Shown piece by piece: positions 1 to 64,000 of a stretch of 64,000 nucleotides of DNA. The DNA is from Microbacterium abyssi (GTDB lineage: Bacteria; Actinomycetota; Actinomycetes; Actinomycetales; Microbacteriaceae): NCBI RefSeq assembly GCF_015277895.1, contig NZ_CP063815.1, positions 1,612,001 through 1,676,000 on the forward strand. The letters are read 5' to 3'. The notes under the pieces are model-generated. The model searched no databases and had not been told where the DNA came from. It saw only the letters and a list, made by a program, of their open reading frames with translations. Numbering within the stretch: the stretch's first letter is position 1; each line of letters opens with the position of its first letter. The translations under genes were made by a program, and so were the position numbers.

Positions 1-39
1 CTCGGTGACCAGCTCGATGAAGACGGATACGTCGTCCAT
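1..39 (-). CDS. Partial unknown gene, N-terminus only
   Basis: An ATG at 39 read leftward is preceded by a strong AAAGGAGG ribosome-binding site (45-52, 5 bases away). Only 13 residues, MDDVSVFIELVTE, lie in the window, so the product cannot be named. It is divergent from the SDR gene at 164, and the 124 bases between them must hold both promoters. A regulator of the SDR would fit this layout, but nothing in the sequence shows it. Confidence 0.55.
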   Translation of the reverse strand, partial: MDDVSVFIELVTE

Positions 40-163
40 GGCGCCCTCCTTTGCCGTCAACCTATCACGCGATACAGACGCGTCCACGGCGCGGTTCCGG
101 GTCGTTGGTAAAGTGAACTGGCCGCGTCTTCCGCGGCGTTTTTCCGCATCGCAAGGAGTCACT

Positions 164-928
164 GTGACCGACGTTCTGCCCGCAGGTTCACTCGCAGGAA
201 AGGTCGCGCTGGTCACCGGTTCGTCCCGTGGCATCGGCGCGGACACCGTGCGCTACTTCGCCGAGGCCGGCGCGGACGTGGTCATCAATTTCCGCAACAA
301 GGCCCCGCGCGCCGAGAAGCTCGCCGGGCAGTTGCGCGACCTGGGCGGGCGCGCGCTCGTCGTCGGCGCAGACCTCACGGATCCCGCCTCCGTCGCGGAG
401 ATGTTCGAGAAGGTGCGTGCCGAGTTCGGGAAGCTGGACATCCTCGTGCTCAACGCTTCGGGCGGCATGGAGTCCGGCATGGCCGAGGACTACGCGTTGA
501 CGTTGAACCGCGATGCGCAGCTCAGCGTCCTGAACACGGCGCTGCCGTTGCTCGGCGACGGATCGCGCGTCGTGTTCGTGACGAGCCACCAGGCGCATTT
601 CATCCGCACCACGCCGACCATGCCCGAGTACGAGCCGGTCGCGCAGTCGAAGCGCGCGGGCGAGGACGCGCTGCGCGAGCTGATCCCGGCGCTCGCCGAG
701 AAGGGCATCGGATTCACCGTCGTCTCCGGAGACATGATCGAGGGCACGATCACTGCGACACTGCTCGAGCGCGCCAACCCCGGCGCGATCTCGGCGCGTC
801 GTGAGGATGCCGGGCGTCTTTACAACGTGTCGGAGTTCGCTGCCGAGGTGGCGCAGGCCGCCGTCGATCCCGTTCCGGCGGACAACACGCGACTGGTCGG
901 CGACATCAGCGGATTCGCCGCGGAGTGA
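164..928 (+). CDS. SDR family oxidoreductase, atypical active site
   Basis: Short-chain dehydrogenase/reductase fold of 254 residues, the usual length. The cofactor motif TGSSRGIG is at residues 18-25, the NASG motif (usual NAAG) at 97-100, and a serine in VVFVTSH at about 141. The catalytic YxxxK is not intact: the local sequence is YEPVAQSK (156-163), so the position four before the lysine is valine and the nearest tyrosine is three residues earlier. I start at GTG 164 because AAGGAG (153-158) lies 5 bases upstream; a longer frame from 5 would run through the divergent promoter region. The substrate is unknown. The N-terminal fold implies NAD(P)(H) binding, while catalysis of the classical type is doubtful. 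Confidence 0.88.
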   Translation: MTDVLPAGSLAGKVALVTGSSRGIGADTVRYFAEAGADVVINFRNKAPRAEKLAGQLRDLGGRALVVGADLTDPASVAEMFEKVRAEFGKLDILVLNASGGMESGMAEDYALTLNRDAQLSVLNTALPLLGDGSRVVFVTSHQAHFIRTTPTMPEYEPVAQSKRAGEDALRELIPALAEKGIGFTVVSGDMIEGTITATLLERANPGAISARREDAGRLYNVSEFAAEVAQAAVDPVPADNTRLVGDISGFAAE

Positions 929-937
929 CCTGAGCCG

Positions 938-969
938 ACGAAGGCCCTGCCGATCGGCAGGGCCTTCGT
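938..969. terminator. Bidirectional terminator hairpin
   Basis: A perfect inverted repeat with 14-base arms (ACGAAGGCCCTGCC and its complement) around a GATC loop. It lies between the convergent ends of the SDR gene (stop at 928) and the HdeD-like gene (stop at 986), so it can end transcripts from both sides. Confidence 0.85.
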
Positions 970-985
970 CGTTCCACCGGTTTGA

Positions 986-1594
986 TCAGACGGCGGCGGC
1001 GGGACCGGGATCCGACAGGGGCGGCGACTCGGCCCTCTTCTCATCCCGCCCGAGCGTGATCGCCCGGACGATCTGAATGAGTCCGAGGACCACGAGCGTG
1101 ATTCCGAGGATCCACCACAGCGCGACGGCGGCGAGCAGCGGCGAGAAGATCACGATCACACCTGCAGCGATGCTCAGAATCGCGTAGATGATGGTCCAGG
1201 CCCGCGATCCGTCCTTGTTGAGCAGTGTCAATGCGACCACGCCGTCGACTATCCAGCTCACGCCGAGGAAGATCGCCGTGACGAGCGCGAGCGTGATCGT
1301 GGCGGCCTGGAGGTTCAGGAACGCGACGACGCCGGCGACGATGTAGAGCACGCCGAGGACGATGTGACCCGTGCGCGCCCAGCCGCCCTTCTTGCCGGAG
1401 AAGATGCCGAGACCGACGTAGACCAGGCCCGCGACGATCAGGTACGCGGCGATGATGCCCGTGACGATGATGGCCGTCTTGAGCGGCCACACGAGCAGAA
1501 CGATTCCCGCGATGAGTGCGACCGCACCGGAGATCGCCAGCGTGATGCGGATGGAGGTGAACAGCGATTTCGCTTCGGTGAGTGAGTCAGACAT
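986..1594 (-). CDS. HdeD/DUF308 family membrane protein
   Basis: A 202-residue, strongly hydrophobic protein with about six membrane segments in pairs. Typical patterns are a first segment near residues 17-38, then repeats rich in Gly, Val and Ile such as GVLYIVAGVVAFLN and GITLVVLGLIQIVRA. This matches the HdeD (acid-resistance membrane protein)/DUF308 family in length and repeat layout. The C-terminal tail (about residues 185-202) is polar and Pro/Ala-rich. It is divergent from the UvrA-like gene. Enterobacterial HdeD is linked to acid stress at high cell density; the role in actinobacteria is not established. Confidence 0.85.
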   Translation of the reverse strand: MSDSLTEAKSLFTSIRITLAISGAVALIAGIVLLVWPLKTAIIVTGIIAAYLIVAGLVYVGLGIFSGKKGGWARTGHIVLGVLYIVAGVVAFLNLQAATITLALVTAIFLGVSWIVDGVVALTLLNKDGSRAWTIIYAILSIAAGVIVIFSPLLAAVALWWILGITLVVLGLIQIVRAITLGRDEKRAESPPLSDPGPAAAV

Positions 1595-1609
1595 GTCGAG
1601 CGCCTCTCT

Positions 1610-1689
1610 GTGAAGATCCTGTGAAGGACGTGCTCAGCGTAGCGCGCCAGAGGTTCGGAATGGGAGAGGTCCGTGGCAGGATCTTTCAC
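1610..1689. promoter_or_regulatory. Divergent promoter region with mirrored CAGGATCTTCAC elements
   Basis: CAGGATCTTTCAC at 1677-1689 on the plus strand, directly before the UvrA-like ATG at 1690, is mirrored by CAGGATCTTCAC on the minus strand (complement of 1610-1621) before the HdeD-like gene. CAGGAT is a plausible -10 box in both directions. On the plus strand it sits 7 bases before the ATG, which would give a leaderless transcript. The -35 boxes are weak. Confidence 0.4.
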
Positions 1690-4047
1690 ATGACCGATGC
1701 GCCCTCTGCCGCCGATTCGCATGATCTGATCCGGGTCCGGGGTGCCCGCGAGAACAATCTCAAGGACGTCAGCGTCGACATCCCGAAACGCCGGCTGACG
1801 GTGTTCACCGGCGTCTCGGGCTCGGGGAAGAGCTCGCTGGTGTTCGACACGATCGCCGCCGAATCCCGCCGCATGATCGACGAGACCTACAGCGCCTTCG
1901 TGCAGGGATTCATGCCGTCGGTGCCGCGCCCCGACGTCGATGTCCTCGAGGGACTCACCACGGCGATCATCGTCGACCAGGAGCGATTGGGCGCGAACCC
2001 CCGATCGACCGTCGGCACTGTGACGGATGCCAACGCCATGCTGCGCATCCTGTTCTCCAAGCTGGGCCAGCCGTACATCGGCGGCCCGACCGCGTTCTCG
2101 TTCAACATCCCGACGCAGAAGGCCAGCGGGGTGATGACCGGCCCGGGTGGTGAGAAGAAGATCGTGAAGGACGCGATCTACCTCGGCGGCATGTGCCCAC
2201 GCTGCGAGGGCAGGGGAGCGGTATCGGACCTGGATCTCGCACAGATCGTCGACGAGTCGAAGTCGCTCGACGAAGGAGCGATCATGGTGCCCGGCTACAC
2301 CGCCGACGGCTGGATGGTGAAGGGCTTCTCTGCGTCCGGTTTCTACCCGGCCGACAAACCGATTTCGCAGTTCACCGAGAAGCAGCGGCACCTCTTCCTC
2401 TACGGCGAGGTCACGAAGGTCAAGATCAGCGGCATCAACATGACCTATGAGGGCCTGATCCCGAAGATCACGAAGTCGATGCTTTCGAAGGACCTCGACG
2501 CGCTGCAGCCGCACATCCGCGCATTCGTCGAGCGCGTCGCGTCCTTCACGACCTGCCCCGAGTGCGACGGCACCCGGCTCACGGAGGGGGCGCGCTCCTC
2601 GAAGATCGAAGGCATCAGCATCGCGGACGCCTGCCGGATGCAGGTGACCGACCTCGCTGCGTGGGTGAAGGGGTTGGAACTGACCGGGGCGGGTCCGCTG
2701 CTCGAGGCGCTCGAGGCCAACCTCGACGCCTTCGTGACGCTGGGGCTCGGATACCTGAGCCTGGAGCGCCCGTCCGGAACGCTGAGCGGGGGAGAAGCGC
2801 AGCGCATCAAGATGCTGCGCCACCTCGGCTCGTCACTGACCGACGTGACTTACGTGTTCGACGAGCCCACGATCGGGCTGCACCCGCACGACATCAGGCG
2901 GATGAACTCACTGCTGCTGAAGCTCCGCGACAAGGGCAACACGGTGCTCGTCGTCGAGCACAAGCCTGAGACGATCGCGATCGGCGACCACGTGGTCGAC
3001 CTCGGTCCTGCGGCGGGCAGCGGGGGAGGGGAGATCTGCTTCGAGGGCACGGTCGAAGGACTCCGCGCGAGCGACACGATCACCGGTCGTCATCTCGACG
3101 ACCGTGCGTCGCTGAAGCCCTCGGTTCGCGATGGGAAGGGCGCGATCGAGGTGCGTGGCGCCTCGACGAACAACCTCCACGACGTGGACGTGGACATTCC
3201 CCTGGGCGTGCTGACGGTCGTGACGGGTGTCGCCGGTTCGGGAAAGAGCTCGCTCATCCACGGATCGGTATCCAAGCGCGACGGCGTCATCGCGATCGAC
3301 CAGGGTGCGATCAGGGGTTCTCGCCGCAGCAACCCTGCGACGTACACCGGGATGCTGGAGCCGATCCGCAAGGCGTTCGCGAAGGCGAACGGCGTGAAGC
3401 CCGCGCTGTTCAGCGCGAATTCGGAGGGCGCCTGCCCGTCGTGCAAGGGATCCGGCGTCATCATCACCGAGCTCGGGTTCATGGACACGATCGAGACGCC
3501 GTGCGAGGACTGCGGCGGCAAGCGATTCCAGGCAGCGGTGCTGGAGTACAAGCTCGGCGGCAAGGACATCACCGAGGTGCTCGATCTTCCGGTGTCGGAG
3601 GCTCGTGAGTTCTTCTCGCAGCCGGATTCGAAGATTCCGGCCGCCGTCGCGATCCTGGAGCGCCTCGACGACGTCGGCCTGGGATATCTCTCGCTGGGGC
3701 AGCCGCTGTCGACGCTTTCGGGCGGTGAGCGTCAGCGCGTCAAGCTCGCGATTCAGATGGGGGACAAGGGCGACATCTACGTGCTCGACGAACCGACCTC
3801 CGGTCTGCATCTCGCGGATGTCGACAAGATCCTCGGACTCCTGGACCGACTGGTGGACGCGGGCAAGACCGTGGTCGTGATCGAGCATCACCAGGCGGTG
3901 ATGGCGCACGGCGACTGGATCATCGACGTCGGCCCCGGCGCCGGTCACGACGGAGGGCGCGTGGTGTTCGAGGGCACGCCGGCAGACCTCGTCGCGGCCA
4001 AGTCGACGCTGACAGGCGAGCACCTCGCCGAGTACGTCGGCGCCTGA
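1690..4047 (+). CDS. Short UvrA-like ABC ATPase (excinuclease subunit A paralogue)
   Basis: Twin ABC ATPase of the UvrA family, 785 residues against about 950 for true UvrA. Walker [10 protein letters not shown] is at 41-49 and GVAGSGKSS near 512-520; the ABC signatures LSGGEAQR (about 364) and LSGGERQR (about 676) are both present. CxxC pairs remain ([32 protein letters not shown]). The first zinc module has only its second half and the UvrB-binding insertion of UvrA is missing, because [11 protein letters not shown] is followed almost at once by the zinc-module remnant. Such short paralogues are linked to drug tolerance in other actinobacteria, and a role in nucleotide excision repair is unlikely. 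Start at ATG 1690; an upstream extension in the same frame overlaps the divergent promoter. Confidence 0.9.
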
Positions 4048-4116
4048 CTCTCAACTGGCACGCAGAACTCTCGCTGGGTCGCATGGCTCCACAGTTCCGT
4101 TCTCGAGAGGACGCCG

Positions 4117-4130
4117 ATAATGCACATTAT
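4117..4130. promoter_or_regulatory. Small AT-rich palindrome in the 4048-4247 spacer
   Basis: ATAATG-CA-CATTAT, two 6-base arms with a 2-base centre, stands out in a GC-rich context. The 200-base spacer between the UvrA-like and DoxX-like genes contains no convincing gene. The palindrome could be an operator for the downstream gene. Evidence is the dyad symmetry only. Confidence 0.3.
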
Positions 4131-4247
4131 GTCAGTACGAAGTGATGTGACCCGGCCAATGCGCGCCGACGCTGAGAGCGACGCGCGCGAGCGCTACGGC
4201 GACGCTCTCCCCCGCCGCCGTATCGATCAGCGAGTCCACTTGATGGA

Positions 4248-4604
4248 TTGCCTCCCGTTCGACCGGTTTGGCCCATCATCGTTCTGTCGATCATCAGCGC
4301 GGTCGACGGCATTCTCAGCATCAAACCGGTGGATTTCATCGCCAGATGCTTCCGTGATGTCGGCTGGCCGCGGCGTCTGTGGTGGATGATGCCCGTGATC
4401 AAGTTCGCAGCCGCGCTGGGACTCGTGGCCGGGATCTGGATTCCGGGAATCGGGCTGCTCACGTCCGTGTGTCTGGTCATCTACTTCGTCGGTGCGATCG
4501 CGATGCACATTCGAGCCAGGGACTTCGGTCGGAACCTCTTCGTCAATGCTCTCGGAATGCTGCTGATGTGCACAGCGGTGTTCGTGTGGTGTTTCCTGAG
4601 CTGA
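4248..4604 (+). CDS. DoxX-like small membrane protein
   Basis: A 118-residue protein with about four hydrophobic segments. Segment and loop order (IIVLSIISAVDGIL, then WWMMPVIKFAAALGLVAGIW, then a third segment ending AMHIRARDFGRN, then a last segment) matches the small DoxX-like family of actinobacteria, where the motif before the last helix is also H-x-R-x-x-D-F. The start is uncertain. TTG at 4248 is the only in-frame initiation codon close to the first helix, and I see no good ribosome-binding site. Function in this family is not established; some members are linked to thiol or redox stress. Confidence 0.7.
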   Translation: MPPVRPVWPIIVLSIISAVDGILSIKPVDFIARCFRDVGWPRRLWWMMPVIKFAAALGLVAGIWIPGIGLLTSVCLVIYFVGAIAMHIRARDFGRNLFVNALGMLLMCTAVFVWCFLS

Positions 4605-4750
4605 ACCGGTCAACACTCCAGATCGGTACCCTCGCCGAGTGACCACCGTTCAGAGCCGCGCGCGGAACCCCTGGGAATCATGTCAATGGCCTGGTGCGAA
4701 GCCGGTCGCCCCGAGACCATCGAGCATCAGTCCGCGGAATGGAGACTTTC

Positions 4751-5362
4751 ATGACCGCCACGAACCGTGCCCGCGTCATCGTTCAAGAGTGGGTTTCGCT
4801 TGACGGGTTCGCGTCGGGGCCGATCGACGAAACGGAGATCATGAGCGTTGTCGACGAGGACATCGACCGGCGAAGCCAGACCTACAACGAAGAGTTCCTG
4901 GCCGGCGCGGACGCCGTACTGCTCGGCAGCCGCACCTACCGCAAGTTCGCCCGGTACTGGCCCACAGCGACGGAGCCGATCGCGAATCGCGTCAATGAAC
5001 TCCCGAAGATCGTCGCATCGACGACTCTGGACTCGGCACCGTGGGGGCAGCACGCGCCTGCGACGGTCGTCGCGGACGCGGAAGAGTACGTCGCACAGTT
5101 CCGCCAGGACGGCGAGGCACTGCTGGTGGTGTGGGGCTCTCTGAACCTGACGCGGTCGCTCCTGCGCGCGGGCCTGGTCGACGAGCTCGATCTGTTCGTC
5201 GCCCCGATCTGGTTGGGCGAGGGAACGCCGCTGCTCGATATCGGACGGGTGAGAGTGGAGCAGCTCGTCAGCGAAAACTGGGACGCGCTTACGCACGTCC
5301 GCTACCGGATCACGCAGGCTGAAGACGGGCTCAGGTCGGATCGATGCCTCGTTCAGCCATGA
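4751..5362 (+). CDS. Dihydrofolate reductase family protein (RibD C-terminal-like)
   Basis: 203 residues. The N-terminus VIVQEWVSLDGFASGP, the central LLGSRTYRKFARYWP and the late LVDELDLFVAPIWLGEGTPLL follow the RibD C-terminal/DHFR-like fold used by small stand-alone reductases. The ATG at 4751 has GGAG at 4741-4744, 6 bases before it, and is preferred to the earlier in-frame ATG at 4739. The 3' end overlaps the convergent NTF2-fold gene by 32 bases, so the extreme C-terminus is unusual in sharing sequence. Substrate unknown; such enzymes reduce pterin- or pyrimidine-like compounds with NADPH. Confidence 0.85.
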   Translation: MTATNRARVIVQEWVSLDGFASGPIDETEIMSVVDEDIDRRSQTYNEEFLAGADAVLLGSRTYRKFARYWPTATEPIANRVNELPKIVASTTLDSAPWGQHAPATVVADAEEYVAQFRQDGEALLVVWGSLNLTRSLLRAGLVDELDLFVAPIWLGEGTPLLDIGRVRVEQLVSENWDALTHVRYRITQAEDGLRSDRCLVQP

Positions 5363-5765
5363 GAGCCTGCAACTTCTCCGCGGAATCGGTCTCGATGCAC
5401 ACGCATGCCCGCAACCCCCGCTCTTCAGATCGCAGCAGATAGTAGTTGGTGCTGTCAGTCAGCTCATCGCCGCCGGCATCGAGGAAGATCCAGCGCACGC
5501 GGACCAGTACCAGCGAATCCGTGAGATGGTTCTCGTCGACGATGTCATAGCGGACCGAGGCCAGTCCCAGTCGCTGATACAGCGGGTAAGACTGCTCCAG
5601 GCCCTCGATCATCATGTCGTGGGACTCCAGCACGCCGGAGAAACGATCATCGACGATCATTCCGGGCGTCGCCCACAGCTCGGCTGCGCCCTCCGCATCG
5701 AAAACGGTCAGCATGCTCGCGTAGCGATCGAAGTAGTCGATCAGGTGAAGCGTCTCGATGCCCAT
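5331..5765 (-). CDS. Nuclear transport factor 2 (SnoaL-like) fold protein
   Basis: 144 residues. The opening helix HLIDYFDRYASMLTVFDAEGAAELWATPGMIVDD and a later WIFLDAGGDELTDSTNYYLLRSEE strand pair are typical of the NTF2/SnoaL cone fold, as in small lyases, isomerases and binding proteins. No catalytic His/Asp pair is obvious. Its 3' end overlaps the convergent reductase gene by 32 bases, and it is divergent from the MFS gene at 5879. Specific function unknown. Confidence 0.75.
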   Translation of the reverse strand: MGIETLHLIDYFDRYASMLTVFDAEGAAELWATPGMIVDDRFSGVLESHDMMIEGLEQSYPLYQRLGLASVRYDIVDENHLTDSLVLVRVRWIFLDAGGDELTDSTNYYLLRSEERGLRACVCIETDSAEKLQALMAERGIDPT

Positions 5766-5845
5766 GCGGGAATGCTAATCGCGCAGAAGGCGTCTGGCTA
5801 GGGTCGCCGCGTGACTCTCATCGATCGAAGCGCGTCGGCCTGCGC

Positions 5846-5872
5846 TTGAACGCCGCCCGCGCGGAGTAGCGT
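5846..5872 (+). promoter_or_regulatory. Promoter for a probably leaderless MFS transcript
   Basis: TTGAAC (5846-5851) and TAGCGT (5867-5872) resemble -35 and -10 boxes, with a short 15-base spacer. The GTG start of the next gene at 5879 lies just where transcription should begin, and no ribosome-binding site is seen. Leaderless mRNAs with this spacing are common in actinobacteria. Confidence 0.5.
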
Positions 5873-5878
5873 GGAACC

Positions 5879-7219
5879 GTGCCCGATACCACCCACTCCT
5901 CCCTCGTGACACCCGGGTGGAGGGCCTGGCTGATCTGGTCCGTCGGCGTCGCCGCATATGTGCTCGCCATCGCGAACCGCACCTCCCTCGGCGCGGTCGG
6001 TGTGGACGCCGCCGAGCGGTTCCAGGCGGATGCCGCGACCCTCTCGCTGTTCGCCGTCGTGCAGCTGGCCGTCTACGGCGGTATGCAGATCCCCATCGGC
6101 GTCTTCCTCGACCGGTACGGAGCTCGCCCGATCATCACCCTGGGCATGATCCTGATGGCCGCCGGGCAGCTGACCATGGCGCTCTCCCCCAGCATCGGCA
6201 TCGCGATCCTCGCCCGCGTGCTCCTCGGCGCCGGCGACGCCATGGTCTTCCCGGCGGTGCTTCGTCTTGTCGCCACATGGTTCCCCGCCCAGCGCGGTCC
6301 GCTGATGGTGCAGCTCACCGGAGTCCTCGGCCAGTCGGGACAGCTGGTCGCCCTCATTCCGGTGGCCGCACTCCTGCACGCCACCACCTGGACGATCACG
6401 TTCGGAAGCATCGCCGGGCTCGGCGCGCTGTTCGCCGTCCTCGTCTTCGCCGTGATCCGCAATCACCCGCCCGAGGTCGCCGCCGACGTGTCCGTCAACA
6501 CCGACACCGGGGTCGTGCGCGTGGTCACTTCTGCGATCGACACCGGCGTCGGCATCCGCGCGGCCTGGGCGCATCCCGGAACGCGCCTCGCCTTCTGGTC
6601 GCACTTCGCGACGCCGTTCGCCGGAACCGCGTTCGTGCTGCTGTGGGGAATGCCGTTCCTCACGGCGGGCGAGGGCCTCTCCCCCGCCCAGGCAGCGACC
6701 CTCATCTCTGTATATGTCGCTGTCGGCATGATTCTTGGGCCGATTCTCGGCGAGCTGTCGCGTCGCATTCCGAATCGGCGATCTCTGGCGCTGGTGCTCC
6801 CGACCGTTGCAGTTCAGATGTTCGCCTGGCTGGCAGTGATCGCCTATCCGGGGCCCGCTCCCCTTTGGCTGCTCTATGTGCTCGCGATCGCGCTTGCCTC
6901 CGGCGGACCGGCATCAATGATCGCGTTCGACCACGCGCGCACCCACAATCCTGCGCACCGTCTCAGCACCGCTACGGGCCTCACGAACGCCGGCGGCTTC
7001 ATCGCCGCGCTCACCGCGGTGTTCCTGATCGGCCTCGCGCTCGACCTGCAGGGCGCAGGAACGCCTGAGACCTATTCGCTCGAAGCGTTTCGGCTCGCGT
7101 TCCTGACGCAGGTGCCGCTGTGGCTGCTGGGCACGATCTTCATCGTGATCGAGCGCAAGCGCACGCGGATCCGCATGGGATTGGACCGTGAGCGCGTGCG
7201 GCGCCCACGGTCCGAGTAG
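5879..7219 (+). CDS. MFS transporter
   Basis: 446 residues with 12 predicted membrane segments. The conserved MFS loop 2-3 motif appears as GVFLDRYGARP, and the N-terminal half continues with IAILARVLLGAGDAMVFPAVLR, the usual helix-4 pattern. A cytoplasmic loop near the middle separates two six-helix halves. The basic C-terminal tail (ERKRTRIRMGLDRERVRR) is typical of an inside end. The family is certain but the substrate cannot be read from sequence. It stands alone and ends 1 base before the convergent DUF6458 gene. Confidence 0.9.
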   Translation: MPDTTHSSLVTPGWRAWLIWSVGVAAYVLAIANRTSLGAVGVDAAERFQADAATLSLFAVVQLAVYGGMQIPIGVFLDRYGARPIITLGMILMAAGQLTMALSPSIGIAILARVLLGAGDAMVFPAVLRLVATWFPAQRGPLMVQLTGVLGQSGQLVALIPVAALLHATTWTITFGSIAGLGALFAVLVFAVIRNHPPEVAADVSVNTDTGVVRVVTSAIDTGVGIRAAWAHPGTRLAFWSHFATPFAGTAFVLLWGMPFLTAGEGLSPAQAATLISVYVAVGMILGPILGELSRRIPNRRSLALVLPTVAVQMFAWLAVIAYPGPAPLWLLYVLAIALASGGPASMIAFDHARTHNPAHRLSTATGLTNAGGFIAALTAVFLIGLALDLQGAGTPETYSLEAFRLAFLTQVPLWLLGTIFIVIERKRTRIRMGLDRERVRRPRSE

Positions 7220-7220
7220 T

Positions 7221-7484
7221 TCAGAGCCCGGCGGGGTCGTCCGGTGCGCTGGTGCTGCGGCGCGTGGTCTGCGACCCCGAACCGGGGTCGACGGAGGTCT
7301 GCGTGACCGAGTTCGTCTGACGACGGCGCGCGACGAGGATCAGGCCGATGATGAACACGACCGCTCCGGCGCCCATGAGGATGTAGCCGATGAGGTCCAG
7401 ATTCGCCCACTCCACCTCGACGTTGATCGCGAACGCGAGGATCGCTCCGATCACGAACAACACGATTCCAGTGCCGATGCTCAT
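7221..7484 (-). CDS. DUF6458 family small membrane protein
   Basis: 87 residues with two membrane segments (about 3-22 and 30-50) and a polar Thr/Ser-rich tail. The opening MSIGTGIVLFVIGAILAF and the later LDLIGYILMGAGAVVFIIGL match the DUF6458 proteins common in actinobacteria. Start at ATG 7484, with GGAAGGGA a few bases upstream; an in-frame ATG at 7517 has no such site. Upstream there is a small dyad, CAGGG-6-CCCTG at 7522-7537, which may be regulatory. Function unknown. Confidence 0.85.
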   Translation of the reverse strand: MSIGTGIVLFVIGAILAFAINVEVEWANLDLIGYILMGAGAVVFIIGLILVARRRQTNSVTQTSVDPGSGSQTTRRSTSAPDDPAGL

Positions 7485-7610
7485 GGTCTTCCCTTCCGGT
7501 GCCGCGGGTCGGCACACGTTTCAGGGCCGAAACCCTGTGAGACCTCGATGATGGCAGGAACCTGTTTCCTCGACAACGGGTTGACACGGCGGGGCGCCGC
7601 ACGGTCAGGT

Positions 7611-8420
7611 TCAGCGTCGCAGCGCCTGGAACGTCTCGAGGATCAGCTCGACGCTCACGTTCGCGGGCACCTCTGCGTCCCCGTACTCGAACTCGGCGAA
7701 CTCGACGCCGCGCACCTGATCGCGGAGAGCGGCGAAGATGTCAGCGATCTGGTGCGGACGCAGGCCCCCTGCCACCCGATACGCGGCGGGGATGTACCCG
7801 GGCTCGAGCACATCCCAGTCGACATGGATCCACACCTCGCGCCCGGTCACGAGCTCGGCGACGCGCTTCGGGGTGCTCTCGGCCGGAGACAGCACCTGCA
7901 CGCCCGCGCGTGACAGCAACTCCGCCTCAGCAGGATCGATGTCGCGCCCTCCGACAACGATCACCTGCTCGGGATCGAGTCCGGCACCGTGTCCGCTGTC
8001 CCACAGTCCGCACGCGGCCGCCAGCACCATGCCGCCCAGATACCCCGACCCGGTCGTCTCCGGGGTGTTGAAGTCGCCATGGGCGTCGATCCACAGCACG
8101 ACGGCGTCCGGGTGCCGCTCCGCGACGGTCGGAAGGGTACCGAGGCTCGCCGCGCAGGTGTTCGTCACGAGCAGCGGCGTGTCACCGGCATCCAGGACAT
8201 CGCGCAGGGCATTCCGCAGCGCCTCCAGCGTCGGACGCGCGGCCGGCAGGGCGTCGCGCCAGTCGTCGACGGCGCTCGGCGACGGCGTCCCGACGACGGC
8301 CGGTGTCCGTCCCAGATACTCGCCCAGCGCCGCGCCGGCGGCGTGCGCACCGCGCAGCGCCCCATCCGTGCGGTCGGCGACCCGCCCCTGCGATACGACG
8401 ATTCCGAACTCCTGTGCCAT
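7611..8420 (-). CDS. Arginase/agmatinase-fold protein
   Basis: 269 residues of the ureohydrolase fold. The second metal motif DAHGDFN (112-118) and a third motif HVDWDVLEP with D201 and D203 are present, so most manganese ligands are kept. The first motif, GGDHS in arginases, reads TNTCA here (86-90), so the usual histidine ligand is a cysteine (C89). Start at ATG 8420 with AAGGAG 6 bases upstream. It is the last gene of a compact run behind the GDSL, YczE-like and SUMF1-fold genes, 14 bases after the SUMF1 stop. It may hydrolyse a guanidino or formimino compound with an altered metal centre, or have lost activity. Confidence 0.85.
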   Translation of the reverse strand: MAQEFGIVVSQGRVADRTDGALRGAHAAGAALGEYLGRTPAVVGTPSPSAVDDWRDALPAARPTLEALRNALRDVLDAGDTPLLVTNTCAASLGTLPTVAERHPDAVVLWIDAHGDFNTPETTGSGYLGGMVLAAACGLWDSGHGAGLDPEQVIVVGGRDIDPAEAELLSRAGVQVLSPAESTPKRVAELVTGREVWIHVDWDVLEPGYIPAAYRVAGGLRPHQIADIFAALRDQVRGVEFAEFEYGDAEVPANVSVELILETFQALRR

Positions 8421-8434
8421 GGTGTCTCCTTCGT

Positions 8435-9181
8435 TCAACGGCCGCGCGGCGTCCAGCCGGACGGCGATGGTCCATCGTCCACGGCCCGCTCGGCGTCGAC
8501 GACTGCGGACCAGCCCTGTGCGGCATCCACGGCGTCGAATCCGCCGCGGGCAAGCCGCATGCCGACATCCTCGTGATGCATCCGCGGTGCGCCACCGCGC
8601 CGCACGGATGCCCGGACGCTCCACGCGTCGTCGGCATAACCTCCGCCGCGGAAGACCCGGTACTCGTCGTAGCGCGCGGGATCCAATAGATCCCAGCACC
8701 ACTCCCAGACGTTGCCGAGGGTGTCGAACAGGCCGTGCAGGTTCGGGAGCTTTCCGCCGACGTTCTGCGGCGACGTCACGCCGTCCGCCGCTGTCCAGGC
8801 GATCTCGTTCAGCGGCCCGTACTGCGGTGCCGCCGAACCCGCGCGGCATGCGTGCTCCCACTCGGCCTCGGTGGGGAGCCGGAAGCCATCGCTGTCGACG
8901 TGCCAGGTCACGACCTCGCCGTCGAACGAGTAGGCGGGATCGAGCCCCTCCCACTCGGATGCCGCGTTGCAGAATCGGACGGCGCGCAGCCAGCTGAGAT
9001 CGGATGCCGGGCGCCGTGGATGCTGCGCGGGAACGCCCAGGACCTCCGCGAACTGCTCCTGCGTGACCGGGTAGACGCCGATGTCGAATGCTTCGAGCCG
9101 GACCGTGCGCCGCGTCTTTCGCCGCGCGTCGTGAAGGGCCACAGCGCCAGCGGGGATCCGGGTCATCTCGATGTCGGTCAT
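8435..9181 (-). CDS. SUMF1-fold protein (formylglycine-generating enzyme family) without catalytic cysteines
   Basis: 248 residues. The family hallmarks RLPTEAEWEHACRAG (101-115), GNVWEWC (156-162) and VFRGGGY (176-182) are clear. In true formylglycine-generating enzymes two copper-binding cysteines follow GGSY; here the segment is GYADDAWSV and has none. Activation of sulfatases is therefore not expected, and no sulfatase gene is nearby. Start at ATG 9181, which forms an ATGA overlap with the YczE-like gene. A binding role, or a different oxidase chemistry as in other SUMF1 relatives, is possible. Confidence 0.87.
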   Translation of the reverse strand: MTDIEMTRIPAGAVALHDARRKTRRTVRLEAFDIGVYPVTQEQFAEVLGVPAQHPRRPASDLSWLRAVRFCNAASEWEGLDPAYSFDGEVVTWHVDSDGFRLPTEAEWEHACRAGSAAPQYGPLNEIAWTAADGVTSPQNVGGKLPNLHGLFDTLGNVWEWCWDLLDPARYDEYRVFRGGGYADDAWSVRASVRRGGAPRMHHEDVGMRLARGGFDAVDAAQGWSAVVDAERAVDDGPSPSGWTPRGR

Positions 9182-9804
9182 ACGCCTGCACGTGTGGGCG
9201 GGGCGGGGATGCGGATGGCGAAGATCCGCATGAAGTACTGGCACAGCGGACCGATCAGCAGCGCGAAAGCGAGCGTGCCGATGCCGACGTTGCCGCCCAG
9301 GGACCAGCCCACGGCGACCACGACGATCTCGATGCCGGTCCGAACGATCCAGATCGACCAGCCAGTGCGGTTGTGCAGCCCGGTCATGAGGCCATCGCGC
9401 GGGCCGGGTCCGAAGTGCGCGCCGATGTACAGGCCGGTCGCGGCGGCGAGGACCAGAAGGCCGATGACGAAGAAGCAGACGCGCAGCCAGAGCGGCTGGC
9501 CGACGGGGATGAGGAGCAGGCCCACATCGGCGGCCGGACCGACGAGCAGCGCGTTCAGAAGAGTACCGACGCCGTATCGCTGTCGCAGCGGCAGCCACAG
9601 CAGGAGCACCACGACGCTGGTCAGGATCGTGATGACACCGAACGAGAGCGGGACATGCCGTGAGATGCCCTGCGACAGCACGTCCCAGGGGGCGGCGCCG
9701 ATCTCTCCGCGCACCATGAACGCGATGCCGATTCCGTACAGGAACAGCCCGACCAGCAGCTGCGCGATCCGGCGCGGAAGCCGCCGACCGCGCACGCGGC
9801 TCAC
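9178..9804 (-). CDS. YczE/YyaS/YitT-like integral membrane protein
   Basis: 208 residues with five or six membrane segments. The pattern LFLYGIGIAFMVRGEIGAAPWDVL near the N-terminus and GPGPRDGLMTGL in the middle are typical of the bacterial YczE family. Start GTG 9804 overlaps the GDSL stop by 4 bases (GTGA), and its stop overlaps the SUMF1 gene by 4 bases (ATGA), so translation is likely coupled on both sides. Some YczE relatives are linked to secondary metabolite production; the function is not known. Confidence 0.83.
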   Translation of the reverse strand: MSRVRGRRLPRRIAQLLVGLFLYGIGIAFMVRGEIGAAPWDVLSQGISRHVPLSFGVITILTSVVVLLLWLPLRQRYGVGTLLNALLVGPAADVGLLLIPVGQPLWLRVCFFVIGLLVLAAATGLYIGAHFGPGPRDGLMTGLHNRTGWSIWIVRTGIEIVVVAVGWSLGGNVGIGTLAFALLIGPLCQYFMRIFAIRIPAPPTRAGV

Positions 9805-10553
9805 TGCGGGATCCGTTCGACCCAGGTGGGGTGCTTGGCGGCCCGCCCGTCGCCGGACGACGTGCGCGTGATCCGCCGCTTGACCCACGGGCCGACGTGC
9901 TGCCGGTAGTACGCGAGTCCCGAAGGGCCCGCAGTGCGCTCCGCCGGCGACCACCACTCGGCGGGCGGCTCGAACCCGAGTGCGTGGAGAACCCGCGCGG
10001 CGACTCGGTGGTGGCCGTTCGCGTTCATGTGCAGGCGGTCGTCGGACCAATAGGCGCCGGAGGAGAGTTCGCGGTCCGGCCAGTTGAGCGCACGGATCAC
10101 GTCGTGCCGCTCTGCGATCCGCCGCAGCACGGCAGCCGAAAGCTCGTCGCCGCGCCGCTGGATGAGCGAGCCCATCGGCAGCTGCCCGGCCGGGTTCGCC
10201 CCGGAGAGCAGGATCAGCGCGACGCCCTGCTCGTCGCAACGGCGGAGCACGCGCGAGAAGGTGTCGGCGATGTGCTCGACGTCCGTGCGCGGGCGGAGCA
10301 TGTCGTTGCCGCCGCCGTTGAAGGACAGGTGCGTCGGCCCGAGCGCGAGCGCGGGCTCCAGCTGCTCTTCCACGATCGGCCAGGCGAGCTTGCCCCGAAC
10401 GGCGAAGTTCGCGTACTGGATCGGGTGTCCGACGGCATCCGCCCAGCCCTGCGCGGCGATGTCGGCCCAGCCGCGCACGCGGCCGTCCGGCAGCTCGTCA
10501 CCGACGCCCTCGGTGAACGAGTCGCCGATCGCCACGAATCTCACTGCAGTCAC
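9801..10553 (-). CDS. SGNH/GDSL hydrolase family protein
   Basis: 250 residues. Block I is IGDSFTEG near residue 9 with the nucleophilic serine, block II contains AVRGK, block III is GGND, and block V is DRLHMNANGHH with the catalytic Asp and His. All four SGNH positions are therefore present. There is no signal peptide, so it should act in the cytoplasm, on an ester or acetyl group not evident from sequence. It heads the coupled GDSL-YczE-SUMF1-arginase group, 35 bases after the MFS gene. Confidence 0.88.
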   Translation of the reverse strand: MTAVRFVAIGDSFTEGVGDELPDGRVRGWADIAAQGWADAVGHPIQYANFAVRGKLAWPIVEEQLEPALALGPTHLSFNGGGNDMLRPRTDVEHIADTFSRVLRRCDEQGVALILLSGANPAGQLPMGSLIQRRGDELSAAVLRRIAERHDVIRALNWPDRELSSGAYWSDDRLHMNANGHHRVAARVLHALGFEPPAEWWSPAERTAGPSGLAYYRQHVGPWVKRRITRTSSGDGRAAKHPTWVERIPQ

Positions 10554-10588
10554 CGATCCAGCCTATTCCCGTCGGAGGACGACCGGCG

Positions 10589-11938
10589 TCACCGGTCATC
10601 GAGCGCCTTCCCGCGTCGGTCGACCAGACCCCACGCCGCGGTGGCACCGACGACGAAGAACGCCGCGAACACGACGAACAGCAACGGAGCGCCGCCGATC
10701 CCGAGCAGCACGGGCACGAGCAGCGGCGCGATGATCGAGGCGATCCGCCCGACACCGGCGGCCCAGCCCGACCCGGTGCCCCGCAATGACGTCGGGTAGA
10801 TCTCCGGCGTCACGGCGTACAGGGCACCCCACGCTCCGAGGTTGAAGAACGACAGCGCCATGCCGGAGCCGATGATGGCGGCATCCCCGCTCGCGGTCCC
10901 GAACAGCACGGCGGATGCTGCGGAGCCGATCAGGAAGACCGACAGCGTCAGGCGCCTGCCCCAGACCTCGATCAGCCACGCGGCCACGGCGTAGCCGGGC
11001 AGCTGCGCCAGTGTGATGACGAGGGTGAAGCCGAAGGACCGCACGAGATCGTACCCAGCGTCGACGAGGATGCTGGGAATCCAGATGAACGCGCCGTAGT
11101 AGGCGAAGTTCACGCAGAACCACACGACCCAGATGCACAGCGTGCGCACGCGGAACTCCGCCGACCAAAGCGCACGCAGGCGGGTTCCGGCCGAGATGGC
11201 GATGGCGCGCGACGGCTGCTCGGCATGCTCGGCATGGTCGGCCACGACGCCGGCATCCGCCTCGAACTTCTCAACGATGCGCTCCGCCTCGGCGATCCGG
11301 CCGCGCGAGGCGAGCCAGCGCGGCGACTCAGGCAGCCCCCAGCGCACGATGAGCGCATAGATCGCGGGAACGGCGCCGAGCGCGAACGCCCAGCGCCAGC
11401 CGTCGGCGGATGCCGGGATCACGAAGTAGCCGATCAGGGCCGCGGCCGTCCAGCCGACCGCCCAGAACGCCTCGAGGATCACGATCAGCCGCCCGCGGAT
11501 CCGTGCCGGCGCGAACTCGCTCACATACGTGGACGCGACCGGAAGCTCGGCACCGAGGCCCAGTCCGACGAAGAACCGCAGCACGAGGAGGATCGCCACT
11601 CCCCCGGCCAGCGCGCTGGCGCCGGTCGCCAGACCGTAGATGAGCAGGGTGAGTGCGAACACCTGCCGGCGCCCGAACCGGTCGGCGAGCAGACCGCCGA
11701 GGCTTGCACCGAGGGCCATGCCGATGAAGCCGACCGACGCGATCCAGCCGCTCTCGGCCTTGCTGATGTCCCACTGTTGCGCGAGAGCCGCGAGGATGAA
11801 CGAGATCAGCCCGACATCCATGGCATCCAGCGCCCAGCCGATGCCGGATCCGGTGAGCAGGCGCGCGTGCCGGCGGGTGAACGGCAGGTCGTCCAGGCGA
11901 CGCGCGAGCGCCCGACGACTGGGCACCGCCTCGGTCAT
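10589..11938 (-). CDS. MFS transporter, metabolite:H+ symporter type
   Basis: 449 residues, 12 membrane segments. GSGIGWALDAMDVGLISFIL in helix 1 and GLLADRFGRRQVF in loop 2-3 mark the aromatic acid/metabolite:H+ symporter branch of the MFS, together with APARIRGRLIVILEAFWAVGW and PESPRWLASRGR. Relatives carry aromatic acids, nicotinate or sugars. The gene follows DUF885 by 6 bases and precedes the GDSL gene by 35, so it may belong to one transcript. Substrate not determined. Confidence 0.88.
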   Translation of the reverse strand: MTEAVPSRRALARRLDDLPFTRRHARLLTGSGIGWALDAMDVGLISFILAALAQQWDISKAESGWIASVGFIGMALGASLGGLLADRFGRRQVFALTLLIYGLATGASALAGGVAILLVLRFFVGLGLGAELPVASTYVSEFAPARIRGRLIVILEAFWAVGWTAAALIGYFVIPASADGWRWAFALGAVPAIYALIVRWGLPESPRWLASRGRIAEAERIVEKFEADAGVVADHAEHAEQPSRAIAISAGTRLRALWSAEFRVRTLCIWVVWFCVNFAYYGAFIWIPSILVDAGYDLVRSFGFTLVITLAQLPGYAVAAWLIEVWGRRLTLSVFLIGSAASAVLFGTASGDAAIIGSGMALSFFNLGAWGALYAVTPEIYPTSLRGTGSGWAAGVGRIASIIAPLLVPVLLGIGGAPLLFVVFAAFFVVGATAAWGLVDRRGKALDDR

Positions 11939-11944
11939 CCGCGG

Positions 11945-13645
11945 TTACTTCTTCAGCAGCGCGGTGCGGAGGGTGTCGAGGCCGACACCGCCGAGGTCCA
12001 GCGCCCGCTTGTGGAAGCTCTTGACGTCGAATGCGTCGCCCTGGTCGGCCTGGCACGCGTCACGCACCTGCTCCCAGATGCGCTGGCCGACCTTGTAGGA
12101 GGGTGCCTGGCCGGGCCAGCCGAGGTAGCGGTTCACCTCGAACTGCACGAACTCGTCAGACATGTTCACGTTCTGGCGCATGAATGCGAGTGCGTAGTCG
12201 GCATCCCATACACCCGTTCCGCTTGCACTGAGCCCGGTCGAAGTGTCGAGACGGTCCTTGCCGAGATGCACGCCGATGTCGAGCACCACCCGGGCCGCAC
12301 GCATGCGCTGACCGTCGAGCATGCCCAGGCGGTCGGCCGGGTCATCGAGGTAACCGAGCTGCTGCATGAGCCGTTCGGCGTACAGCGCCCATCCCTCCGC
12401 ATGACCCGAGGTGCCTGCGAGCAGGCGTCGCCAGGAGTTGAGCTCCCCACGGTTGTAGACCGCCTGAGCGATCTGCAGGTGATGCCCGGGAACGCCCTCG
12501 TGGTAGACGGTGGTCAATTCGCGCCAGGTGTCGAACTCGGTGACGCCCTCGGGCACCGACCACCACATGCGGCCGGGTCGGGAGAAGTCATCGGTCGGTC
12601 CCGTGTAGTAGATCCCGCCCTCCTGGGTCGGCGCGATCATGCACTCGATGGTGCGGATCTGCTCCGGGATGTCGAAGTGCGTGGCGGCGAGTTCGGCGAC
12701 CGCGCGGTCGCTGGTCTCCTGCATCCACTTCTGCAGAGCGTCTGTGCCGTGGAGCTTGCGGGCGGCATCCTGCTCGAGATGCGCGACGGCCTCCTCGACC
12801 GTCGCGCCGGGCAGGATCTCGTTCGCGATCGCGGTCTGCTCGGCGACCATGCGGGCAAGCTCCTCGCGTCCCCACTCGTAGGTCTCGTCGAGGTCGACCT
12901 TCGCGCCGAGGAAACGACGGGAATGCAGCGCGTACAGGTCGCGGCCGACGGCGTCGACGTCGGATGCCGCGGGCGCGAGCGTGCCCGTGAGAAAATCCCG
13001 CAGACCGTCGTAGGCGACGCGAGCGGCCGCGGCGCTGTCGGCCAGATCACGAGCGAGGGATGCGGGCAGCCCGCCCTCGTCCGGCGCGGCGTCGGCGACG
13101 AACGAGGCGAAGAAGCCGTCATCCGCCGTGTACCGGACGATCTGGGCGGCGACTTCGGTGACCTGCCGCCGGGCGGGAACGATACCGTTCGCGATGCCCT
13201 GCTGCAGGGTTTCCGCGTAGCCGCGGAGGGCCGCCGGCACAGCGGCGAGTCGCTTCGCGATGACCTGCCAGTCATCCGCGGTCGTGGTGGGCATGAGGTC
13301 GTACACCTGACGGATGTCCTGAGCCGCGGATGCGATGACGTTGAGATCGCGCAGGTGCCACTGGGCGTCGTCGAACTCGAGCTCGAGGTCGAGCTCGCTG
13401 AGCAGATCGGTCTTGGTGACCTCGTCAATCTGATCCGCGGGAGTGAGCGCGGCGAGCTCGGTGCGGGCGTTGCGCACCGCGGCGACGTAGCGCTCGTGGC
13501 CTTCCGGACTGAGGTCGCCATAGCGGTCGTTCCACTCGTCCCGGCCGATGTACGTACCGAGGGTGGGGTCCAGTTCTGCCAGCGTGTCGACCCACTCTTC
13601 GGCGACCTTGTCGATCGCTGTGGGTGTGCGGGGGGTTTCCGTCAT
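11945..13645 (-). CDS. DUF885 family probable metallo-hydrolase
   Basis: 566 residues, the normal length for DUF885. The HExxGHH-like motif VYHEGVPGHHLQIA lies in the C-terminal half and suggests a zinc-dependent hydrolase, possibly a peptidase. There is no signal sequence. Residues about 466-476 (RLDTSTGLSASG) are encoded by a stretch resembling dispersed intergenic repeats of this group of bacteria. The gene lies 37 bases downstream of polA with a hairpin between them, and only 6 bases before the MFS gene. Substrate unknown. Confidence 0.85.
   Translation of the reverse strand: MTETPRTPTAIDKVAEEWVDTLAELDPTLGTYIGRDEWNDRYGDLSPEGHERYVAAVRNARTELAALTPADQIDEVTKTDLLSELDLELEFDDAQWHLRDLNVIASAAQDIRQVYDLMPTTTADDWQVIAKRLAAVPAALRGYAETLQQGIANGIVPARRQVTEVAAQIVRYTADDGFFASFVADAAPDEGGLPASLARDLADSAAAARVAYDGLRDFLTGTLAPAASDVDAVGRDLYALHSRRFLGAKVDLDETYEWGREELARMVAEQTAIANEILPGATVEEAVAHLEQDAARKLHGTDALQKWMQETSDRAVAELAATHFDIPEQIRTIECMIAPTQEGGIYYTGPTDDFSRPGRMWWSVPEGVTEFDTWRELTTVYHEGVPGHHLQIAQAVYNRGELNSWRRLLAGTSGHAEGWALYAERLMQQLGYLDDPADRLGMLDGQRMRAARVVLDIGVHLGKDRLDTSTGLSASGTGVWDADYALAFMRQNVNMSDEFVQFEVNRYLGWPGQAPSYKVGQRIWEQVRDACQADQGDAFDVKSFHKRALDLGGVGLDTLRTALLKK
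12221..12252. repeat. REP-like sequence inside the DUF885 coding region
   Basis: Read on the minus strand this stretch is GTCTCGACACTTCGACCGGG followed by CTCAGTGCAAGC. The TTCGAC-x-GCTCAGTG pattern resembles short palindromic repeats common between genes of Microbacteriaceae. Here it is in frame and encodes a Ser/Thr-rich loop. Only one copy was seen in this window, so its repeat status is inferred from general knowledge. Confidence 0.35.
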
Positions 13646-13660
13646 GAGCTTCAGCGTAGT

Positions 13661-13676
13661 GCGGGCTGCGGCCCGC
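13661..13676 (-). terminator. Hairpin after polA
   Basis: GCGGGC-TGCG-GCCCGC, a 6-base stem with a 4-base loop, lies 7 bases after the polA stop (13683) and before the DUF885 start (13645). There is no T-run, as is usual for actinobacterial terminators. It may only partly separate the two genes. Confidence 0.5.
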
Positions 13677-13682
13677 GCGCTC

Positions 13683-16316
13683 CTAGTGCGCGGCCTCGTT
13701 CCAGTCGTGCCCGCGACCGACCTGCACGTCCAACGGCACGGACAGATCGGCGGCGCCGGCCATCTGCGTCTGCACGATCTGCTCGGCGGCGTCCCACTCT
13801 CCCGGAGCGACCTCGACGACGAGTTCGTCGTGGATCTGCAGCAGCACTCGGGAACGCATGCCGGCTTCGTTCAGATCGGCGTGGATACGGAACAGCGCGA
13901 TCTTCATGACGTCTGCGGCGCTGCCCTGGATCGGGGCGTTGAGCGCGGCGCGCTCGGCGTTCTCACGAAGCACGCGGTTGGGGCTCGACAGATCGGGGAA
14001 CGGACGGCGGCGGCCGAAGATGGTCTCGGTGTAGCCGACCTCCTTCGCCTTGACGACGGAGGCGCGCAGGTAGTCGCGCACCGCGCCGAACCGGGCGAAG
14101 TACTCGAGCATGAGCTGCTTGGCCTCGGACTGCTCGATGCGCAGCTGCTTGGAGAGCCCGAAGGCGCTCAGACCGTAGACGAGCCCGTACGACATGGCCT
14201 TGACCTTGGTGCGCATGGCCGAGGTGACCGCTGCGGGCTCGACGCCGAAGACGCGCGCGCCGACGAAGCGGTGCAGGTCTTCTCCGCTGTTGAAGGCCTC
14301 GATGAGCCCCGCGTCGCCGGACAGATGCGCCATGATGCGCATCTCGATCTGGGAGTAGTCGGCCGTCAGCAGAGTCTCGTAGCCCTCGCCGACTTCGAAC
14401 GCGCTGCGGATGCGACGCGACTCCTCGGTGCGCACCGGGATGTTCTGCAGGTTCGGATCCGTGCTGGACAGACGCCCGGTCTGGCTGCCGGTCTGCACGT
14501 AAGTCGTGTGGATGCGGTCGTCATCCTTGATCGCCGTGTCGAGCGATTCGATGATCTGACGCAGCTTCGTCGCCTCTCGGTGCTGCAGAAGAAGATCGAG
14601 GAAGGGGTGTGGATGGCTCTCCTGCAGGTCGGCGAGCACCGCGGCGTCCGTCGAGTAGCCGGTCTTGGTCTTGCGCGTCTTCGGCAGCTGCAGATCGTCG
14701 AAGAGCACCTCCTGAAGCTGCTTGGGCGAGCCGAGGTTGAATTCACGCCCGACCAGAGTGAACGCCTGAGTGGCCAGGCCGTCGGTGCGCGCGGCGAGTT
14801 CGCCGGAGAACGTCGACAGGACGTCGTGCGACACGGCGACCCCGGCGATCTCCATGTCGGCGAGGACGAGCAGCGTCGGCAGCTCGATGTCGGTGAGGAC
14901 GGCGGCGACGGACTCCGGCAGGTCCTCGCGGATGGCCGCGGCCGTGCGCAGAATGAACCACGCCTCCTGAGAGGGCGTCGCGCCGTCGGTCTCGGGAACC
15001 AGCTGAGAAGGATCGGCGACGGGGAGCTTCTCGCCGAGGTAGCGGTCGACGAGGTGCGAAAGCGTCTTGTCGGGCAGGCTCGGCCGAAGCAGCCAGCCGG
15101 CGAGCAGCGTGTCGTAGGCGAGCCCCCCGATGCGGATGCCGGCGCGCAGCAGCGCCTTCACCTGAGGCTTGGCGTCGTTGAACACCTTCGCGGCGTCGGA
15201 CTCCAGCCAGGGACGCAGCGCGTCGGCGACATCGTCGGACCAGTCGATCTCGTGCAGCTCGGTGAGGCTGGCGACGCCGATGCGGGTGACAGCGCCGCCG
15301 TTCGTGACCACCGTCACACCGAGCTCGAGGTTCTGCGCATCAAGCCACGCGGCGAGGTCGGCGGCGGTGCTCTGGAGCGGCGCGGGCAGGTCGACGGCGG
15401 GTTCGGAATCGACGGACTCCTCCGCTGCGCCCATGGCGTCGAACACCCGGGGCAGCAGCGTGCGGAACTCCAGCCGGGCGAAGATGTCGCGGATGGCCTG
15501 GACGTCGGCGGGGGCGACGATGAGATCGGCGGGTGCGACCGGCAGCTCGACATCGGTGAGCAGACGGTTGAGCTTGCGGTTGCGGCGCACAGCATCCATG
15601 TGCTCGCGGAGATTGCCGCCCACCACGCCCTTGATCTCCTCGGCGCGTGCCAGCAGCTCGTCGAGCGAGCCGAACTGGGTGAGCCACTTGACCGCGGTCT
15701 TCTCCCCCACCTTCGGCACGCCGGGCAGGTTGTCGCTGGTCTCGCCCACGAGGGCGGCGATGTCGGGGTACTGGTCGGGGCGGACGCCGTAGCGCTCCTG
15801 CACGGTCGTGGGGTCGTAGCGCTTGAGCTGCGAGACGCCCTGGACGGACGGGTACAGCAGCGTGACCTCGTCGTTCACCAGCTGGATGGTGTCGCGGTCG
15901 CCGGAGACGACGAGCACGTCGTACCCCTGCTCCGCCCCCTGCTTGGCGAGGGTCGCGAGGATGTCGTCGGCCTCGATGCCCTCCTGCGTGAGAACCGGGA
16001 TCGACATGGCGGCCAGGCAGTCCTGCAGAAGCGGGATCTGACCCCGGAACTCCTGCGGCGTCTCGGAACGCGTCGCCTTGTACTCGGGGTACTCGTCGGT
16101 GCGGAACGAATGCCGTGACGTGTCGAATGCGATCGCCATGTGCGTCGGCTGCTCGGCCTTGATGAGGTTCACGAGCATCGACAGGAAGCCGTAGATGGCG
16201 TTCGTGTGCTGGTTGTCCTTGGTCGTGAAGTTCTCGACCGGAAGAGCGAAGAACGCCCGATACGCGAGCGAGTGGCCGTCGACGACCATGAGGGTAGGCT
16301 TTGCGGAGTCCGTCAC
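13683..16316 (-). CDS. polA: DNA polymerase I
   Basis: 877 residues, the actinobacterial length. It has an N-terminal 5'-3' exonuclease (MVVDGHSLAYRAFFA, GIEADDILAT, VSGDRDTIQL, the helix-hairpin-helix GVPKVGEKTA), a degenerate middle domain, and an A-family polymerase with TADYSQIEMRIMAHLSGD (motif A), KAMSYGLVYG (motif B) and QIHDELVVE (motif C). The middle domain lacks the DxE metal motif of the 3'-5' proofreading exonuclease, as in mycobacterial PolA. The GTG start at 16316 follows a -10-like TAGGCT by 6 bases, so the transcript is probably leaderless. It works in DNA repair and Okazaki fragment processing. Confidence 0.97.
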   Translation of the reverse strand: MTDSAKPTLMVVDGHSLAYRAFFALPVENFTTKDNQHTNAIYGFLSMLVNLIKAEQPTHMAIAFDTSRHSFRTDEYPEYKATRSETPQEFRGQIPLLQDCLAAMSIPVLTQEGIEADDILATLAKQGAEQGYDVLVVSGDRDTIQLVNDEVTLLYPSVQGVSQLKRYDPTTVQERYGVRPDQYPDIAALVGETSDNLPGVPKVGEKTAVKWLTQFGSLDELLARAEEIKGVVGGNLREHMDAVRRNRKLNRLLTDVELPVAPADLIVAPADVQAIRDIFARLEFRTLLPRVFDAMGAAEESVDSEPAVDLPAPLQSTAADLAAWLDAQNLELGVTVVTNGGAVTRIGVASLTELHEIDWSDDVADALRPWLESDAAKVFNDAKPQVKALLRAGIRIGGLAYDTLLAGWLLRPSLPDKTLSHLVDRYLGEKLPVADPSQLVPETDGATPSQEAWFILRTAAAIREDLPESVAAVLTDIELPTLLVLADMEIAGVAVSHDVLSTFSGELAARTDGLATQAFTLVGREFNLGSPKQLQEVLFDDLQLPKTRKTKTGYSTDAAVLADLQESHPHPFLDLLLQHREATKLRQIIESLDTAIKDDDRIHTTYVQTGSQTGRLSSTDPNLQNIPVRTEESRRIRSAFEVGEGYETLLTADYSQIEMRIMAHLSGDAGLIEAFNSGEDLHRFVGARVFGVEPAAVTSAMRTKVKAMSYGLVYGLSAFGLSKQLRIEQSEAKQLMLEYFARFGAVRDYLRASVVKAKEVGYTETIFGRRRPFPDLSSPNRVLRENAERAALNAPIQGSAADVMKIALFRIHADLNEAGMRSRVLLQIHDELVVEVAPGEWDAAEQIVQTQMAGAADLSVPLDVQVGRGHDWNEAAH

Positions 16317-16322
16317 TCTGAC

Positions 16323-16328
16323 AGCCTA
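16323..16328 (-). promoter_or_regulatory. -10 box of polA (leaderless)
   Basis: TAGGCT on the minus strand lies 6 bases before the GTG start of polA, so transcription should begin at or next to the start codon. There is no ribosome-binding site in between. No convincing -35 box is seen. Confidence 0.45.
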
Positions 16329-16361
16329 ACGAGGACGGCAGACACCCGCTCAGGAGGACGC

Positions 16362-16781
16362 GTGACCGATACCCGGATGACCGGACTGGAGTGGGCCACG
16401 CAGCGTGGCATGGGCGCGCTGGCCGAGAAGATGGGCATCGAGTTCACCGAGTTCTCGGTCGAGCGCAGCGTCGCCACGATGCCCGTCGAGGGCAACACCC
16501 AGCCAGTCGGATTGCTGCACGGCGGCGCCTATGTCGTTCTGGGCGAGTCCCTCGGGTCGATGTCGGCGAACCTCGCCGCAGGCCCCGGCCGGCTCGCGGT
16601 CGGCGTCGACATCAACGCGACCCACACGCGCTCCGCGACCTCGGGGATCGTGACCGGCGTGTGCACCCCGATCCACCTGGGACGCAGCGTGATGGTGCAC
16701 GAGATCGTCGTGACCGACGATCAGGACCGTCGGTGCTCGACCATCCGCATCACGAACATGATCAAGAGCCTGCCGGACTGA
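16362..16781 (+). CDS. PaaI-type hotdog-fold thioesterase
   Basis: 139 residues of the hotdog fold. The signature QPVGLLHGGAYVVLGESLGS holds the HGG motif with the adjacent acidic residue of PaaI/YbgC-type thioesterases, and GVDINATHTRSA is the usual substrate-tunnel strand. Start at GTG 16362 with AGGAGG 4 bases upstream. The natural substrate is an acyl-CoA of unknown type; some relatives act on 1,4-dihydroxy-2-naphthoyl-CoA in menaquinone synthesis. It is divergent from polA and convergent with the response regulator gene, whose stop codon it approaches through a long hairpin. Confidence 0.9.
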   Translation: MTDTRMTGLEWATQRGMGALAEKMGIEFTEFSVERSVATMPVEGNTQPVGLLHGGAYVVLGESLGSMSANLAAGPGRLAVGVDINATHTRSATSGIVTGVCTPIHLGRSVMVHEIVVTDDQDRRCSTIRITNMIKSLPD

Positions 16782-16817
16782 GCGCGGTAGGTTTCGACTC
16801 GCTTCGCTCGCTCAACC

Positions 16818-16870
16818 TGAGTCGGTTGCGGGTCAAGGCCGCTTCGCGGCCTTGACCCGCAACCGACTCA
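16818..16870. repeat. Perfect 25-base inverted repeat, terminator or dispersed element
   Basis: Two 25-base arms (16818-16842 and 16846-16870) match perfectly around a 3-base loop. It starts TGAGTCGGTTGCGGGTCAAG and ends with its complement. It lies between convergent genes and includes the stop codon of the response regulator (16868-16870). Just upstream, 16794-16815 (TTTCGACTCGCTTCGCTCGC) looks like part of the same repeat unit. It probably ends transcription from both sides. The long, perfect arms suggest a mobile palindromic unit. Confidence 0.75.
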
Positions 16871-17485
16871 CTTCTTCGGCGCGAGCTGCTCGATGATCGC
16901 CTTGGCGACGTCCTGCATCGTGAGGCGACGGTCCATGGACGCCTTCTGGATCCAGCGGAACGCCTCCGGCTCGCTGAGGCCCATCTTCTCGTTCAGAAGC
17001 CCCTTGGCGCGATCGACGAGCTTGCGGGTCTCGAAGCGCTCGACCATGTCGGCCACCTCGGCCTCGAGAGTGATGATCTGCTCGTGGCGGGCCAGCGCGA
17101 TCTCGATCGCCGGCAGCAGGTCGTTCGGCGTGAACGGCTTGACGACGTACGCCAGGGCGCCGGCCTCGCTGGCGCGCTCGACGAGCTCCTTCTGGCTGAA
17201 TGCGGTGAGGAGGACGACCGGGGCGATGTTCGCTTTGTGCAGCCGTTCGGCGGCGCTGATGCCGTCGAGCTGCGGCATCTTCACGTCCATAATGACGAGG
17301 TCGGGGCGCAGCTCGGTGGCCAGGGCCACAGCCGTCTCGCCGTCACCGGCTTCGCCGACGACATCGAAGCCGTTGTCGCGGAGGATCTCGACGATGTCGA
17401 GTCGGATCAGCGATTCGTCTTCGGCGACGACGACGCGTCGCGGGGCGGATGCCGTGGGCTGCTCAGACTGTTCTTGCTCGGTCAC
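16868..17485 (-). CDS. pdtaR: ANTAR-domain response regulator, PdtaR type
   Basis: 205 residues. A receiver domain has acidic pocket E22/D23, phospho-acceptor D67 in VIMDVKMP and a conserved lysine in VVKPF (K116). A coiled linker follows, then a C-terminal ANTAR RNA-binding domain (RKLVDRAKGLLNEKMGLSEPEAFRWIQ). The same architecture is found in mycobacterial PdtaR (Rv1626), which is phosphorylated by the kinase PdtaS and acts on RNA terminator hairpins. No kinase gene is adjacent. The GTG start at 17485 lies 6 bases after a TAGAAT -10 box, so the mRNA is probably leaderless. Confidence 0.93.
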   Translation of the reverse strand: MTEQEQSEQPTASAPRRVVVAEDESLIRLDIVEILRDNGFDVVGEAGDGETAVALATELRPDLVIMDVKMPQLDGISAAERLHKANIAPVVLLTAFSQKELVERASEAGALAYVVKPFTPNDLLPAIEIALARHEQIITLEAEVADMVERFETRKLVDRAKGLLNEKMGLSEPEAFRWIQKASMDRRLTMQDVAKAIIEQLAPKK

Positions 17486-17491
17486 ATGACC

Positions 17492-17497
17492 ATTCTA
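17492..17497 (-). promoter_or_regulatory. -10 box of pdtaR (leaderless)
   Basis: TAGAAT on the minus strand lies 6 bases before the GTG start of the response regulator gene. No Shine-Dalgarno sequence lies between. The -35 region is GC-rich and not recognisable. Confidence 0.5.
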
Positions 17498-17587
17498 GGG
17501 GACGGCCGCTCCCCGCCCGCCGCATCCGCGCAGGTGTGGAAGGGAAGGCAGCGCACCCTGCGCTAAAGTCGAAGGCGCGACATGCGA

Positions 17588-17670
17588 GCCGGCGTGGCGG
17601 AATGGTAGACGCGGAGCACTCAAAATGCTTTGTCCGAAAGGACGTGTGGGTTCGAGTCCCACCGCCGGCA
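17588..17670 (+). tRNA. tRNA-Leu (anticodon CAA)
   Basis: Acceptor arms GCCGGCG (17588-17594) and CGCCGGC (17663-17669) pair perfectly, with discriminator A at 17670. The D-arm region GCGGAATGGTAGACGC, anticodon loop CTCAAAA (anticodon CAA), long class II variable arm GTCCGAAAGGAC and T-arm GTGGG-TTCGAGT-CCCAC are all present. CCA is not encoded. It reads UUG leucine codons. A TAAAGT -10-like box sits at 17564-17569. Confidence 0.97.
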
Positions 17671-17695
17671 CAAGACCTGGATGCCCTCGCGCGTC

Positions 17696-18244
17696 TCAGT
17701 CGCCGGCAGTGACGAGCGCCGAGAACTCCACGAGGACCTGTGGGTGCGCGAGGATGCGGAAGTGCCCCCCGGTGGCGAGTCGCACGTTGCGCGCCCCCAC
17801 GAGCTCGCTGCCCTCCGGGATGTGCGGATCGAACTCGCCGAACACCGAGACGACCCGGCCGTTCACGTCCTGATGCCGGGCGATCGCGAGGATCGAAGGA
17901 TGAACAGGTGAGAAGGCGCGCAGGGTCTGCCCCGGCATCATGCGCGCGTAGCGCGAACCGCTGAACGGCGTGGCTACGGCCAGCATGCTCGCCACGCGGC
18001 CGGCTTCCGGGCCCACCATCACCAGCTTGCCGGCCAGACCGCCCTTGCTGTGGGCCACCAGCACGACATCGCGGAGGTCGGCGGCTTCCAGGAATGCGGT
18101 GACTTCGACTGCCGCATCCGCGACGGGGCGCTGATTGCGTCTGAGCGTCTCGATCACATGCACGGGATGCCCGCGACCGTGAAGCTGCTCGATGAGCGGC
18201 TGGAGGAACTTCCACGACTCGTACACGCCGGGCAGCACCACCAC
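17696..18244 (-). CDS. Alpha/beta hydrolase family protein, start uncertain
   Basis: From GTG 18244 the protein has 182 residues. VVLVAHSKGGLAGK holds the nucleophile elbow (serine in HSKGG), preceded by VVLPGVYESWKFLQ, and GGHFRIL near the C-terminus carries the probable catalytic histidine. The same frame stays open upstream to about 18370 and reads as a plausible extra N-terminus, VRAVRHASWWLLDYAYAA. It contains no ATG, GTG or TTG before the pyk terminator, so the true start is unclear. There is no ribosome-binding site at 18244. Substrate unknown; a lipase or esterase-like role is possible. Confidence 0.75.
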   Translation of the reverse strand: MVVLPGVYESWKFLQPLIEQLHGRGHPVHVIETLRRNQRPVADAAVEVTAFLEAADLRDVVLVAHSKGGLAGKLVMVGPEAGRVASMLAVATPFSGSRYARMMPGQTLRAFSPVHPSILAIARHQDVNGRVVSVFGEFDPHIPEGSELVGARNVRLATGGHFRILAHPQVLVEFSALVTAGD

Positions 18245-18370
18245 CGGTGCGCGGTCGCCCGAGGCGAACGACCGTGGATCGGTTCGATTGAAGATCGCCC
18301 TGAGCTGCCAGCGTGCGGCGTAGGCGTAGTCCAGCAGCCACCACGACGCGTGCCGGACCGCACGTACGAC

Positions 18371-18400
18371 GGAGGGGCGAAGCCGCAGCCCCGCCCCTCC
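18371..18400 (-). terminator. Terminator after pyk
   Basis: GGAGGGGCG and CGCCCCTCC form a 9-base stem around a 12-base loop, 15 bases after the pyruvate kinase stop codon. There is no T-run. It should separate pyk from the hydrolase gene. Confidence 0.7.
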
Positions 18401-18414
18401 GTGCGCATGTCCGG

Positions 18415-19863
18415 TCAGGCGCCCGCCTTGTAGATCGGCGCCGCTCCGTTCACGGCATCCCCGACCTTGTGGACGCGGATGTCGTTGGTGGAGCCGACGA
18501 TTCCGGGAGGCGATCCGGAGATCACGACGACCTTGTCACCCTCGACCGCGAGATCGTTGTCGAGCAGGTACTCGTCGACCTGGTGGTACATCAGGTCTGT
18601 GTGCTGGACCATCTCGACCAGCGTGGAGCGGATGCCCCAGGTCAGTGCCATACGGCGTCTGATGCTCGGCTCCGGAGTGAAGGCCAGCATCGGGATGCGC
18701 GAGCGCAGGCGCGACAGGCGTCGAGCGGAATCGCCGGACTGCGTGAACACGCAGAGGTACTTCGCGTCGACGAACTCGGCGACTTCGAGAGCCGCCAGCG
18801 TGATCGCCCCGCCCTGCGTGCGCGGTTTGGTGGTCAGCGGTGCGATCCGCTCCAGGCCGTGCTCCTCAGTGGACTCCACGATGCGCGCCATGGTCTCTAC
18901 GACGACGATCGGGTACTCCCCCACGCTGGTCTCGCCGGAGAGCATCACGGCGTCGGCGCCGTCGAGGACCGCGTTGGCGACGTCCGAGGTCTCTGCGCGG
19001 GTCGGCACGGGGCTCGAGATCATCGACTCGAGCATCTGCGTCGCGACGATCACGGGCTTGGCGTTGCGGCGGGCGAGCTCGACGGCGCGCTTCTGCACGA
19101 TCGGCACGGCTTCCAGAGGCAGCTCGACGCCCAGGTCGCCGCGGGCGACCATGATGCCGTCGAACGCGTCCACGATCTCCTCGAGTGCGTCGACGGCCTG
19201 CGGCTTCTCGATCTTGGCGATGACGGGAACCTTGACGCCCTCTTCCGCCATGATCTCGTGCACCCGCTCGACGTCGGCGGCGTTGCGCACGAACGACAGG
19301 GCGATGATGTCGGCACCTGTGCGCAGACCCCAGCGGAGGTCGGCTTCGTCCTTCTCGCTCAGAGCCGGCACGTTCACGGCCACCCCGGGCAGGTTGATGC
19401 CCTTGTTGTTGGACACGGCGCCCGCCACGATCACCTTGGTGGTGACGACCGTTCCGTCAGTCTCGACGACCTCGACGCGGACCTTGCCGTCGTCGATGAG
19501 GAGGAAGTCACCGGGCTTGACGTCCTGCGGCAGGCCCTTGAACGTCGTGCCGCAGATCTCGCGGTTGCCGACGATGTCTTCCGTCGTGATCTTGAAGATG
19601 TCGCCCTCGGCGAGCTCGTACGGGCCCGCCTCGAACTTGCCGAGCCGGATCTTCGGACCCTGCAGGTCTACGAGCACGGCGACCGCGCGGCCGGCGTCGT
19701 CCGCGGCGCGGCGGACGTTGGCGTAGTTGGCGTCGTGGACGGAGTAGTCACCGTGGCTGAGGTTCAGCCGAGCGACGTCCACCCCCGCATCGATGATGGC
19801 TCGGACGTTCTCATAACTCGACGTTGCCGGGCCCAGCGTGGCGACTATTTTCGCGCGTCTCAA
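18415..19863 (-). CDS. pyk: Pyruvate kinase
   Basis: 482 residues. It converts phosphoenolpyruvate and ADP to pyruvate and ATP, the last step of glycolysis. RRAKIVATLGPATSS opens the protein, followed by LNLSHGDY, the Mg-binding AKIEKPQAVDALEEI, MVARGDLGVELP and MLSGETSVGEYP. I choose TTG 19863 because GGAG lies 6 bases before it and homologues begin MRRAKIVATLGP. The open frame extends upstream into gltD but has no other good start. The 56-base gap to gltD holds a weak hairpin (19899-19916). Confidence 0.96.
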   Translation of the reverse strand: MRRAKIVATLGPATSSYENVRAIIDAGVDVARLNLSHGDYSVHDANYANVRRAADDAGRAVAVLVDLQGPKIRLGKFEAGPYELAEGDIFKITTEDIVGNREICGTTFKGLPQDVKPGDFLLIDDGKVRVEVVETDGTVVTTKVIVAGAVSNNKGINLPGVAVNVPALSEKDEADLRWGLRTGADIIALSFVRNAADVERVHEIMAEEGVKVPVIAKIEKPQAVDALEEIVDAFDGIMVARGDLGVELPLEAVPIVQKRAVELARRNAKPVIVATQMLESMISSPVPTRAETSDVANAVLDGADAVMLSGETSVGEYPIVVVETMARIVESTEEHGLERIAPLTTKPRTQGGAITLAALEVAEFVDAKYLCVFTQSGDSARRLSRLRSRIPMLAFTPEPSIRRRMALTWGIRSTLVEMVQHTDLMYHQVDEYLLDNDLAVEGDKVVVISGSPPGIVGSTNDIRVHKVGDAVNGAAPIYKAGA

Positions 19864-19919
19864 CAGATACTCCAGGGTAAGAGGTCGGGGGAATTGGTGG
19901 CGACGGTGCCTTCGCCAGC

Positions 19920-21386
19920 CTACGCGGGCTGCAGGCCGATTGCGACATCCGTGGGTGCCACCGGCGCGGGGAGCACCGTGGTTCCCATCAGGTGCCGGTC
20001 GACGGCGGCAGCCGCCGCGCGCCCCTCTGCGATCGCCCACACGATGAGCGACTGACCGCGCCCGGCATCCCCTGCGACGAACACGCCGGGAACGGTCGTC
20101 TCATATGCGTCATCGCGACGGAACGCGCCGCGATCCGCGATCTCGGGCCGCACGTCGTCGGTGAAGCTCTCGGTCTCCGGGCCGGTGAAGCCCATCGCGA
20201 TGAGCACCAGGTCCGCAGGGATCTCGCGCTCAGTGCCGCTCTTGGGCACGCGGCGGCCATCGACGTACTCGGTCTCGGCGACGCGCAGCGCTCGCACCTC
20301 GCCGGCCGCGTTCGCGAGGAACTCGACGGTCGACGCCAGGTACTGGCGCTCACCGCCCTCCTCGTGCGCGGACTGCACCTCGAAGACGGTCGGCATCATG
20401 GGCCAGGGCTGGTGCTCCGGACGCTGGTCGCCAGGCTGCGTGCCGATCGCGAGGTTCGTCACGCTCAGTGCGCCCTGTCGGTGGGCGGTGCCGATGCAGT
20501 CGGCTCCGGTGTCGCCGCCGCCGATGACGATGACGTGCTTGCCCTCCGCGGTGATCTGGTTCGGCACGGCATCTCCCGCGACCGCCCTGTTGGACTCCAC
20601 GAGGTACTCCATCGCGAAGTGCACGCCGTCGAGGTCGCGTCCGGGGATCGAGAGGTCGCGCGGCACCGTCGAGCCGGTGGCGAGGACGACCGCGTCGTAG
20701 CGCGCGCGCAGATCGGCCCAGCTGATGTCCTTGCCGATCTCCACGCCGGCACGGAACCGTGTTCCCTCCTCCTGCATCTGACGCAGGCGGGACTCGAGCT
20801 GGTTCTTCTCCATCTTGAAGTCCGGGATGCCGTAGCGCAGCAGCCCGCCGATGCGGTCATCGCGCTCGAACACGGCCACGGTGTGCCCTGCACGGCTGAG
20901 CTGCTGTGCTGCGGCGAGACCGGCAGGACCGGACCCGACGACGGCGACGGTCTTGCCTGTCAGCCGCTCCGGCGGCTGTGGCTCGACCCAGCCCCTCGCG
21001 AAGGCCTCGTCGATGATCGACACCTCGACCTGCTTGATGGTCACTGCGGGCTGGTTGATGCCCAGCACGCACGCGCTCTCGCACGGCGCAGGGCACAGTC
21101 GGCCGGTGAACTCGGGGAAGTTGTTCGTCGCGTGCAGGCGCTCGATGGCCGAGCGGTCCTCGCCGCGCCACGTGAGGTCGTTCCACTCCGGGATCAGGTT
21201 GCCGAGCGGGCAGCCCTGGTGGCAGAACGGCACACCGCAGTCCATGCAGCGCCCCGCCTGGCGGCGCAGCACGTTCTTGTCGCCGGGCTCATAGACTTCT
21301 TTCCAGTCCATGATGCGCACGGGAACCGGGCGGCGCGCGGGGAGCTCGCGCTCCGTCACCTTCAGAAAGCCCTTGGGGTCAGCCAC
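19920..21386 (-). CDS. gltD: Glutamate synthase (NADPH) small subunit
   Basis: 488 residues. It passes electrons from NADPH to the large subunit, which makes glutamate from glutamine and 2-oxoglutarate. The N-terminal cysteines C47, C50, C55 and C59 ([14 protein letters not shown]) with a later set ([13 protein letters not shown]) bind two iron-sulfur clusters. [15 protein letters not shown] binds FAD and [13 protein letters not shown] binds NADPH. GTG 21386 overlaps the gltB stop by 8 bases, so the two subunits are translationally coupled. Confidence 0.97.
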
Positions 21387-24300
21387 CGGTCACCTCCAGG
21401 ATGCGGTTCCAGACGGCGTCGCCGTCGGGATCGATGCCGGAGGCCTCCGCCTCCTGGCGCATGGTCTGCACTGCCGCGAAGTCACGAGGCAGCACTTTCA
21501 CGAACTCTGTTGCGACGGATTCGAAGTCCGCCAGCATCCGTGTCGCGAGCGGTGAATCGGTGCGCTCGACATGCTCGACCAGCAGGCTCCGCAGCACTTC
21601 GAGATCGGCCCTGTCCAGTGCCTCCAGGCGCAGCTCTCCGCTCTCCCGGGACTGCTGGTTCACGCTGTCTGTCGACAGCGCGTGGACGTAGGCGATGCCA
21701 CCGGACATTCCGGCCCCGAGGTTTCGTCCCGTCGTTCCGAGGATCACGGCGAGACCGCCGGTCATGTACTCGAGCGCGTGGTCGCCCACGCCCTCGACTA
21801 CTGCTGTCGCGCCGGAGTTGCGCACCAGGAACCGCTCGCCGACGACGCCCGAGATGAACATCGAGCCGGACGTCGCCCCGTAGCCGATCACGTTGCCGGC
21901 GATGACGTTCTCATGCGGGGCGATGGTGGCAGCGCGCGGGGGGCGCACGACGACGTCGCCTCCGGAGAGGCCCTTGCCGACGTAGTCGTTCGCGTCTCCC
22001 TCCAGCCGCAGCATGATGCCGGCCGGCAGGAAGGCGCCGAGCGACTGCCCGGCGGTGCCGTGCAGGATGACGTCGATCGTCTCTCGCGCGAGTCCCTCAG
22101 CACCGAAACGGGAGGTGACCTCGTGGCCGAGCATCGTGCCGACCGCGCGTTCGGTGTTGCGGATCGGCAGTTCGATGACCACCGGCGCCCGCTCCTGCAG
22201 CGCGTCCTGCGCCATCCGGATGAGCTGCACGTCGAAGTGCTCGTCGAGCTCGTGGTCCTGAGCGCGCGCGTGGCGGCGCGGCTCGGATGCCGGGAACACG
22301 GGCCCCTCGAGGATCGGCGTCAGGTCGAGCCCGTGCGCCTTCCAGTGCTCGATGGCGGCATTCGCCTCGATGAGGTCGGCGCGGCCGATGATCTCGTCGA
22401 GGGAGCGGAAGCCGAGCTCGGCGAGCAGCTCGCGCACCTCTTCGGCGATGAACTCCATGAAATTGACGACGAACTCCGGCTTGCCGGTGAACCGCTCGCG
22501 CAGCGCAGGGTTCTGGGTCGCGACGCCGACGGGGCACGTATCGAGATGGCACACGCGCATCATGATGCAGCCGCTGACGACGAGCGGAGCCGTCGCGAAC
22601 CCGAATTCCTCAGCACCCAGCAGCGCGCCGATGATGACGTCGCGGCCGGTCTTGAGCTGACCGTCGACCTGCACGACGACGCGATCGCGCATGCCGTTGA
22701 GCATGAGAGTCTGCTGCGTCTCGGCCAACCCGAGCTCCCACGGGGTGCCGGCGTGCTTGAGCGAGTTCATCGGGCTCGCGCCGGTGCCGCCGTCGTGACC
22801 GGAGACCAGGATGACGTCGCTGAGCGCCTTGGCGACACCAGCGGAGACCGCGCCGATGCCGGACTGGCTGACCAGCTTGGTGTGGATGCGGGCGTTCGGG
22901 TTCGCGCGCTTGAGGTCGAAGATGAGCTGCTTGAGGTCTTCGATCGAGTAGATGTCGTGGTGCGGCGGTGGGGAGATGAGCCCGACGCCGGCGGTCGCGT
23001 GACGCGTGCGCGCCACCCACGGGTACACCTTGGTCGGCGGCAGCTGACCGCCCTCGCCGGGCTTGGCGCCCTGCGCGAGTTTGATCTGTATGTCGTCGGA
23101 TTCGGTCAGGTACAGGCTGGTGACCCCGAACCGCCCCGAGGCGACCTGCTTGATGGCACTCCGGCGCTCCGGGTCGAGGAGGCGGTCGACGTCTTCGCCG
23201 CCCTCCCCCGTGTTCGACTTGCCGCCGATGCGGTTCATCGCGATCGCCAGCGTCTCGTGCGCCTCGCGCGAGATGGAGCCGTAGCTCATCGCGCCGGTCG
23301 AGAAGCGCTTGACGATCGCGCTGACCGGCTCGACCTCGTCGATCGGCACGGGCGGGCGGATGCCGGTGCGCAGGCCGAACAGTCCGCGCAGCGTCTTGAG
23401 CTCGGCGGCCTGATCGTCGACGAGCTTGGTGTACTCGCGGAAGATGTCGTAGCGCCGTGTCCGCGTGGAGTGCTGCAGCCGGAACACCGTGTCGGGATTG
23501 AACAGGTGCGGAGACCCGTCGCGTCGCCACTGGTACTCGCCGCCGGTCCACAGCCGCTCATGGGCGCGGGCTGCGGCATCCTCGGGGTAGGCGTAGTCGT
23601 GTCGCGCCTGGTTCTCGGCGAAGACGTCCTCGATGCCCATGCCGCCGAGCTTCGTCTCGGTGCCGGTGAAGTACGCGTCGACGAACTCCTGGCTGAGGCC
23701 GATCGCCTCGAACACCTGAGCGCCCGCATAGGAGGACACGGTCGAGATGCCCATCTTCGACATGATCTTCAGCACGCCCTTGCCGAGCGCGTAGATCAGA
23801 TTGCGGACGGCTTTCTCCGGAGGGATCCCGGCGATGAAGCCGGTGCGCACCAGGTGCTCGACGGTCTCCATCGCGAGGTACGGGTTGACCGCCGAGGCTC
23901 CGTAGCCGATCAGCGTCGCGACGTGGTGCACTTCGCGCACGTCGCCTGCTTCGACCAGCAGACCGACCTTCATGCGGTTCTGACGGCGGATGAGGTGGTG
24001 GTGGATCGCCGAGACCATGAGCAGCGACGGGATCGGGACGAGATCCTTGTTCGAGTCGCGGTCGGACAGGATGATGAACTCGGCGCCGCCCTCGATCGCA
24101 GCGTCCACCTCGGCGCACATCTCGGTGAGACGCTCCTGCATCGTGTGGTCGCCGGCGTCGAAGTGGTACAGGCCGCTGATCGTGACCGCGGAGCGGCCGG
24201 GCAGAGCCCTGTCGATGTAGCGGATCTTGGCGAGCTCGTCATTGTCGATAACCGGGAAGTCGACCGACACCGTGCGGGTGTGCTCCGGGCCCCAGCTGAG

Positions 24301-25950
24301 CAGATTGCGCTCGGGGCCGAGGGACGAGCGCAGGCTGGTGACGACCTCTTCGCGGATGGAGTCCAGCGGTGGGTTGGTGACCTGGGCGAACTGCTGGGTG
24401 AAGTAGTCGAACAGCAGCCGCGGACGCTCGCTGAGAACGGCGATCGGAGTGTCCGATCCCATGGCGCCCAGCGGCTCGGCGCCGGTCTGCCCCATCGGGG
24501 TGAGCAGCAGCCGCACCTCCTCTTCGGTGTACCCGAAGGTGCGCTGGCGGCGCGTGATGGATGCCGGCGGATGCACGATGTGCTCGCGCTCGGGAAGATC
24601 CGCCAGCCGCACAGCACCCTCATCGAGCCACTGCTGCCACGGGTGCAGAGTCGCGAGCTCGTGCTTGATCTCCTCGTCCTCGACGATCCGGCGCGCGGCC
24701 GTGTCGACGAGGAACATCTTGCCCGGCTGCAGGCGGCCGCGCCGCTTGATGCGCTCGGGCTCGAACTCCAGCACACCGGTCTCCGAGCCGATGACGACCA
24801 GGCCGTCGGTGGTCTCGGTCCATCGTCCGGGACGCAGTCCGTTGCGGTCGAGCGTCGCGCCGACGTGCGTGCCGTCGGTGAAGATGAGCGCGGCGGGGCC
24901 GTCCCACGGCTCCATCTGGTTCGAGTGGTACTCGTAGAACGCGCGCAGCTCGGGTGAGATGTCGGTCTGCTTCTCGTAAGCCTCGGGGACCATCATCATG
25001 ATCGCGTGCGGCAGGCTGCGACCGGTGAGCGTCAGCAGCTCGAGCACCTCGTCGAAGGACGCCGAATCGCTCGCGCCGGGCGTGCAGATGGGCAGCAGCG
25101 GGCGTACGTCGCCGAGCAGCTCGGACTCGAGCTGCGACTGGCGTGCGCGCATCCAGTTGCGGTTGCCGCCGACGGTGTTGATCTCGCCGTTGTGCGCCAG
25201 CATGCGCAGGGGCTGCGCGAGCGGCCACGACGGGAACGTGTTGGTCGAGTAGCGGGAGTGCACGACCGCGAGCTCGGAGGCGAAGCGCTCGTCCTGGAGG
25301 TCGGGGTAGAACGGCTCGAGCTGCAGCGTGGTGACCATTCCCTTGTAGCCGAGCGTGCGGCTGGACAGCGAGACGAAGTAGGCGCCGAGCTCGTGGCCGG
25401 CGCGCTTGCGCAGACGGTAGGCGACGCGGTCGAGCGCGATCCCGGAGAGGCGGCGGTCGGACCCTGCCGGGGACCGCACGAACAACTGCTCGAACGCGGG
25501 GCGGGCCTCATCGGCGAGCTTGCCGAGGTTCTCGTTCGCGGTGGGGACGACGCGCCATCCGAGGACCTCCAGGCCCTCCTCGCGGGCGATCTTCTCGACC
25601 CCGGCCTTCTGGGTGCGGCGTTCGGTGGCCTGCAGCGGGAGGAAGGCGAGCCCGGCGGCGTACTCGCCGGCATCGGGCAGTTCGAAGTCTGTGACTTCAC
25701 GCAGGAATGCGTCGGGCATCTGGGTGAGGATGCCGGCCCCGTCACCGGTGCCGGCGTCGGAGCCGATCGCACCGCGGTGCTCGAGGTTGCGCAGCGCTTG
25801 AAGCGCCAGCGCGATGATGTCGTGTCCTGCGGTTCCACGCAGGGTGGCGACCATGGCCAGGCCGCAGGCATCCTTTTCGAATGCCGGATTGTACAGCCCC
25901 TGCTTCGGGGGGTAGGCGCCGGAGGCACCGTAAGGAGGCTGGAAGTACAT
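21379..25950 (-). CDS. gltB: Glutamate synthase large subunit
   Basis: 1523 residues, full length. The glutamine amidotransferase domain begins after a short propeptide ending before C29 ([12 protein letters not shown]). Then come the central domain, the FMN-binding synthase domain ([31 protein letters not shown]) with iron-sulfur cysteines in [13 protein letters not shown], and the C-terminal beta-helix ([18 protein letters not shown]). It makes two glutamates from glutamine and 2-oxoglutarate. The gene follows lgt after an 88-base spacer and has GAGGGCGG before its ATG. Confidence 0.98.
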
Positions 25951-26038
25951 CGAATACCGCCCTCAGGTAATCAGGTGACACCGGGGACGTCGTCGGCCCG
26001 CTCGTTCAGTGCAATGGATTCCTCACTCGACGAGGAGG

Positions 26039-27073
26039 TTATCGGGAACTGTCCTCGCTCCTGGGAGCAGTGCTTGTGGCGGTGGCTCCAACGGTGACTT
26101 CGGTCGGAGGCTCGCTCACGTCGACGAAGTCATCGAGATCGTTCTGCGATTGTACCCCAGCGTCCGCATCCTCCCGGCCCCGCCCGGGCATGTACGGCGA
26201 CGGCTCTGTTCCGGGGTGCCGCCGCGTCTGCACGATGAGGATCACGATGCCGACGACGACGCCGATGATCGCTGCCCATACGTTGCTGCGCAGACCCAGG
26301 ATGATCTCGCTCGGGTCGATGCGGATGGACTCCCACACGATGCGTCCTGCGCTGTACCAGATCAGGTAGATCGCGAACAGCTTGCCCCACTGCAGCCGCA
26401 GGCGCTTGCCGATCCAGAGCAGGACGATCACGCCGAGTCCGTTCCAGATGACCTCGTAGAGGAACGTGGGGTGGAACAGCGTGCCCTCGGCGAGGCCGGG
26501 AGGGAACGCCACGTTGTCGGATTCGATCTCCAGTCCCCACGGCAGGTCGGTGGGAAGGCCGAACAGCTCGTGGTTGAACCAGTTGCCGAAGCGGCCCATG
26601 GCTTGTGCCAGCAGCAGGCCGGGCGCGAGTGCATCAGCGAACGTCCAGAACCGGATGCCCGTCCACCGGCACCCCAGATAGGCGCCGACGGCGCCGCCGA
26701 TGAGCGCGCCGAAGATGGCGATGCCGCCCTCCCAGATCGCCCAGACCGAGCCCGGCTCGAACGGGTTCCAGGTGTTCTTCCCCTCGCCGAAGTAGAAGTT
26801 CGGGTGGGTGAGCACATGGAAGATGCGCGCGCCGATGATCGCGAGCGGCACGGCGAGGATCGCGATGTCGATCACGACCCAGGGCTCCGCTCCGCGCCTG
26901 GTGAGGCGGTGATTCGTGAGCAGGGTGGCGGCGATGATTCCCGCGATGATGCACAGCGCGTAGTAGTGGATACGCAGGTTGAAATCGAAGATCGGGATGT
27001 CGAAGTAGCTGACCTCGGGGCTCGGGATGCTGGTGAGCACGCCGTTGAGGGCGCTGTGGAACGCGAGGGACAT
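26039..27073 (-). CDS. lgt: Prolipoprotein diacylglyceryl transferase
   Basis: 344 residues. This membrane enzyme moves diacylglycerol from phosphatidylglycerol to the lipobox cysteine of prolipoproteins. About seven membrane segments and the signature GRFGNWFNHELFGLP are present, with RIHYYALCI near the N-terminus holding the conserved H-Y pair and an essential Arg in YSAGRIVWE. The last 60 or so residues are a polar, acidic Ser/Thr/Pro-rich tail beyond the catalytic core, common in actinobacterial Lgt. It starts 10 bases after the trpA stop, as in mycobacteria where lgt also follows trpA. Confidence 0.96.
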   Translation of the reverse strand: MSLAFHSALNGVLTSIPSPEVSYFDIPIFDFNLRIHYYALCIIAGIIAATLLTNHRLTRRGAEPWVVIDIAILAVPLAIIGARIFHVLTHPNFYFGEGKNTWNPFEPGSVWAIWEGGIAIFGALIGGAVGAYLGCRWTGIRFWTFADALAPGLLLAQAMGRFGNWFNHELFGLPTDLPWGLEIESDNVAFPPGLAEGTLFHPTFLYEVIWNGLGVIVLLWIGKRLRLQWGKLFAIYLIWYSAGRIVWESIRIDPSEIILGLRSNVWAAIIGVVVGIVILIVQTRRHPGTEPSPYMPGRGREDADAGVQSQNDLDDFVDVSEPPTEVTVGATATSTAPRSEDSSR

Positions 27074-27083
27074 GAGTGCGATT

Positions 27084-27887
27084 CTAGTTCTCGTGTGAGC
27101 GGACTGCAGACGGCGTGCCTGCAGCGAGGTTCCTGGTGACGTCGGCGAGGGCGGGAAGTCCGCCGTCGCCGAGTGCGCGCACCAGAGCGGTGCCGACGAT
27201 CGCGCCGTCCGCGTAGTCGATGACGCCCGCGATCTGGTCGGCGGTGGAGATGCCGATGCCGACGCAGGCGTTCTGCGCGCCGTGTTCGCGCAGACGCGCC
27301 ACGAGCGTGCGCGCGGCCTGATCGAGCGAGGCGCGCTCCCCCGTGATGCCCATCGTCGAGACGGTGTAGACGAAGCCGGTCGAGGACTTCACGACCAGCT
27401 CGAGACGTTCGTCGGTCGACGACGGTGCCGCGAGGAAGATCCGGTCGAGCCCGGTGCGCTCGCTGGCGGCGATCCACTCCGCCGCGGCATCCGGCGTGAT
27501 GTCGGGGGTGATGAGACCTGCGCCACCGGCGGCGAGCAGGTCGTCGGCGTAGCGGTCGACGCCGTACTGCATCACCGGGTTCCAGTACGTCATCACGACC
27601 ACGGGGACGTCGGTGGCGGCGGTGATCTCGCGCACCGCGGTGAACAGGTCGCGCATCCTGAACCCGTTCGCCAGCGCGGCCTGGGTGGCCTGCTGGATGA
27701 CGAGTCCGTCCATCACAGGGTCGCTGTAGGGCGGGCCCAGCTCGATGATGTCGACGCCGTTCTCGGCGAGCGTGATGGCCGCCTTGATGCTGGTCTCAAG
27801 GTCTGGGAAGCCGACGGGGAGATAGCCGATGAAGGCTCCTCGCCCGGCATCCTTGGCCGACTCGATGGCGGCTTCGACGCGGCTCAT
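27084..27887 (-). CDS. trpA: Tryptophan synthase alpha chain
   Basis: 267 residues, TIM barrel. It cleaves indole-3-glycerol phosphate to indole and glyceraldehyde 3-phosphate. [17 protein letters not shown] holds the catalytic glutamate, [12 protein letters not shown] and [15 protein letters not shown] the phosphate-binding region. Start at ATG 27887, in an ATGA overlap with trpB; the longer open frame upstream lies inside trpB. Partner of TrpB in the alpha2-beta2 complex. Confidence 0.96.
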
Positions 27888-29101
27888 CGGGTCTCCTCTG
27901 CGGCATCCGCGTCGTACAGCTCGAAGTAGCGGGCGGCGGTGTCCATGTCCTTGTCGCCGCGACCGGAGAGGCAAACCGCGATCACGGCGTCCTCGCCCAT
28001 CGCGTTGCCGAGCCGGATCGCCCCTGCCAGCGCGTGGGCGGACTCGATCGCCGGGATGATGCCCTCCGTGCGGCTGAGCAGCCGCAGCGCCTGCATCGCC
28101 TCGTCGTCGGTGGCAGGGATGTACTCTGCGCGGCCGATGTCGGCGAGCCAGGAATGCTCGGGCCCGACGCCCGGATAATCGAGCCCGGCGGAGATCGAGT
28201 GCGACTCGATGGTCTGGCCGTCCTCATCCTGGAGCACGTAGGTCTTCGCGCCGTGCAGCACGCCGGGTCGACCGCGCTCGATGGATGCCGCGTGCTTGTC
28301 GGTGTCGACACCGTCACCGGCTGCTTCCACACCGTAGAGCTTCACCTCGGCGTCGTCGAGGAACGCATCGAACATGCCGATCGCGTTGGAGCCGCCGCCG
28401 ACGCAGGCCACGACGGCGTCGGGCAGGCGTCCGATCTCGTCGAAGAGCTGCTGGCGCGCCTCTTCGCCGATGATCTTCTGGAAATCGCGCACCATGGCGG
28501 GGAACGGGTGGGGGCCCGCAGCCGTCCCGAAGATGTAGTTGGTCGTCTCGACGCTCGCCACCCAATCACGGTAGGCGTCGTTGATGGCGTCCTTGAGCGT
28601 GCGCGATCCGGTGGTCACGGGAACGACCTCGGCGCCCAGCAGACGCATGCGCGCGACGTTGAGCGCCTGGCGCTCGGTGTCGACCTCGCCCATGTAGATC
28701 GTGCAGTCCAAGCCGAACAGGGCTGCGGCGGTCGCCGTGGCGACACCGTGCTGGCCCGCGCCGGTCTCGGCGATCACGCGGGTCTTGCCGAGGCGCTTGG
28801 TCAGCAGTGCCTGTCCGAGCACGTTGTTGATCTTGTGACTGCCGGTGTGATTGAGGTCTTCGCGCTTGAGGAACACGCGCGCTCCCCCGGCGTGAGCGGC
28901 GAAACGCGGCACCTCAGTGAGGGCCGACGGGCGGCCGGCGTAGGAGGCGAGCAGCTGCGCGAGCTCAGCGCGGAACTCGGGGTCGGCGATGGCAGCCTCA
29001 TAGGCGACCGTGAGCTCGTCGATCGCGGCGATGAGCGATTCGGGCATGTAGCGGCCGCCGAAGTCGCCGAAGAACGGGCCGTGCTGGTCACGCAGGCTCA
29101 C
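27884..29101 (-). CDS. trpB: Tryptophan synthase beta chain
   Basis: 405 residues. A pyridoxal-phosphate enzyme that joins indole and serine. [17 protein letters not shown] carries the PLP lysine, GAGQHG the substrate loop, and [10 protein letters not shown] the phosphate-binding glycines. GTG 29101 overlaps the trpC stop by 4 bases (GTGA), and its stop overlaps trpA by 4 bases, so the three genes are tightly coupled. Confidence 0.97.
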
Positions 29102-29898
29102 AGGGATCCCCTCTGCTCATCGTCTCCTGCCGAGAGGAAGCCCTGCAGCGTGGCGACCGGGTCGCCGGTCACGAGCGCCTCGCCGATCAGCACGACGTCG
29201 GCGCCGGCTGCGCGGTAGTGCGTCACGTCGCCAGGTTCCAGGACGGCGGACTCGGCGACCTTGATGGTGCCGACGGGAATCCGGTCGACGAGGCGTCCGA
29301 ACAGGTCGCGGTCCAATTCGAAGGTCGACAGGTTGCGTGCGTTGACGCCGATGAGCGAGGCGCCGAGGTCGATCGCGACCTCGAGCTCCTCCGCCGAGTG
29401 CGTCTCGACGAGCGGGGTCATGCCGAGTTCGAGGATCAGCGCATACAGCTCCTGCAGCACCTGCTGCTCGAGACCTGCGACGATTAGCAGCGCGAGATCG
29501 GCACCCGCGGCGCGGGCTTCCAGCACCTGATACGGCGTCGCGATGAAGTCCTTGCGCAGGACCGGCAACGACACGCGGGAGGTGACGGCCTCGAGGTCGG
29601 CGAGCGAGCCGCCGAAGCGGCGCTCCTCGGTGAGGACGCTGATCGCGGAGGCGCCGCCGGTCTCGTACAGCGACGCCTGGCGGGCGGGATCGGGGATCTC
29701 CGCGAGGGCGCCGCGAGAGGGGCTCGCACGCTTGACCTCCGCGATGATCTTGACGCGGGATGCGGGGGCGAGGGCCGCGAGGACGTCACGGGCCGCCGGG
29801 CGCGCCAGAGCAGCCTTCTCGACCTCGGCGAGCGGGCGCGTGAGAGCGCGACGCTCGGCGTCTTCGACTGCGCCGGCCGTGAGGTCGGCGAGCACCAT
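29098..29898 (-). CDS. trpC: Indole-3-glycerol phosphate synthase
   Basis: 266 residues, TIM barrel, closing the indole ring of Cd[16 protein letters not shown] carries the catalytic lysine, LPVLRKDFI the second lysine, [15 protein letters not shown] and [10 protein letters not shown] the later loops. Start ATG 29898 shares one base with the stop of the HGxxPAAW gene (TGATG). It is the monofunctional form; no phosphoribosylanthranilate isomerase domain is fused. Confidence 0.96.
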
Positions 29899-30128
29899 CA
29901 GTGGCCCTTCGGCGTGTACTTGGGTCCGTTGACGCCGTAGCCGGCCTTGGCGAGGATCCAGCCGAGCAGCAGCCCGATCACGATGATCCCGACGGACACC
30001 CATACGAAGACGGGCTGCGCGAGGCAGAACGCGATGGTGCCGGCGAAGAAGCCGAACAGCATGACCACCACGGCGGTCCAGGCCGCAGGCGAGTGTCCGT
30101 GGCCGGGGTCGGCGATCGGGTTGGTCAT
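29898..30128 (-). CDS. HGxxPAAW family small membrane protein
   Basis: 76 residues with two membrane segments (about 17-35 and 43-62). The name-giving motif HGHSPAAW is at 10-17. These proteins are found in actinobacteria next to trp genes, here directly before trpC. Start at ATG 30128 with GGAGGAGAAC immediately upstream, a strong ribosome-binding site. The function is unknown. Its position between the TIGR02234 gene and trpC suggests a link to tryptophan synthesis or transport. Confidence 0.88.
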
Positions 30129-30174
30129 GTTCTCCTCCGAGGCGGTCGTGGGTGTGTGAATCAGTCTATCGGGG

Positions 30175-30765
30175 TCACCGGGTCGGATCGGTCCCGCGAG
30201 ACAGGTCGTCCCACGAATTGATCGCGTCGACCGGGCCGTCGTTGTCCGCGTGAGCCGCGGCATCCGTGCGGAAGCGGCGTCCGCCGCTCTTCCAGCGGTG
30301 CGCGGTCGCAAGCGCGAATACGGCCGTCACGATGAGCAGCACCCAGCCGATCAGCGCCAGCACGGGCCACGCCGAGGGCTCGATCGACGCGATCATGTCG
30401 GCGAGCGTGGTGCTGCCTGCGAGGCCCGTCGCCTGGGTGACGGTCGGTGCGACGGACGAGATCGGGGTGGCGAACAGGATCTCCGCCGTCCACCAGGTCA
30501 GCAGACCGCCGGCGAGCAGGGCAAGCGCGGCGAAGATGTACCGCAGCACCCGCCCGACGAGCGCGAGGGCTGCGCCGACCGCGAGGACGGCGAGGCTGAG
30601 CGGTGCCAGCAGCGCCATGGCGTCGGCCCCCGCTACCAGGATCGGCTCCCCTGCATCCGCTCTTGTCACGGTCAGCCACGTCTGGGTCGACGAGATGATG
30701 CCGACACCGCCGGCGAGCAGCAGCCCGATGACGCTGACGCTGCGACCGCGACGCGTGACGTTCAT
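30175..30765 (-). CDS. Tryptophan-associated transmembrane protein (TIGR02234)
   Basis: 196 residues with four membrane segments, polar C-terminus. Early features [22 protein letters not shown] and the later LVGRVLRY fit the actinobacterial family always found near trp genes. Start ATG 30765 overlaps the hisI stop (ATGA). In many actinobacteria trpE lies directly before this gene; here hisI takes that place. Function unknown. Confidence 0.85.
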
Positions 30766-31118
30766 TCGGTGACACCGTCGACGGCGTCGAGGTCCGCGGC
30801 ATCGAAGCAGGTGCGGGTACCGGTGTGGCAGGCGGGTCCGGTCTGGTCCACGCAGAGTAGGACGGCGTCGCCGTCGCAGTCCAGGCGCGCCTCCTTGATG
30901 CGCTGGATGTTGCCGGACGTGTCGCCCTTGCGCCAGTACTCCTGGCGCGAGCGCGACCAGTAGGTGACCCGACCTGTGGTGAGGGTGCGACGCAGCGCCT
31001 CGGCATCGAGCCAGGCGAGCATGAGCACCTCGCGGGTGTCCCACTGCTGCACGATGGCGGGCACGAGCCCATCGGCGTTCCAGGCGACCTGGGCGATTCG
31101 CGTCTCGAGATCACTCAT
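30762..31118 (-). CDS. hisI: Phosphoribosyl-AMP cyclohydrolase
   Basis: 118 residues, monofunctional (no HisE domain, which is a separate gene here). It opens the purine ring of PR-AMP in histidine synthesis. [35 protein letters not shown] and the zinc site DCDGD...CHTGTRTCF are typical. The ATG overlaps the hisF stop by 4 bases. It is the last his gene of the run. Confidence 0.96.
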
Positions 31119-31876
31119 CGGACCACGATCCCTTCTGCGCGCATGGCGTCCTTCACGTCTCCCACCGTGAGGGCGCCGGAGTGGAAGACGCTCGCGGCGA
31201 GCACAGCATCCGCGCCTGCCGTGATGGCCGGTGCGAAATCCGTCACCGCCCCCGCTCCGCCGGAGGCGATGACCGGGACGGACGAGACCTCGCGCATGAG
31301 CCGGACGAGCTCGAGATCGAATCCGTCGCGGGTGCCGTCCGCATCGATCGAGTTCACGAGCAGCTCCCCCGCGCCGCGCTCGATCGCCTCGCGCGCCCAG
31401 TCGACGGCATCCAGCGTCGTTGCGGTGCGGCCGCCGTGCGTGGTGACGACGAATCCGGAATGCGTGCCTGAGGCGCGCTTCACATCGAGGGAGAGCACGA
31501 GCACCTGTGCGCCGAACCGGTCGGCGATCTCGCCGATCAGGTCGGGACGCGCGATGGCTGCGGAGTTGACTCCGACCTTGTCGGCGCCGACGCCCTGCAG
31601 ACGTGCGACGTCCTCGACGCTGCGCACTCCCCCGCCGACGGTGAGCGGGACGAACACGTGCTCGGCCGTGCGCTGCACGACGTCATAGGTTGTGGAGCGA
31701 TCATCGACCGTGGCCGTGACGTCGAGGAACGTGATCTCGTCCGCGCCCTGCGCCGCGTAGTGGGCGGCGAGTTCGACCGGGTCGCCCATGTCGCGCAGGT
31801 TCTCGAAGTTCACGCCCTTCACGACGCGTCCTGCGGCGACGTCCAGGCACGGGATGACGCGACTGGTGAGCGTCAT
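31115..31876 (-). CDS. hisF: Imidazole glycerol phosphate synthase, cyclase subunit
   Basis: 253 residues, (beta/alpha)8 barrel. [19 protein letters not shown] carries the first catalytic aspartate (D11), LSLDVKR the second, and VIASGGAG the phosphate site. It uses ammonia made by HisH, which is not encoded in this window. Start ATG 31876 shares one base with the hisG stop (TGATG). Confidence 0.97.
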
Positions 31877-32715
31877 CAGAGCCTCGCAGCGTGGATGGCG
31901 GTGACCAGCAGGGCGCGCGCGCCGATCGAGTAAAGGTCGTCCATCACCTGGTTGATCCCCTTGCGGGGCAGCATGACGCGCACGGCGACCCACTCGGGGT
32001 CCTGCAGCGGCGAGATCGTCGGGGACTCGCGACCTGGCGCGATCGCGGCGGCCTTCTCGACGAGGTTCGCAGGCAGATCGAAGTCGAGCAGCACGTAGCG
32101 ACGCGCGACGATCACGCCCCGCACGCGTCGCAGCAACCGCTCGGTGCCATCGACGTCACCGGGGCGGCTGATGAGCACGGCTTCGGATTCGATGATCACG
32201 GGGCCGAAGATCTCCAGCCCCGCCTGGCGCAGCGTGGTGCCGGTTTCGACCACGTCGGCGATCGCGTCGGCGACTCCGAGCTGCACGGCGGACTCCACAG
32301 CGCCGTCGAGGGGCACGAGCGTCGCCTCCACGCCGTTCTCGCGCAGGAACGCGTCGACGAGCCCGGGATAGGCCGATGCGATGCGGACGCCTGCGAGATC
32401 CTCGATGCTGTGGAACCGACCGGGAGGCGCGGCGAACCGGAACGTCGAGTGTGCGAAGCCGAGCGCCTCGATCTCACGGGCCTGCTGCGGGACGTCTCGG
32501 AGCAGGTCGCGGCCGGTGATGCCGACATCGAGGGCGCCGGATGCCACATAGGTGGCGATGTCGCGCGGGCGGAGGAAGAAGAACTCGACGTCGTTGGGCG
32601 CGTCGATGACGTGCAGGGTCTTGGAGTCGCGGCGGCCGGCGTATCCGGCCTCGGCGAGCATCTCGGCGGCGGTCTCGGCGAGCGAGCCCTTGTTGGGAAC
32701 AGCGATGCGCAGCAT
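31876..32715 (-). CDS. hisG: ATP phosphoribosyltransferase, long form
   Basis: 279 residues, the long form with a C-terminal regulatory domain that binds histidine, so no HisZ partner is needed. [19 protein letters not shown] opens the protein, [12 protein letters not shown] and [20 protein letters not shown] are the substrate-binding loops, and the last about 80 residues are the regulatory domain ([19 protein letters not shown]). It catalyses the first committed step of histidine synthesis. Start at ATG 32715, 37 bases after hisE. Confidence 0.96.
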
Positions 32716-32752
32716 GGGGAGCTTTCAGATCAGAGGGACGAGGCGGGGCGCA

Positions 32753-33016
32753 TCAGAGATGTCGGTACACGTCCTCGAGCGTGAGCCCTTTCGCGAGCAT
32801 CATGACCTGCAGGTGGTAGAGCAGCTGCGAGATCTCCTCTGCGGCCTCGGCATCCGATTCGTATTCGGCGGCCATCCAGACCTCGGCGGCCTCTTCGACG
32901 ATCTTCTTGCCGATGGTGTGCACGCCGGCGTCGAGCTCGGCGACGGTGCCCGATCCCTCAGGACGGGTCTCGGCCTTGACGCTGAGCTCGGCGAACAGCT
33001 CGTCGAAAGTCTTCAC
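32753..33016 (-). CDS. hisE: Phosphoribosyl-ATP pyrophosphatase
   Basis: 87 residues, all-alpha NTP pyrophosphohydrolase fold. [18 protein letters not shown] contains the metal-binding ExxE motif, followed by [18 protein letters not shown]. It hydrolyses PR-ATP to PR-AMP, the second step of histidine synthesis. GTG 33016 overlaps the rpe stop (GTGA). Placement directly before hisG is the usual actinobacterial order. Confidence 0.95.
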
Positions 33017-33693
33017 GATTCAAGGCTAGCGGCTCGCGCACGGTCTCGAAGCCCGGCGATGGCCGCCTCGATGCTGTTCGCGCCGTACACCGCGGAGCCC
33101 GCGACGAATGTGTCGGCACCGGCCTCGGCGGCCTGCGCGATGGTCGCGTCGGAGATGCCGCCGTCGACCTGGAACCAGGGGTTCGAACCGCGCCTGCGCG
33201 CCTCGGCGACGAGGGCGCGCAGCTTCGACATCGTCTCGGGCATGAAGCCCTGGCCGCCGAAACCGGGCTCGACCGTCATGACCAGGATCTGATCGAACTC
33301 GTCGAGGATGTCGTACAGGCTCTCCCCCGCCGTGCCGGGTTTGATCGCGATTCCGGCGCGGGCGCCGATGTCGCGCAGCCGTCGCGCCAGCGCTGTGGGG
33401 TCGGCCGCCGCCTCGAGGTGGAACGTGACGCTGGCGGCTCCCAGCTCTGCGTAGCCGGGCGCCCAGCGGTCGGGATCGTCGATCATGAGGTGGACATCCA
33501 GCGGGATCGGGCTCGTCGCCTGGATCCGCTCGACCATCTGCGGACCGAACGTGAGGTTCGGGACGAAGTGATTGTCCATGACGTCCACGTGGGCGAAATC
33601 GGCCGTCGCGATGCGGGCCAGATCGGCCTGCATGTTCACGAAGTCGGCCGAGAGGATGCTCGGGTTGATGCGGGGCGCTTCGGGAAGGCTCAT
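33013..33693 (-). CDS. rpe: Ribulose-phosphate 3-epimerase
   Basis: 226 residues, TIM barrel. It interconverts ribulose 5-phosphate and xylulose 5-phosphate in the pentose phosphate pathway. [26 protein letters not shown] (metal His and Asp) and [16 protein letters not shown] are diagnostic, with WFQVDGGI the C-terminal catalytic Asp. Start ATG 33693 is in an ATGA overlap with the stop of rsmB; a longer frame upstream lies inside rsmB. Confidence 0.96.
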
Positions 33694-35117
33694 CGGTCTG
33701 CTTCCTGTGGGGTGCGTTGCAGGAGCGCGAGGAACATGGCATCGGTGCCGTGACGGTGCGGCCACAGCTGCACGCGCCCGGTGCCGTCTCCGGCGAGGTC
33801 GATCGGGCTCTCGGAGACGGATGCCATGACGGCTGCGGCGTCGAGCTCGGAGATGTCGTCGCGCGTGCGGAGCACCTCCGCGACGATGGCGGATGTCTCG
33901 GCGAGGTGCGGAGAGCAGGTGACGTAGGCGACGATCCCGCCGGGCGCGACGGCGTCGAGCGCGCCGGAAAGGAGCTCGGCCTGGAGCGCGGCGAGCTCGG
34001 CCACGTCGGAGGGCGATTTGCGCCAGCGCGCCTCCGGCCGTCGGCGCAAGGCGCCGAGGCCCGTGCACGGCGCGTCGACGAGGATGCGGTCGAAACGGCT
34101 GTGGTTGGCGGCCGTGAAGTCGCGGCCGTCCTGCTCGTGCACCGTCACCTCGCCGGGAATCGCCTTCAGCGCGTTCCGGACGAGACGAGCGCGGGTGGGG
34201 ACGACCTCATTGGCTTCGAGCACGACGTCGTTCTCACGCGCGATCGCGGCGAGCAGGGCCGTCTTGCCACCTGGGCCGGCGCAGAGGTCGAGCCACTTCT
34301 CTCCCGCCGCGATGGGGCGGGCGGCCGTCAACGCGAGGGCCACGAGCTGGGAGCCCTCGTCCTGTACGCGCACTGTACCGCCGGACGCCGAGATGACGGC
34401 GTGCGGGTCGCCGCCCGGTGATCCGAAGGCGCCGGATGCATAGGGTCTGCGCGGTTCGCCCGGTTCGGCGAGACCCGGGAGTGCCACGAGCGTCACCTCG
34501 GGCGAGGCGTTGTCGGCTTCCAGCAGCTCTTCCAGCTCGTCTGCGCGGCCCTCGGCCGTCAGCGCACGGCGCAGGGCGCGGATGATCCATACCGGATGCG
34601 CGGTGCGGAGCCCCAGCCTCTCGTCGTCCGACCGGGCACCCGCCTCGATCCGCTCCTGCCACTGGCCGGGGGTGTCGCGCGAGATGCGGCGGAGCACGGC
34701 GTTGGCGAAACCGGCGGGCCCTCGTCCGACCTCGGTGGCGACGAGGTTCACGGACTCGTTGACTGCGGCGTGCGAGGCGACGCGGGTCGAGAGCAGCTGG
34801 TGGGTCGCCAGACGCAGTGCGTCGAGCACCGCAGCATCGATGTCGGAGATCTCTCGTCCGGCCGCGGACGCGATGATGGCGTCATAGGTGCCGCGACGGC
34901 GCAACGCGCCGTAGGTGAGTTCGGTGGCCAGGGCGGCATCCTGCGGGCTGAGGGATGCTTCGGCGATCGCTGACGGCAGCACGAGGTTGGCATAGGCATC
35001 CTCCTCGGTGACGGCGCGCAGCACGTCGTAGGCGACGCGCCGAGCCGGTTGCACGCGGCGAGGCTGCGGTGCGCCGCTGCTCGGGCGTCGTACCGGGCGA
35101 CGCTGCGGGGCGCTCAT
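33690..35117 (-). CDS. rsmB: RsmB/NOP family 16S rRNA (cytosine-5) methyltransferase
   Basis: 475 residues. An N-terminal NusB-like RNA-binding domain (RRVAYDVLRAVTEEDAYANLVLP) is followed by the SAM-dependent methyltransferase. WLDLCAGPGGKTALLA binds SAM, ILVDAPCTGLGALRRRP and VTCSPHLAET hold the two catalytic cysteines. It probably methylates C967 (E. coli numbering) of 16S rRNA. ATG 35117 overlaps the fmt stop by 4 bases. Confidence 0.94.
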   Translation of the reverse strand: MSAPQRRPVRRPSSGAPQPRRVQPARRVAYDVLRAVTEEDAYANLVLPSAIAEASLSPQDAALATELTYGALRRRGTYDAIIASAAGREISDIDAAVLDALRLATHQLLSTRVASHAAVNESVNLVATEVGRGPAGFANAVLRRISRDTPGQWQERIEAGARSDDERLGLRTAHPVWIIRALRRALTAEGRADELEELLEADNASPEVTLVALPGLAEPGEPRRPYASGAFGSPGGDPHAVISASGGTVRVQDEGSQLVALALTAARPIAAGEKWLDLCAGPGGKTALLAAIARENDVVLEANEVVPTRARLVRNALKAIPGEVTVHEQDGRDFTAANHSRFDRILVDAPCTGLGALRRRPEARWRKSPSDVAELAALQAELLSGALDAVAPGGIVAYVTCSPHLAETSAIVAEVLRTRDDISELDAAAVMASVSESPIDLAGDGTGRVQLWPHRHGTDAMFLALLQRTPQEADR

Positions 35118-36034
35118 GATCCGGCTCGCAGGGTGTCATCCGCGCGGAGCCCGCGCCACCAGTCGGCGGCGTTCATCGCCGGCTTTCCGGCCGGCTGCAC
35201 CCGGGTGACCGACAGCGGCCGGGTGGCCGTGCCGATCAGTACCGCGTTCTTGGCAGCGATGATCTCCCCCGGGGCGAGCGGCTCTGCCCCTGCGGCACGT
35301 GCGGCCGCGAGAATCTTCACACGCAGGCCGCCGATCGTCGTGTGCGCACCGGGCTCGGGGGTGACGCCTCGGAACCTCGCGTAGACGGCACCCAGCGGGG
35401 TGCTCCAGTCGAGCGCACCGTCCTCGAGCGTGAGCTTGGGCGCCGTGGTCGGCGCGCCCACCTGGGGGTGCGCGACCCCCGTGCCGTCGGCGATGCTCGC
35501 GACGACGTCGGCGGTGAGGCGGGCGCCGTCCTCGGCGAGCAGCTCGAGCGCGATGTCAGCGGTGGCGTCGGCCGGGACATCCGCGGTGCGCATCGCGAAG
35601 ACGTCACCGGCATCCAGCGCCGGCACGAGCTGGAAGACGCTGGCGCCGAGCTCCGCATCGCCGGCGATGAGGGCGCGCTGCACGGGAGCCGCGCCTCGCC
35701 ACCGGGGCAGCAGGGAGAAGTGCAGGTTGATCCAGCCATGCTCGGGAGTCGACAGCAGCGGCTCGCGGACGAGCCCGCCGTACGCGACGATCACGCCGAG
35801 CTCGGGGCGCAGTGCGGCGACCCGGCCCGTGGCGTCCTCGTCGAGTCGTGCGGCCTTGACGATCGGAAGGCCGAGCTGTTCGGCGACCTGTGCCACCGGT
35901 GACGGCGTGAGCACGCGCTTGCGACCGAGCGGCGCGTCAGGACGGGTGATGACCGCCGCGACGTCGTGCGATGCGGCGAGCGTGCGCAGTGTCGGAATGG
36001 CGGCCGCCGGTGTGCCGGCGAAGACGAGACGCAT
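35114..36034 (-). CDS. fmt: Methionyl-tRNA formyltransferase
   Basis: 306 residues. It formylates Met-tRNAfMet for initiation. RLVFAGTPAAAIPTL and GWINLHFSLLPRWRGAAPVQ, with the catalytic Asn-His-Asp region, mark the formyltransferase domain. The C-terminal domain (from about residue 205) binds tRNA. It lies between priA and rsmB, as in many bacteria where fmt precedes rsmB. Confidence 0.96.
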   Translation of the reverse strand: MRLVFAGTPAAAIPTLRTLAASHDVAAVITRPDAPLGRKRVLTPSPVAQVAEQLGLPIVKAARLDEDATGRVAALRPELGVIVAYGGLVREPLLSTPEHGWINLHFSLLPRWRGAAPVQRALIAGDAELGASVFQLVPALDAGDVFAMRTADVPADATADIALELLAEDGARLTADVVASIADGTGVAHPQVGAPTTAPKLTLEDGALDWSTPLGAVYARFRGVTPEPGAHTTIGGLRVKILAAARAAGAEPLAPGEIIAAKNAVLIGTATRPLSVTRVQPAGKPAMNAADWWRGLRADDTLRAGS

Positions 36035-36070
36035 GAAGGTGCTCCGGATGAATGACAGCTCGGGGATGGA

Positions 36071-38011
36071 TCAAAGCTCAGGATCGAGCATATCGAGGCG
36101 CACCGCGAGCGGGATCCGATTGCTCTGGGCCCGGCCGCGGCGACGCTTCACCGCCTCGGCCACGACGGCGGCGCGCAACGTGGTCGACACGATGGCACCG
36201 GCGCCGTACTCGAAGCGCACCAGGGCGCGGACTCTGCCGTCATCGCTCTCGATGGGCACAGGACCGAGGACCGCGTCGGCGGGCAGCGGCAGCTCACGCA
36301 GCGCATCGATCGCTCGCGCGACGGATGCCGGAACACCCTCGACAAGTGCGACGCGGGTCGACGGCGGCAGATGCAGGGGCGCCCTGCTCTCCAACTCGGA
36401 GCGGGCGTAGGCGGGTTGGGTCCAGGTTGCGAGTGCCCGGCCGACCGGGCCGTCCACTCCGACCAGGTGGATAGGGTCGCCCGGTGCGGCGAGAGCGGCG
36501 GCGTTCGACCACCAGCGCAGGCACGACTCACCGATCCGCAGGTCGGGTGCCTGGAGCATCCGTGAGCCGTCCAGGAGCAGCACGGCCCGATATCCACCCT
36601 CGGCGATCGGCTCGGCGCCGCGTGTCGCGATGACCAGCGCGGGCTTCGCGGGCACGCGCTCGACGGGGTGGGCACCGTCGGCGATGATCACGCGAACACC
36701 GGGAAACGCGCGACCGAGTTCGTCGGCGGTGCGCTCACTGCCTGATGCGGCGAGGCGCAGCTTCGTGGAAGAGCACGAGGGGCAGTGCCACGCGCGCGCC
36801 GACCTGCCGCACCACCCGCAGACCGGAACCGCTCCGCGGTGGGAGGCGCCGAGCGGACCTCCGCAGTGCGCGCAGCGGGCCGGCGCGCGACAATCCGCGC
36901 ACACCAGCGTCGGCGAGAAGCCCGGCCGTGCCACCTGCACCAGCACGGGTCCCTCGTCCGCAGCCTTTCGAGCGGCGGCGTACGCGCCCGAGTGCACTCG
37001 CCGGCCGGGCTGCTCCATCTCCTGTGGGCTGCTGAGCACGATTCGCGGAGTGACGCGACGCTCCGCACGGACGTCGGTCAGCCAGCCGCGCAGCACGAGA
37101 CGCTCGACATCGCTCGTGCGGGTGTGCCCCGCGAAGAGCAGCGCCGAGCCTTCCTGCTCCTGACGGACGAGCATCGCGTCCCTGGTGTGCACGTAAGGGG
37201 CGAGAGGCTCACTGTAGAGCGGGTCTCCGTCGTCCCAGATGGCCACCAGACCCGCCTGCACAGGTGCGTAGACCGCCGAGCGGTTGCCGACGACGATGCA
37301 CGGCGCCTCCTCGAGCGTGCGCAGGAATCCGCGGTAGCGTTCGGGGTTCGTCTGCCGCGAGTCGTGACGCACGATCGCCTCCGCCGGTACGAGCGCCTCC
37401 AGAGCGGCGAGCAGGCGATCGAGGTCGCGATGGTCGGGTACGGCGATGATCGCTGACGAGCCGGATGCCAGCACCCGCGCGGCGGCGGCGGAAAGAAGCT
37501 CCGTCCACGGCAGCACGTCTCCTCGCATGCCGGGGATCGCCTCGACAGCCCCCCGCCCGCGGGCGTTGAGGAGCTCGACGAGCCCGGAGTACTCCGTCAG
37601 CACGGCATCCGCCCGCCCGAGCACTTCGCCCGACGGCAGGGCGGCGACGGCGTCCGCCTTCCACGCCTTCTCGACGCGCACCTGGCGCTTGGGGACGACC
37701 AGACGCAGGATGTCGGATGCCGAACCTGCAGCACGATCAGCGACGCGACGAGCGAGACGGTACAGGCGCTCGGGCAGCACGGGCACGAGCGAGATGACGC
37801 TCTCCACTGTCGAGAGGGCGCGCTCGGAGTCGTCCTCCTCGGTCACCTCGACCACGTACGCGTCGATCATGCGGCCGGCGGTGCGCAGCGGCACGCGCAC
37901 CCTCGCACCCACCGGGACGTCACCGAGTTCGTCCGGCAGGACGTAGTCGAACAGGCGGTCCAGCTGCGGGAGCGGAGAGTCCAGCAGCACCCGCGCGACG
38001 CGCCGGCTCAA
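36071..38011 (-). CDS. priA: PriA-like replication restart protein, helicase motifs lost
   Basis: 646 residues. The N-terminal DNA-binding domain (LPQLDRLFDYVLPDE, VGARVRVPL) and eight zinc cysteines (C371, C374, C380, C383, C398, C401, C410, C413) match PriA. The Walker A region reads MRGDVLPWTELLSAA near 162-176 and lacks GxGKT, and the DEEH box is WDDGDP (259-264). ATP hydrolysis is not expected. The same loss is known for other actinobacterial PriA proteins. It may still load other replication proteins at forks. It starts the priA-fmt-rsmB-rpe run. Confidence 0.9.
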   Translation of the reverse strand: MSRRVARVLLDSPLPQLDRLFDYVLPDELGDVPVGARVRVPLRTAGRMIDAYVVEVTEEDDSERALSTVESVISLVPVLPERLYRLARRVADRAAGSASDILRLVVPKRQVRVEKAWKADAVAALPSGEVLGRADAVLTEYSGLVELLNARGRGAVEAIPGMRGDVLPWTELLSAAAARVLASGSSAIIAVPDHRDLDRLLAALEALVPAEAIVRHDSRQTNPERYRGFLRTLEEAPCIVVGNRSAVYAPVQAGLVAIWDDGDPLYSEPLAPYVHTRDAMLVRQEQEGSALLFAGHTRTSDVERLVLRGWLTDVRAERRVTPRIVLSSPQEMEQPGRRVHSGAYAAARKAADEGPVLVQVARPGFSPTLVCADCRAPARCAHCGGPLGASHRGAVPVCGWCGRSARAWHCPSCSSTKLRLAASGSERTADELGRAFPGVRVIIADGAHPVERVPAKPALVIATRGAEPIAEGGYRAVLLLDGSRMLQAPDLRIGESCLRWWSNAAALAAPGDPIHLVGVDGPVGRALATWTQPAYARSELESRAPLHLPPSTRVALVEGVPASVARAIDALRELPLPADAVLGPVPIESDDGRVRALVRFEYGAGAIVSTTLRAAVVAEAVKRRRGRAQSNRIPLAVRLDMLDPEL

Positions 38012-38033
38012 TGCCGGGCTCCGCGCGTACGCA

Positions 38034-39248
38034 TCACAGCCCCGCGGCGCGGCGCAGCTCGTCGGCGCGCTCGGTGCGCTCCCAGGTGAAGTCCGGCAGC
38101 TCGCGGCCGAAGTGACCGTATGCGGCGGTCTGACGATAGATCGGACGCAGCAGGTCGAGCTGCTCGATGATCGCCTGCGGGCGCAGATCGAAGACCTGCC
38201 GGATGGCGTTCGTGATCACCTCGTCGGAGACGCGGCCGGTGCCGAATGTCTCGACGTACAGCCCCACGGGGCGTGCGACGCCGATCGCGTAGGCGACCTG
38301 GACTTCGAGGCGGTCGGCAAGACCTGCCGCGACCGCGTTCTTGGCGACCCAGCGCATGGCATAGGCGCCGGACCGGTCGACCTTGGACGGGTCCTTGCCG
38401 CTGAACGCTCCGCCGCCGTGCCGAGCGGCGCCGCCGTAGGTGTCGATGATGATCTTGCGGCCGGTGAGACCGGCATCGCCCTTCGGTCCGCCCGTCACGA
38501 AGGGCCCCGCGGGGTTGATGAAGTAGCGGTCGCCCGACGGCATCTCGAGTCCGGTGTTCTCCAGCACCGGGTCGATGACCAGCCGCCGCACTTGTTCTTT
38601 GAGCTCGTCCTGCGACACGTCGGGGTGGTGCTGCGTCGACAGCACGACGGCGTCGATCGTCTTGGGGGTGAAGCCCTCGTAGCCGAGCGTGACCTGCGTC
38701 TTGCCGTCGGGGCGCAGGAAGCCGAGCTCGCCGGATCGGCGAACCTCGGTCAGTCGCTCCGCAATCCGGTGGGCGGTGTGTCCGGCCATCGGCATGAGTT
38801 CGGGCGTTTCGACGGTGGCGAAGCCGAACATGATGCCCTGGTCGCCGGCGCCGAGGCCGTCCAGCGCGTCGCTGGAGCTGCCGTCGCGGTGCTCCTGTGC
38901 GAGGTCGACACCGTGGGCGATATCGCTGGACTGCTCCCCCACCGATACGCTCACGCCGCACGAGTCTCCGTCGAAGCCGGTCTCGCTCGAGGTGTAGCCG
39001 ATGCCGTTCACGACCTCGCGGACGATGGTCGGGATGTCGACGTACGCCTCGGTGCGGATCTCGCCGGCGACGTGCACGAGACCGGTCGTGACCAGGGTCT
39101 CGACCGCGACGCGCGATGCGGGGTCCTTGGCGAGCAGGCCGTCGAGGATGCTGTCCGAGATCTGGTCGCAGATCTTGTCGGGGTGCCCCTCGGTGACGGA
39201 TTCAGATGTGAAAAGGCGCAGTGCGTTCACCTCGGAGGCAGCCTTCAC
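38034..39248 (-). CDS. metK: S-adenosylmethionine synthetase
   Basis: 404 residues. It makes S-adenosylmethionine from ATP and methionine. [27 protein letters not shown] and [16 protein letters not shown] are the family signatures. GTG 39248 forms a GTGA overlap with the rpoZ stop; an alternative GTG at 39230 lacks that coupling. In mycobacteria and streptomycetes coaBC lies between rpoZ and metK; here the two genes overlap. Confidence 0.97.
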
Positions 39249-39502
39249 TCGACGTGGCGAAGGCGGAGCTTGTCCTCGTTGATCTCATGCAGCGCGATGG
39301 TCAGCGGCTTGTCCTCGACGGACGAGTCGACCAGCGGTCCGACGTTGTCGAACAGGTTGCCCTCGTGCAGATCTGCGTAGTAGTCGTTGATCTGGCGGGC
39401 GCGCTTGGACGCGTAGATGACCAGCTCGTACTTCGACTCGACGCGGTCGAGCAGGTTGTCGATGGGCGGGTCGATGATGCCCTTGGTGTGGTGTCCGGCC
39501 AT
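39245..39502 (-). CDS. rpoZ: RNA polymerase omega subunit
   Basis: 85 residues. It helps assemble the beta' subunit. The N-terminal [20 protein letters not shown] and the basic [11 protein letters not shown] are the omega core. Start ATG 39502 with GGAGG 7 bases upstream. It follows gmk by a 65-base gap and overlaps metK by 4 bases. Confidence 0.95.
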
Positions 39503-39567
39503 GGTGGGACCTCCAGATCAGGCGACGGGTTCGTCGCGAAGTCGAAACGGCGGGCGCGCGAAAGCAT

Positions 39568-40488
39568 TCAGCGCGCGGTCGCCTCAGACAATTCTACGAC
39601 CTCGCGCGCCGCCGCGGCGACGTCCTCGTTCACAATGCGGTAATCGAACTCGCTCTGAGCGGCCAGTTCGACCTTGGCGGTGCGCAGGCGACGGGTGCGC
39701 TCCTCCTCGTTCTCGGTGCCGCGTCCGACCAATCGGTGCACGAGCTCGTCCCACGATGGCGGCAGTAGGAAGATCAGGGTCGCTGACGGTTCTGCGGCCC
39801 TCACCTGCCGTGCGCCCTGCAGGTCGATCTCGAGAAGGACCGTCTTGCCCTCGGCGAGAGCCGCGTCGATCGGCGCGCGCGGCGTGCCGTAGCGGGAGCG
39901 GTTGTGGACGACCGCGTACTCGAGCAGCTCGCCGTCGGCGATGAGCCGATCGAACTCGGCGTCGTCGACGAAGTAGTAGTGCACGCCGTCGACCTCGCCG
40001 GGACGCGGTGGGCGTGTCGTCGCGGATACCGATAGGTGGATCTCCGGGTGGTGCTCCCGGATGTAGCCGGCGACGGTGCCCTTGCCCACCGCCGTCGGGC
40101 CGGCGAGCACGAGGAGCCGGCTGCGTCCGGCGCGGGGCGCGGATGCCGGGAAGCGCTCGTCGAGCCAGTTCGTGAGGCTCACCCGCTGCCGCACACCCAG
40201 ACCGCCGAGACGCTTGACGGGCGAGATGTCGAGGTCGAGCAGCACGCGGTCGCGCTTGCCGACGCCGATCGCGGGCAGAGCAAGGAGGAAGTCGGTGATG
40301 CGCATGGAGCCTGCCACCGATTCCGCGTCGGCGAACGCCTGTGCCGCGACGGACTGCGGGGTGACGACGCGCATGGTCAGATCGCGCTTCAGCGATGCAC
40401 GGGCGCGACGCCGCTCCACGGCGCGGCGTGCGGCCGCGGCGCGATCCACTTCGGGGACGGTGCGCGTGGAGACGCTGCGCTCAGACAT
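39568..40488 (-). CDS. gmk: Guanylate kinase fused to an mIHF-like N-terminal domain
   Basis: 306 residues, against about 190-210 for guanylate kinase alone. Residues about 125-306 are the kinase: P-loop GPTAVGKGT (130-138), TTRPPRPGEVDGVHYYFV (GMP binding), YGTPRAPID, LLEIDLQGARQV and the late RRLRTAKVELA. Residues about 17-112 resemble mycobacterial integration host factor: a basic helix RRAVERRRARASLKRDL, then ITDFLLALPAIGVGKRDRV and ISPVKRLGGLGVRQR, the helix-two-turn-helix DNA-binding part. No start codon suits a separate kinase. In mycobacteria mihF and gmk are adjacent, so this is most likely a gene fusion. ATG 40488 overlaps the pyrF end by 8 bases. Confidence 0.93.
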   Translation of the reverse strand: MSERSVSTRTVPEVDRAAAARRAVERRRARASLKRDLTMRVVTPQSVAAQAFADAESVAGSMRITDFLLALPAIGVGKRDRVLLDLDISPVKRLGGLGVRQRVSLTNWLDERFPASAPRAGRSRLLVLAGPTAVGKGTVAGYIREHHPEIHLSVSATTRPPRPGEVDGVHYYFVDDAEFDRLIADGELLEYAVVHNRSRYGTPRAPIDAALAEGKTVLLEIDLQGARQVRAAEPSATLIFLLPPSWDELVHRLVGRGTENEEERTRRLRTAKVELAAQSEFDYRIVNEDVAAAAREVVELSEATAR

Positions 40489-41322
40489 CGAGTGCCTTCC
40501 GATAGTGGGCGACGCGGTTGTCGATCGCCGTGACGATGCCGTCCGGGCCGGCGGAGAGGATGCTGCGGCTTTCGGAGGCGATCACCATCGACGCGGATGC
40601 CCTGAAGCGCGCATGCAGGTCGGCGGGGCCGGCGCCCTGCGCGCCGAATCCTGGAGCGAGGATGGGGGCGGGAGGGGCGAACGGCGTGAGTCCGGCGTCG
40701 GTCCAGTCGACGGTCGCCCCGATCACGAAGCCGAGGCTCCCCCACTCGCCGACCGGGGTGGCCGCGGCGTTGCGGGTGCAGACCTGCGACACGATCTCTG
40801 CCGAGACCGCCTGCTCTGCCGCGGTGCGGGCGCGCTGCAGACCTGCGGCCTCGGGATTGCTCGTCGCGGCGAGCACGAACACGCCCTTGCCGTGCCCGTG
40901 GGCACGCGCGAAGGTGCTGTCGAGAGCGCCGACGCCGAGGAACGGATTCACCGTCACTGCGTCGGCCTCCAGCGGCGAGCCGGGCGTGAGCCAGGCTTCG
41001 GCGTACGCGTCCATGGTCGTTCCGATGTCGCCGCGCTTGGCGTCGGCGATCACGATGAGGCCGGCATCCCGCGCCGCTCGCAGCACGTCTTCGAGCGCCG
41101 CGAATCCTGCGGAGCCGAAACGCTCGAAGAACGACACCTGCGGCTTCACGATGCCGACCCGACCCGAGGCGGCATCCACGGTCCGCAGGCCGAACTCGCG
41201 CACGCCGGCGGCGGAGTCCTCGAGTCCCCAGGAGCCGAGCAGCGCCGCGTGCGGGTCGATGCCGACGCAGAGCGGACCGCGTGCGGCCAGCGCCGCACGG
41301 ATCCGCTCGCCGAACCGTCCGG

Positions 41323-41326
<4 letters not shown>
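40481..41326 (-). CDS. pyrF: Orotidine 5'-phosphate decarboxylase, type 2
   Basis: 281 residues. It converts OMP to UMP, the last step of pyrimidine synthesis. The catalytic Asp-Lys segment is [14 protein letters not shown], with [10 protein letters not shown] near the N-terminus and [10 protein letters not shown] at the phosphate loop. The length and DAKRGD context mark the mycobacterial/myxobacterial subfamily. GTG 41326 overlaps the carB stop by 4 bases (GTGA). Confidence 0.96.
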
Positions 41327-44612
<3,286 letters not shown>

Positions 44613-44613
<1 letters not shown>

Positions 44614-45785
44614 TACTTGGTGTCCTTCTTGTCGTTGTGCGCGATGACCAGGTCGCGGAAGCGGTCGAACAGGTAGTTGGCGTCGTGCGGGCCCGCTGCG
44701 GCCTCGGGGTGGTACTGCACGGAGAACGCCGGGATGTCGAGGGCGCGCAGGCCCTCGACCACGTTGTCGTTGAGGCCCACGTGGCTGACCTCGACCTTGC
44801 CGTAGCCGTTCGGGCTGTCGAAGGAGCCCTCCAGCGGGGCCTCGACCGCGAACCCGTGGTTGTGGGCGGTGATCTCCACCTTGCCGGTGGACTTGTCGAG
44901 CACGGGCTGGTTGATGCCGCGGTGGCCGAAGGGCAGCTTGTAGGTGCCGAGGCCAAGGGCACGCCCGAGCAGCTGATTGCCGAAGCAGATCCCGAAGAAG
45001 GGCAGCCCGTCATCGAGCACGGAGCGCAGCAGCTCGACGTGGTCTCCCGAAGCCGCCGGGTCGCCGGGGCCGTTGGAGTAGAACACGGCCACTGGGTCGA
45101 TGGCGCGGATCTCGGCGATCGTGGCGGTCTGCGGCAGGACGTGCACCTCGAAGCCGCGCGCGGCGAGGTTGTCGATCGTCGCCTGCTTCACGCCGAGGTC
45201 GAGGACGGCGAGGTTGCCGATCCGCTCCCCGACGGAGGCAGTGACCGTGGCGACCTCGACGGACACCTGAGCCGAGAGGTTCTGGCCGCTCATCTCGGGC
45301 GCCTGCTGCACGAGGCGCAGCTGCTCCTCGCCGTCGAGCGCGGCATCCGCGCCGGAGAAGATGCCGCCGCGCATGGATCCGTCCGAGCGGATGCGGCGGG
45401 TGACGGCACGCGTGTCGATGCCGCTGATTCCGACGATGCCGTCGTGGACGAGGACCTCATCGAGTGAGGCGTTCGCACGCCAGTTCGACACGACGCGGGA
45501 TGGGTCGCGCACGATGTAGCCGGCGACCCAGATGCGGCGGGACTCGGTGTCCTCGTCGTTCATGCCGGTGTTGCCGATGTGCGGCGCGGTCTGCAGGACG
45601 ATCTGGCCCGCGTAGGACGGATCAGTGAGGGTCTCCTGGTAGCCGGACATGCCGGTGGCGAAGACGACCTCTCCAAGAGTGGTTCCCTCGGCGCCGTAGG
45701 CGCGTCCGTGGTATCGGGTGCCGTCTTCCAGCACGAGGACGGCGGCTGCCGGCATCCGGTCGTTCGATGGGTTTGAGCTTGTCAA
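44613..45785 (-). CDS. carA: Carbamoyl phosphate synthase small subunit
   Basis: 390 residues from TTG 45785. Its glutaminase part shows [16 protein letters not shown] (nucleophilic Cys) and [12 protein letters not shown] (His and Glu). I choose TTG 45785 because AGGAG is 7 bases before it and it forms a TTGA overlap with the upstream gene, like the other overlaps of this operon. The alternative ATG 45755 has no clear ribosome-binding site. It supplies ammonia to CarB. Confidence 0.95.
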
Positions 45786-46291
45786 GACGTGGCTCCTGTG
45801 TCGTGTGCGGGGATCAGCCGCTGAAGTTCGGAGATGAGGGTGTCGGGGGCACCCGCCGTAGGGCGCAGGTACGAGTCGACGATGGTGTCGGCATTCACGT
45901 TCCATGCGACGCGGACGAGGCCACCCGATTCGACGACGCGGTCGATCGTGACGGTTGCGCGGTCGACGCCGGAGAGCTTGTCCTTGGCGAGGAACACGGT
46001 CGGCGCCCCGTCGAGGCAGAGCGCTGCTCCGCGATCGGTGATGGCCAGCTCGCCGCGCGCACGGTACGCGAGTGGTGCGATCGCCAGTCGTTCGAGGGGC
46101 TGATCGTGGCGCGTGGTGGAGACGTAGAGGACCTCGTGCCTGCTGAGGACTTCGGCATGCTCCGGCACACCCAGCGGTGCGCTGTACGCCGCGTCGCGCC
46201 CCAATCGTCGTCGCCAGGCGAACAGCATCCCGAGCAGCACGAGCACGGCGACGCCAATCGTGATGGCGACGGCGATGTCCCGCGCGCTCAC
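45782..46291 (-). CDS. Single-pass membrane protein of the pyr operon
   Basis: 169 residues: one N-terminal membrane helix (about 5-25, [20 protein letters not shown]) followed by a basic stop (WRRRLGRD) and a soluble beta-rich domain, possibly a PH-like fold. A similar gene lies between pyrC and carA in other actinobacteria. Start at GTG 46291, in a GTGA overlap with pyrC. The function is unknown. Confidence 0.8.
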
Positions 46292-47592
46292 GAGTTCAGC
46301 TCCTCGACGACGGTTCCGGCGGCAAGGGTGACGACGCCGTTGTGGATGGTCCACTCCACGCGCCCCGGCAGCTCACGCCCCAGGTACGGGGAGTTCTCGC
46401 TGCGCCCGTGCAGGTCGGCGGTGCTGAACGTACGCGCGACGCTGGGATCGTAGAGGGTGATCTGCGCGGGGCGGCCGACCTCGAGCGGTGTGCCGTGGCC
46501 GTCGAGCATGCCGATCCGGGCGGGAGCTGCGCTCATGACGCGTGCGACGCCTGCCCAGTCGAGCAGTCCGGTCTGCACCATCGACTGGTGCACGCCGCTC
46601 AGGGCGCTCTCCAGGCCCACCATGCCGTTGGCAGCCGCCTGCCACTCGCAGGCCTTGCTCTCGACCGGATGCGGTGCGTGGTCGGTCGCGACGATGTCGA
46701 TCGTGCCGTCGGCGAGGCCCTCGCGGACCGCGAGGACGTCCTCCTCGCGGCGCAGCGGCGGGTTGACCTTGTACCGGGCGTCGTAGCCGCGCACGAGCTC
46801 ATCGGTCAGCAGCAGGTGGTGCGGGGTGACTTCGGCGGTCACGTCGATCCCGCGCTTCTTGGCCCAGCGGATGATGTCGACGGACCCCGCGGTGGACAGG
46901 TGGCAGACGTGCAGGCGCGAGCCGACGTGCTCGGCGAGGAGCACGTCGCGGGCGATGATCGACTCCTCGGCGACCGCCGGCCAGCCGGCGAGTCCGAGCT
47001 CCGCCGACACGACGCCCTCGTTCATCTGGGCGCCCTCGGTGAGACGTGGATCCTGCGCGTGCTGGGCGATGACGCCGCCGAACGCCTTCACGTATTCGAG
47101 AGCGCGGCGCATGATGAGGGGGTCGAACACGCAGAAGCCGTCGTCGCTGAAGACTCGGACCTTCGCGCGGGAGTTCGCCATCGCGCCGAGCTCGGCGAGG
47201 CGCTCGCCCTTCTGCCCGACGGTGACGGCGCCGATCGGCTGCACGGTGGCATAGCCGGCTGCCTCGCCGAGTGCGAGCTCCTGCTCGACGACGCCGGCCG
47301 AATCGGCGACCGGTGACGTGTTCGGCATCGCGAAGACGGCGGTGAAGCCGCCCGCCGCGGCAGCGCGCGTTCCGGTGAGGATCGTCTCGGACGCTTCGTA
47401 CCCGGGTTCGCGGAGGTGCGTGTGCAGGTCCACGAGGCCCGGCAGTGCTACGAGGCCTTCGGCGTCGATCATGCGCGCGCCGCTGTGGCTGATCCCGGTG
47501 CCGATCTCGGCGATGACGCCGTCCTTCACGAGGATGTCGGCGCCGTCCGCGCCCAGCATCCGCGCACCGGTGATCACGAGGGTCTCGGTCAC
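46288..47592 (-). CDS. pyrC: Dihydroorotase
   Basis: 434 residues, class I type. It closes carbamoyl aspartate to dihydroorotate. [13 protein letters not shown] holds two zinc histidines, further His are in the HAQDPR and HVCHLST segments, and [12 protein letters not shown] contains the catalytic Asp. GTG 47592 overlaps the pyrB stop by 4 bases (GTGA). Confidence 0.96.
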
Positions 47593-48554
47593 AGGTCTCT
47601 CCCTCGTTCGTCGTCTCGTTCTCCTGCAAGCAGCAGGTACAGCACGGCCATCCGCACGGACACCCCGTTGGCGACCTGCTCCAGCACTGTCGAGCGGGGC
47701 GAATCGGCTGCCGTGGATGAGATCTCCAGGCCGCGGTTCATGGGACCGGGGTGCATCACAATGCTATCTCCCGGGAGGGCGGCTGCGCGCACGGCGTCGA
47801 GCCCCCACGTGCGGGAATACTCCCGCTCACTCGGGAAATACGCGGCGTTCATGCGTTCGAGCTGAATGCGCAGCATCATGACGGCATCCGGACCGTCTGC
47901 GAGGGCGGCATCGAGGTCGTACATCACCCGGACCGGCCAGTGCGACATGTTCTGCGGAACCAGCGTCGGCGGGGACACCAGCGTGACCTCCGCGCCGAGC
48001 GTCGTGAGCAGCCACACGTTCGACCGCGCCACGCGGGAGTGCAGCACGTCGCCGACGATGACCACGCGGACGCCGACGAGATCGCGACCCCGGCTCTCTG
48101 CTCCGAATCGGCGCTTGCGGATGGTGAACGCGTCGAGCAGTGCCTGCGTCGGGTGCTCGTGCGTGCCGTCGCCGGCATTGACGACGCCGGCGGAGATCCA
48201 GCCGCTGGTCGCGAGCGTGCGCGGCGCACCGGATGCTGAGTGGCGGATGACGACGGCATCCGCCCCCATGGCCTGCAGGGTCTGCGCGGTGTCCTTGAGA
48301 CTTTCGCCCTTCGACACGCTGGAGCCCTTCGCAGAGAAGTTGATGACGTCCGCGGAGAGTCGCTTGGCGGCGGCCTCGAACGAGATGCGCGTGCGCGTGG
48401 AGTCCTCGAAGAAGAGGTTCACCACGGTCTTGCCGCGCAGCGTCGGGAGCTTCTTGACCTCACGGGACTGGGTGTCGGACATGTCCTCGGCGACGTCGAG
48501 GATGCGCAGGGCGGCCTGGCGGTCGAGGGTCTGTGTGTCGAGGAGGTGTCTCAT
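47589..48554 (-). CDS. pyrB: Aspartate carbamoyltransferase catalytic subunit
   Basis: 321 residues. It joins carbamoyl phosphate and aspartate. [13 protein letters not shown] binds carbamoyl phosphate, [13 protein letters not shown] and [11 protein letters not shown] line the active site. No pyrI is present. ATG 48554 overlaps the pyrR stop by 4 bases. Confidence 0.97.
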
Positions 48555-49081
48555 TCGCCGATCGTCACCTCATCGACGCCGTCGTTCTCGCTCAGGCGCA
48601 CGTTGACGCGCTCGGTACGCGCGGATGGGATGTTCTTGCCCACGAAGTCGGGGCGGATCGGCAGTTCGCGGTGGCCCCGGTCGACGAGGATGGCCAGGCG
48701 CACGATGGCGGGCCTGCCGATCGACTGGATCGCGTCGAGGGCTGCGCGGATGCTGCGGCCGGAGAACAGCACGTCGTCGACGAGGACCACGGTCTTCCGC
48801 TCGATGCCGCCGGGCGGGATCTCGGTGGGCTGCGGAGAGCGGGTGGGGTGCTTGGCCAGGTCGTCCCGGAACAGGGTGACATCGAGCGATCCGGTGGGAA
48901 CCGGCTGCTGGGCGATCGACTCGATCACCGTGGCCAGACGCTGGGCGAGCGCCACTCCCCTGGTCGGGATGCCGAGGAGGACGAGGCCGTCCGCGCCACG
49001 GTTCGATTCGAGGATCTCGTGCGCGATGCGGGTTAAGGCCCGCGAGATATCGGCTTGCTGCAGCACGGTGCGCGTGCTCAT
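48551..49081 (-). CDS. pyrR: PyrR bifunctional pyr regulator / uracil phosphoribosyltransferase
   Basis: 176 residues. [19 protein letters not shown] is the PRPP-binding motif, [12 protein letters not shown] and [16 protein letters not shown] are conserved N-terminal parts. PyrR binds an RNA loop in pyr mRNA when UMP or UTP is high. In mycobacteria this blocks translation; in bacilli it promotes termination. A matching RNA loop precedes this gene. It heads the operon pyrR-pyrB-pyrC-membrane protein-carA-carB-pyrF. Confidence 0.96.
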
Positions 49082-49094
49082 CCGCCGCTCCCTT

Positions 49095-49110
49095 CTCCGC
49101 CTCTCTGGAC
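49095..49110 (-). promoter_or_regulatory. PyrR RNA-binding loop before pyrR
   Basis: The minus strand reads GTCCAGAGAGGCGGAG, a close match to the PyrR-binding loop core (TCCAGAGAGG) known from Bacillus and mycobacteria. CCG and CGG around it can form the stem. The pyrR ribosome-binding region (GAAGGGAG) and ATG follow within 14 bases, so PyrR binding could cover the start site, as proposed for mycobacteria. Confidence 0.8.
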
Positions 49111-49135
49111 GGTGTTAAAGGTTGCTGATGAGTCG

Positions 49136-49141
49136 AGTATA
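49136..49141 (-). promoter_or_regulatory. -10 box of the pyr operon
   Basis: TATACT on the minus strand is a strong -10 match, 54 bases before the pyrR ATG. A leader of about 45-50 bases would contain the PyrR loop. No good -35 box is seen. Confidence 0.6.
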
Positions 49142-49190
49142 TCGTCCCGCCGGTTGAGGACTCCGACCCGTAGCCCGCAGAGGGAAGGGC

Positions 49191-50768
49191 TCAGGCGCCG
49201 AGCCGCAGCGCCTCCTCCGTCACCGGGCATCGCTCGGCGCGGATGTCGTGCCCTGTGGTGGTCAGGCACTTGCCCGTCTTGAGGTCCCACTTCCAGTCGT
49301 GCATACTGCACGTCAGGACGCCCTCTTCGTCGACCTTGCCGGTCTTCGTCAGGTCGGCGCGCAGGTGCGGGCAGCGGCGTTGGACGACCCAGTCGCCGAT
49401 CTCGGCATCCTCGGTCTGGTCGGTCTGCTCGGAGTACCAGTTCTCGACGTACTCGATCCGGTCGACCGACAGGCACTTGAGGAACGTCGTCAGGAACTCG
49501 TTGAACTTGCCGCTGCGGCCCACCGAGAACTGCATCGACAGGAATATCGAGTTCGACCAGTCGATCTCCCGATCGCGGATGTTCGTCGAGACGAGGTCGG
49601 CCGGGATCGTGTACCAGTAGATGCACTCCTCGCCGGCGTACTCGCGCACCTTCGCCCGCGGGAAGTCGACGACCATGTCCAGGTCGCCGATGCGGAACCG
49701 GACGCAGCCGCCGACGCCGAGGCGGATCGTCCGCGACTTCTTCAGCAGCGGCTCCCACCAGGCTTTGATCTCGGCCAGGATCTCCTCGGCGGGAAGCACC
49801 TCGGCGCGCTCGGCTTCTTCGGCCCTGATCTCGTCCTGGCGGCTCGCGCGCTGCTCCTCGAGGTAATCCCACTTCTCGTCGAAGATGTGGTCGATCTCGG
49901 CCTGCGTGTACAGCGTCTGCTCGATCGAGACGAGCTTGCGGTCCTCCAGCGTCACGACGGTCCCTGGGACGAAGAGCTGCCCGTCGTACTGCGGCGCGAG
50001 CTCCTTCATGTGCGCGAGGAACTGCTTCTGGTCGGTGAAGATGGATTCGCCGTTGCGCCCGAATCCGTTGAAGTCGAACAGGTCGTCGCGCAGGAACATC
50101 GGCGGACCTGCCATCGGGAACACGTGCGGCGCATCGACCTTCTCGATGTAGTACATCGCGCGCTTGTTCTGCGCTTCGCGCTTGAGCCGGGCGAAGTTCT
50201 GCTTGGCGTCCAGCGGCAGGTCGTAGACCATCGGCCACCAGATCGCTCCGGAGACCTGGGTGAAGTACGCGTCGGGCTTGCCGAAGCCCAGCAGCTTCTC
50301 GAGGTCGAGCGGGTGCGAGTCGTTCTGATTCAGCACGGAGGCGGTGCCGTCGTCGACGCTCAGCGACGAGTCGCCGATGGGGCCGTCGCTCGGGGCGCGC
50401 AGCGGGGTGATCATGATCTTCAGCTCGCCGCGTTCGATGACCTGTCCGGCCGGCGCGTAGGTGATGTTCTCGTAACCGAGCGCGCGGATGTCCTGCTCGA
50501 GATCGTCGATCGGATACTCCGGCAGCAGCACCTCGATGTCACGGCGGATGTAGCGCTGCAGCAGCTTCGGGTCGAAGTGGTCGCGGTGCCGATGCGAGAT
50601 GTACAGGAAGTCGGCTTCGCGCCCGAGCCTCTCCCAGTCCAGACCGCGGTTGTCGGGGAACGGGAACCAGGAGCCGAAGAACGAGGGCCCGAGAACCGGG
50701 TCGCAGATGATGTTTCCGCCGGTGGTCTCGATGAACATCCCGGCATGGCCGAGTCCGGTGATCCGCAT
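49191..50768 (-). CDS. Metallo-beta-lactamase fold protein with C-terminal Rieske domain
   Basis: 525 residues. The N-terminal part is an UlaG-like metallo-beta-lactamase with SHRHRDHFD (H59, H61, D63, H64). A long middle region without a recognised motif leads to a C-terminal Rieske [2Fe-2S] site: C466-x-H468 and C487-x-x-H490 (CSMHDWKWD). CMP-sialic acid hydroxylases combine the same two folds, but with the Rieske domain first. The protein is probably a redox enzyme, possibly a monooxygenase or hydrolase needing an electron donor; the substrate is unknown. ATG 50768 has GGAGG 5 bases upstream. A weak hairpin (49172-49191) overlaps the stop codon. It separates SNF2 from pyrR. Confidence 0.9.
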   Translation of the reverse strand: MRITGLGHAGMFIETTGGNIICDPVLGPSFFGSWFPFPDNRGLDWERLGREADFLYISHRHRDHFDPKLLQRYIRRDIEVLLPEYPIDDLEQDIRALGYENITYAPAGQVIERGELKIMITPLRAPSDGPIGDSSLSVDDGTASVLNQNDSHPLDLEKLLGFGKPDAYFTQVSGAIWWPMVYDLPLDAKQNFARLKREAQNKRAMYYIEKVDAPHVFPMAGPPMFLRDDLFDFNGFGRNGESIFTDQKQFLAHMKELAPQYDGQLFVPGTVVTLEDRKLVSIEQTLYTQAEIDHIFDEKWDYLEEQRASRQDEIRAEEAERAEVLPAEEILAEIKAWWEPLLKKSRTIRLGVGGCVRFRIGDLDMVVDFPRAKVREYAGEECIYWYTIPADLVSTNIRDREIDWSNSIFLSMQFSVGRSGKFNEFLTTFLKCLSVDRIEYVENWYSEQTDQTEDAEIGDWVVQRRCPHLRADLTKTGKVDEEGVLTCSMHDWKWDLKTGKCLTTTGHDIRAERCPVTEEALRLGA

Positions 50769-50833
50769 TGCACTCCTCCAGGTGTGAACCCCTCGAGTCT
50801 AACGAGCGGCACCTGTGCGGCACGGGTGCCCGG

Positions 50834-50848
50834 CCGGGAGAAACCCGG
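50834..50848 (-). terminator. Small hairpin after the SNF2 gene
   Basis: CCGGG-AGAAA-CCCGG (plus strand), followed in the direction of transcription by a second dyad, GGCAC-GG-GTGCC (50819-50830). Both lie in the 92-base gap before the MBL/Rieske gene. Either a weak terminator or simple local dyads. Confidence 0.35.
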
Positions 50849-50860
50849 ATCCGCGCAGCG

Positions 50861-53800
50861 TCAGGCGTCGAACAGGCCGCGGATGTCCTCCGCTGTGAGC
50901 GACTGCGCGAACAGCGCCTCGTCGTCCATCACCGCGGTGAACAGTCGCGCCTTGCGCTGCTGCAGCGCCAGGACCTTCTCTTCGATGGTGCCGGACGAGA
51001 TCATGCGGTAGACGAAGACCCGGTTGCGCTGTCCGATCCGGTGCGTCCGGTCGACCGCTTGCGCATCTGCGGCGGGATTCCACCACGGGTCGAGCATGAA
51101 GACGTAGTCGGCCTCGGTGAGGGTCAGCCCGAATCCGCCGGACTTCAGGCTGATGAGGAACACCGGCTGCTCCCCCGTGCGGAAGCCGTCGATGACCTCC
51201 TTGCGCCTGCGGGTCGAGCCGTCGAGGTAGGCGTACGCGATGCCCGCCTGCTCGAGTCGCTCGGCCGCGAGCTGCAGGAACGAGGTGAACTGGCTGAACA
51301 CCAGGGCGCGGTGCCCCTCGGCACGAAGCTCGCTCACCCGATCGACGAGCGTGTCGAGCTTGCGCGAACCGATCTTCGCATCGTCCTCGTCGACCAGGCC
51401 GGGCGCGAGGCTCAGCATCCGCAGCATCGTCAGCGACCGGAACACGATGAATCTGTTGCGGTCGAGATCCTGCAGCAGCCCGAGCACCTTCTGCCGTTCA
51501 CGCTGCAGGACGATGTCGTACAGGGCGCGGTGCGCCGGGCTGAGCTCGACGTGCAGCAGCTGCTCCTGCTTCTCGGGCAGGTCCGTGGCCACGAGTTCTT
51601 TCGTGCGCCGGAGCATGAGCGGACGGATGCGACGGCGCAGCCGCTCCAGCCTGCGCTGCCGGTACTCCCCGCCCTCCTCGTTCTCGGGGACCTTCCCCTG
51701 TTCGATCGGCTGGATGTAGTCCTGCCGGAACTTCCGCGCCGACGCGAAGAGCCCGGGAGCTGTGAGCTTCAGCAGTGCCCACAGATCACCGAGGCTGTTC
51801 TCCATCGGGGTGCCCGTGACCGCGAAAGTGACATCGGCGGGGATGGAGGCCACAGCACGGTGCAGTTTGGTCGCAGGGTTCTTCACGAACTGCGCCTCGT
51901 CGAGGACGAGCACGGCCCATCGCGCGGCGGCGTACTCCTCGGCCTCCAATCGCGCCAGCGTATACGAGGTGACCACGACGTCGGCGTCGCGCGCGGCATC
52001 CGCGATCGACCCGTCACGACGGGTGCGGGTCCCCTCGACGACGCGCACGCGAAGCGAGGGAGCGAAGCGCGCGGCCTCTTCGCTCCAGGTCGACAGCACC
52101 GACGTGGGAGCGATCACGAGGAACGGCCGCTGCTCGCCGGTCTCGCGGGCGTGCAGCATGAGCGTGAGCAGCTGGATCGTCTTGCCCAGACCCATGTCGT
52201 CGGCGAGGATGCCGCCGAGGCGGTGGCCCCACAGGAAGGCCAGCCAGTCGAACCCGGCCTTCTGATATGGGCGCAGCTCGGCCTGCAGCTCGGCCGGCAG
52301 CGGAGCCGTCGGCACGCCGTTCGCCTCCCGCAGCCCCTCCGCCGTGGCGCGCCAGCCCGTTGCAGGCACCGCCTCGTCGGCGAGATCCTCGAATTCCTCC
52401 CAGAGGTCGGTCTGGTAGCGGCTGATCCGCGGGCCGGTCTCCCATTCGGCGAGTTCCGTGGCCTCGTCGATGAGCTCGCGAAGCGAGTCCAGCGCGGGGT
52501 GCGCGAGTGAGAAGTAGCTGCCGTCGACGAGCAGCAGCTTCGTGCGGCGCATGCTGAGCGCCGTGAACAGCGGGGCGAACGGGATGCTGCGCCCGTCGAT
52601 CTTGACGATGACGCCGAGGTCGAACCAGTCCGGGTCGGAGCTCTCCACGGTCGACACGGTGATCTCGGGCGCACCGCTGAGCTCCTGGTAGGTTCTGGGC
52701 TTCCCGGTCACGACCACCTGGAGGCCCTCGCTCTTGAGTGCGGGCACGATGTGCGTGGCGAATTCTGCGGCGTCGACGTCGTGGAGTGTGCCCGACGCCG
52801 CGAACCCCTCCCCTGTCACCGCCTCCCACAACGTCGCCACGTCTTGAAGGGCCTCCTGCTCAGCGCTGTCGTCGCGGACGGCATCAGCGGTCGGGGCCAG
52901 CGAGAAGCGTCCGTGATCCCGGTAGGTCCATTCGATCGCGTAGTCGATGCGGTCGCCCGGCCGATGGACGAGCACGAGCGTCGCGACCGGCATCGGCACA
53001 GGAGGAAGCTCGACCGCGCCCACCGCCCGCACCAGCGCGCGGCGGGCGAGCGCCGGGTACGCATCGCGCAGGAAGGCGCTCTCCTCCGCTGCGGGCACGG
53101 CCAGCGGCCTCCGTGCGCTGATCAGCGCGTGCACGGCGGAGCTCAGCGGCACCTCCGCGAGCGTCACCTGCGCCCTGGCACCGAGAGTTGCCACGGCGTA
53201 CACGCCGGAGTGACCGATGGTCCACACCGTCTCCGCGTCGACCGGATGCCCGTCGAGCACTACATCGGCGGCCACGGACAGGCCGTCGTCCGTCCGCTCG
53301 ATCGCGGCGGTGACCTCGCCGGATTCCGCGAACGCGACGGAGAAGCTCTTCTGCGCCGTGATGAGCGGAATCCCTCGCTGTGCGCCGGCCCGCAGATGCG
53401 GCCAGAGCAGTCCCGACTCGACGTGATCGAGGATCAGCCAGTCCCCCGCGGTGCCGGAGAGCAGCGAGTCGCGGGCGATGCTCAGCAGTTCGGCGAACCA
53501 GCGCAGCTGCTCCGCCGGGAACTGCGTACCGGGACGGCGCACGGCATCCCAGGACGCTGCCCCCTGGATCCACGCCCCCGTGGATTCGCTGCGCATGAGC
53601 GGGCGGATCCCGAGGAGCAGTTCGCCGCCGCCTTTGACGACGTCGCGCACAGTCGCCGTGCGCACCGGCCGGGGCGCCCACTGATGCACGCCGCGCGCTG
53701 CGCGATGACGCACCTCGACGCCGAGCGCGAGGGGCGCGGTGCTCCCCGCCGCCGGCGGGGAGTCGAGCAGCACCCGCCAGGTCGGCGCCGCCGACGCGGT

Positions 53801-54130
53801 CGAGGTCTGCGCGGGCGAAGCGACCGGAGACGCATCGACGTCCGCATTGCTGGTGAGGATTGCCGCGACGATGTGCTTGCATCCCAGCCGGACAGGGCAG
53901 GTGCAGGTCGTCGAGGTGATCTCAGCGGCTTCGCGACCCCGAGCGACCCGTACGACGCACCGGTAGTCGGCGTCGCCGGAGCCGCGCACATCGGCTGTGA
54001 GCATCGTGAAGTCCGCGTTCCATGCTGTGCGGATCACCATGCCGGCGCGGGCATAAGCCCGACCGCGCTCGAGGCTGCCGGCATCCGTCACCCTTCGCAG
54101 GATGGCCAGGTCTATGAGCGGAGCGGGCAT
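50861..54130 (-). CDS. SNF2-family helicase with N-terminal SWIM zinc finger
   Basis: 1089 residues. A SWIM finger (CTCPVRLGCKHIVAAIL, CxC...CxH) lies near residues 73-90. A large middle part is followed by the SNF2 ATPase: GGILADDMGLGKTIQLL (Walker A), LVLDEAQFVKNP (motif II), FSQFTSFLQLAAERL, and motif VI DRTHRIGQRNRVFVYRM. It should translocate on duplex DNA and remodel or strip protein-DNA complexes. ATG 54130 has GGGGAGG 8 bases upstream; the longer open frame to 54304 runs into nusB. It sits 35 bases after nusB, a place usually followed by pyrR. Confidence 0.93.
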   Translation of the reverse strand: MPAPLIDLAILRRVTDAGSLERGRAYARAGMVIRTAWNADFTMLTADVRGSGDADYRCVVRVARGREAAEITSTTCTCPVRLGCKHIVAAILTSNADVDASPVASPAQTSTASAAPTWRVLLDSPPAAGSTAPLALGVEVRHRAARGVHQWAPRPVRTATVRDVVKGGGELLLGIRPLMRSESTGAWIQGAASWDAVRRPGTQFPAEQLRWFAELLSIARDSLLSGTAGDWLILDHVESGLLWPHLRAGAQRGIPLITAQKSFSVAFAESGEVTAAIERTDDGLSVAADVVLDGHPVDAETVWTIGHSGVYAVATLGARAQVTLAEVPLSSAVHALISARRPLAVPAAEESAFLRDAYPALARRALVRAVGAVELPPVPMPVATLVLVHRPGDRIDYAIEWTYRDHGRFSLAPTADAVRDDSAEQEALQDVATLWEAVTGEGFAASGTLHDVDAAEFATHIVPALKSEGLQVVVTGKPRTYQELSGAPEITVSTVESSDPDWFDLGVIVKIDGRSIPFAPLFTALSMRRTKLLLVDGSYFSLAHPALDSLRELIDEATELAEWETGPRISRYQTDLWEEFEDLADEAVPATGWRATAEGLREANGVPTAPLPAELQAELRPYQKAGFDWLAFLWGHRLGGILADDMGLGKTIQLLTLMLHARETGEQRPFLVIAPTSVLSTWSEEAARFAPSLRVRVVEGTRTRRDGSIADAARDADVVVTSYTLARLEAEEYAAARWAVLVLDEAQFVKNPATKLHRAVASIPADVTFAVTGTPMENSLGDLWALLKLTAPGLFASARKFRQDYIQPIEQGKVPENEEGGEYRQRRLERLRRRIRPLMLRRTKELVATDLPEKQEQLLHVELSPAHRALYDIVLQRERQKVLGLLQDLDRNRFIVFRSLTMLRMLSLAPGLVDEDDAKIGSRKLDTLVDRVSELRAEGHRALVFSQFTSFLQLAAERLEQAGIAYAYLDGSTRRRKEVIDGFRTGEQPVFLISLKSGGFGLTLTEADYVFMLDPWWNPAADAQAVDRTHRIGQRNRVFVYRMISSGTIEEKVLALQQRKARLFTAVMDDEALFAQSLTAEDIRGLFDA

Positions 54131-54165
54131 ACCGGCATCCTCCCCGAGACGACCGACGACGGCGA

Positions 54166-54576
54166 TCAGCTGGCGCGGGATACCCGTGCCAGCACGCCGT
54201 GCACGAACGCACCGGAGTCGTCGGTGGAGAATTCCTTGGCGAGCTCGACGGCCTCGTCGATCGCGACCGCGGTGGGCACCTGCTCGTTGTACAGGATCTC
54301 CCATGCGCCGATGCGCAGCAGAGCGCGGTCGACGGCCGGCATCCGCTCGAGCTTCCAGTCGCGGCTGTGCGTGACGATGCTCTCGTCGATGTCATCCTGG
54401 TGATCGATGATCCCGTCGACGATCTCGCGGGCGTACAGCCAGGAGGCCTCGCGGGCCGGCTCGCTGGCCGCGCGCTTGGCTTCCGCCGCGAGCGTGACGG
54501 CGAGCTCGTCCCCGCGGACGTCCGAGGAGAAGAGGATGTCGAGTGCGCGCTTGCGCGCCTTCGTCCGGGCGCCCAC
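54166..54576 (-). CDS. nusB: Transcription antitermination factor NusB
   Basis: 136 residues, all-alpha. RTKARKRALDILFSSDV, IVTHSRDWKLERMPAVDRALLRIGAWEIL and VAIDEAVELAKEFSTDDSGAFVHGVLARV are the NusB core. With NusE it binds boxA RNA and supports rRNA antitermination. GTG 54576 lies 3 bases after the efp stop. Confidence 0.96.
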   Translation of the reverse strand: MGARTKARKRALDILFSSDVRGDELAVTLAAEAKRAASEPAREASWLYAREIVDGIIDHQDDIDESIVTHSRDWKLERMPAVDRALLRIGAWEILYNEQVPTAVAIDEAVELAKEFSTDDSGAFVHGVLARVSRAS

Positions 54577-54579
54577 GCC

Positions 54580-55140
54580 TTACTTCTCGCGACCGAGGTA
54601 ATCGCCCGTGCGGGTGTCGACCTTGATCTTGGTGCCGGTCTCGACGAACAGGGGCACCTGCATCTCGTAGCCGGTCTCGACGGTTGCGGGCTTGGTGCCG
54701 GCCGACGAGCGGTCGCCCTGCAGGCCCGGCTCCGAATAGGTCACCTCGAGGATGACGGACGCGGGGAGCTCGATGTAGAGCGGGTTGCCGTTGTTGAGCG
54801 CGATGGTGACCTGCTGGTTCTCGAGCAGGAAGTTCTTCGCGTCGCCCACGACCGCGGGGCTCAGCGTGATCTGGTCGTAGTCGGTCGCGTCCATGAAGAC
54901 GAAGCCGTCGCCGTCGTCGTACAGGTATGTGAAGTCGCGGCGGTCGACGCTCTCGATGTCGACCTTGGCGCCGGCGTTGAACGTCTTGTCGTTGGTGCGG
55001 CCCGTGACGACGTTCTTCAGCTTGGTGCGGACGAAGGCGCCTCCCTTGCCAGGCTTGACGTGCTGGAACTCCACGACGGTCCAGAGCTGTCCGTCGAGGT
55101 TCAGGACGACGCCGTTCTTGATGTCTGCGGTGGATGCCAT
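54580..55140 (-). CDS. efp: Elongation factor P
   Basis: 186 residues, three beta-barrel domains. [20 protein letters not shown] carries the loop lysine (K32 in PGKGG) that enters the ribosome at the peptidyl-transferase centre to help at polyproline. Unmodified lysine with this PGKGG loop is common in actinobacteria. ATG 55140. It stands between aroQ and nusB, the typical actinobacterial order. Confidence 0.96.
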
Positions 55141-55168
55141 GCGGGAGAGTTCCGTTCGTCGGGGCGGG

Positions 55169-55191
55169 GGCCGCGTTCTGTGGAAGCGGCC
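55169..55191 (-). terminator. Hairpin between aroQ and efp
   Basis: GGCCGC and GCGGCC flank an 11-base loop, a 6-base stem in the 62-base gap between the aroQ stop and the efp start. It may partly end the aro transcript. Evidence is the dyad only. Confidence 0.4.
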
Positions 55192-55202
55192 GACAGTCGA
55201 TT

Positions 55203-55640
55203 CTACGGGATGAGCGCCGTGAGCTGTGCGATGGCCGTCGCGTACCCGTTCACGCCCTCGCCGATGACGCGCACCGCGGCGACGTCGTGGAGGTACGAGA
55301 AGCGGCGGAACTCCTCACGGGCGTTCACGTCCGAGATGTGGATCTCGGCGAACGGGAGGTTCACTCCGGTCAGTGCGTCGCGCAGCGCGACCGAGGTGTG
55401 CGTGAGGCCGCCCGGGTTGATGACGATGCCCTGGCAGTCCTCGCGTGCGGCGTGGATCGCGTCGATCAGCACGCCCTCGTGGTTGCTCTGGATGCTGCGC
55501 AGCTCGAAGCCGGCCGCCTCTGCGGCATCGCCTGCGATCCGCTCGACGTCGGCCAGTGTCGCGGTGCCGTAGACGGCCGGGTCGCGGACGCCCAGGAGGT
55601 TGAGGTTCGGCCCGTTCACGAGCAGGATGCGGCGCGTCAT
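55203..55640 (-). CDS. aroQ: 3-dehydroquinate dehydratase, type II
   Basis: 145 residues. Type II signature: [20 protein letters not shown], with the catalytic Tyr, and [20 protein letters not shown]; the catalytic His lies in AEIHISDV. It dehydrates 3-dehydroquinate in the shikimate pathway. ATG 55640 overlaps the aroB stop by 4 bases; the larger open frame reading further upstream is antisense-free but lies inside aroB. Confidence 0.96.
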
Positions 55641-56725
55641 GCTCCGACCTCCTGGTAGGCGGCGAACAGCAGCGACTCGTCCGGGGCCCGCAGCACCGTG
55701 GGCTTGGCGATGTCGTCGAGGACGATGAACCGCAGCATCCCGCCGCGGGACTTCTTGTCGCGCTGCATGGTGGCCAGCAGCTGCGGCCACGCGCCGGCGC
55801 GGTACGTGCTGGGCAGCCCGAGCGACTCCAGGATCGAACGGTGCCGGTCGACGGCGGCGTCGGAGAGGCGCCCGGCGAGGCGGGAGAGCTCGGCGGCGTA
55901 CATCATGCCGATCGAGATCGCGGCGCCGTGGCGCCAGCGGTAGCGCTCGGCGTGCTCGATGGCGTGCCCGAGCGTGTGTCCGTAGTTGAGGATCTCGCGC
56001 TGCCCGGCCTCGCGGAAGTCCTCGGAGACGACCCGGGCCTTCATGTCGATCGCGAGCTCGACGGTGCGGCGGAACTCCGCCGTCGACGAGTCGACGGCGC
56101 GGGACGGGTCGGCCTCGATAACGTCGAGGATCTCGGGCGCCCAGATGAAGCCCGCCTTGACGACCTCGGCGTACCCGGCTGTCGCCTCGTGCGCGCTGAG
56201 GCTGCTCAGCTCGTCGAGGTCCCCGATCACTGCCCTCGGTGCCCAGAACGCGCCGACGAGGTTCTTGCCCTCTGCTGTGTTGACGCCGGTCTTGCCGCCG
56301 ACGGAGGCGTCGACGAGACCGAGCACCGTGGTGGGGACCTGGACGACCTGGATGCCGCGCAGCCAGGTGGCCGCGACGAATCCCGCGAGGTCGGTGACCG
56401 CTCCCCCGCCGTAGCCGATCACGGCGTCGGTTCGGGTGAAGTCGGACTGGCCCATGATCTGCCAGCAGAACGCAGCGACCTCGATGCGCTTGCCCTGCTC
56501 GGCGTCGGGCACCTCGGCCAGCAGCACCTCGCGCTGCCCGTTCGCTGTGTCGGCGAGCAGCCGGTCGCGCAGCTCGGCGGCGCGGGCCGCGAGCGTCGGC
56601 GGGTGCACGACGAGGACCTTCCTGACCGCGGGATCGAGAGCGGCCGAGGCCTGATCGAGGATGCCCCGGCCGACGGTGACGTCGTAGGAGGCCTGCCCTG
56701 TGACGCTGATCGTGGTGGTGCTCAT
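55637..56725 (-). CDS. aroB: 3-dehydroquinate synthase
   Basis: 362 residues. It closes DAHP to 3-dehydroquinate with NAD+ and a divalent metal. VIGYGGGAVTDLAGFVAATW, VPTTVLGLVDASVGGKTGVN and EILNYGHTLGHAIEH, with metal histidines, are diagnostic. Start at ATG 56725, an ATGA overlap with aroK; another ATG at 56743 lies within aroK. Confidence 0.97.
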   Translation of the reverse strand: MSTTTISVTGQASYDVTVGRGILDQASAALDPAVRKVLVVHPPTLAARAAELRDRLLADTANGQREVLLAEVPDAEQGKRIEVAAFCWQIMGQSDFTRTDAVIGYGGGAVTDLAGFVAATWLRGIQVVQVPTTVLGLVDASVGGKTGVNTAEGKNLVGAFWAPRAVIGDLDELSSLSAHEATAGYAEVVKAGFIWAPEILDVIEADPSRAVDSSTAEFRRTVELAIDMKARVVSEDFREAGQREILNYGHTLGHAIEHAERYRWRHGAAISIGMMYAAELSRLAGRLSDAAVDRHRSILESLGLPSTYRAGAWPQLLATMQRDKKSRGGMLRFIVLDDIAKPTVLRAPDESLLFAAYQEVGA

Positions 56726-57240
56726 GCCTGTTCTCTCCTCCATGCCACGATCTCCTCGGCGATGCGCTGCATCGGCCGGTGAGAGGTGTCGAAGGTCGCA
56801 TCCGCGACCTCTTCGTACCAGGCGCGGCGCTGTTCGTAGATCTCGTTCCAGCGGGTGATCGGATCATCGCTGCCGGCGAGCATCGGGCGGCCCCCGCCGC
56901 TGATGCGCCTCCGGACGGTCTCCGGCGTGACGGTGAGGAAGACGACCGGATGCCGCCGCAGCAGTTCACGCGTCTGCGTGGAAGCGACCGCACCGCCACC
57001 GACCGAGACGACCCCGCCCTCGTTCAGTGCCTCTGCGACCGCGGCGGCCTCCAGCGCCCGGAAGTGCGCTTCGCCGTGCGCGACGAACAGCTCGGGGATC
57101 GGGCCGTGCTCGGCGACGATCCGCTTGTCGGTGTCGATGAAGGCGACCGAGAGCTTCTTGGCGACACGACGGCCGACGCTGGTCTTGCCCGCGCCCATCG
57201 GGCCGACGAGCACGAGCGTCAGCGGCTCAGAACTGCTCAT
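56722..57240 (-). CDS. aroK: Shikimate kinase
   Basis: 172 residues. P-loop [17 protein letters not shown] (Walker A, residues about 12-20), [13 protein letters not shown] for shikimate and Mg binding, VSVGGGAV for the central glycines, and a lid with arginines. It phosphorylates shikimate. ATG 57240 lies inside the aroC 3' end (14-base overlap); its stop overlaps aroB. Confidence 0.95.
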
Positions 57241-58456
57241 CGTGAGCGATCAGCGCGGCCTCGGAGGCTGGTGCGGTCCGCAGTTCGGCGGGGATCGCCG
57301 CGAGGTAGCCGTCGAGATTGCGCCGCGTCTCGCGGACGCTGTCGCCGCCGAACTTCTCGAGCACCGCGCGTGCGAGCTCCACCGCGACCATGGCCTCGGC
57401 CACGACTCCCGCCGCCGGGACGGCGCACACGTCGGAGCGCTGGTGGTGCGCGCTGGCGGCCTCGCCGGTGGCGGTGTCGATCGTGCGCAGCGCGTGCGGG
57501 ACCGTGGCGATCGGCTTCATCCCCGCGCGGACGCGCAGCACCGTGCCGGTGGACATGCCGCCCTCCGTGCCGCCGGCGCGATCGGAGGCGCGGGTGATGC
57601 CGTCATCCGCGATGAACAGTTCGTCGTGCGCGGCCGAGCCGCGGCGGCGGGTGGTCTCGAATCCGTCGCCGACCTCGACGCCCTTGATCGCCTGGATGCT
57701 CATGAGCGCCTGTGCGAGGCGAGCGTCGAGGCGCCGGTCCCAGTGCACGTGCGACCCCAGCCCGGGCGGGAGTCCGTAGGCGAGCACCTCGACGATGCCG
57801 CCGAGGGTGTCGCCGGCCTTGCGGGCGTCGTCGACCTCGTCGACCATGCGCGCGGAAGTGCCCGCGTCGAAGCAGCGCAGCGGATCGGCGTCGAGAGCTT
57901 CGACGTCATCGGGCGTGGGCAGCACGGCGTCCTCCGGAGCGCGGACGGGCCCGATCGACAGGGTGTGGCTCACGAGCCGGATGCCGAGCTCGCCGAGGAA
58001 CGCGCGTGCGACGGCGCCGAGGGCGACGCGCGCGGCGGTCTCGCGCGCGCTCGCGCGCTCGAGGATGGGGCGGGCCTCATCGAAGTCGTACTTCTGCATG
58101 CCGACGAGATCGGCGTGGCCGGGGCGCGGGCGGGTCAGCGGCGCCGACCGGCCGCGGGACTTTTCGGTGATCTCCACCGGCTCGGGGTTCATGACCTCGA
58201 CCCACTTCGGCCACTCGGTGTTGCCGATGCGCAGTGCGATCGGGCTGCCGAGCGTCTTGCCGTGCCGCACGCCGCCGGAGATCGTGAGCTCATCCTGCTC
58301 GAACTTCATCCGGGAGCCGCGGCCGTAGCCGAGCTTGCGGCGCGCCAGATCGGCCTGGATCGCCTCGGAGGAGATCGGGACGCCGGAGGGAAGACCCTCC
58401 ATGACGGCGATGAGTTCGGGGCCGTGCGATTCGCCGGCGGTGAGCACGCGGAGCAT
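57227..58456 (-). CDS. aroC: Chorismate synthase
   Basis: 409 residues. It converts EPSP to chorismate using reduced [34 protein letters not shown], the [15 protein letters not shown] segment and [21 protein letters not shown] are conserved. Start ATG 58456, 4 bases after aroE. The gene for 5-enolpyruvylshikimate-3-phosphate synthase (aroA) is not in the window. Confidence 0.97.
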
Positions 58457-58460
58457 TGCT

Positions 58461-59282
58461 CTAGTCTCCCATGAGTGCCGATCGCATTTCGTCACGCACC
58501 CGGTGCTCGTCGTCGAGCACGTGCTGCGGATCACCGTGCACGAACACGCGCACCTGCCGGATCGCCTGATGCAGCAGCATCGCCAGGCCCGATTTTACCT
58601 GTCCGCCCTGCCAGATGCCCGCCAGCGCAGACGGCCACGGAGCGTACGCCGCCTCGAACAGGGCGCCGCCGGCGTCGCTGAGAGGAGCGGCGAGCTCGTC
58701 GCCCAGCACAGTGCCGCTCGGCAGCGTGGCCACGGTGAGATCGACAGGTGCGACCGGCGCTTCGAACCCGGTCACCGAGACCGCGATGCCCAGGCGTCCT
58801 CCGAGAGAGCGGAAGAGCTCGGCGCGTTCGGGCCTGCGGGCACGGATCTCCACGTAGTCGGCGCCGCCCTCGGCGACAGCGACGAGCGCCGACGCGGCCG
58901 TCGCGCCCGCGCCCAGGATGCGGGTGCGCGACATCGTGCGGGTGCCGCTCTCGGCGAGGGCGTCGAGGATGCCGCCGACGTCGGTGTTGAAACCTGCGGG
59001 CTCCGCACCGAGCAGGAGCGTGTTGACCGCACCGGTGAGCTGCGCGTGGTGGTCGCGCGACGCGGCCGCGGCGAACGCATGCTCCTTCAGCGGCATCGTC
59101 ACGGACAACCCGCGCCAGGTGTCGTCGAGTGCGGCGAACGCGCTGGCGAAGCCTGCGGCATCCACCCGTCGGCGGCCGTAATGCCAGTCCAGGCCGAGTG
59201 CGCGATAGGCCGCGGCGTGCAGTATCGGCGACCTGCTGTGTGCGATCGGGTCGCCCCAGACTTCGAGGCGGTGTCCTCTCAC
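58461..59282 (-). CDS. aroE: Shikimate dehydrogenase
   Basis: 273 residues. It reduces 3-dehydroshikimate with [25 protein letters not shown] and [12 protein letters not shown] (catalytic Lys) form the substrate site, [15 protein letters not shown] the NADP-binding loop. GTG 59282 lies 4 bases after the mltG stop. The longer frame upstream lies in mltG. Confidence 0.93.
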
Positions 59283-59286
59283 CGGT

Positions 59287-60735
59287 TCAGCATCCCTGGT
59301 CGGGATTGGCGCGGCACCAGTCGTGCCAGGTCTCGATCGCGGCCTGATGCTCCTCGTAGGTCGTCGAGAACACGGTCTCGCCGCTCTGCGGGTTGATCGT
59401 GACGAAGTAGAACCAGGGGCCGTCCACCGGGTGCATGGCGGCGTCGATCGCTGCGTCACTGGGGTTGGCGATCGGCCCGACCGGCAGTCCCTCGTGCACG
59501 TAGGTGTTCCAGGGGTTGTCGTCGAACTGCGCCTCTTCGGAGGTGCTGACGACGCCGGCGTGCAGTTCGCCGTAGCCGTACTGCGCTGTCGAGTCCATCT
59601 GGAGCATCATGCCGTCGTCGAGCCGGTTCTGGATGACGCGGGAGACCTTGCCGAAGTCGCCCTGCCGTCCTTCCCGCTCGATGATGGAGGCGATGGTGAG
59701 AATCCGCTGCTCGTCCGCGGCGGTCACGCCGGCGGCGGCCAGCGACTCGCGGGTGCGATCCACCATGCGCTGGATGACCTGGGTCGCAGTCGCCTCCGGA
59801 TCGAAGGTGTACACGGCGGGGAACAGCCAGCCCTCCAGGCTGTCGGCATCCACTCCGTACGCACCGGGGTCGTCCACAGCGGCCTCGAGCTCTTCGAGCG
59901 GGATGTCGATGCTTTCGCTGATCACGGGGAGAGACGACTCGATCGTGCCGCCCTCCGAGATGCCCACGGTGTTCGCGAGCATGTTCTCGGGATCGCGCAG
60001 GACCTCCAGCGCGGCCTCCGCGGTCATCTTCTCCTGCAGGGGATACACGCCGGGGTAGAACGTCACGGCGATGTTCTCATCGACGAGGTAATCGTAGAAG
60101 ACGTCCTCCGTCCTGGTCACGCCGGCCTCGTGCAGCGCGCTCGAGATCGGGCCGCCGGTGTCGCCCTCGCGGACCGTCACCATGACCTCGCCGGTCGCCA
60201 TCCCCGGCTCCCAGTCCGCGGGCGGGCCCCAGCCCATCACCTCGTTGATCTTGTCGCCGTAGGTGTTCATCACCCAGAATCCGGCGCCCACCGCGCCGCC
60301 GATCAGTGCGAGGACGACGATCAGCGCGATGAGGCAGCCGGTGCGGCGCTTCTTCTTCGCCGCGCGGGTGTGCACGGCTTCTCCGTGATCGGCTTCGAAC
60401 AGTTCGTCCAACGTGGGTGCGGCCGGCTTCGCGGGTTCGTCCGGGGCCGTCGCCTCCGGGGCCGGTGCGTCTGCTGACGCGGCGTCGGCCGGCGCATCCA
60501 CCGGGGCATCTCGCCCGGGTGCGGACGCGGGCGCGATCTCGGCCGACGCCTTCTCGGGGACCGGCTCGGTTGCCTGCGCGCCGGACTCAGCGGCTTCGCG
60601 GCGAGCCCGACGGGAACCCGGTGCCGGTGGCGTCGAGTCGGCGGCCGGTGCCCGATGCGAGGGCTCGGGCAGCTTCGCGAAGAGCTCGTCGGACAGACTG
60701 TGCGAACTCAGCTCTGGGTTCTCACGTGCGGGCAT
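59287..60735 (-). CDS. mltG: Endolytic murein transglycosylase MltG
   Basis: 482 residues. About 130 N-terminal residues are cytoplasmic and Ala/Pro/Glu-rich, then basic KKKRRTG and one membrane helix (about 133-155). The outer part contains a LysM-like region and the YceG core: ILTIASIIEREGRQGDFGKVSRVIQNRL with the catalytic glutamate, and a later PSDAAIDAAMHP. It cuts nascent peptidoglycan strands. It lies between ruvX and aroE, the standard actinobacterial order. Confidence 0.95.
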   Translation of the reverse strand: MPARENPELSSHSLSDELFAKLPEPSHRAPAADSTPPAPGSRRARREAAESGAQATEPVPEKASAEIAPASAPGRDAPVDAPADAASADAPAPEATAPDEPAKPAAPTLDELFEADHGEAVHTRAAKKKRRTGCLIALIVVLALIGGAVGAGFWVMNTYGDKINEVMGWGPPADWEPGMATGEVMVTVREGDTGGPISSALHEAGVTRTEDVFYDYLVDENIAVTFYPGVYPLQEKMTAEAALEVLRDPENMLANTVGISEGGTIESSLPVISESIDIPLEELEAAVDDPGAYGVDADSLEGWLFPAVYTFDPEATATQVIQRMVDRTRESLAAAGVTAADEQRILTIASIIEREGRQGDFGKVSRVIQNRLDDGMMLQMDSTAQYGYGELHAGVVSTSEEAQFDDNPWNTYVHEGLPVGPIANPSDAAIDAAMHPVDGPWFYFVTINPQSGETVFSTTYEEHQAAIETWHDWCRANPDQGC

Positions 60736-60737
60736 GC

Positions 60738-61207
60738 TCAGGTGGGCTCCTCGGGTGTCGGCACCACGGAACCGGCCGGGCTGCCGGTGCTCTTCTCCGT
60801 GTCGATCGCGTGCTGCAGCAGAACCACTGCGGCGACCTGATCGACAATGCTACGAGAGTTCCGCTGTGTTCTGCCAGAAGATCTCAGCGCGGCATGCGCG
60901 GAGACGGTGCTCAGTCGCTCGTCCACCATGCGCACCGGAACGGAGGTGAGGCGCTGCAGGGCTGCGGCGAACTCCCTGGCATCCGATGTCGACGGGGTGT
61001 CCGCGCCCTGCATGTTGACCGGCAGGCCGACGACGAACTCAAGCGGCTCGTACTCCGTCGCGATCTCCGCGAGACGCGCGAGTGAGGCATCCGACCGCGG
61101 CACGGTCTCGACAGGCACTGCGAGCATCCCATCGGGGTCGCAACGTGCGACGCCGACGCGGGCCTTGCCCACGTCGATGCCGAGCCGCACCCCGCGGCGG
61201 AAACCGG

Positions 61208-61211
<4 letters not shown>
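60738..61211 (-). CDS. ruvX: YqgF/RuvX family putative Holliday junction resolvase
   Basis: 157 residues, RNase H-like fold. LGIDVGKARVGVARCD holds the first Asp, FVVGLPVNMQGADT the GLP loop, VRMVDERLSTVSA the middle acidic pair and VDQVAAVVLLQHAID the last Asp. Family members process Holliday junctions or the 16S rRNA end. GTG 61211 overlaps the alaS stop by 4 bases. Confidence 0.94.
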
Positions 61212-63868
<2,657 letters not shown>

Positions 63869-63932
63869 TGCGTTGGTGCTGTCCTTGTCTGAGACGTGTG
63901 AATGCTGCGCGACCGGCATCCTGCGCGGATGA

Positions 63933-64000
63933 TCAGTTCTCGCGGGGGTCCACGAGCCGCGCTTCCTGATCGCGGTACGCATCGCCGAGGATCGCGGTGA
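63933..64000 (-). CDS. Partial gene upstream of alaS, C-terminus only
   Basis: The minus-strand frame entering at the right edge reads TAILGDAYRDQEARLVDP then REN and stops with TGA at 63935-63933. Codon usage looks like the neighbours. Only about 22 residues are present, so no function can be assigned. In other actinobacteria small proteins of unknown function precede alaS here. Confidence 0.4.
   Translation of the reverse strand, partial: TAILGDAYRDQEARLVDPREN

Follow-up and report, generated by a model that had tools for sequence, protein, structure and literature searches.

The locus examined here raises the question of whether a nucleoid protein and a nucleotide kinase are joined in a single polypeptide in Microbacterium abyssi and, if so, how they came together and what each half still does. 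The window, i.e., the whole stretch of DNA analysed, is 64,000 nucleotides long and supplies all coordinates given below. The original prediction placed an uninterrupted frame of 306 residues at 39568-40488, encoding a domain resembling mycobacterial integration host factor (mIHF) followed by guanylate kinase (Gmk). Both the coordinates and the frame are correct, and the strand, which had been left unstated, is minus; the corresponding frame on the plus strand carries three stops. The gene and its immediate surroundings are as follows.

39568..40488, minus strand: complete fused gene encoding an mIHF-like domain and guanylate kinase, a single ATG-to-stop frame of 306 codons and a stop
40481-41326, minus strand: upstream pyrF frame
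40481..40488, minus strand: 8-base overlap of the pyrF end and the fused-gene start, the ATG at 40488 overlapping the pyrF stop
40495..40500, minus strand: GGAAGG, Shine-Dalgarno-like, six bases before the ATG of the fused gene
39245..39502, minus strand: presumably rpoZ, downstream neighbour of the fused gene in the frame list, positioned as in the mycobacterial order mihF-gmk-rpoZ

Frames on the minus strand run in the order carB, pyrF, fused gene, rpoZ and metK. Among named proteins the closest, at 94-96% identity to the fused protein, are Microbacterium aerolatum guanylate kinases.

The N-terminal half contains two overlapping features.

40168..40452, minus strand: mIHF/sIHF-like domain, residues 13-107 (NF041260; PDB 6tob and 4itq; predicted model fits 6bek)
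40171..40332, minus strand: helix-two-turn-helix (H2TH) part, residues 53-106 (Pfam H2TH_5)

The earlier reading of the N-terminus as mIHF-like is backed by significant matches. The actino_IHF model NF041260 covers residues 13-107 and scores 59.9 bits in the protein scan and 61.9 bits in the genome search, around its curated cut-off of 60, while H2TH_5 scores 33.3 bits over residues 53-106 against a cut-off of 27. Searched alone against PDB chains, the N-half matched mIHF 6tob (E 9.9e-13) and sIHF 4itq (E 1.2e-6) and no further chain at E <= 0.01. A profile built from 19 fused N-halves again placed 6tob and 4itq first (1.2e-21 and 5.7e-21), followed by chains of ribosomal S13/S18 with E values no better than 0.008, and comparison of the fused N-half profile with a standalone mIHF profile gave a probability of 99.5%. 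One detail of the original prediction failed: it took GVGKRDRV for the H2TH pattern, and the alignments place the H2TH glycine turn at AIG (residues 73-75) instead.

Structure prediction, which had been suggested as a check, points to the mIHF/sIHF fold, with a long first helix followed by the H2TH part, and the predicted N-half superposes on the DNA-bound sIHF 6bek with an rmsd of 1.4 A over 89 residues. Across mIHF (Rv1388) and sIHF (SCO1480) structures (6tob, 4itq, 6bek) the modelled fold agrees with an rmsd of 1.4-1.6 over 89-90 residues, and the likeness extends to a shared domain match and to the gene position before gmk and rpoZ. Those proteins differ from the present one in that they are stand-alone chains of about 105 residues, whereas here the domain is joined to a kinase in a 306-residue frame, its NF041260 score lies at the cut-off, and the basic motif RRxRGLG of standalone mIHF is replaced by KRxGGLG, reading KRLGGLG in the window protein. 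R170, R171, R173 and P150, in the long M. tuberculosis numbering, are important for DNA binding, and these would presumably correspond to K92, R93, G95 and P72 of the fused protein.

The C-terminal half likewise contains two features.

39571..40122, minus strand: guanylate kinase domain, residues 123-306 (TIGR03263, PF00625; 1znw)
40075..40101, minus strand: P-loop GPTAVGKGT, residues 130-138, from the sequence

The equivalog model TIGR03263 matches residues 124-300 with 216.2 bits, well over its cut-off of 160.45, and GPTAVGKGT occupies residues 130-138, so that the complete kinase and P-loop described earlier stand. Residues 120-306 match M. tuberculosis Gmk 1znw at E 3e-55, with the P-loop and GMP-site stretches aligned, and the kinase domain is about 50% identical to that enzyme (Rv1389; 1znw, 1s4q). 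S155, R159, R162, Y171, E190, Y200, T202 and D222, which we take to be GMP-site residues, are invariant across 69 aligned proteins; in the predicted structure the kinase lobe at about 181-200 has low confidence, with block means of 57 and 49. The bacterial guanylate kinase represented by TIGR03263 is normally a stand-alone chain, whereas here an N-terminal mIHF domain has been added. With both families recognised in one 306-codon frame, the proposed fusion of mihF and gmk is confirmed.

A profile search of the genome carrying the window, which is assembled as one contig, revealed the fused gene as the only mIHF and as the only guanylate kinase over cut-off, a second weak kinase match reaching 16.6 bits. 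A stand-alone second mihF, for which a search had been recommended, was thus not found in this genome, and the sole candidate, a weak mIHF match of 18.6 bits, turned out to be ribosomal protein S13. HU and Lsr2 are still encoded there, one of each. Since the C-terminal half belongs to the kinase family, retains the conserved motifs and is the only copy found, it is predicted to be active and to work as an ordinary guanylate kinase.

How far the fusion extends was assessed in a sampled family which we take to be Microbacteriaceae, on the basis of its nearest named proteins and of the named fused loci. Of 398 family genomes, 362 gave a match to the mIHF model, and these represent 79 of the 85 genera. 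A fusion profile (alignment A1) matched 148 of 150 family genomes, with both domains in one frame in 137; the other 11 comprise nine with the kinase only, one that is frameshifted (G009, locus L114, 86% complete) and one cut by contig ends (G147). Five of the 137 matches held a stop and might have been counted as unfused, an assignment that we rejected after fetching the loci: all five carry both domains in one open frame each, with the stop outside both domains, and a control genome from another family (G477), fetched likewise, yielded two separate frames. A script of our own identified the fusion in 58 of the 60 family loci that were fetched, the exceptions being L114 and L023. The family survey that had been called for shows that the fusion is present in most sampled genomes of the family and not peculiar to the M. 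abyssi genome; and chance or an assembly artefact was dismissed as its source because the arrangement recurs across many assemblies.

The fusion is carried by named loci from, among other genera, Microbacterium, Curtobacterium, Agromyces, Leucobacter and Cryobacterium; these five stand under Microbacteriaceae in a taxonomy listing that covers the first 40 of 71 taxa. Naasia and Planctomonas, also fused, are presumably members of the family, and two fused MAGs (L124 and L163) bear no family name. At L023 (genome G308), at about 1789-2027, the two domains occupy different frames and are separated by some 210 extra bases; four congeners (L010, L013, L014 and L015) are fused, and L023 represents either a secondary fission or a sequence error.

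One open frame might nevertheless leave the cell with two proteins, through an internal start or through cleavage of the linker, which is the following feature.

40123..40152, minus strand: interdomain linker, about residues 113-122, of low model confidence and variable length in relatives

In the predicted model the block 111-120 has a mean pLDDT of 66, with residues 118-120 below 50, and among 58 fused family rows the linker is 10 to 27 residues long. The low predicted confidence of the linker would suit cleavage, and the halves of L023 in different frames likewise fit two products. Among internal codons, GTG 99 is preceded by a Shine-Dalgarno-like stretch equal to that of the ATG at 40488 (-5.7 each), and ATG codon 62 comes near with -5.5. 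Against this, the relatives P0078 and P0091 lack valine at codons 99 and 103, codon 62 is Met in 12 of 59 rows and Leu in 44, and GTG 127 falls within the first kinase strand of the predicted model. A kinase made alone from an internal start, the outcome that the original prediction recognised as fatal to its reading, was consequently rejected: GTG 99 ties with the ATG in signal, but the codon is unconserved in those two relatives, and the ATG has its own GGAAGG. Two separate products are, in our judgement, very improbable.

Outside the family no stop-free fusion appeared among the matches listed. The order sample gave matches to the fusion profile in 147 of 149 genomes, ten of which belong to Microbacteriaceae; nine of these ten span both domains and the tenth (G258) is cut by contig ends. 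None of the 137 other matching genomes showed a stop-free span of the two domains among the matches listed, and at least 12 non-family genomes span both domains with one or two stops. The phylum sample gave 212 matching genomes out of 217, with no stop-free span except in the window's genome among the matches listed, and with at least 37 other genomes spanning both domains with one or two stops, rarely three. Among the named loci (n = 80), 29 are fused, 47 are separate and four have no mIHF. The statement that mihF and gmk are separate neighbours in mycobacteria, followed by rpoZ, agrees with what is reported in PMC6155035.

These at least 12 and at least 37 genomes with adjacent same-frame genes and few stops indicate a likely route to fusion. 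In the phylum sample mihF and gmk often lie in one frame with only a stop and a short spacer between them, and a fusion looks easy. Loss of mIHF also occurs outside the fused family: in family f4 of the order sample all listed genomes, eight in number (G400, G417, G433, G448, G462, G475, G488 and G501), are without an mIHF match, as are G432 and G474 (family f3) and G445 (f18).

Within Microbacteriaceae, 36 genomes gave no mIHF match, and 20 of these, those listed, were searched for Gmk. Sixteen were positive and fall into five genera (g11, g14, g66, g71 and g82); the remaining four gave no Gmk match either and are incomplete assemblies (59-88%). The kinase-only loci have an open frame of 184-219 codons in 13 of 16 cases, and in 14 of 16 about 70 bases at most separate pyrF from the kinase match. 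Longer gmk frames (261, 326 and 450), with no mIHF similarity, occur in three of the four genomes of g71; at one locus of this genus (L082, genome G070) an Ala/Thr/Pro-rich stretch of about 80 residues without mIHF similarity precedes the kinase, and it is short in the other g71 loci.

In a tree built from the products of four neighbouring genes, the family came together with support of 100. This tree requires two changes between the fused and the lost state, with support of 88 for the key grouping, and its strongly supported branches force only one; L108 has fewer than half the columns filled, and long branches lead to L107 and L110. The best reading is that the fusion is real and old, dating to the family ancestor, and that the mIHF half was later lost in some lineages with the kinase kept. 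One fusion and two losses constitute the simplest reading; the tree, which leaves the number of events unfixed, would also accommodate two fusions, or a fusion that came late in lineages where mIHF had always been retained.

The fused mIHF half has diverged. L023 and L114, which are not in one frame, were dropped from the column and rate counts. Most fused rows have KRxGGLG for the standalone RRxRGLG. At the third basic position all 30 standalone rows carry Arg or Lys, whereas 51 of the 59 fused rows have Gly there, 6 have Ala and 2 have Ser. Order-sample mIHF scores are 62-78 bits for the fused proteins (ten genomes) versus 113-149 bits for other families (126 genomes), and NF041260 fell below cut-off in 10 of 30 family genomes, a set which included the most divergent. 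At about 70% kinase identity, core identity is 51% among fused proteins (379 pairs) versus 75% among standalone ones (39 pairs), a gap that is overstated because the standalone rows, 28 for identity and 30 for charge, were the best-scoring of the order sample and their mutual identity is biased upwards. We do not claim fusion as the sole cause of divergence, since our own model likewise gives low scores to the separate mIHF proteins of Arthrobacter, Rothia, Yaniella and Micropruina, and part of the divergence may stem from lineage.

The mIHF half is nonetheless under purifying selection. Among the 14 closest pairs dS was 3 to 35 times dN in 13, the 14th giving no dS, and on these grounds we rejected the idea that the N-half is decaying to become a free leader. 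Between the window and a congener (L098), dN/dS was 0.20 for the mIHF core (0.194/0.951) and 0.09 for the kinase (0.049/0.566). R27, R30, K34, G75 and Q101 are kept in 59 of 59 fused rows, K92 in 58 of 59, and R93 is Arg or Lys in 58 of 59. D15 (59 of 59) and E or D66 (58 of 59) are acids newly conserved in the fused rows, and the median net charge of the core is +8 in fused rows (n = 59) and +6 in standalone rows (n = 30).

What is being selected can be read in more than one way. The N-half may have been repurposed, lacking appreciable DNA binding and acting as a module that aids the kinase in structure, oligomerisation or regulation. The arginine lost from RRxRGLG in every one of the 59 rows would count against retained DNA binding, the conserved D15 and E/D66 could mean a new role, and the low scores of the fused halves point in the same direction. 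The predicted fold is nevertheless close to that of DNA-bound sIHF, the net charge is positive with R27, R30, K34, K92 and R93 kept, and genera without the mIHF half keep the kinase, which is thus independent of it there. We regard such repurposing as unlikely.

The reading we favour, as a whole somewhat probable, is of an ancestral loss of the mihF stop, a flexible linker, an intact kinase, an N-half that is probably a weak DNA binder, and largely independent halves. The stop codon between the neighbours mihF and gmk would have been lost in the ancestor of Microbacteriaceae, giving one protein in which a flexible linker connects a domain of mIHF/sIHF type to a complete guanylate kinase that presumably makes GDP like any Gmk. 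Because the N-half keeps the mIHF fold, a positive net charge and the majority of the conserved basic positions, DNA binding is most likely retained, probably weak and without sequence preference. This would be in line with sIHF, reported as a monomeric DNA binder without sequence preference (PMC10028186), with NMR data reported to place two surface patches of mIHF in contact with DNA (PMC10113261), and with H2TH domains as general nucleic-acid binders (PMC5922973).

The amount of mIHF would now be tied one-to-one to the enzyme and should be lowered. Its former role as an abundant NAP has probably become smaller, in keeping with the divergence, the missing arginine and the subsequent disappearance of the half from some small-genome lineages. 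In Mycobacterium smegmatis, replacement of msIHF by an EGFP, mNeonGreen, PAmCherry or HaloTag fusion is reported to allow wild-type-like growth, and replacement by a Dendra2 fusion to cause a slight growth delay; the tag fusions that grow like wild type suggest that the domain tolerates a large partner. Such tolerance, together with the variable linker and the later losses, makes independent action, as beads on a string, the likeliest mode for the two activities.

A more integrated alternative is that the mIHF half tethers Gmk to the nucleoid, with DNA occupancy and the binding of GMP, GDP or ppGpp interacting. A one-chain combination of enzyme and DNA-binding fold is conserved across the family, and neither domain was found a second time in the genome, as such coupling would have it; if it were true, a central step of guanine nucleotide supply would be built into the nucleoid. 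A linker whose length varies from 10 to 27 residues is at odds with it, as are the pTM of only 0.59 for the full-length model, which suggests no fixed arrangement of the halves, and the retention of the kinase in several genera that have lost the mIHF half. The link between DNA binding and GDP/ppGpp that had been surmised earlier is unsupported beyond co-occurrence, the facts favouring independent halves, and we consider coupling distinctly improbable.

The architecture is already carried by protein databases: both Pfam domains (PF22525 and PF00625) are precomputed in all 240 listed rows, the window protein included, and NF041260 is typed equivalog_domain. The source names of the fused database proteins, where given, are guanylate kinase and, once, hypothetical protein, and none names the DNA-binding half; the fusion thereby hides a nucleoid protein from annotation. 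No paper on an mIHF-Gmk fusion was found among the titles and abstract beginnings searched, a set which leaves out most subscription literature, and a search for papers on arginine mutants gave none; the pair mIHF and guanylate kinase occurred together in none of the papers searched, although gmk is named beside mihF in PMC6155035. The M. tuberculosis mIHF is reported as essential and among the most abundant proteins (PMC6155035, PMC3724605). A nucleoid protein has been welded to an enzyme in most sampled Microbacteriaceae, and by our search some genera have neither a fused nor a separate copy, a natural experiment on what mIHF must do, in what quantity, and how a cell comes to manage without it.

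Genome size provides a minor observation on such losses. Among family genomes of 0.9-1.8 Mb, some of 1.1-1.7 Mb have lost the mIHF half, and genome reduction alone is no predictor of loss, since very small ones, for instance that of 0.9 Mb (G015, locus L107), keep a divergent fused mIHF half.
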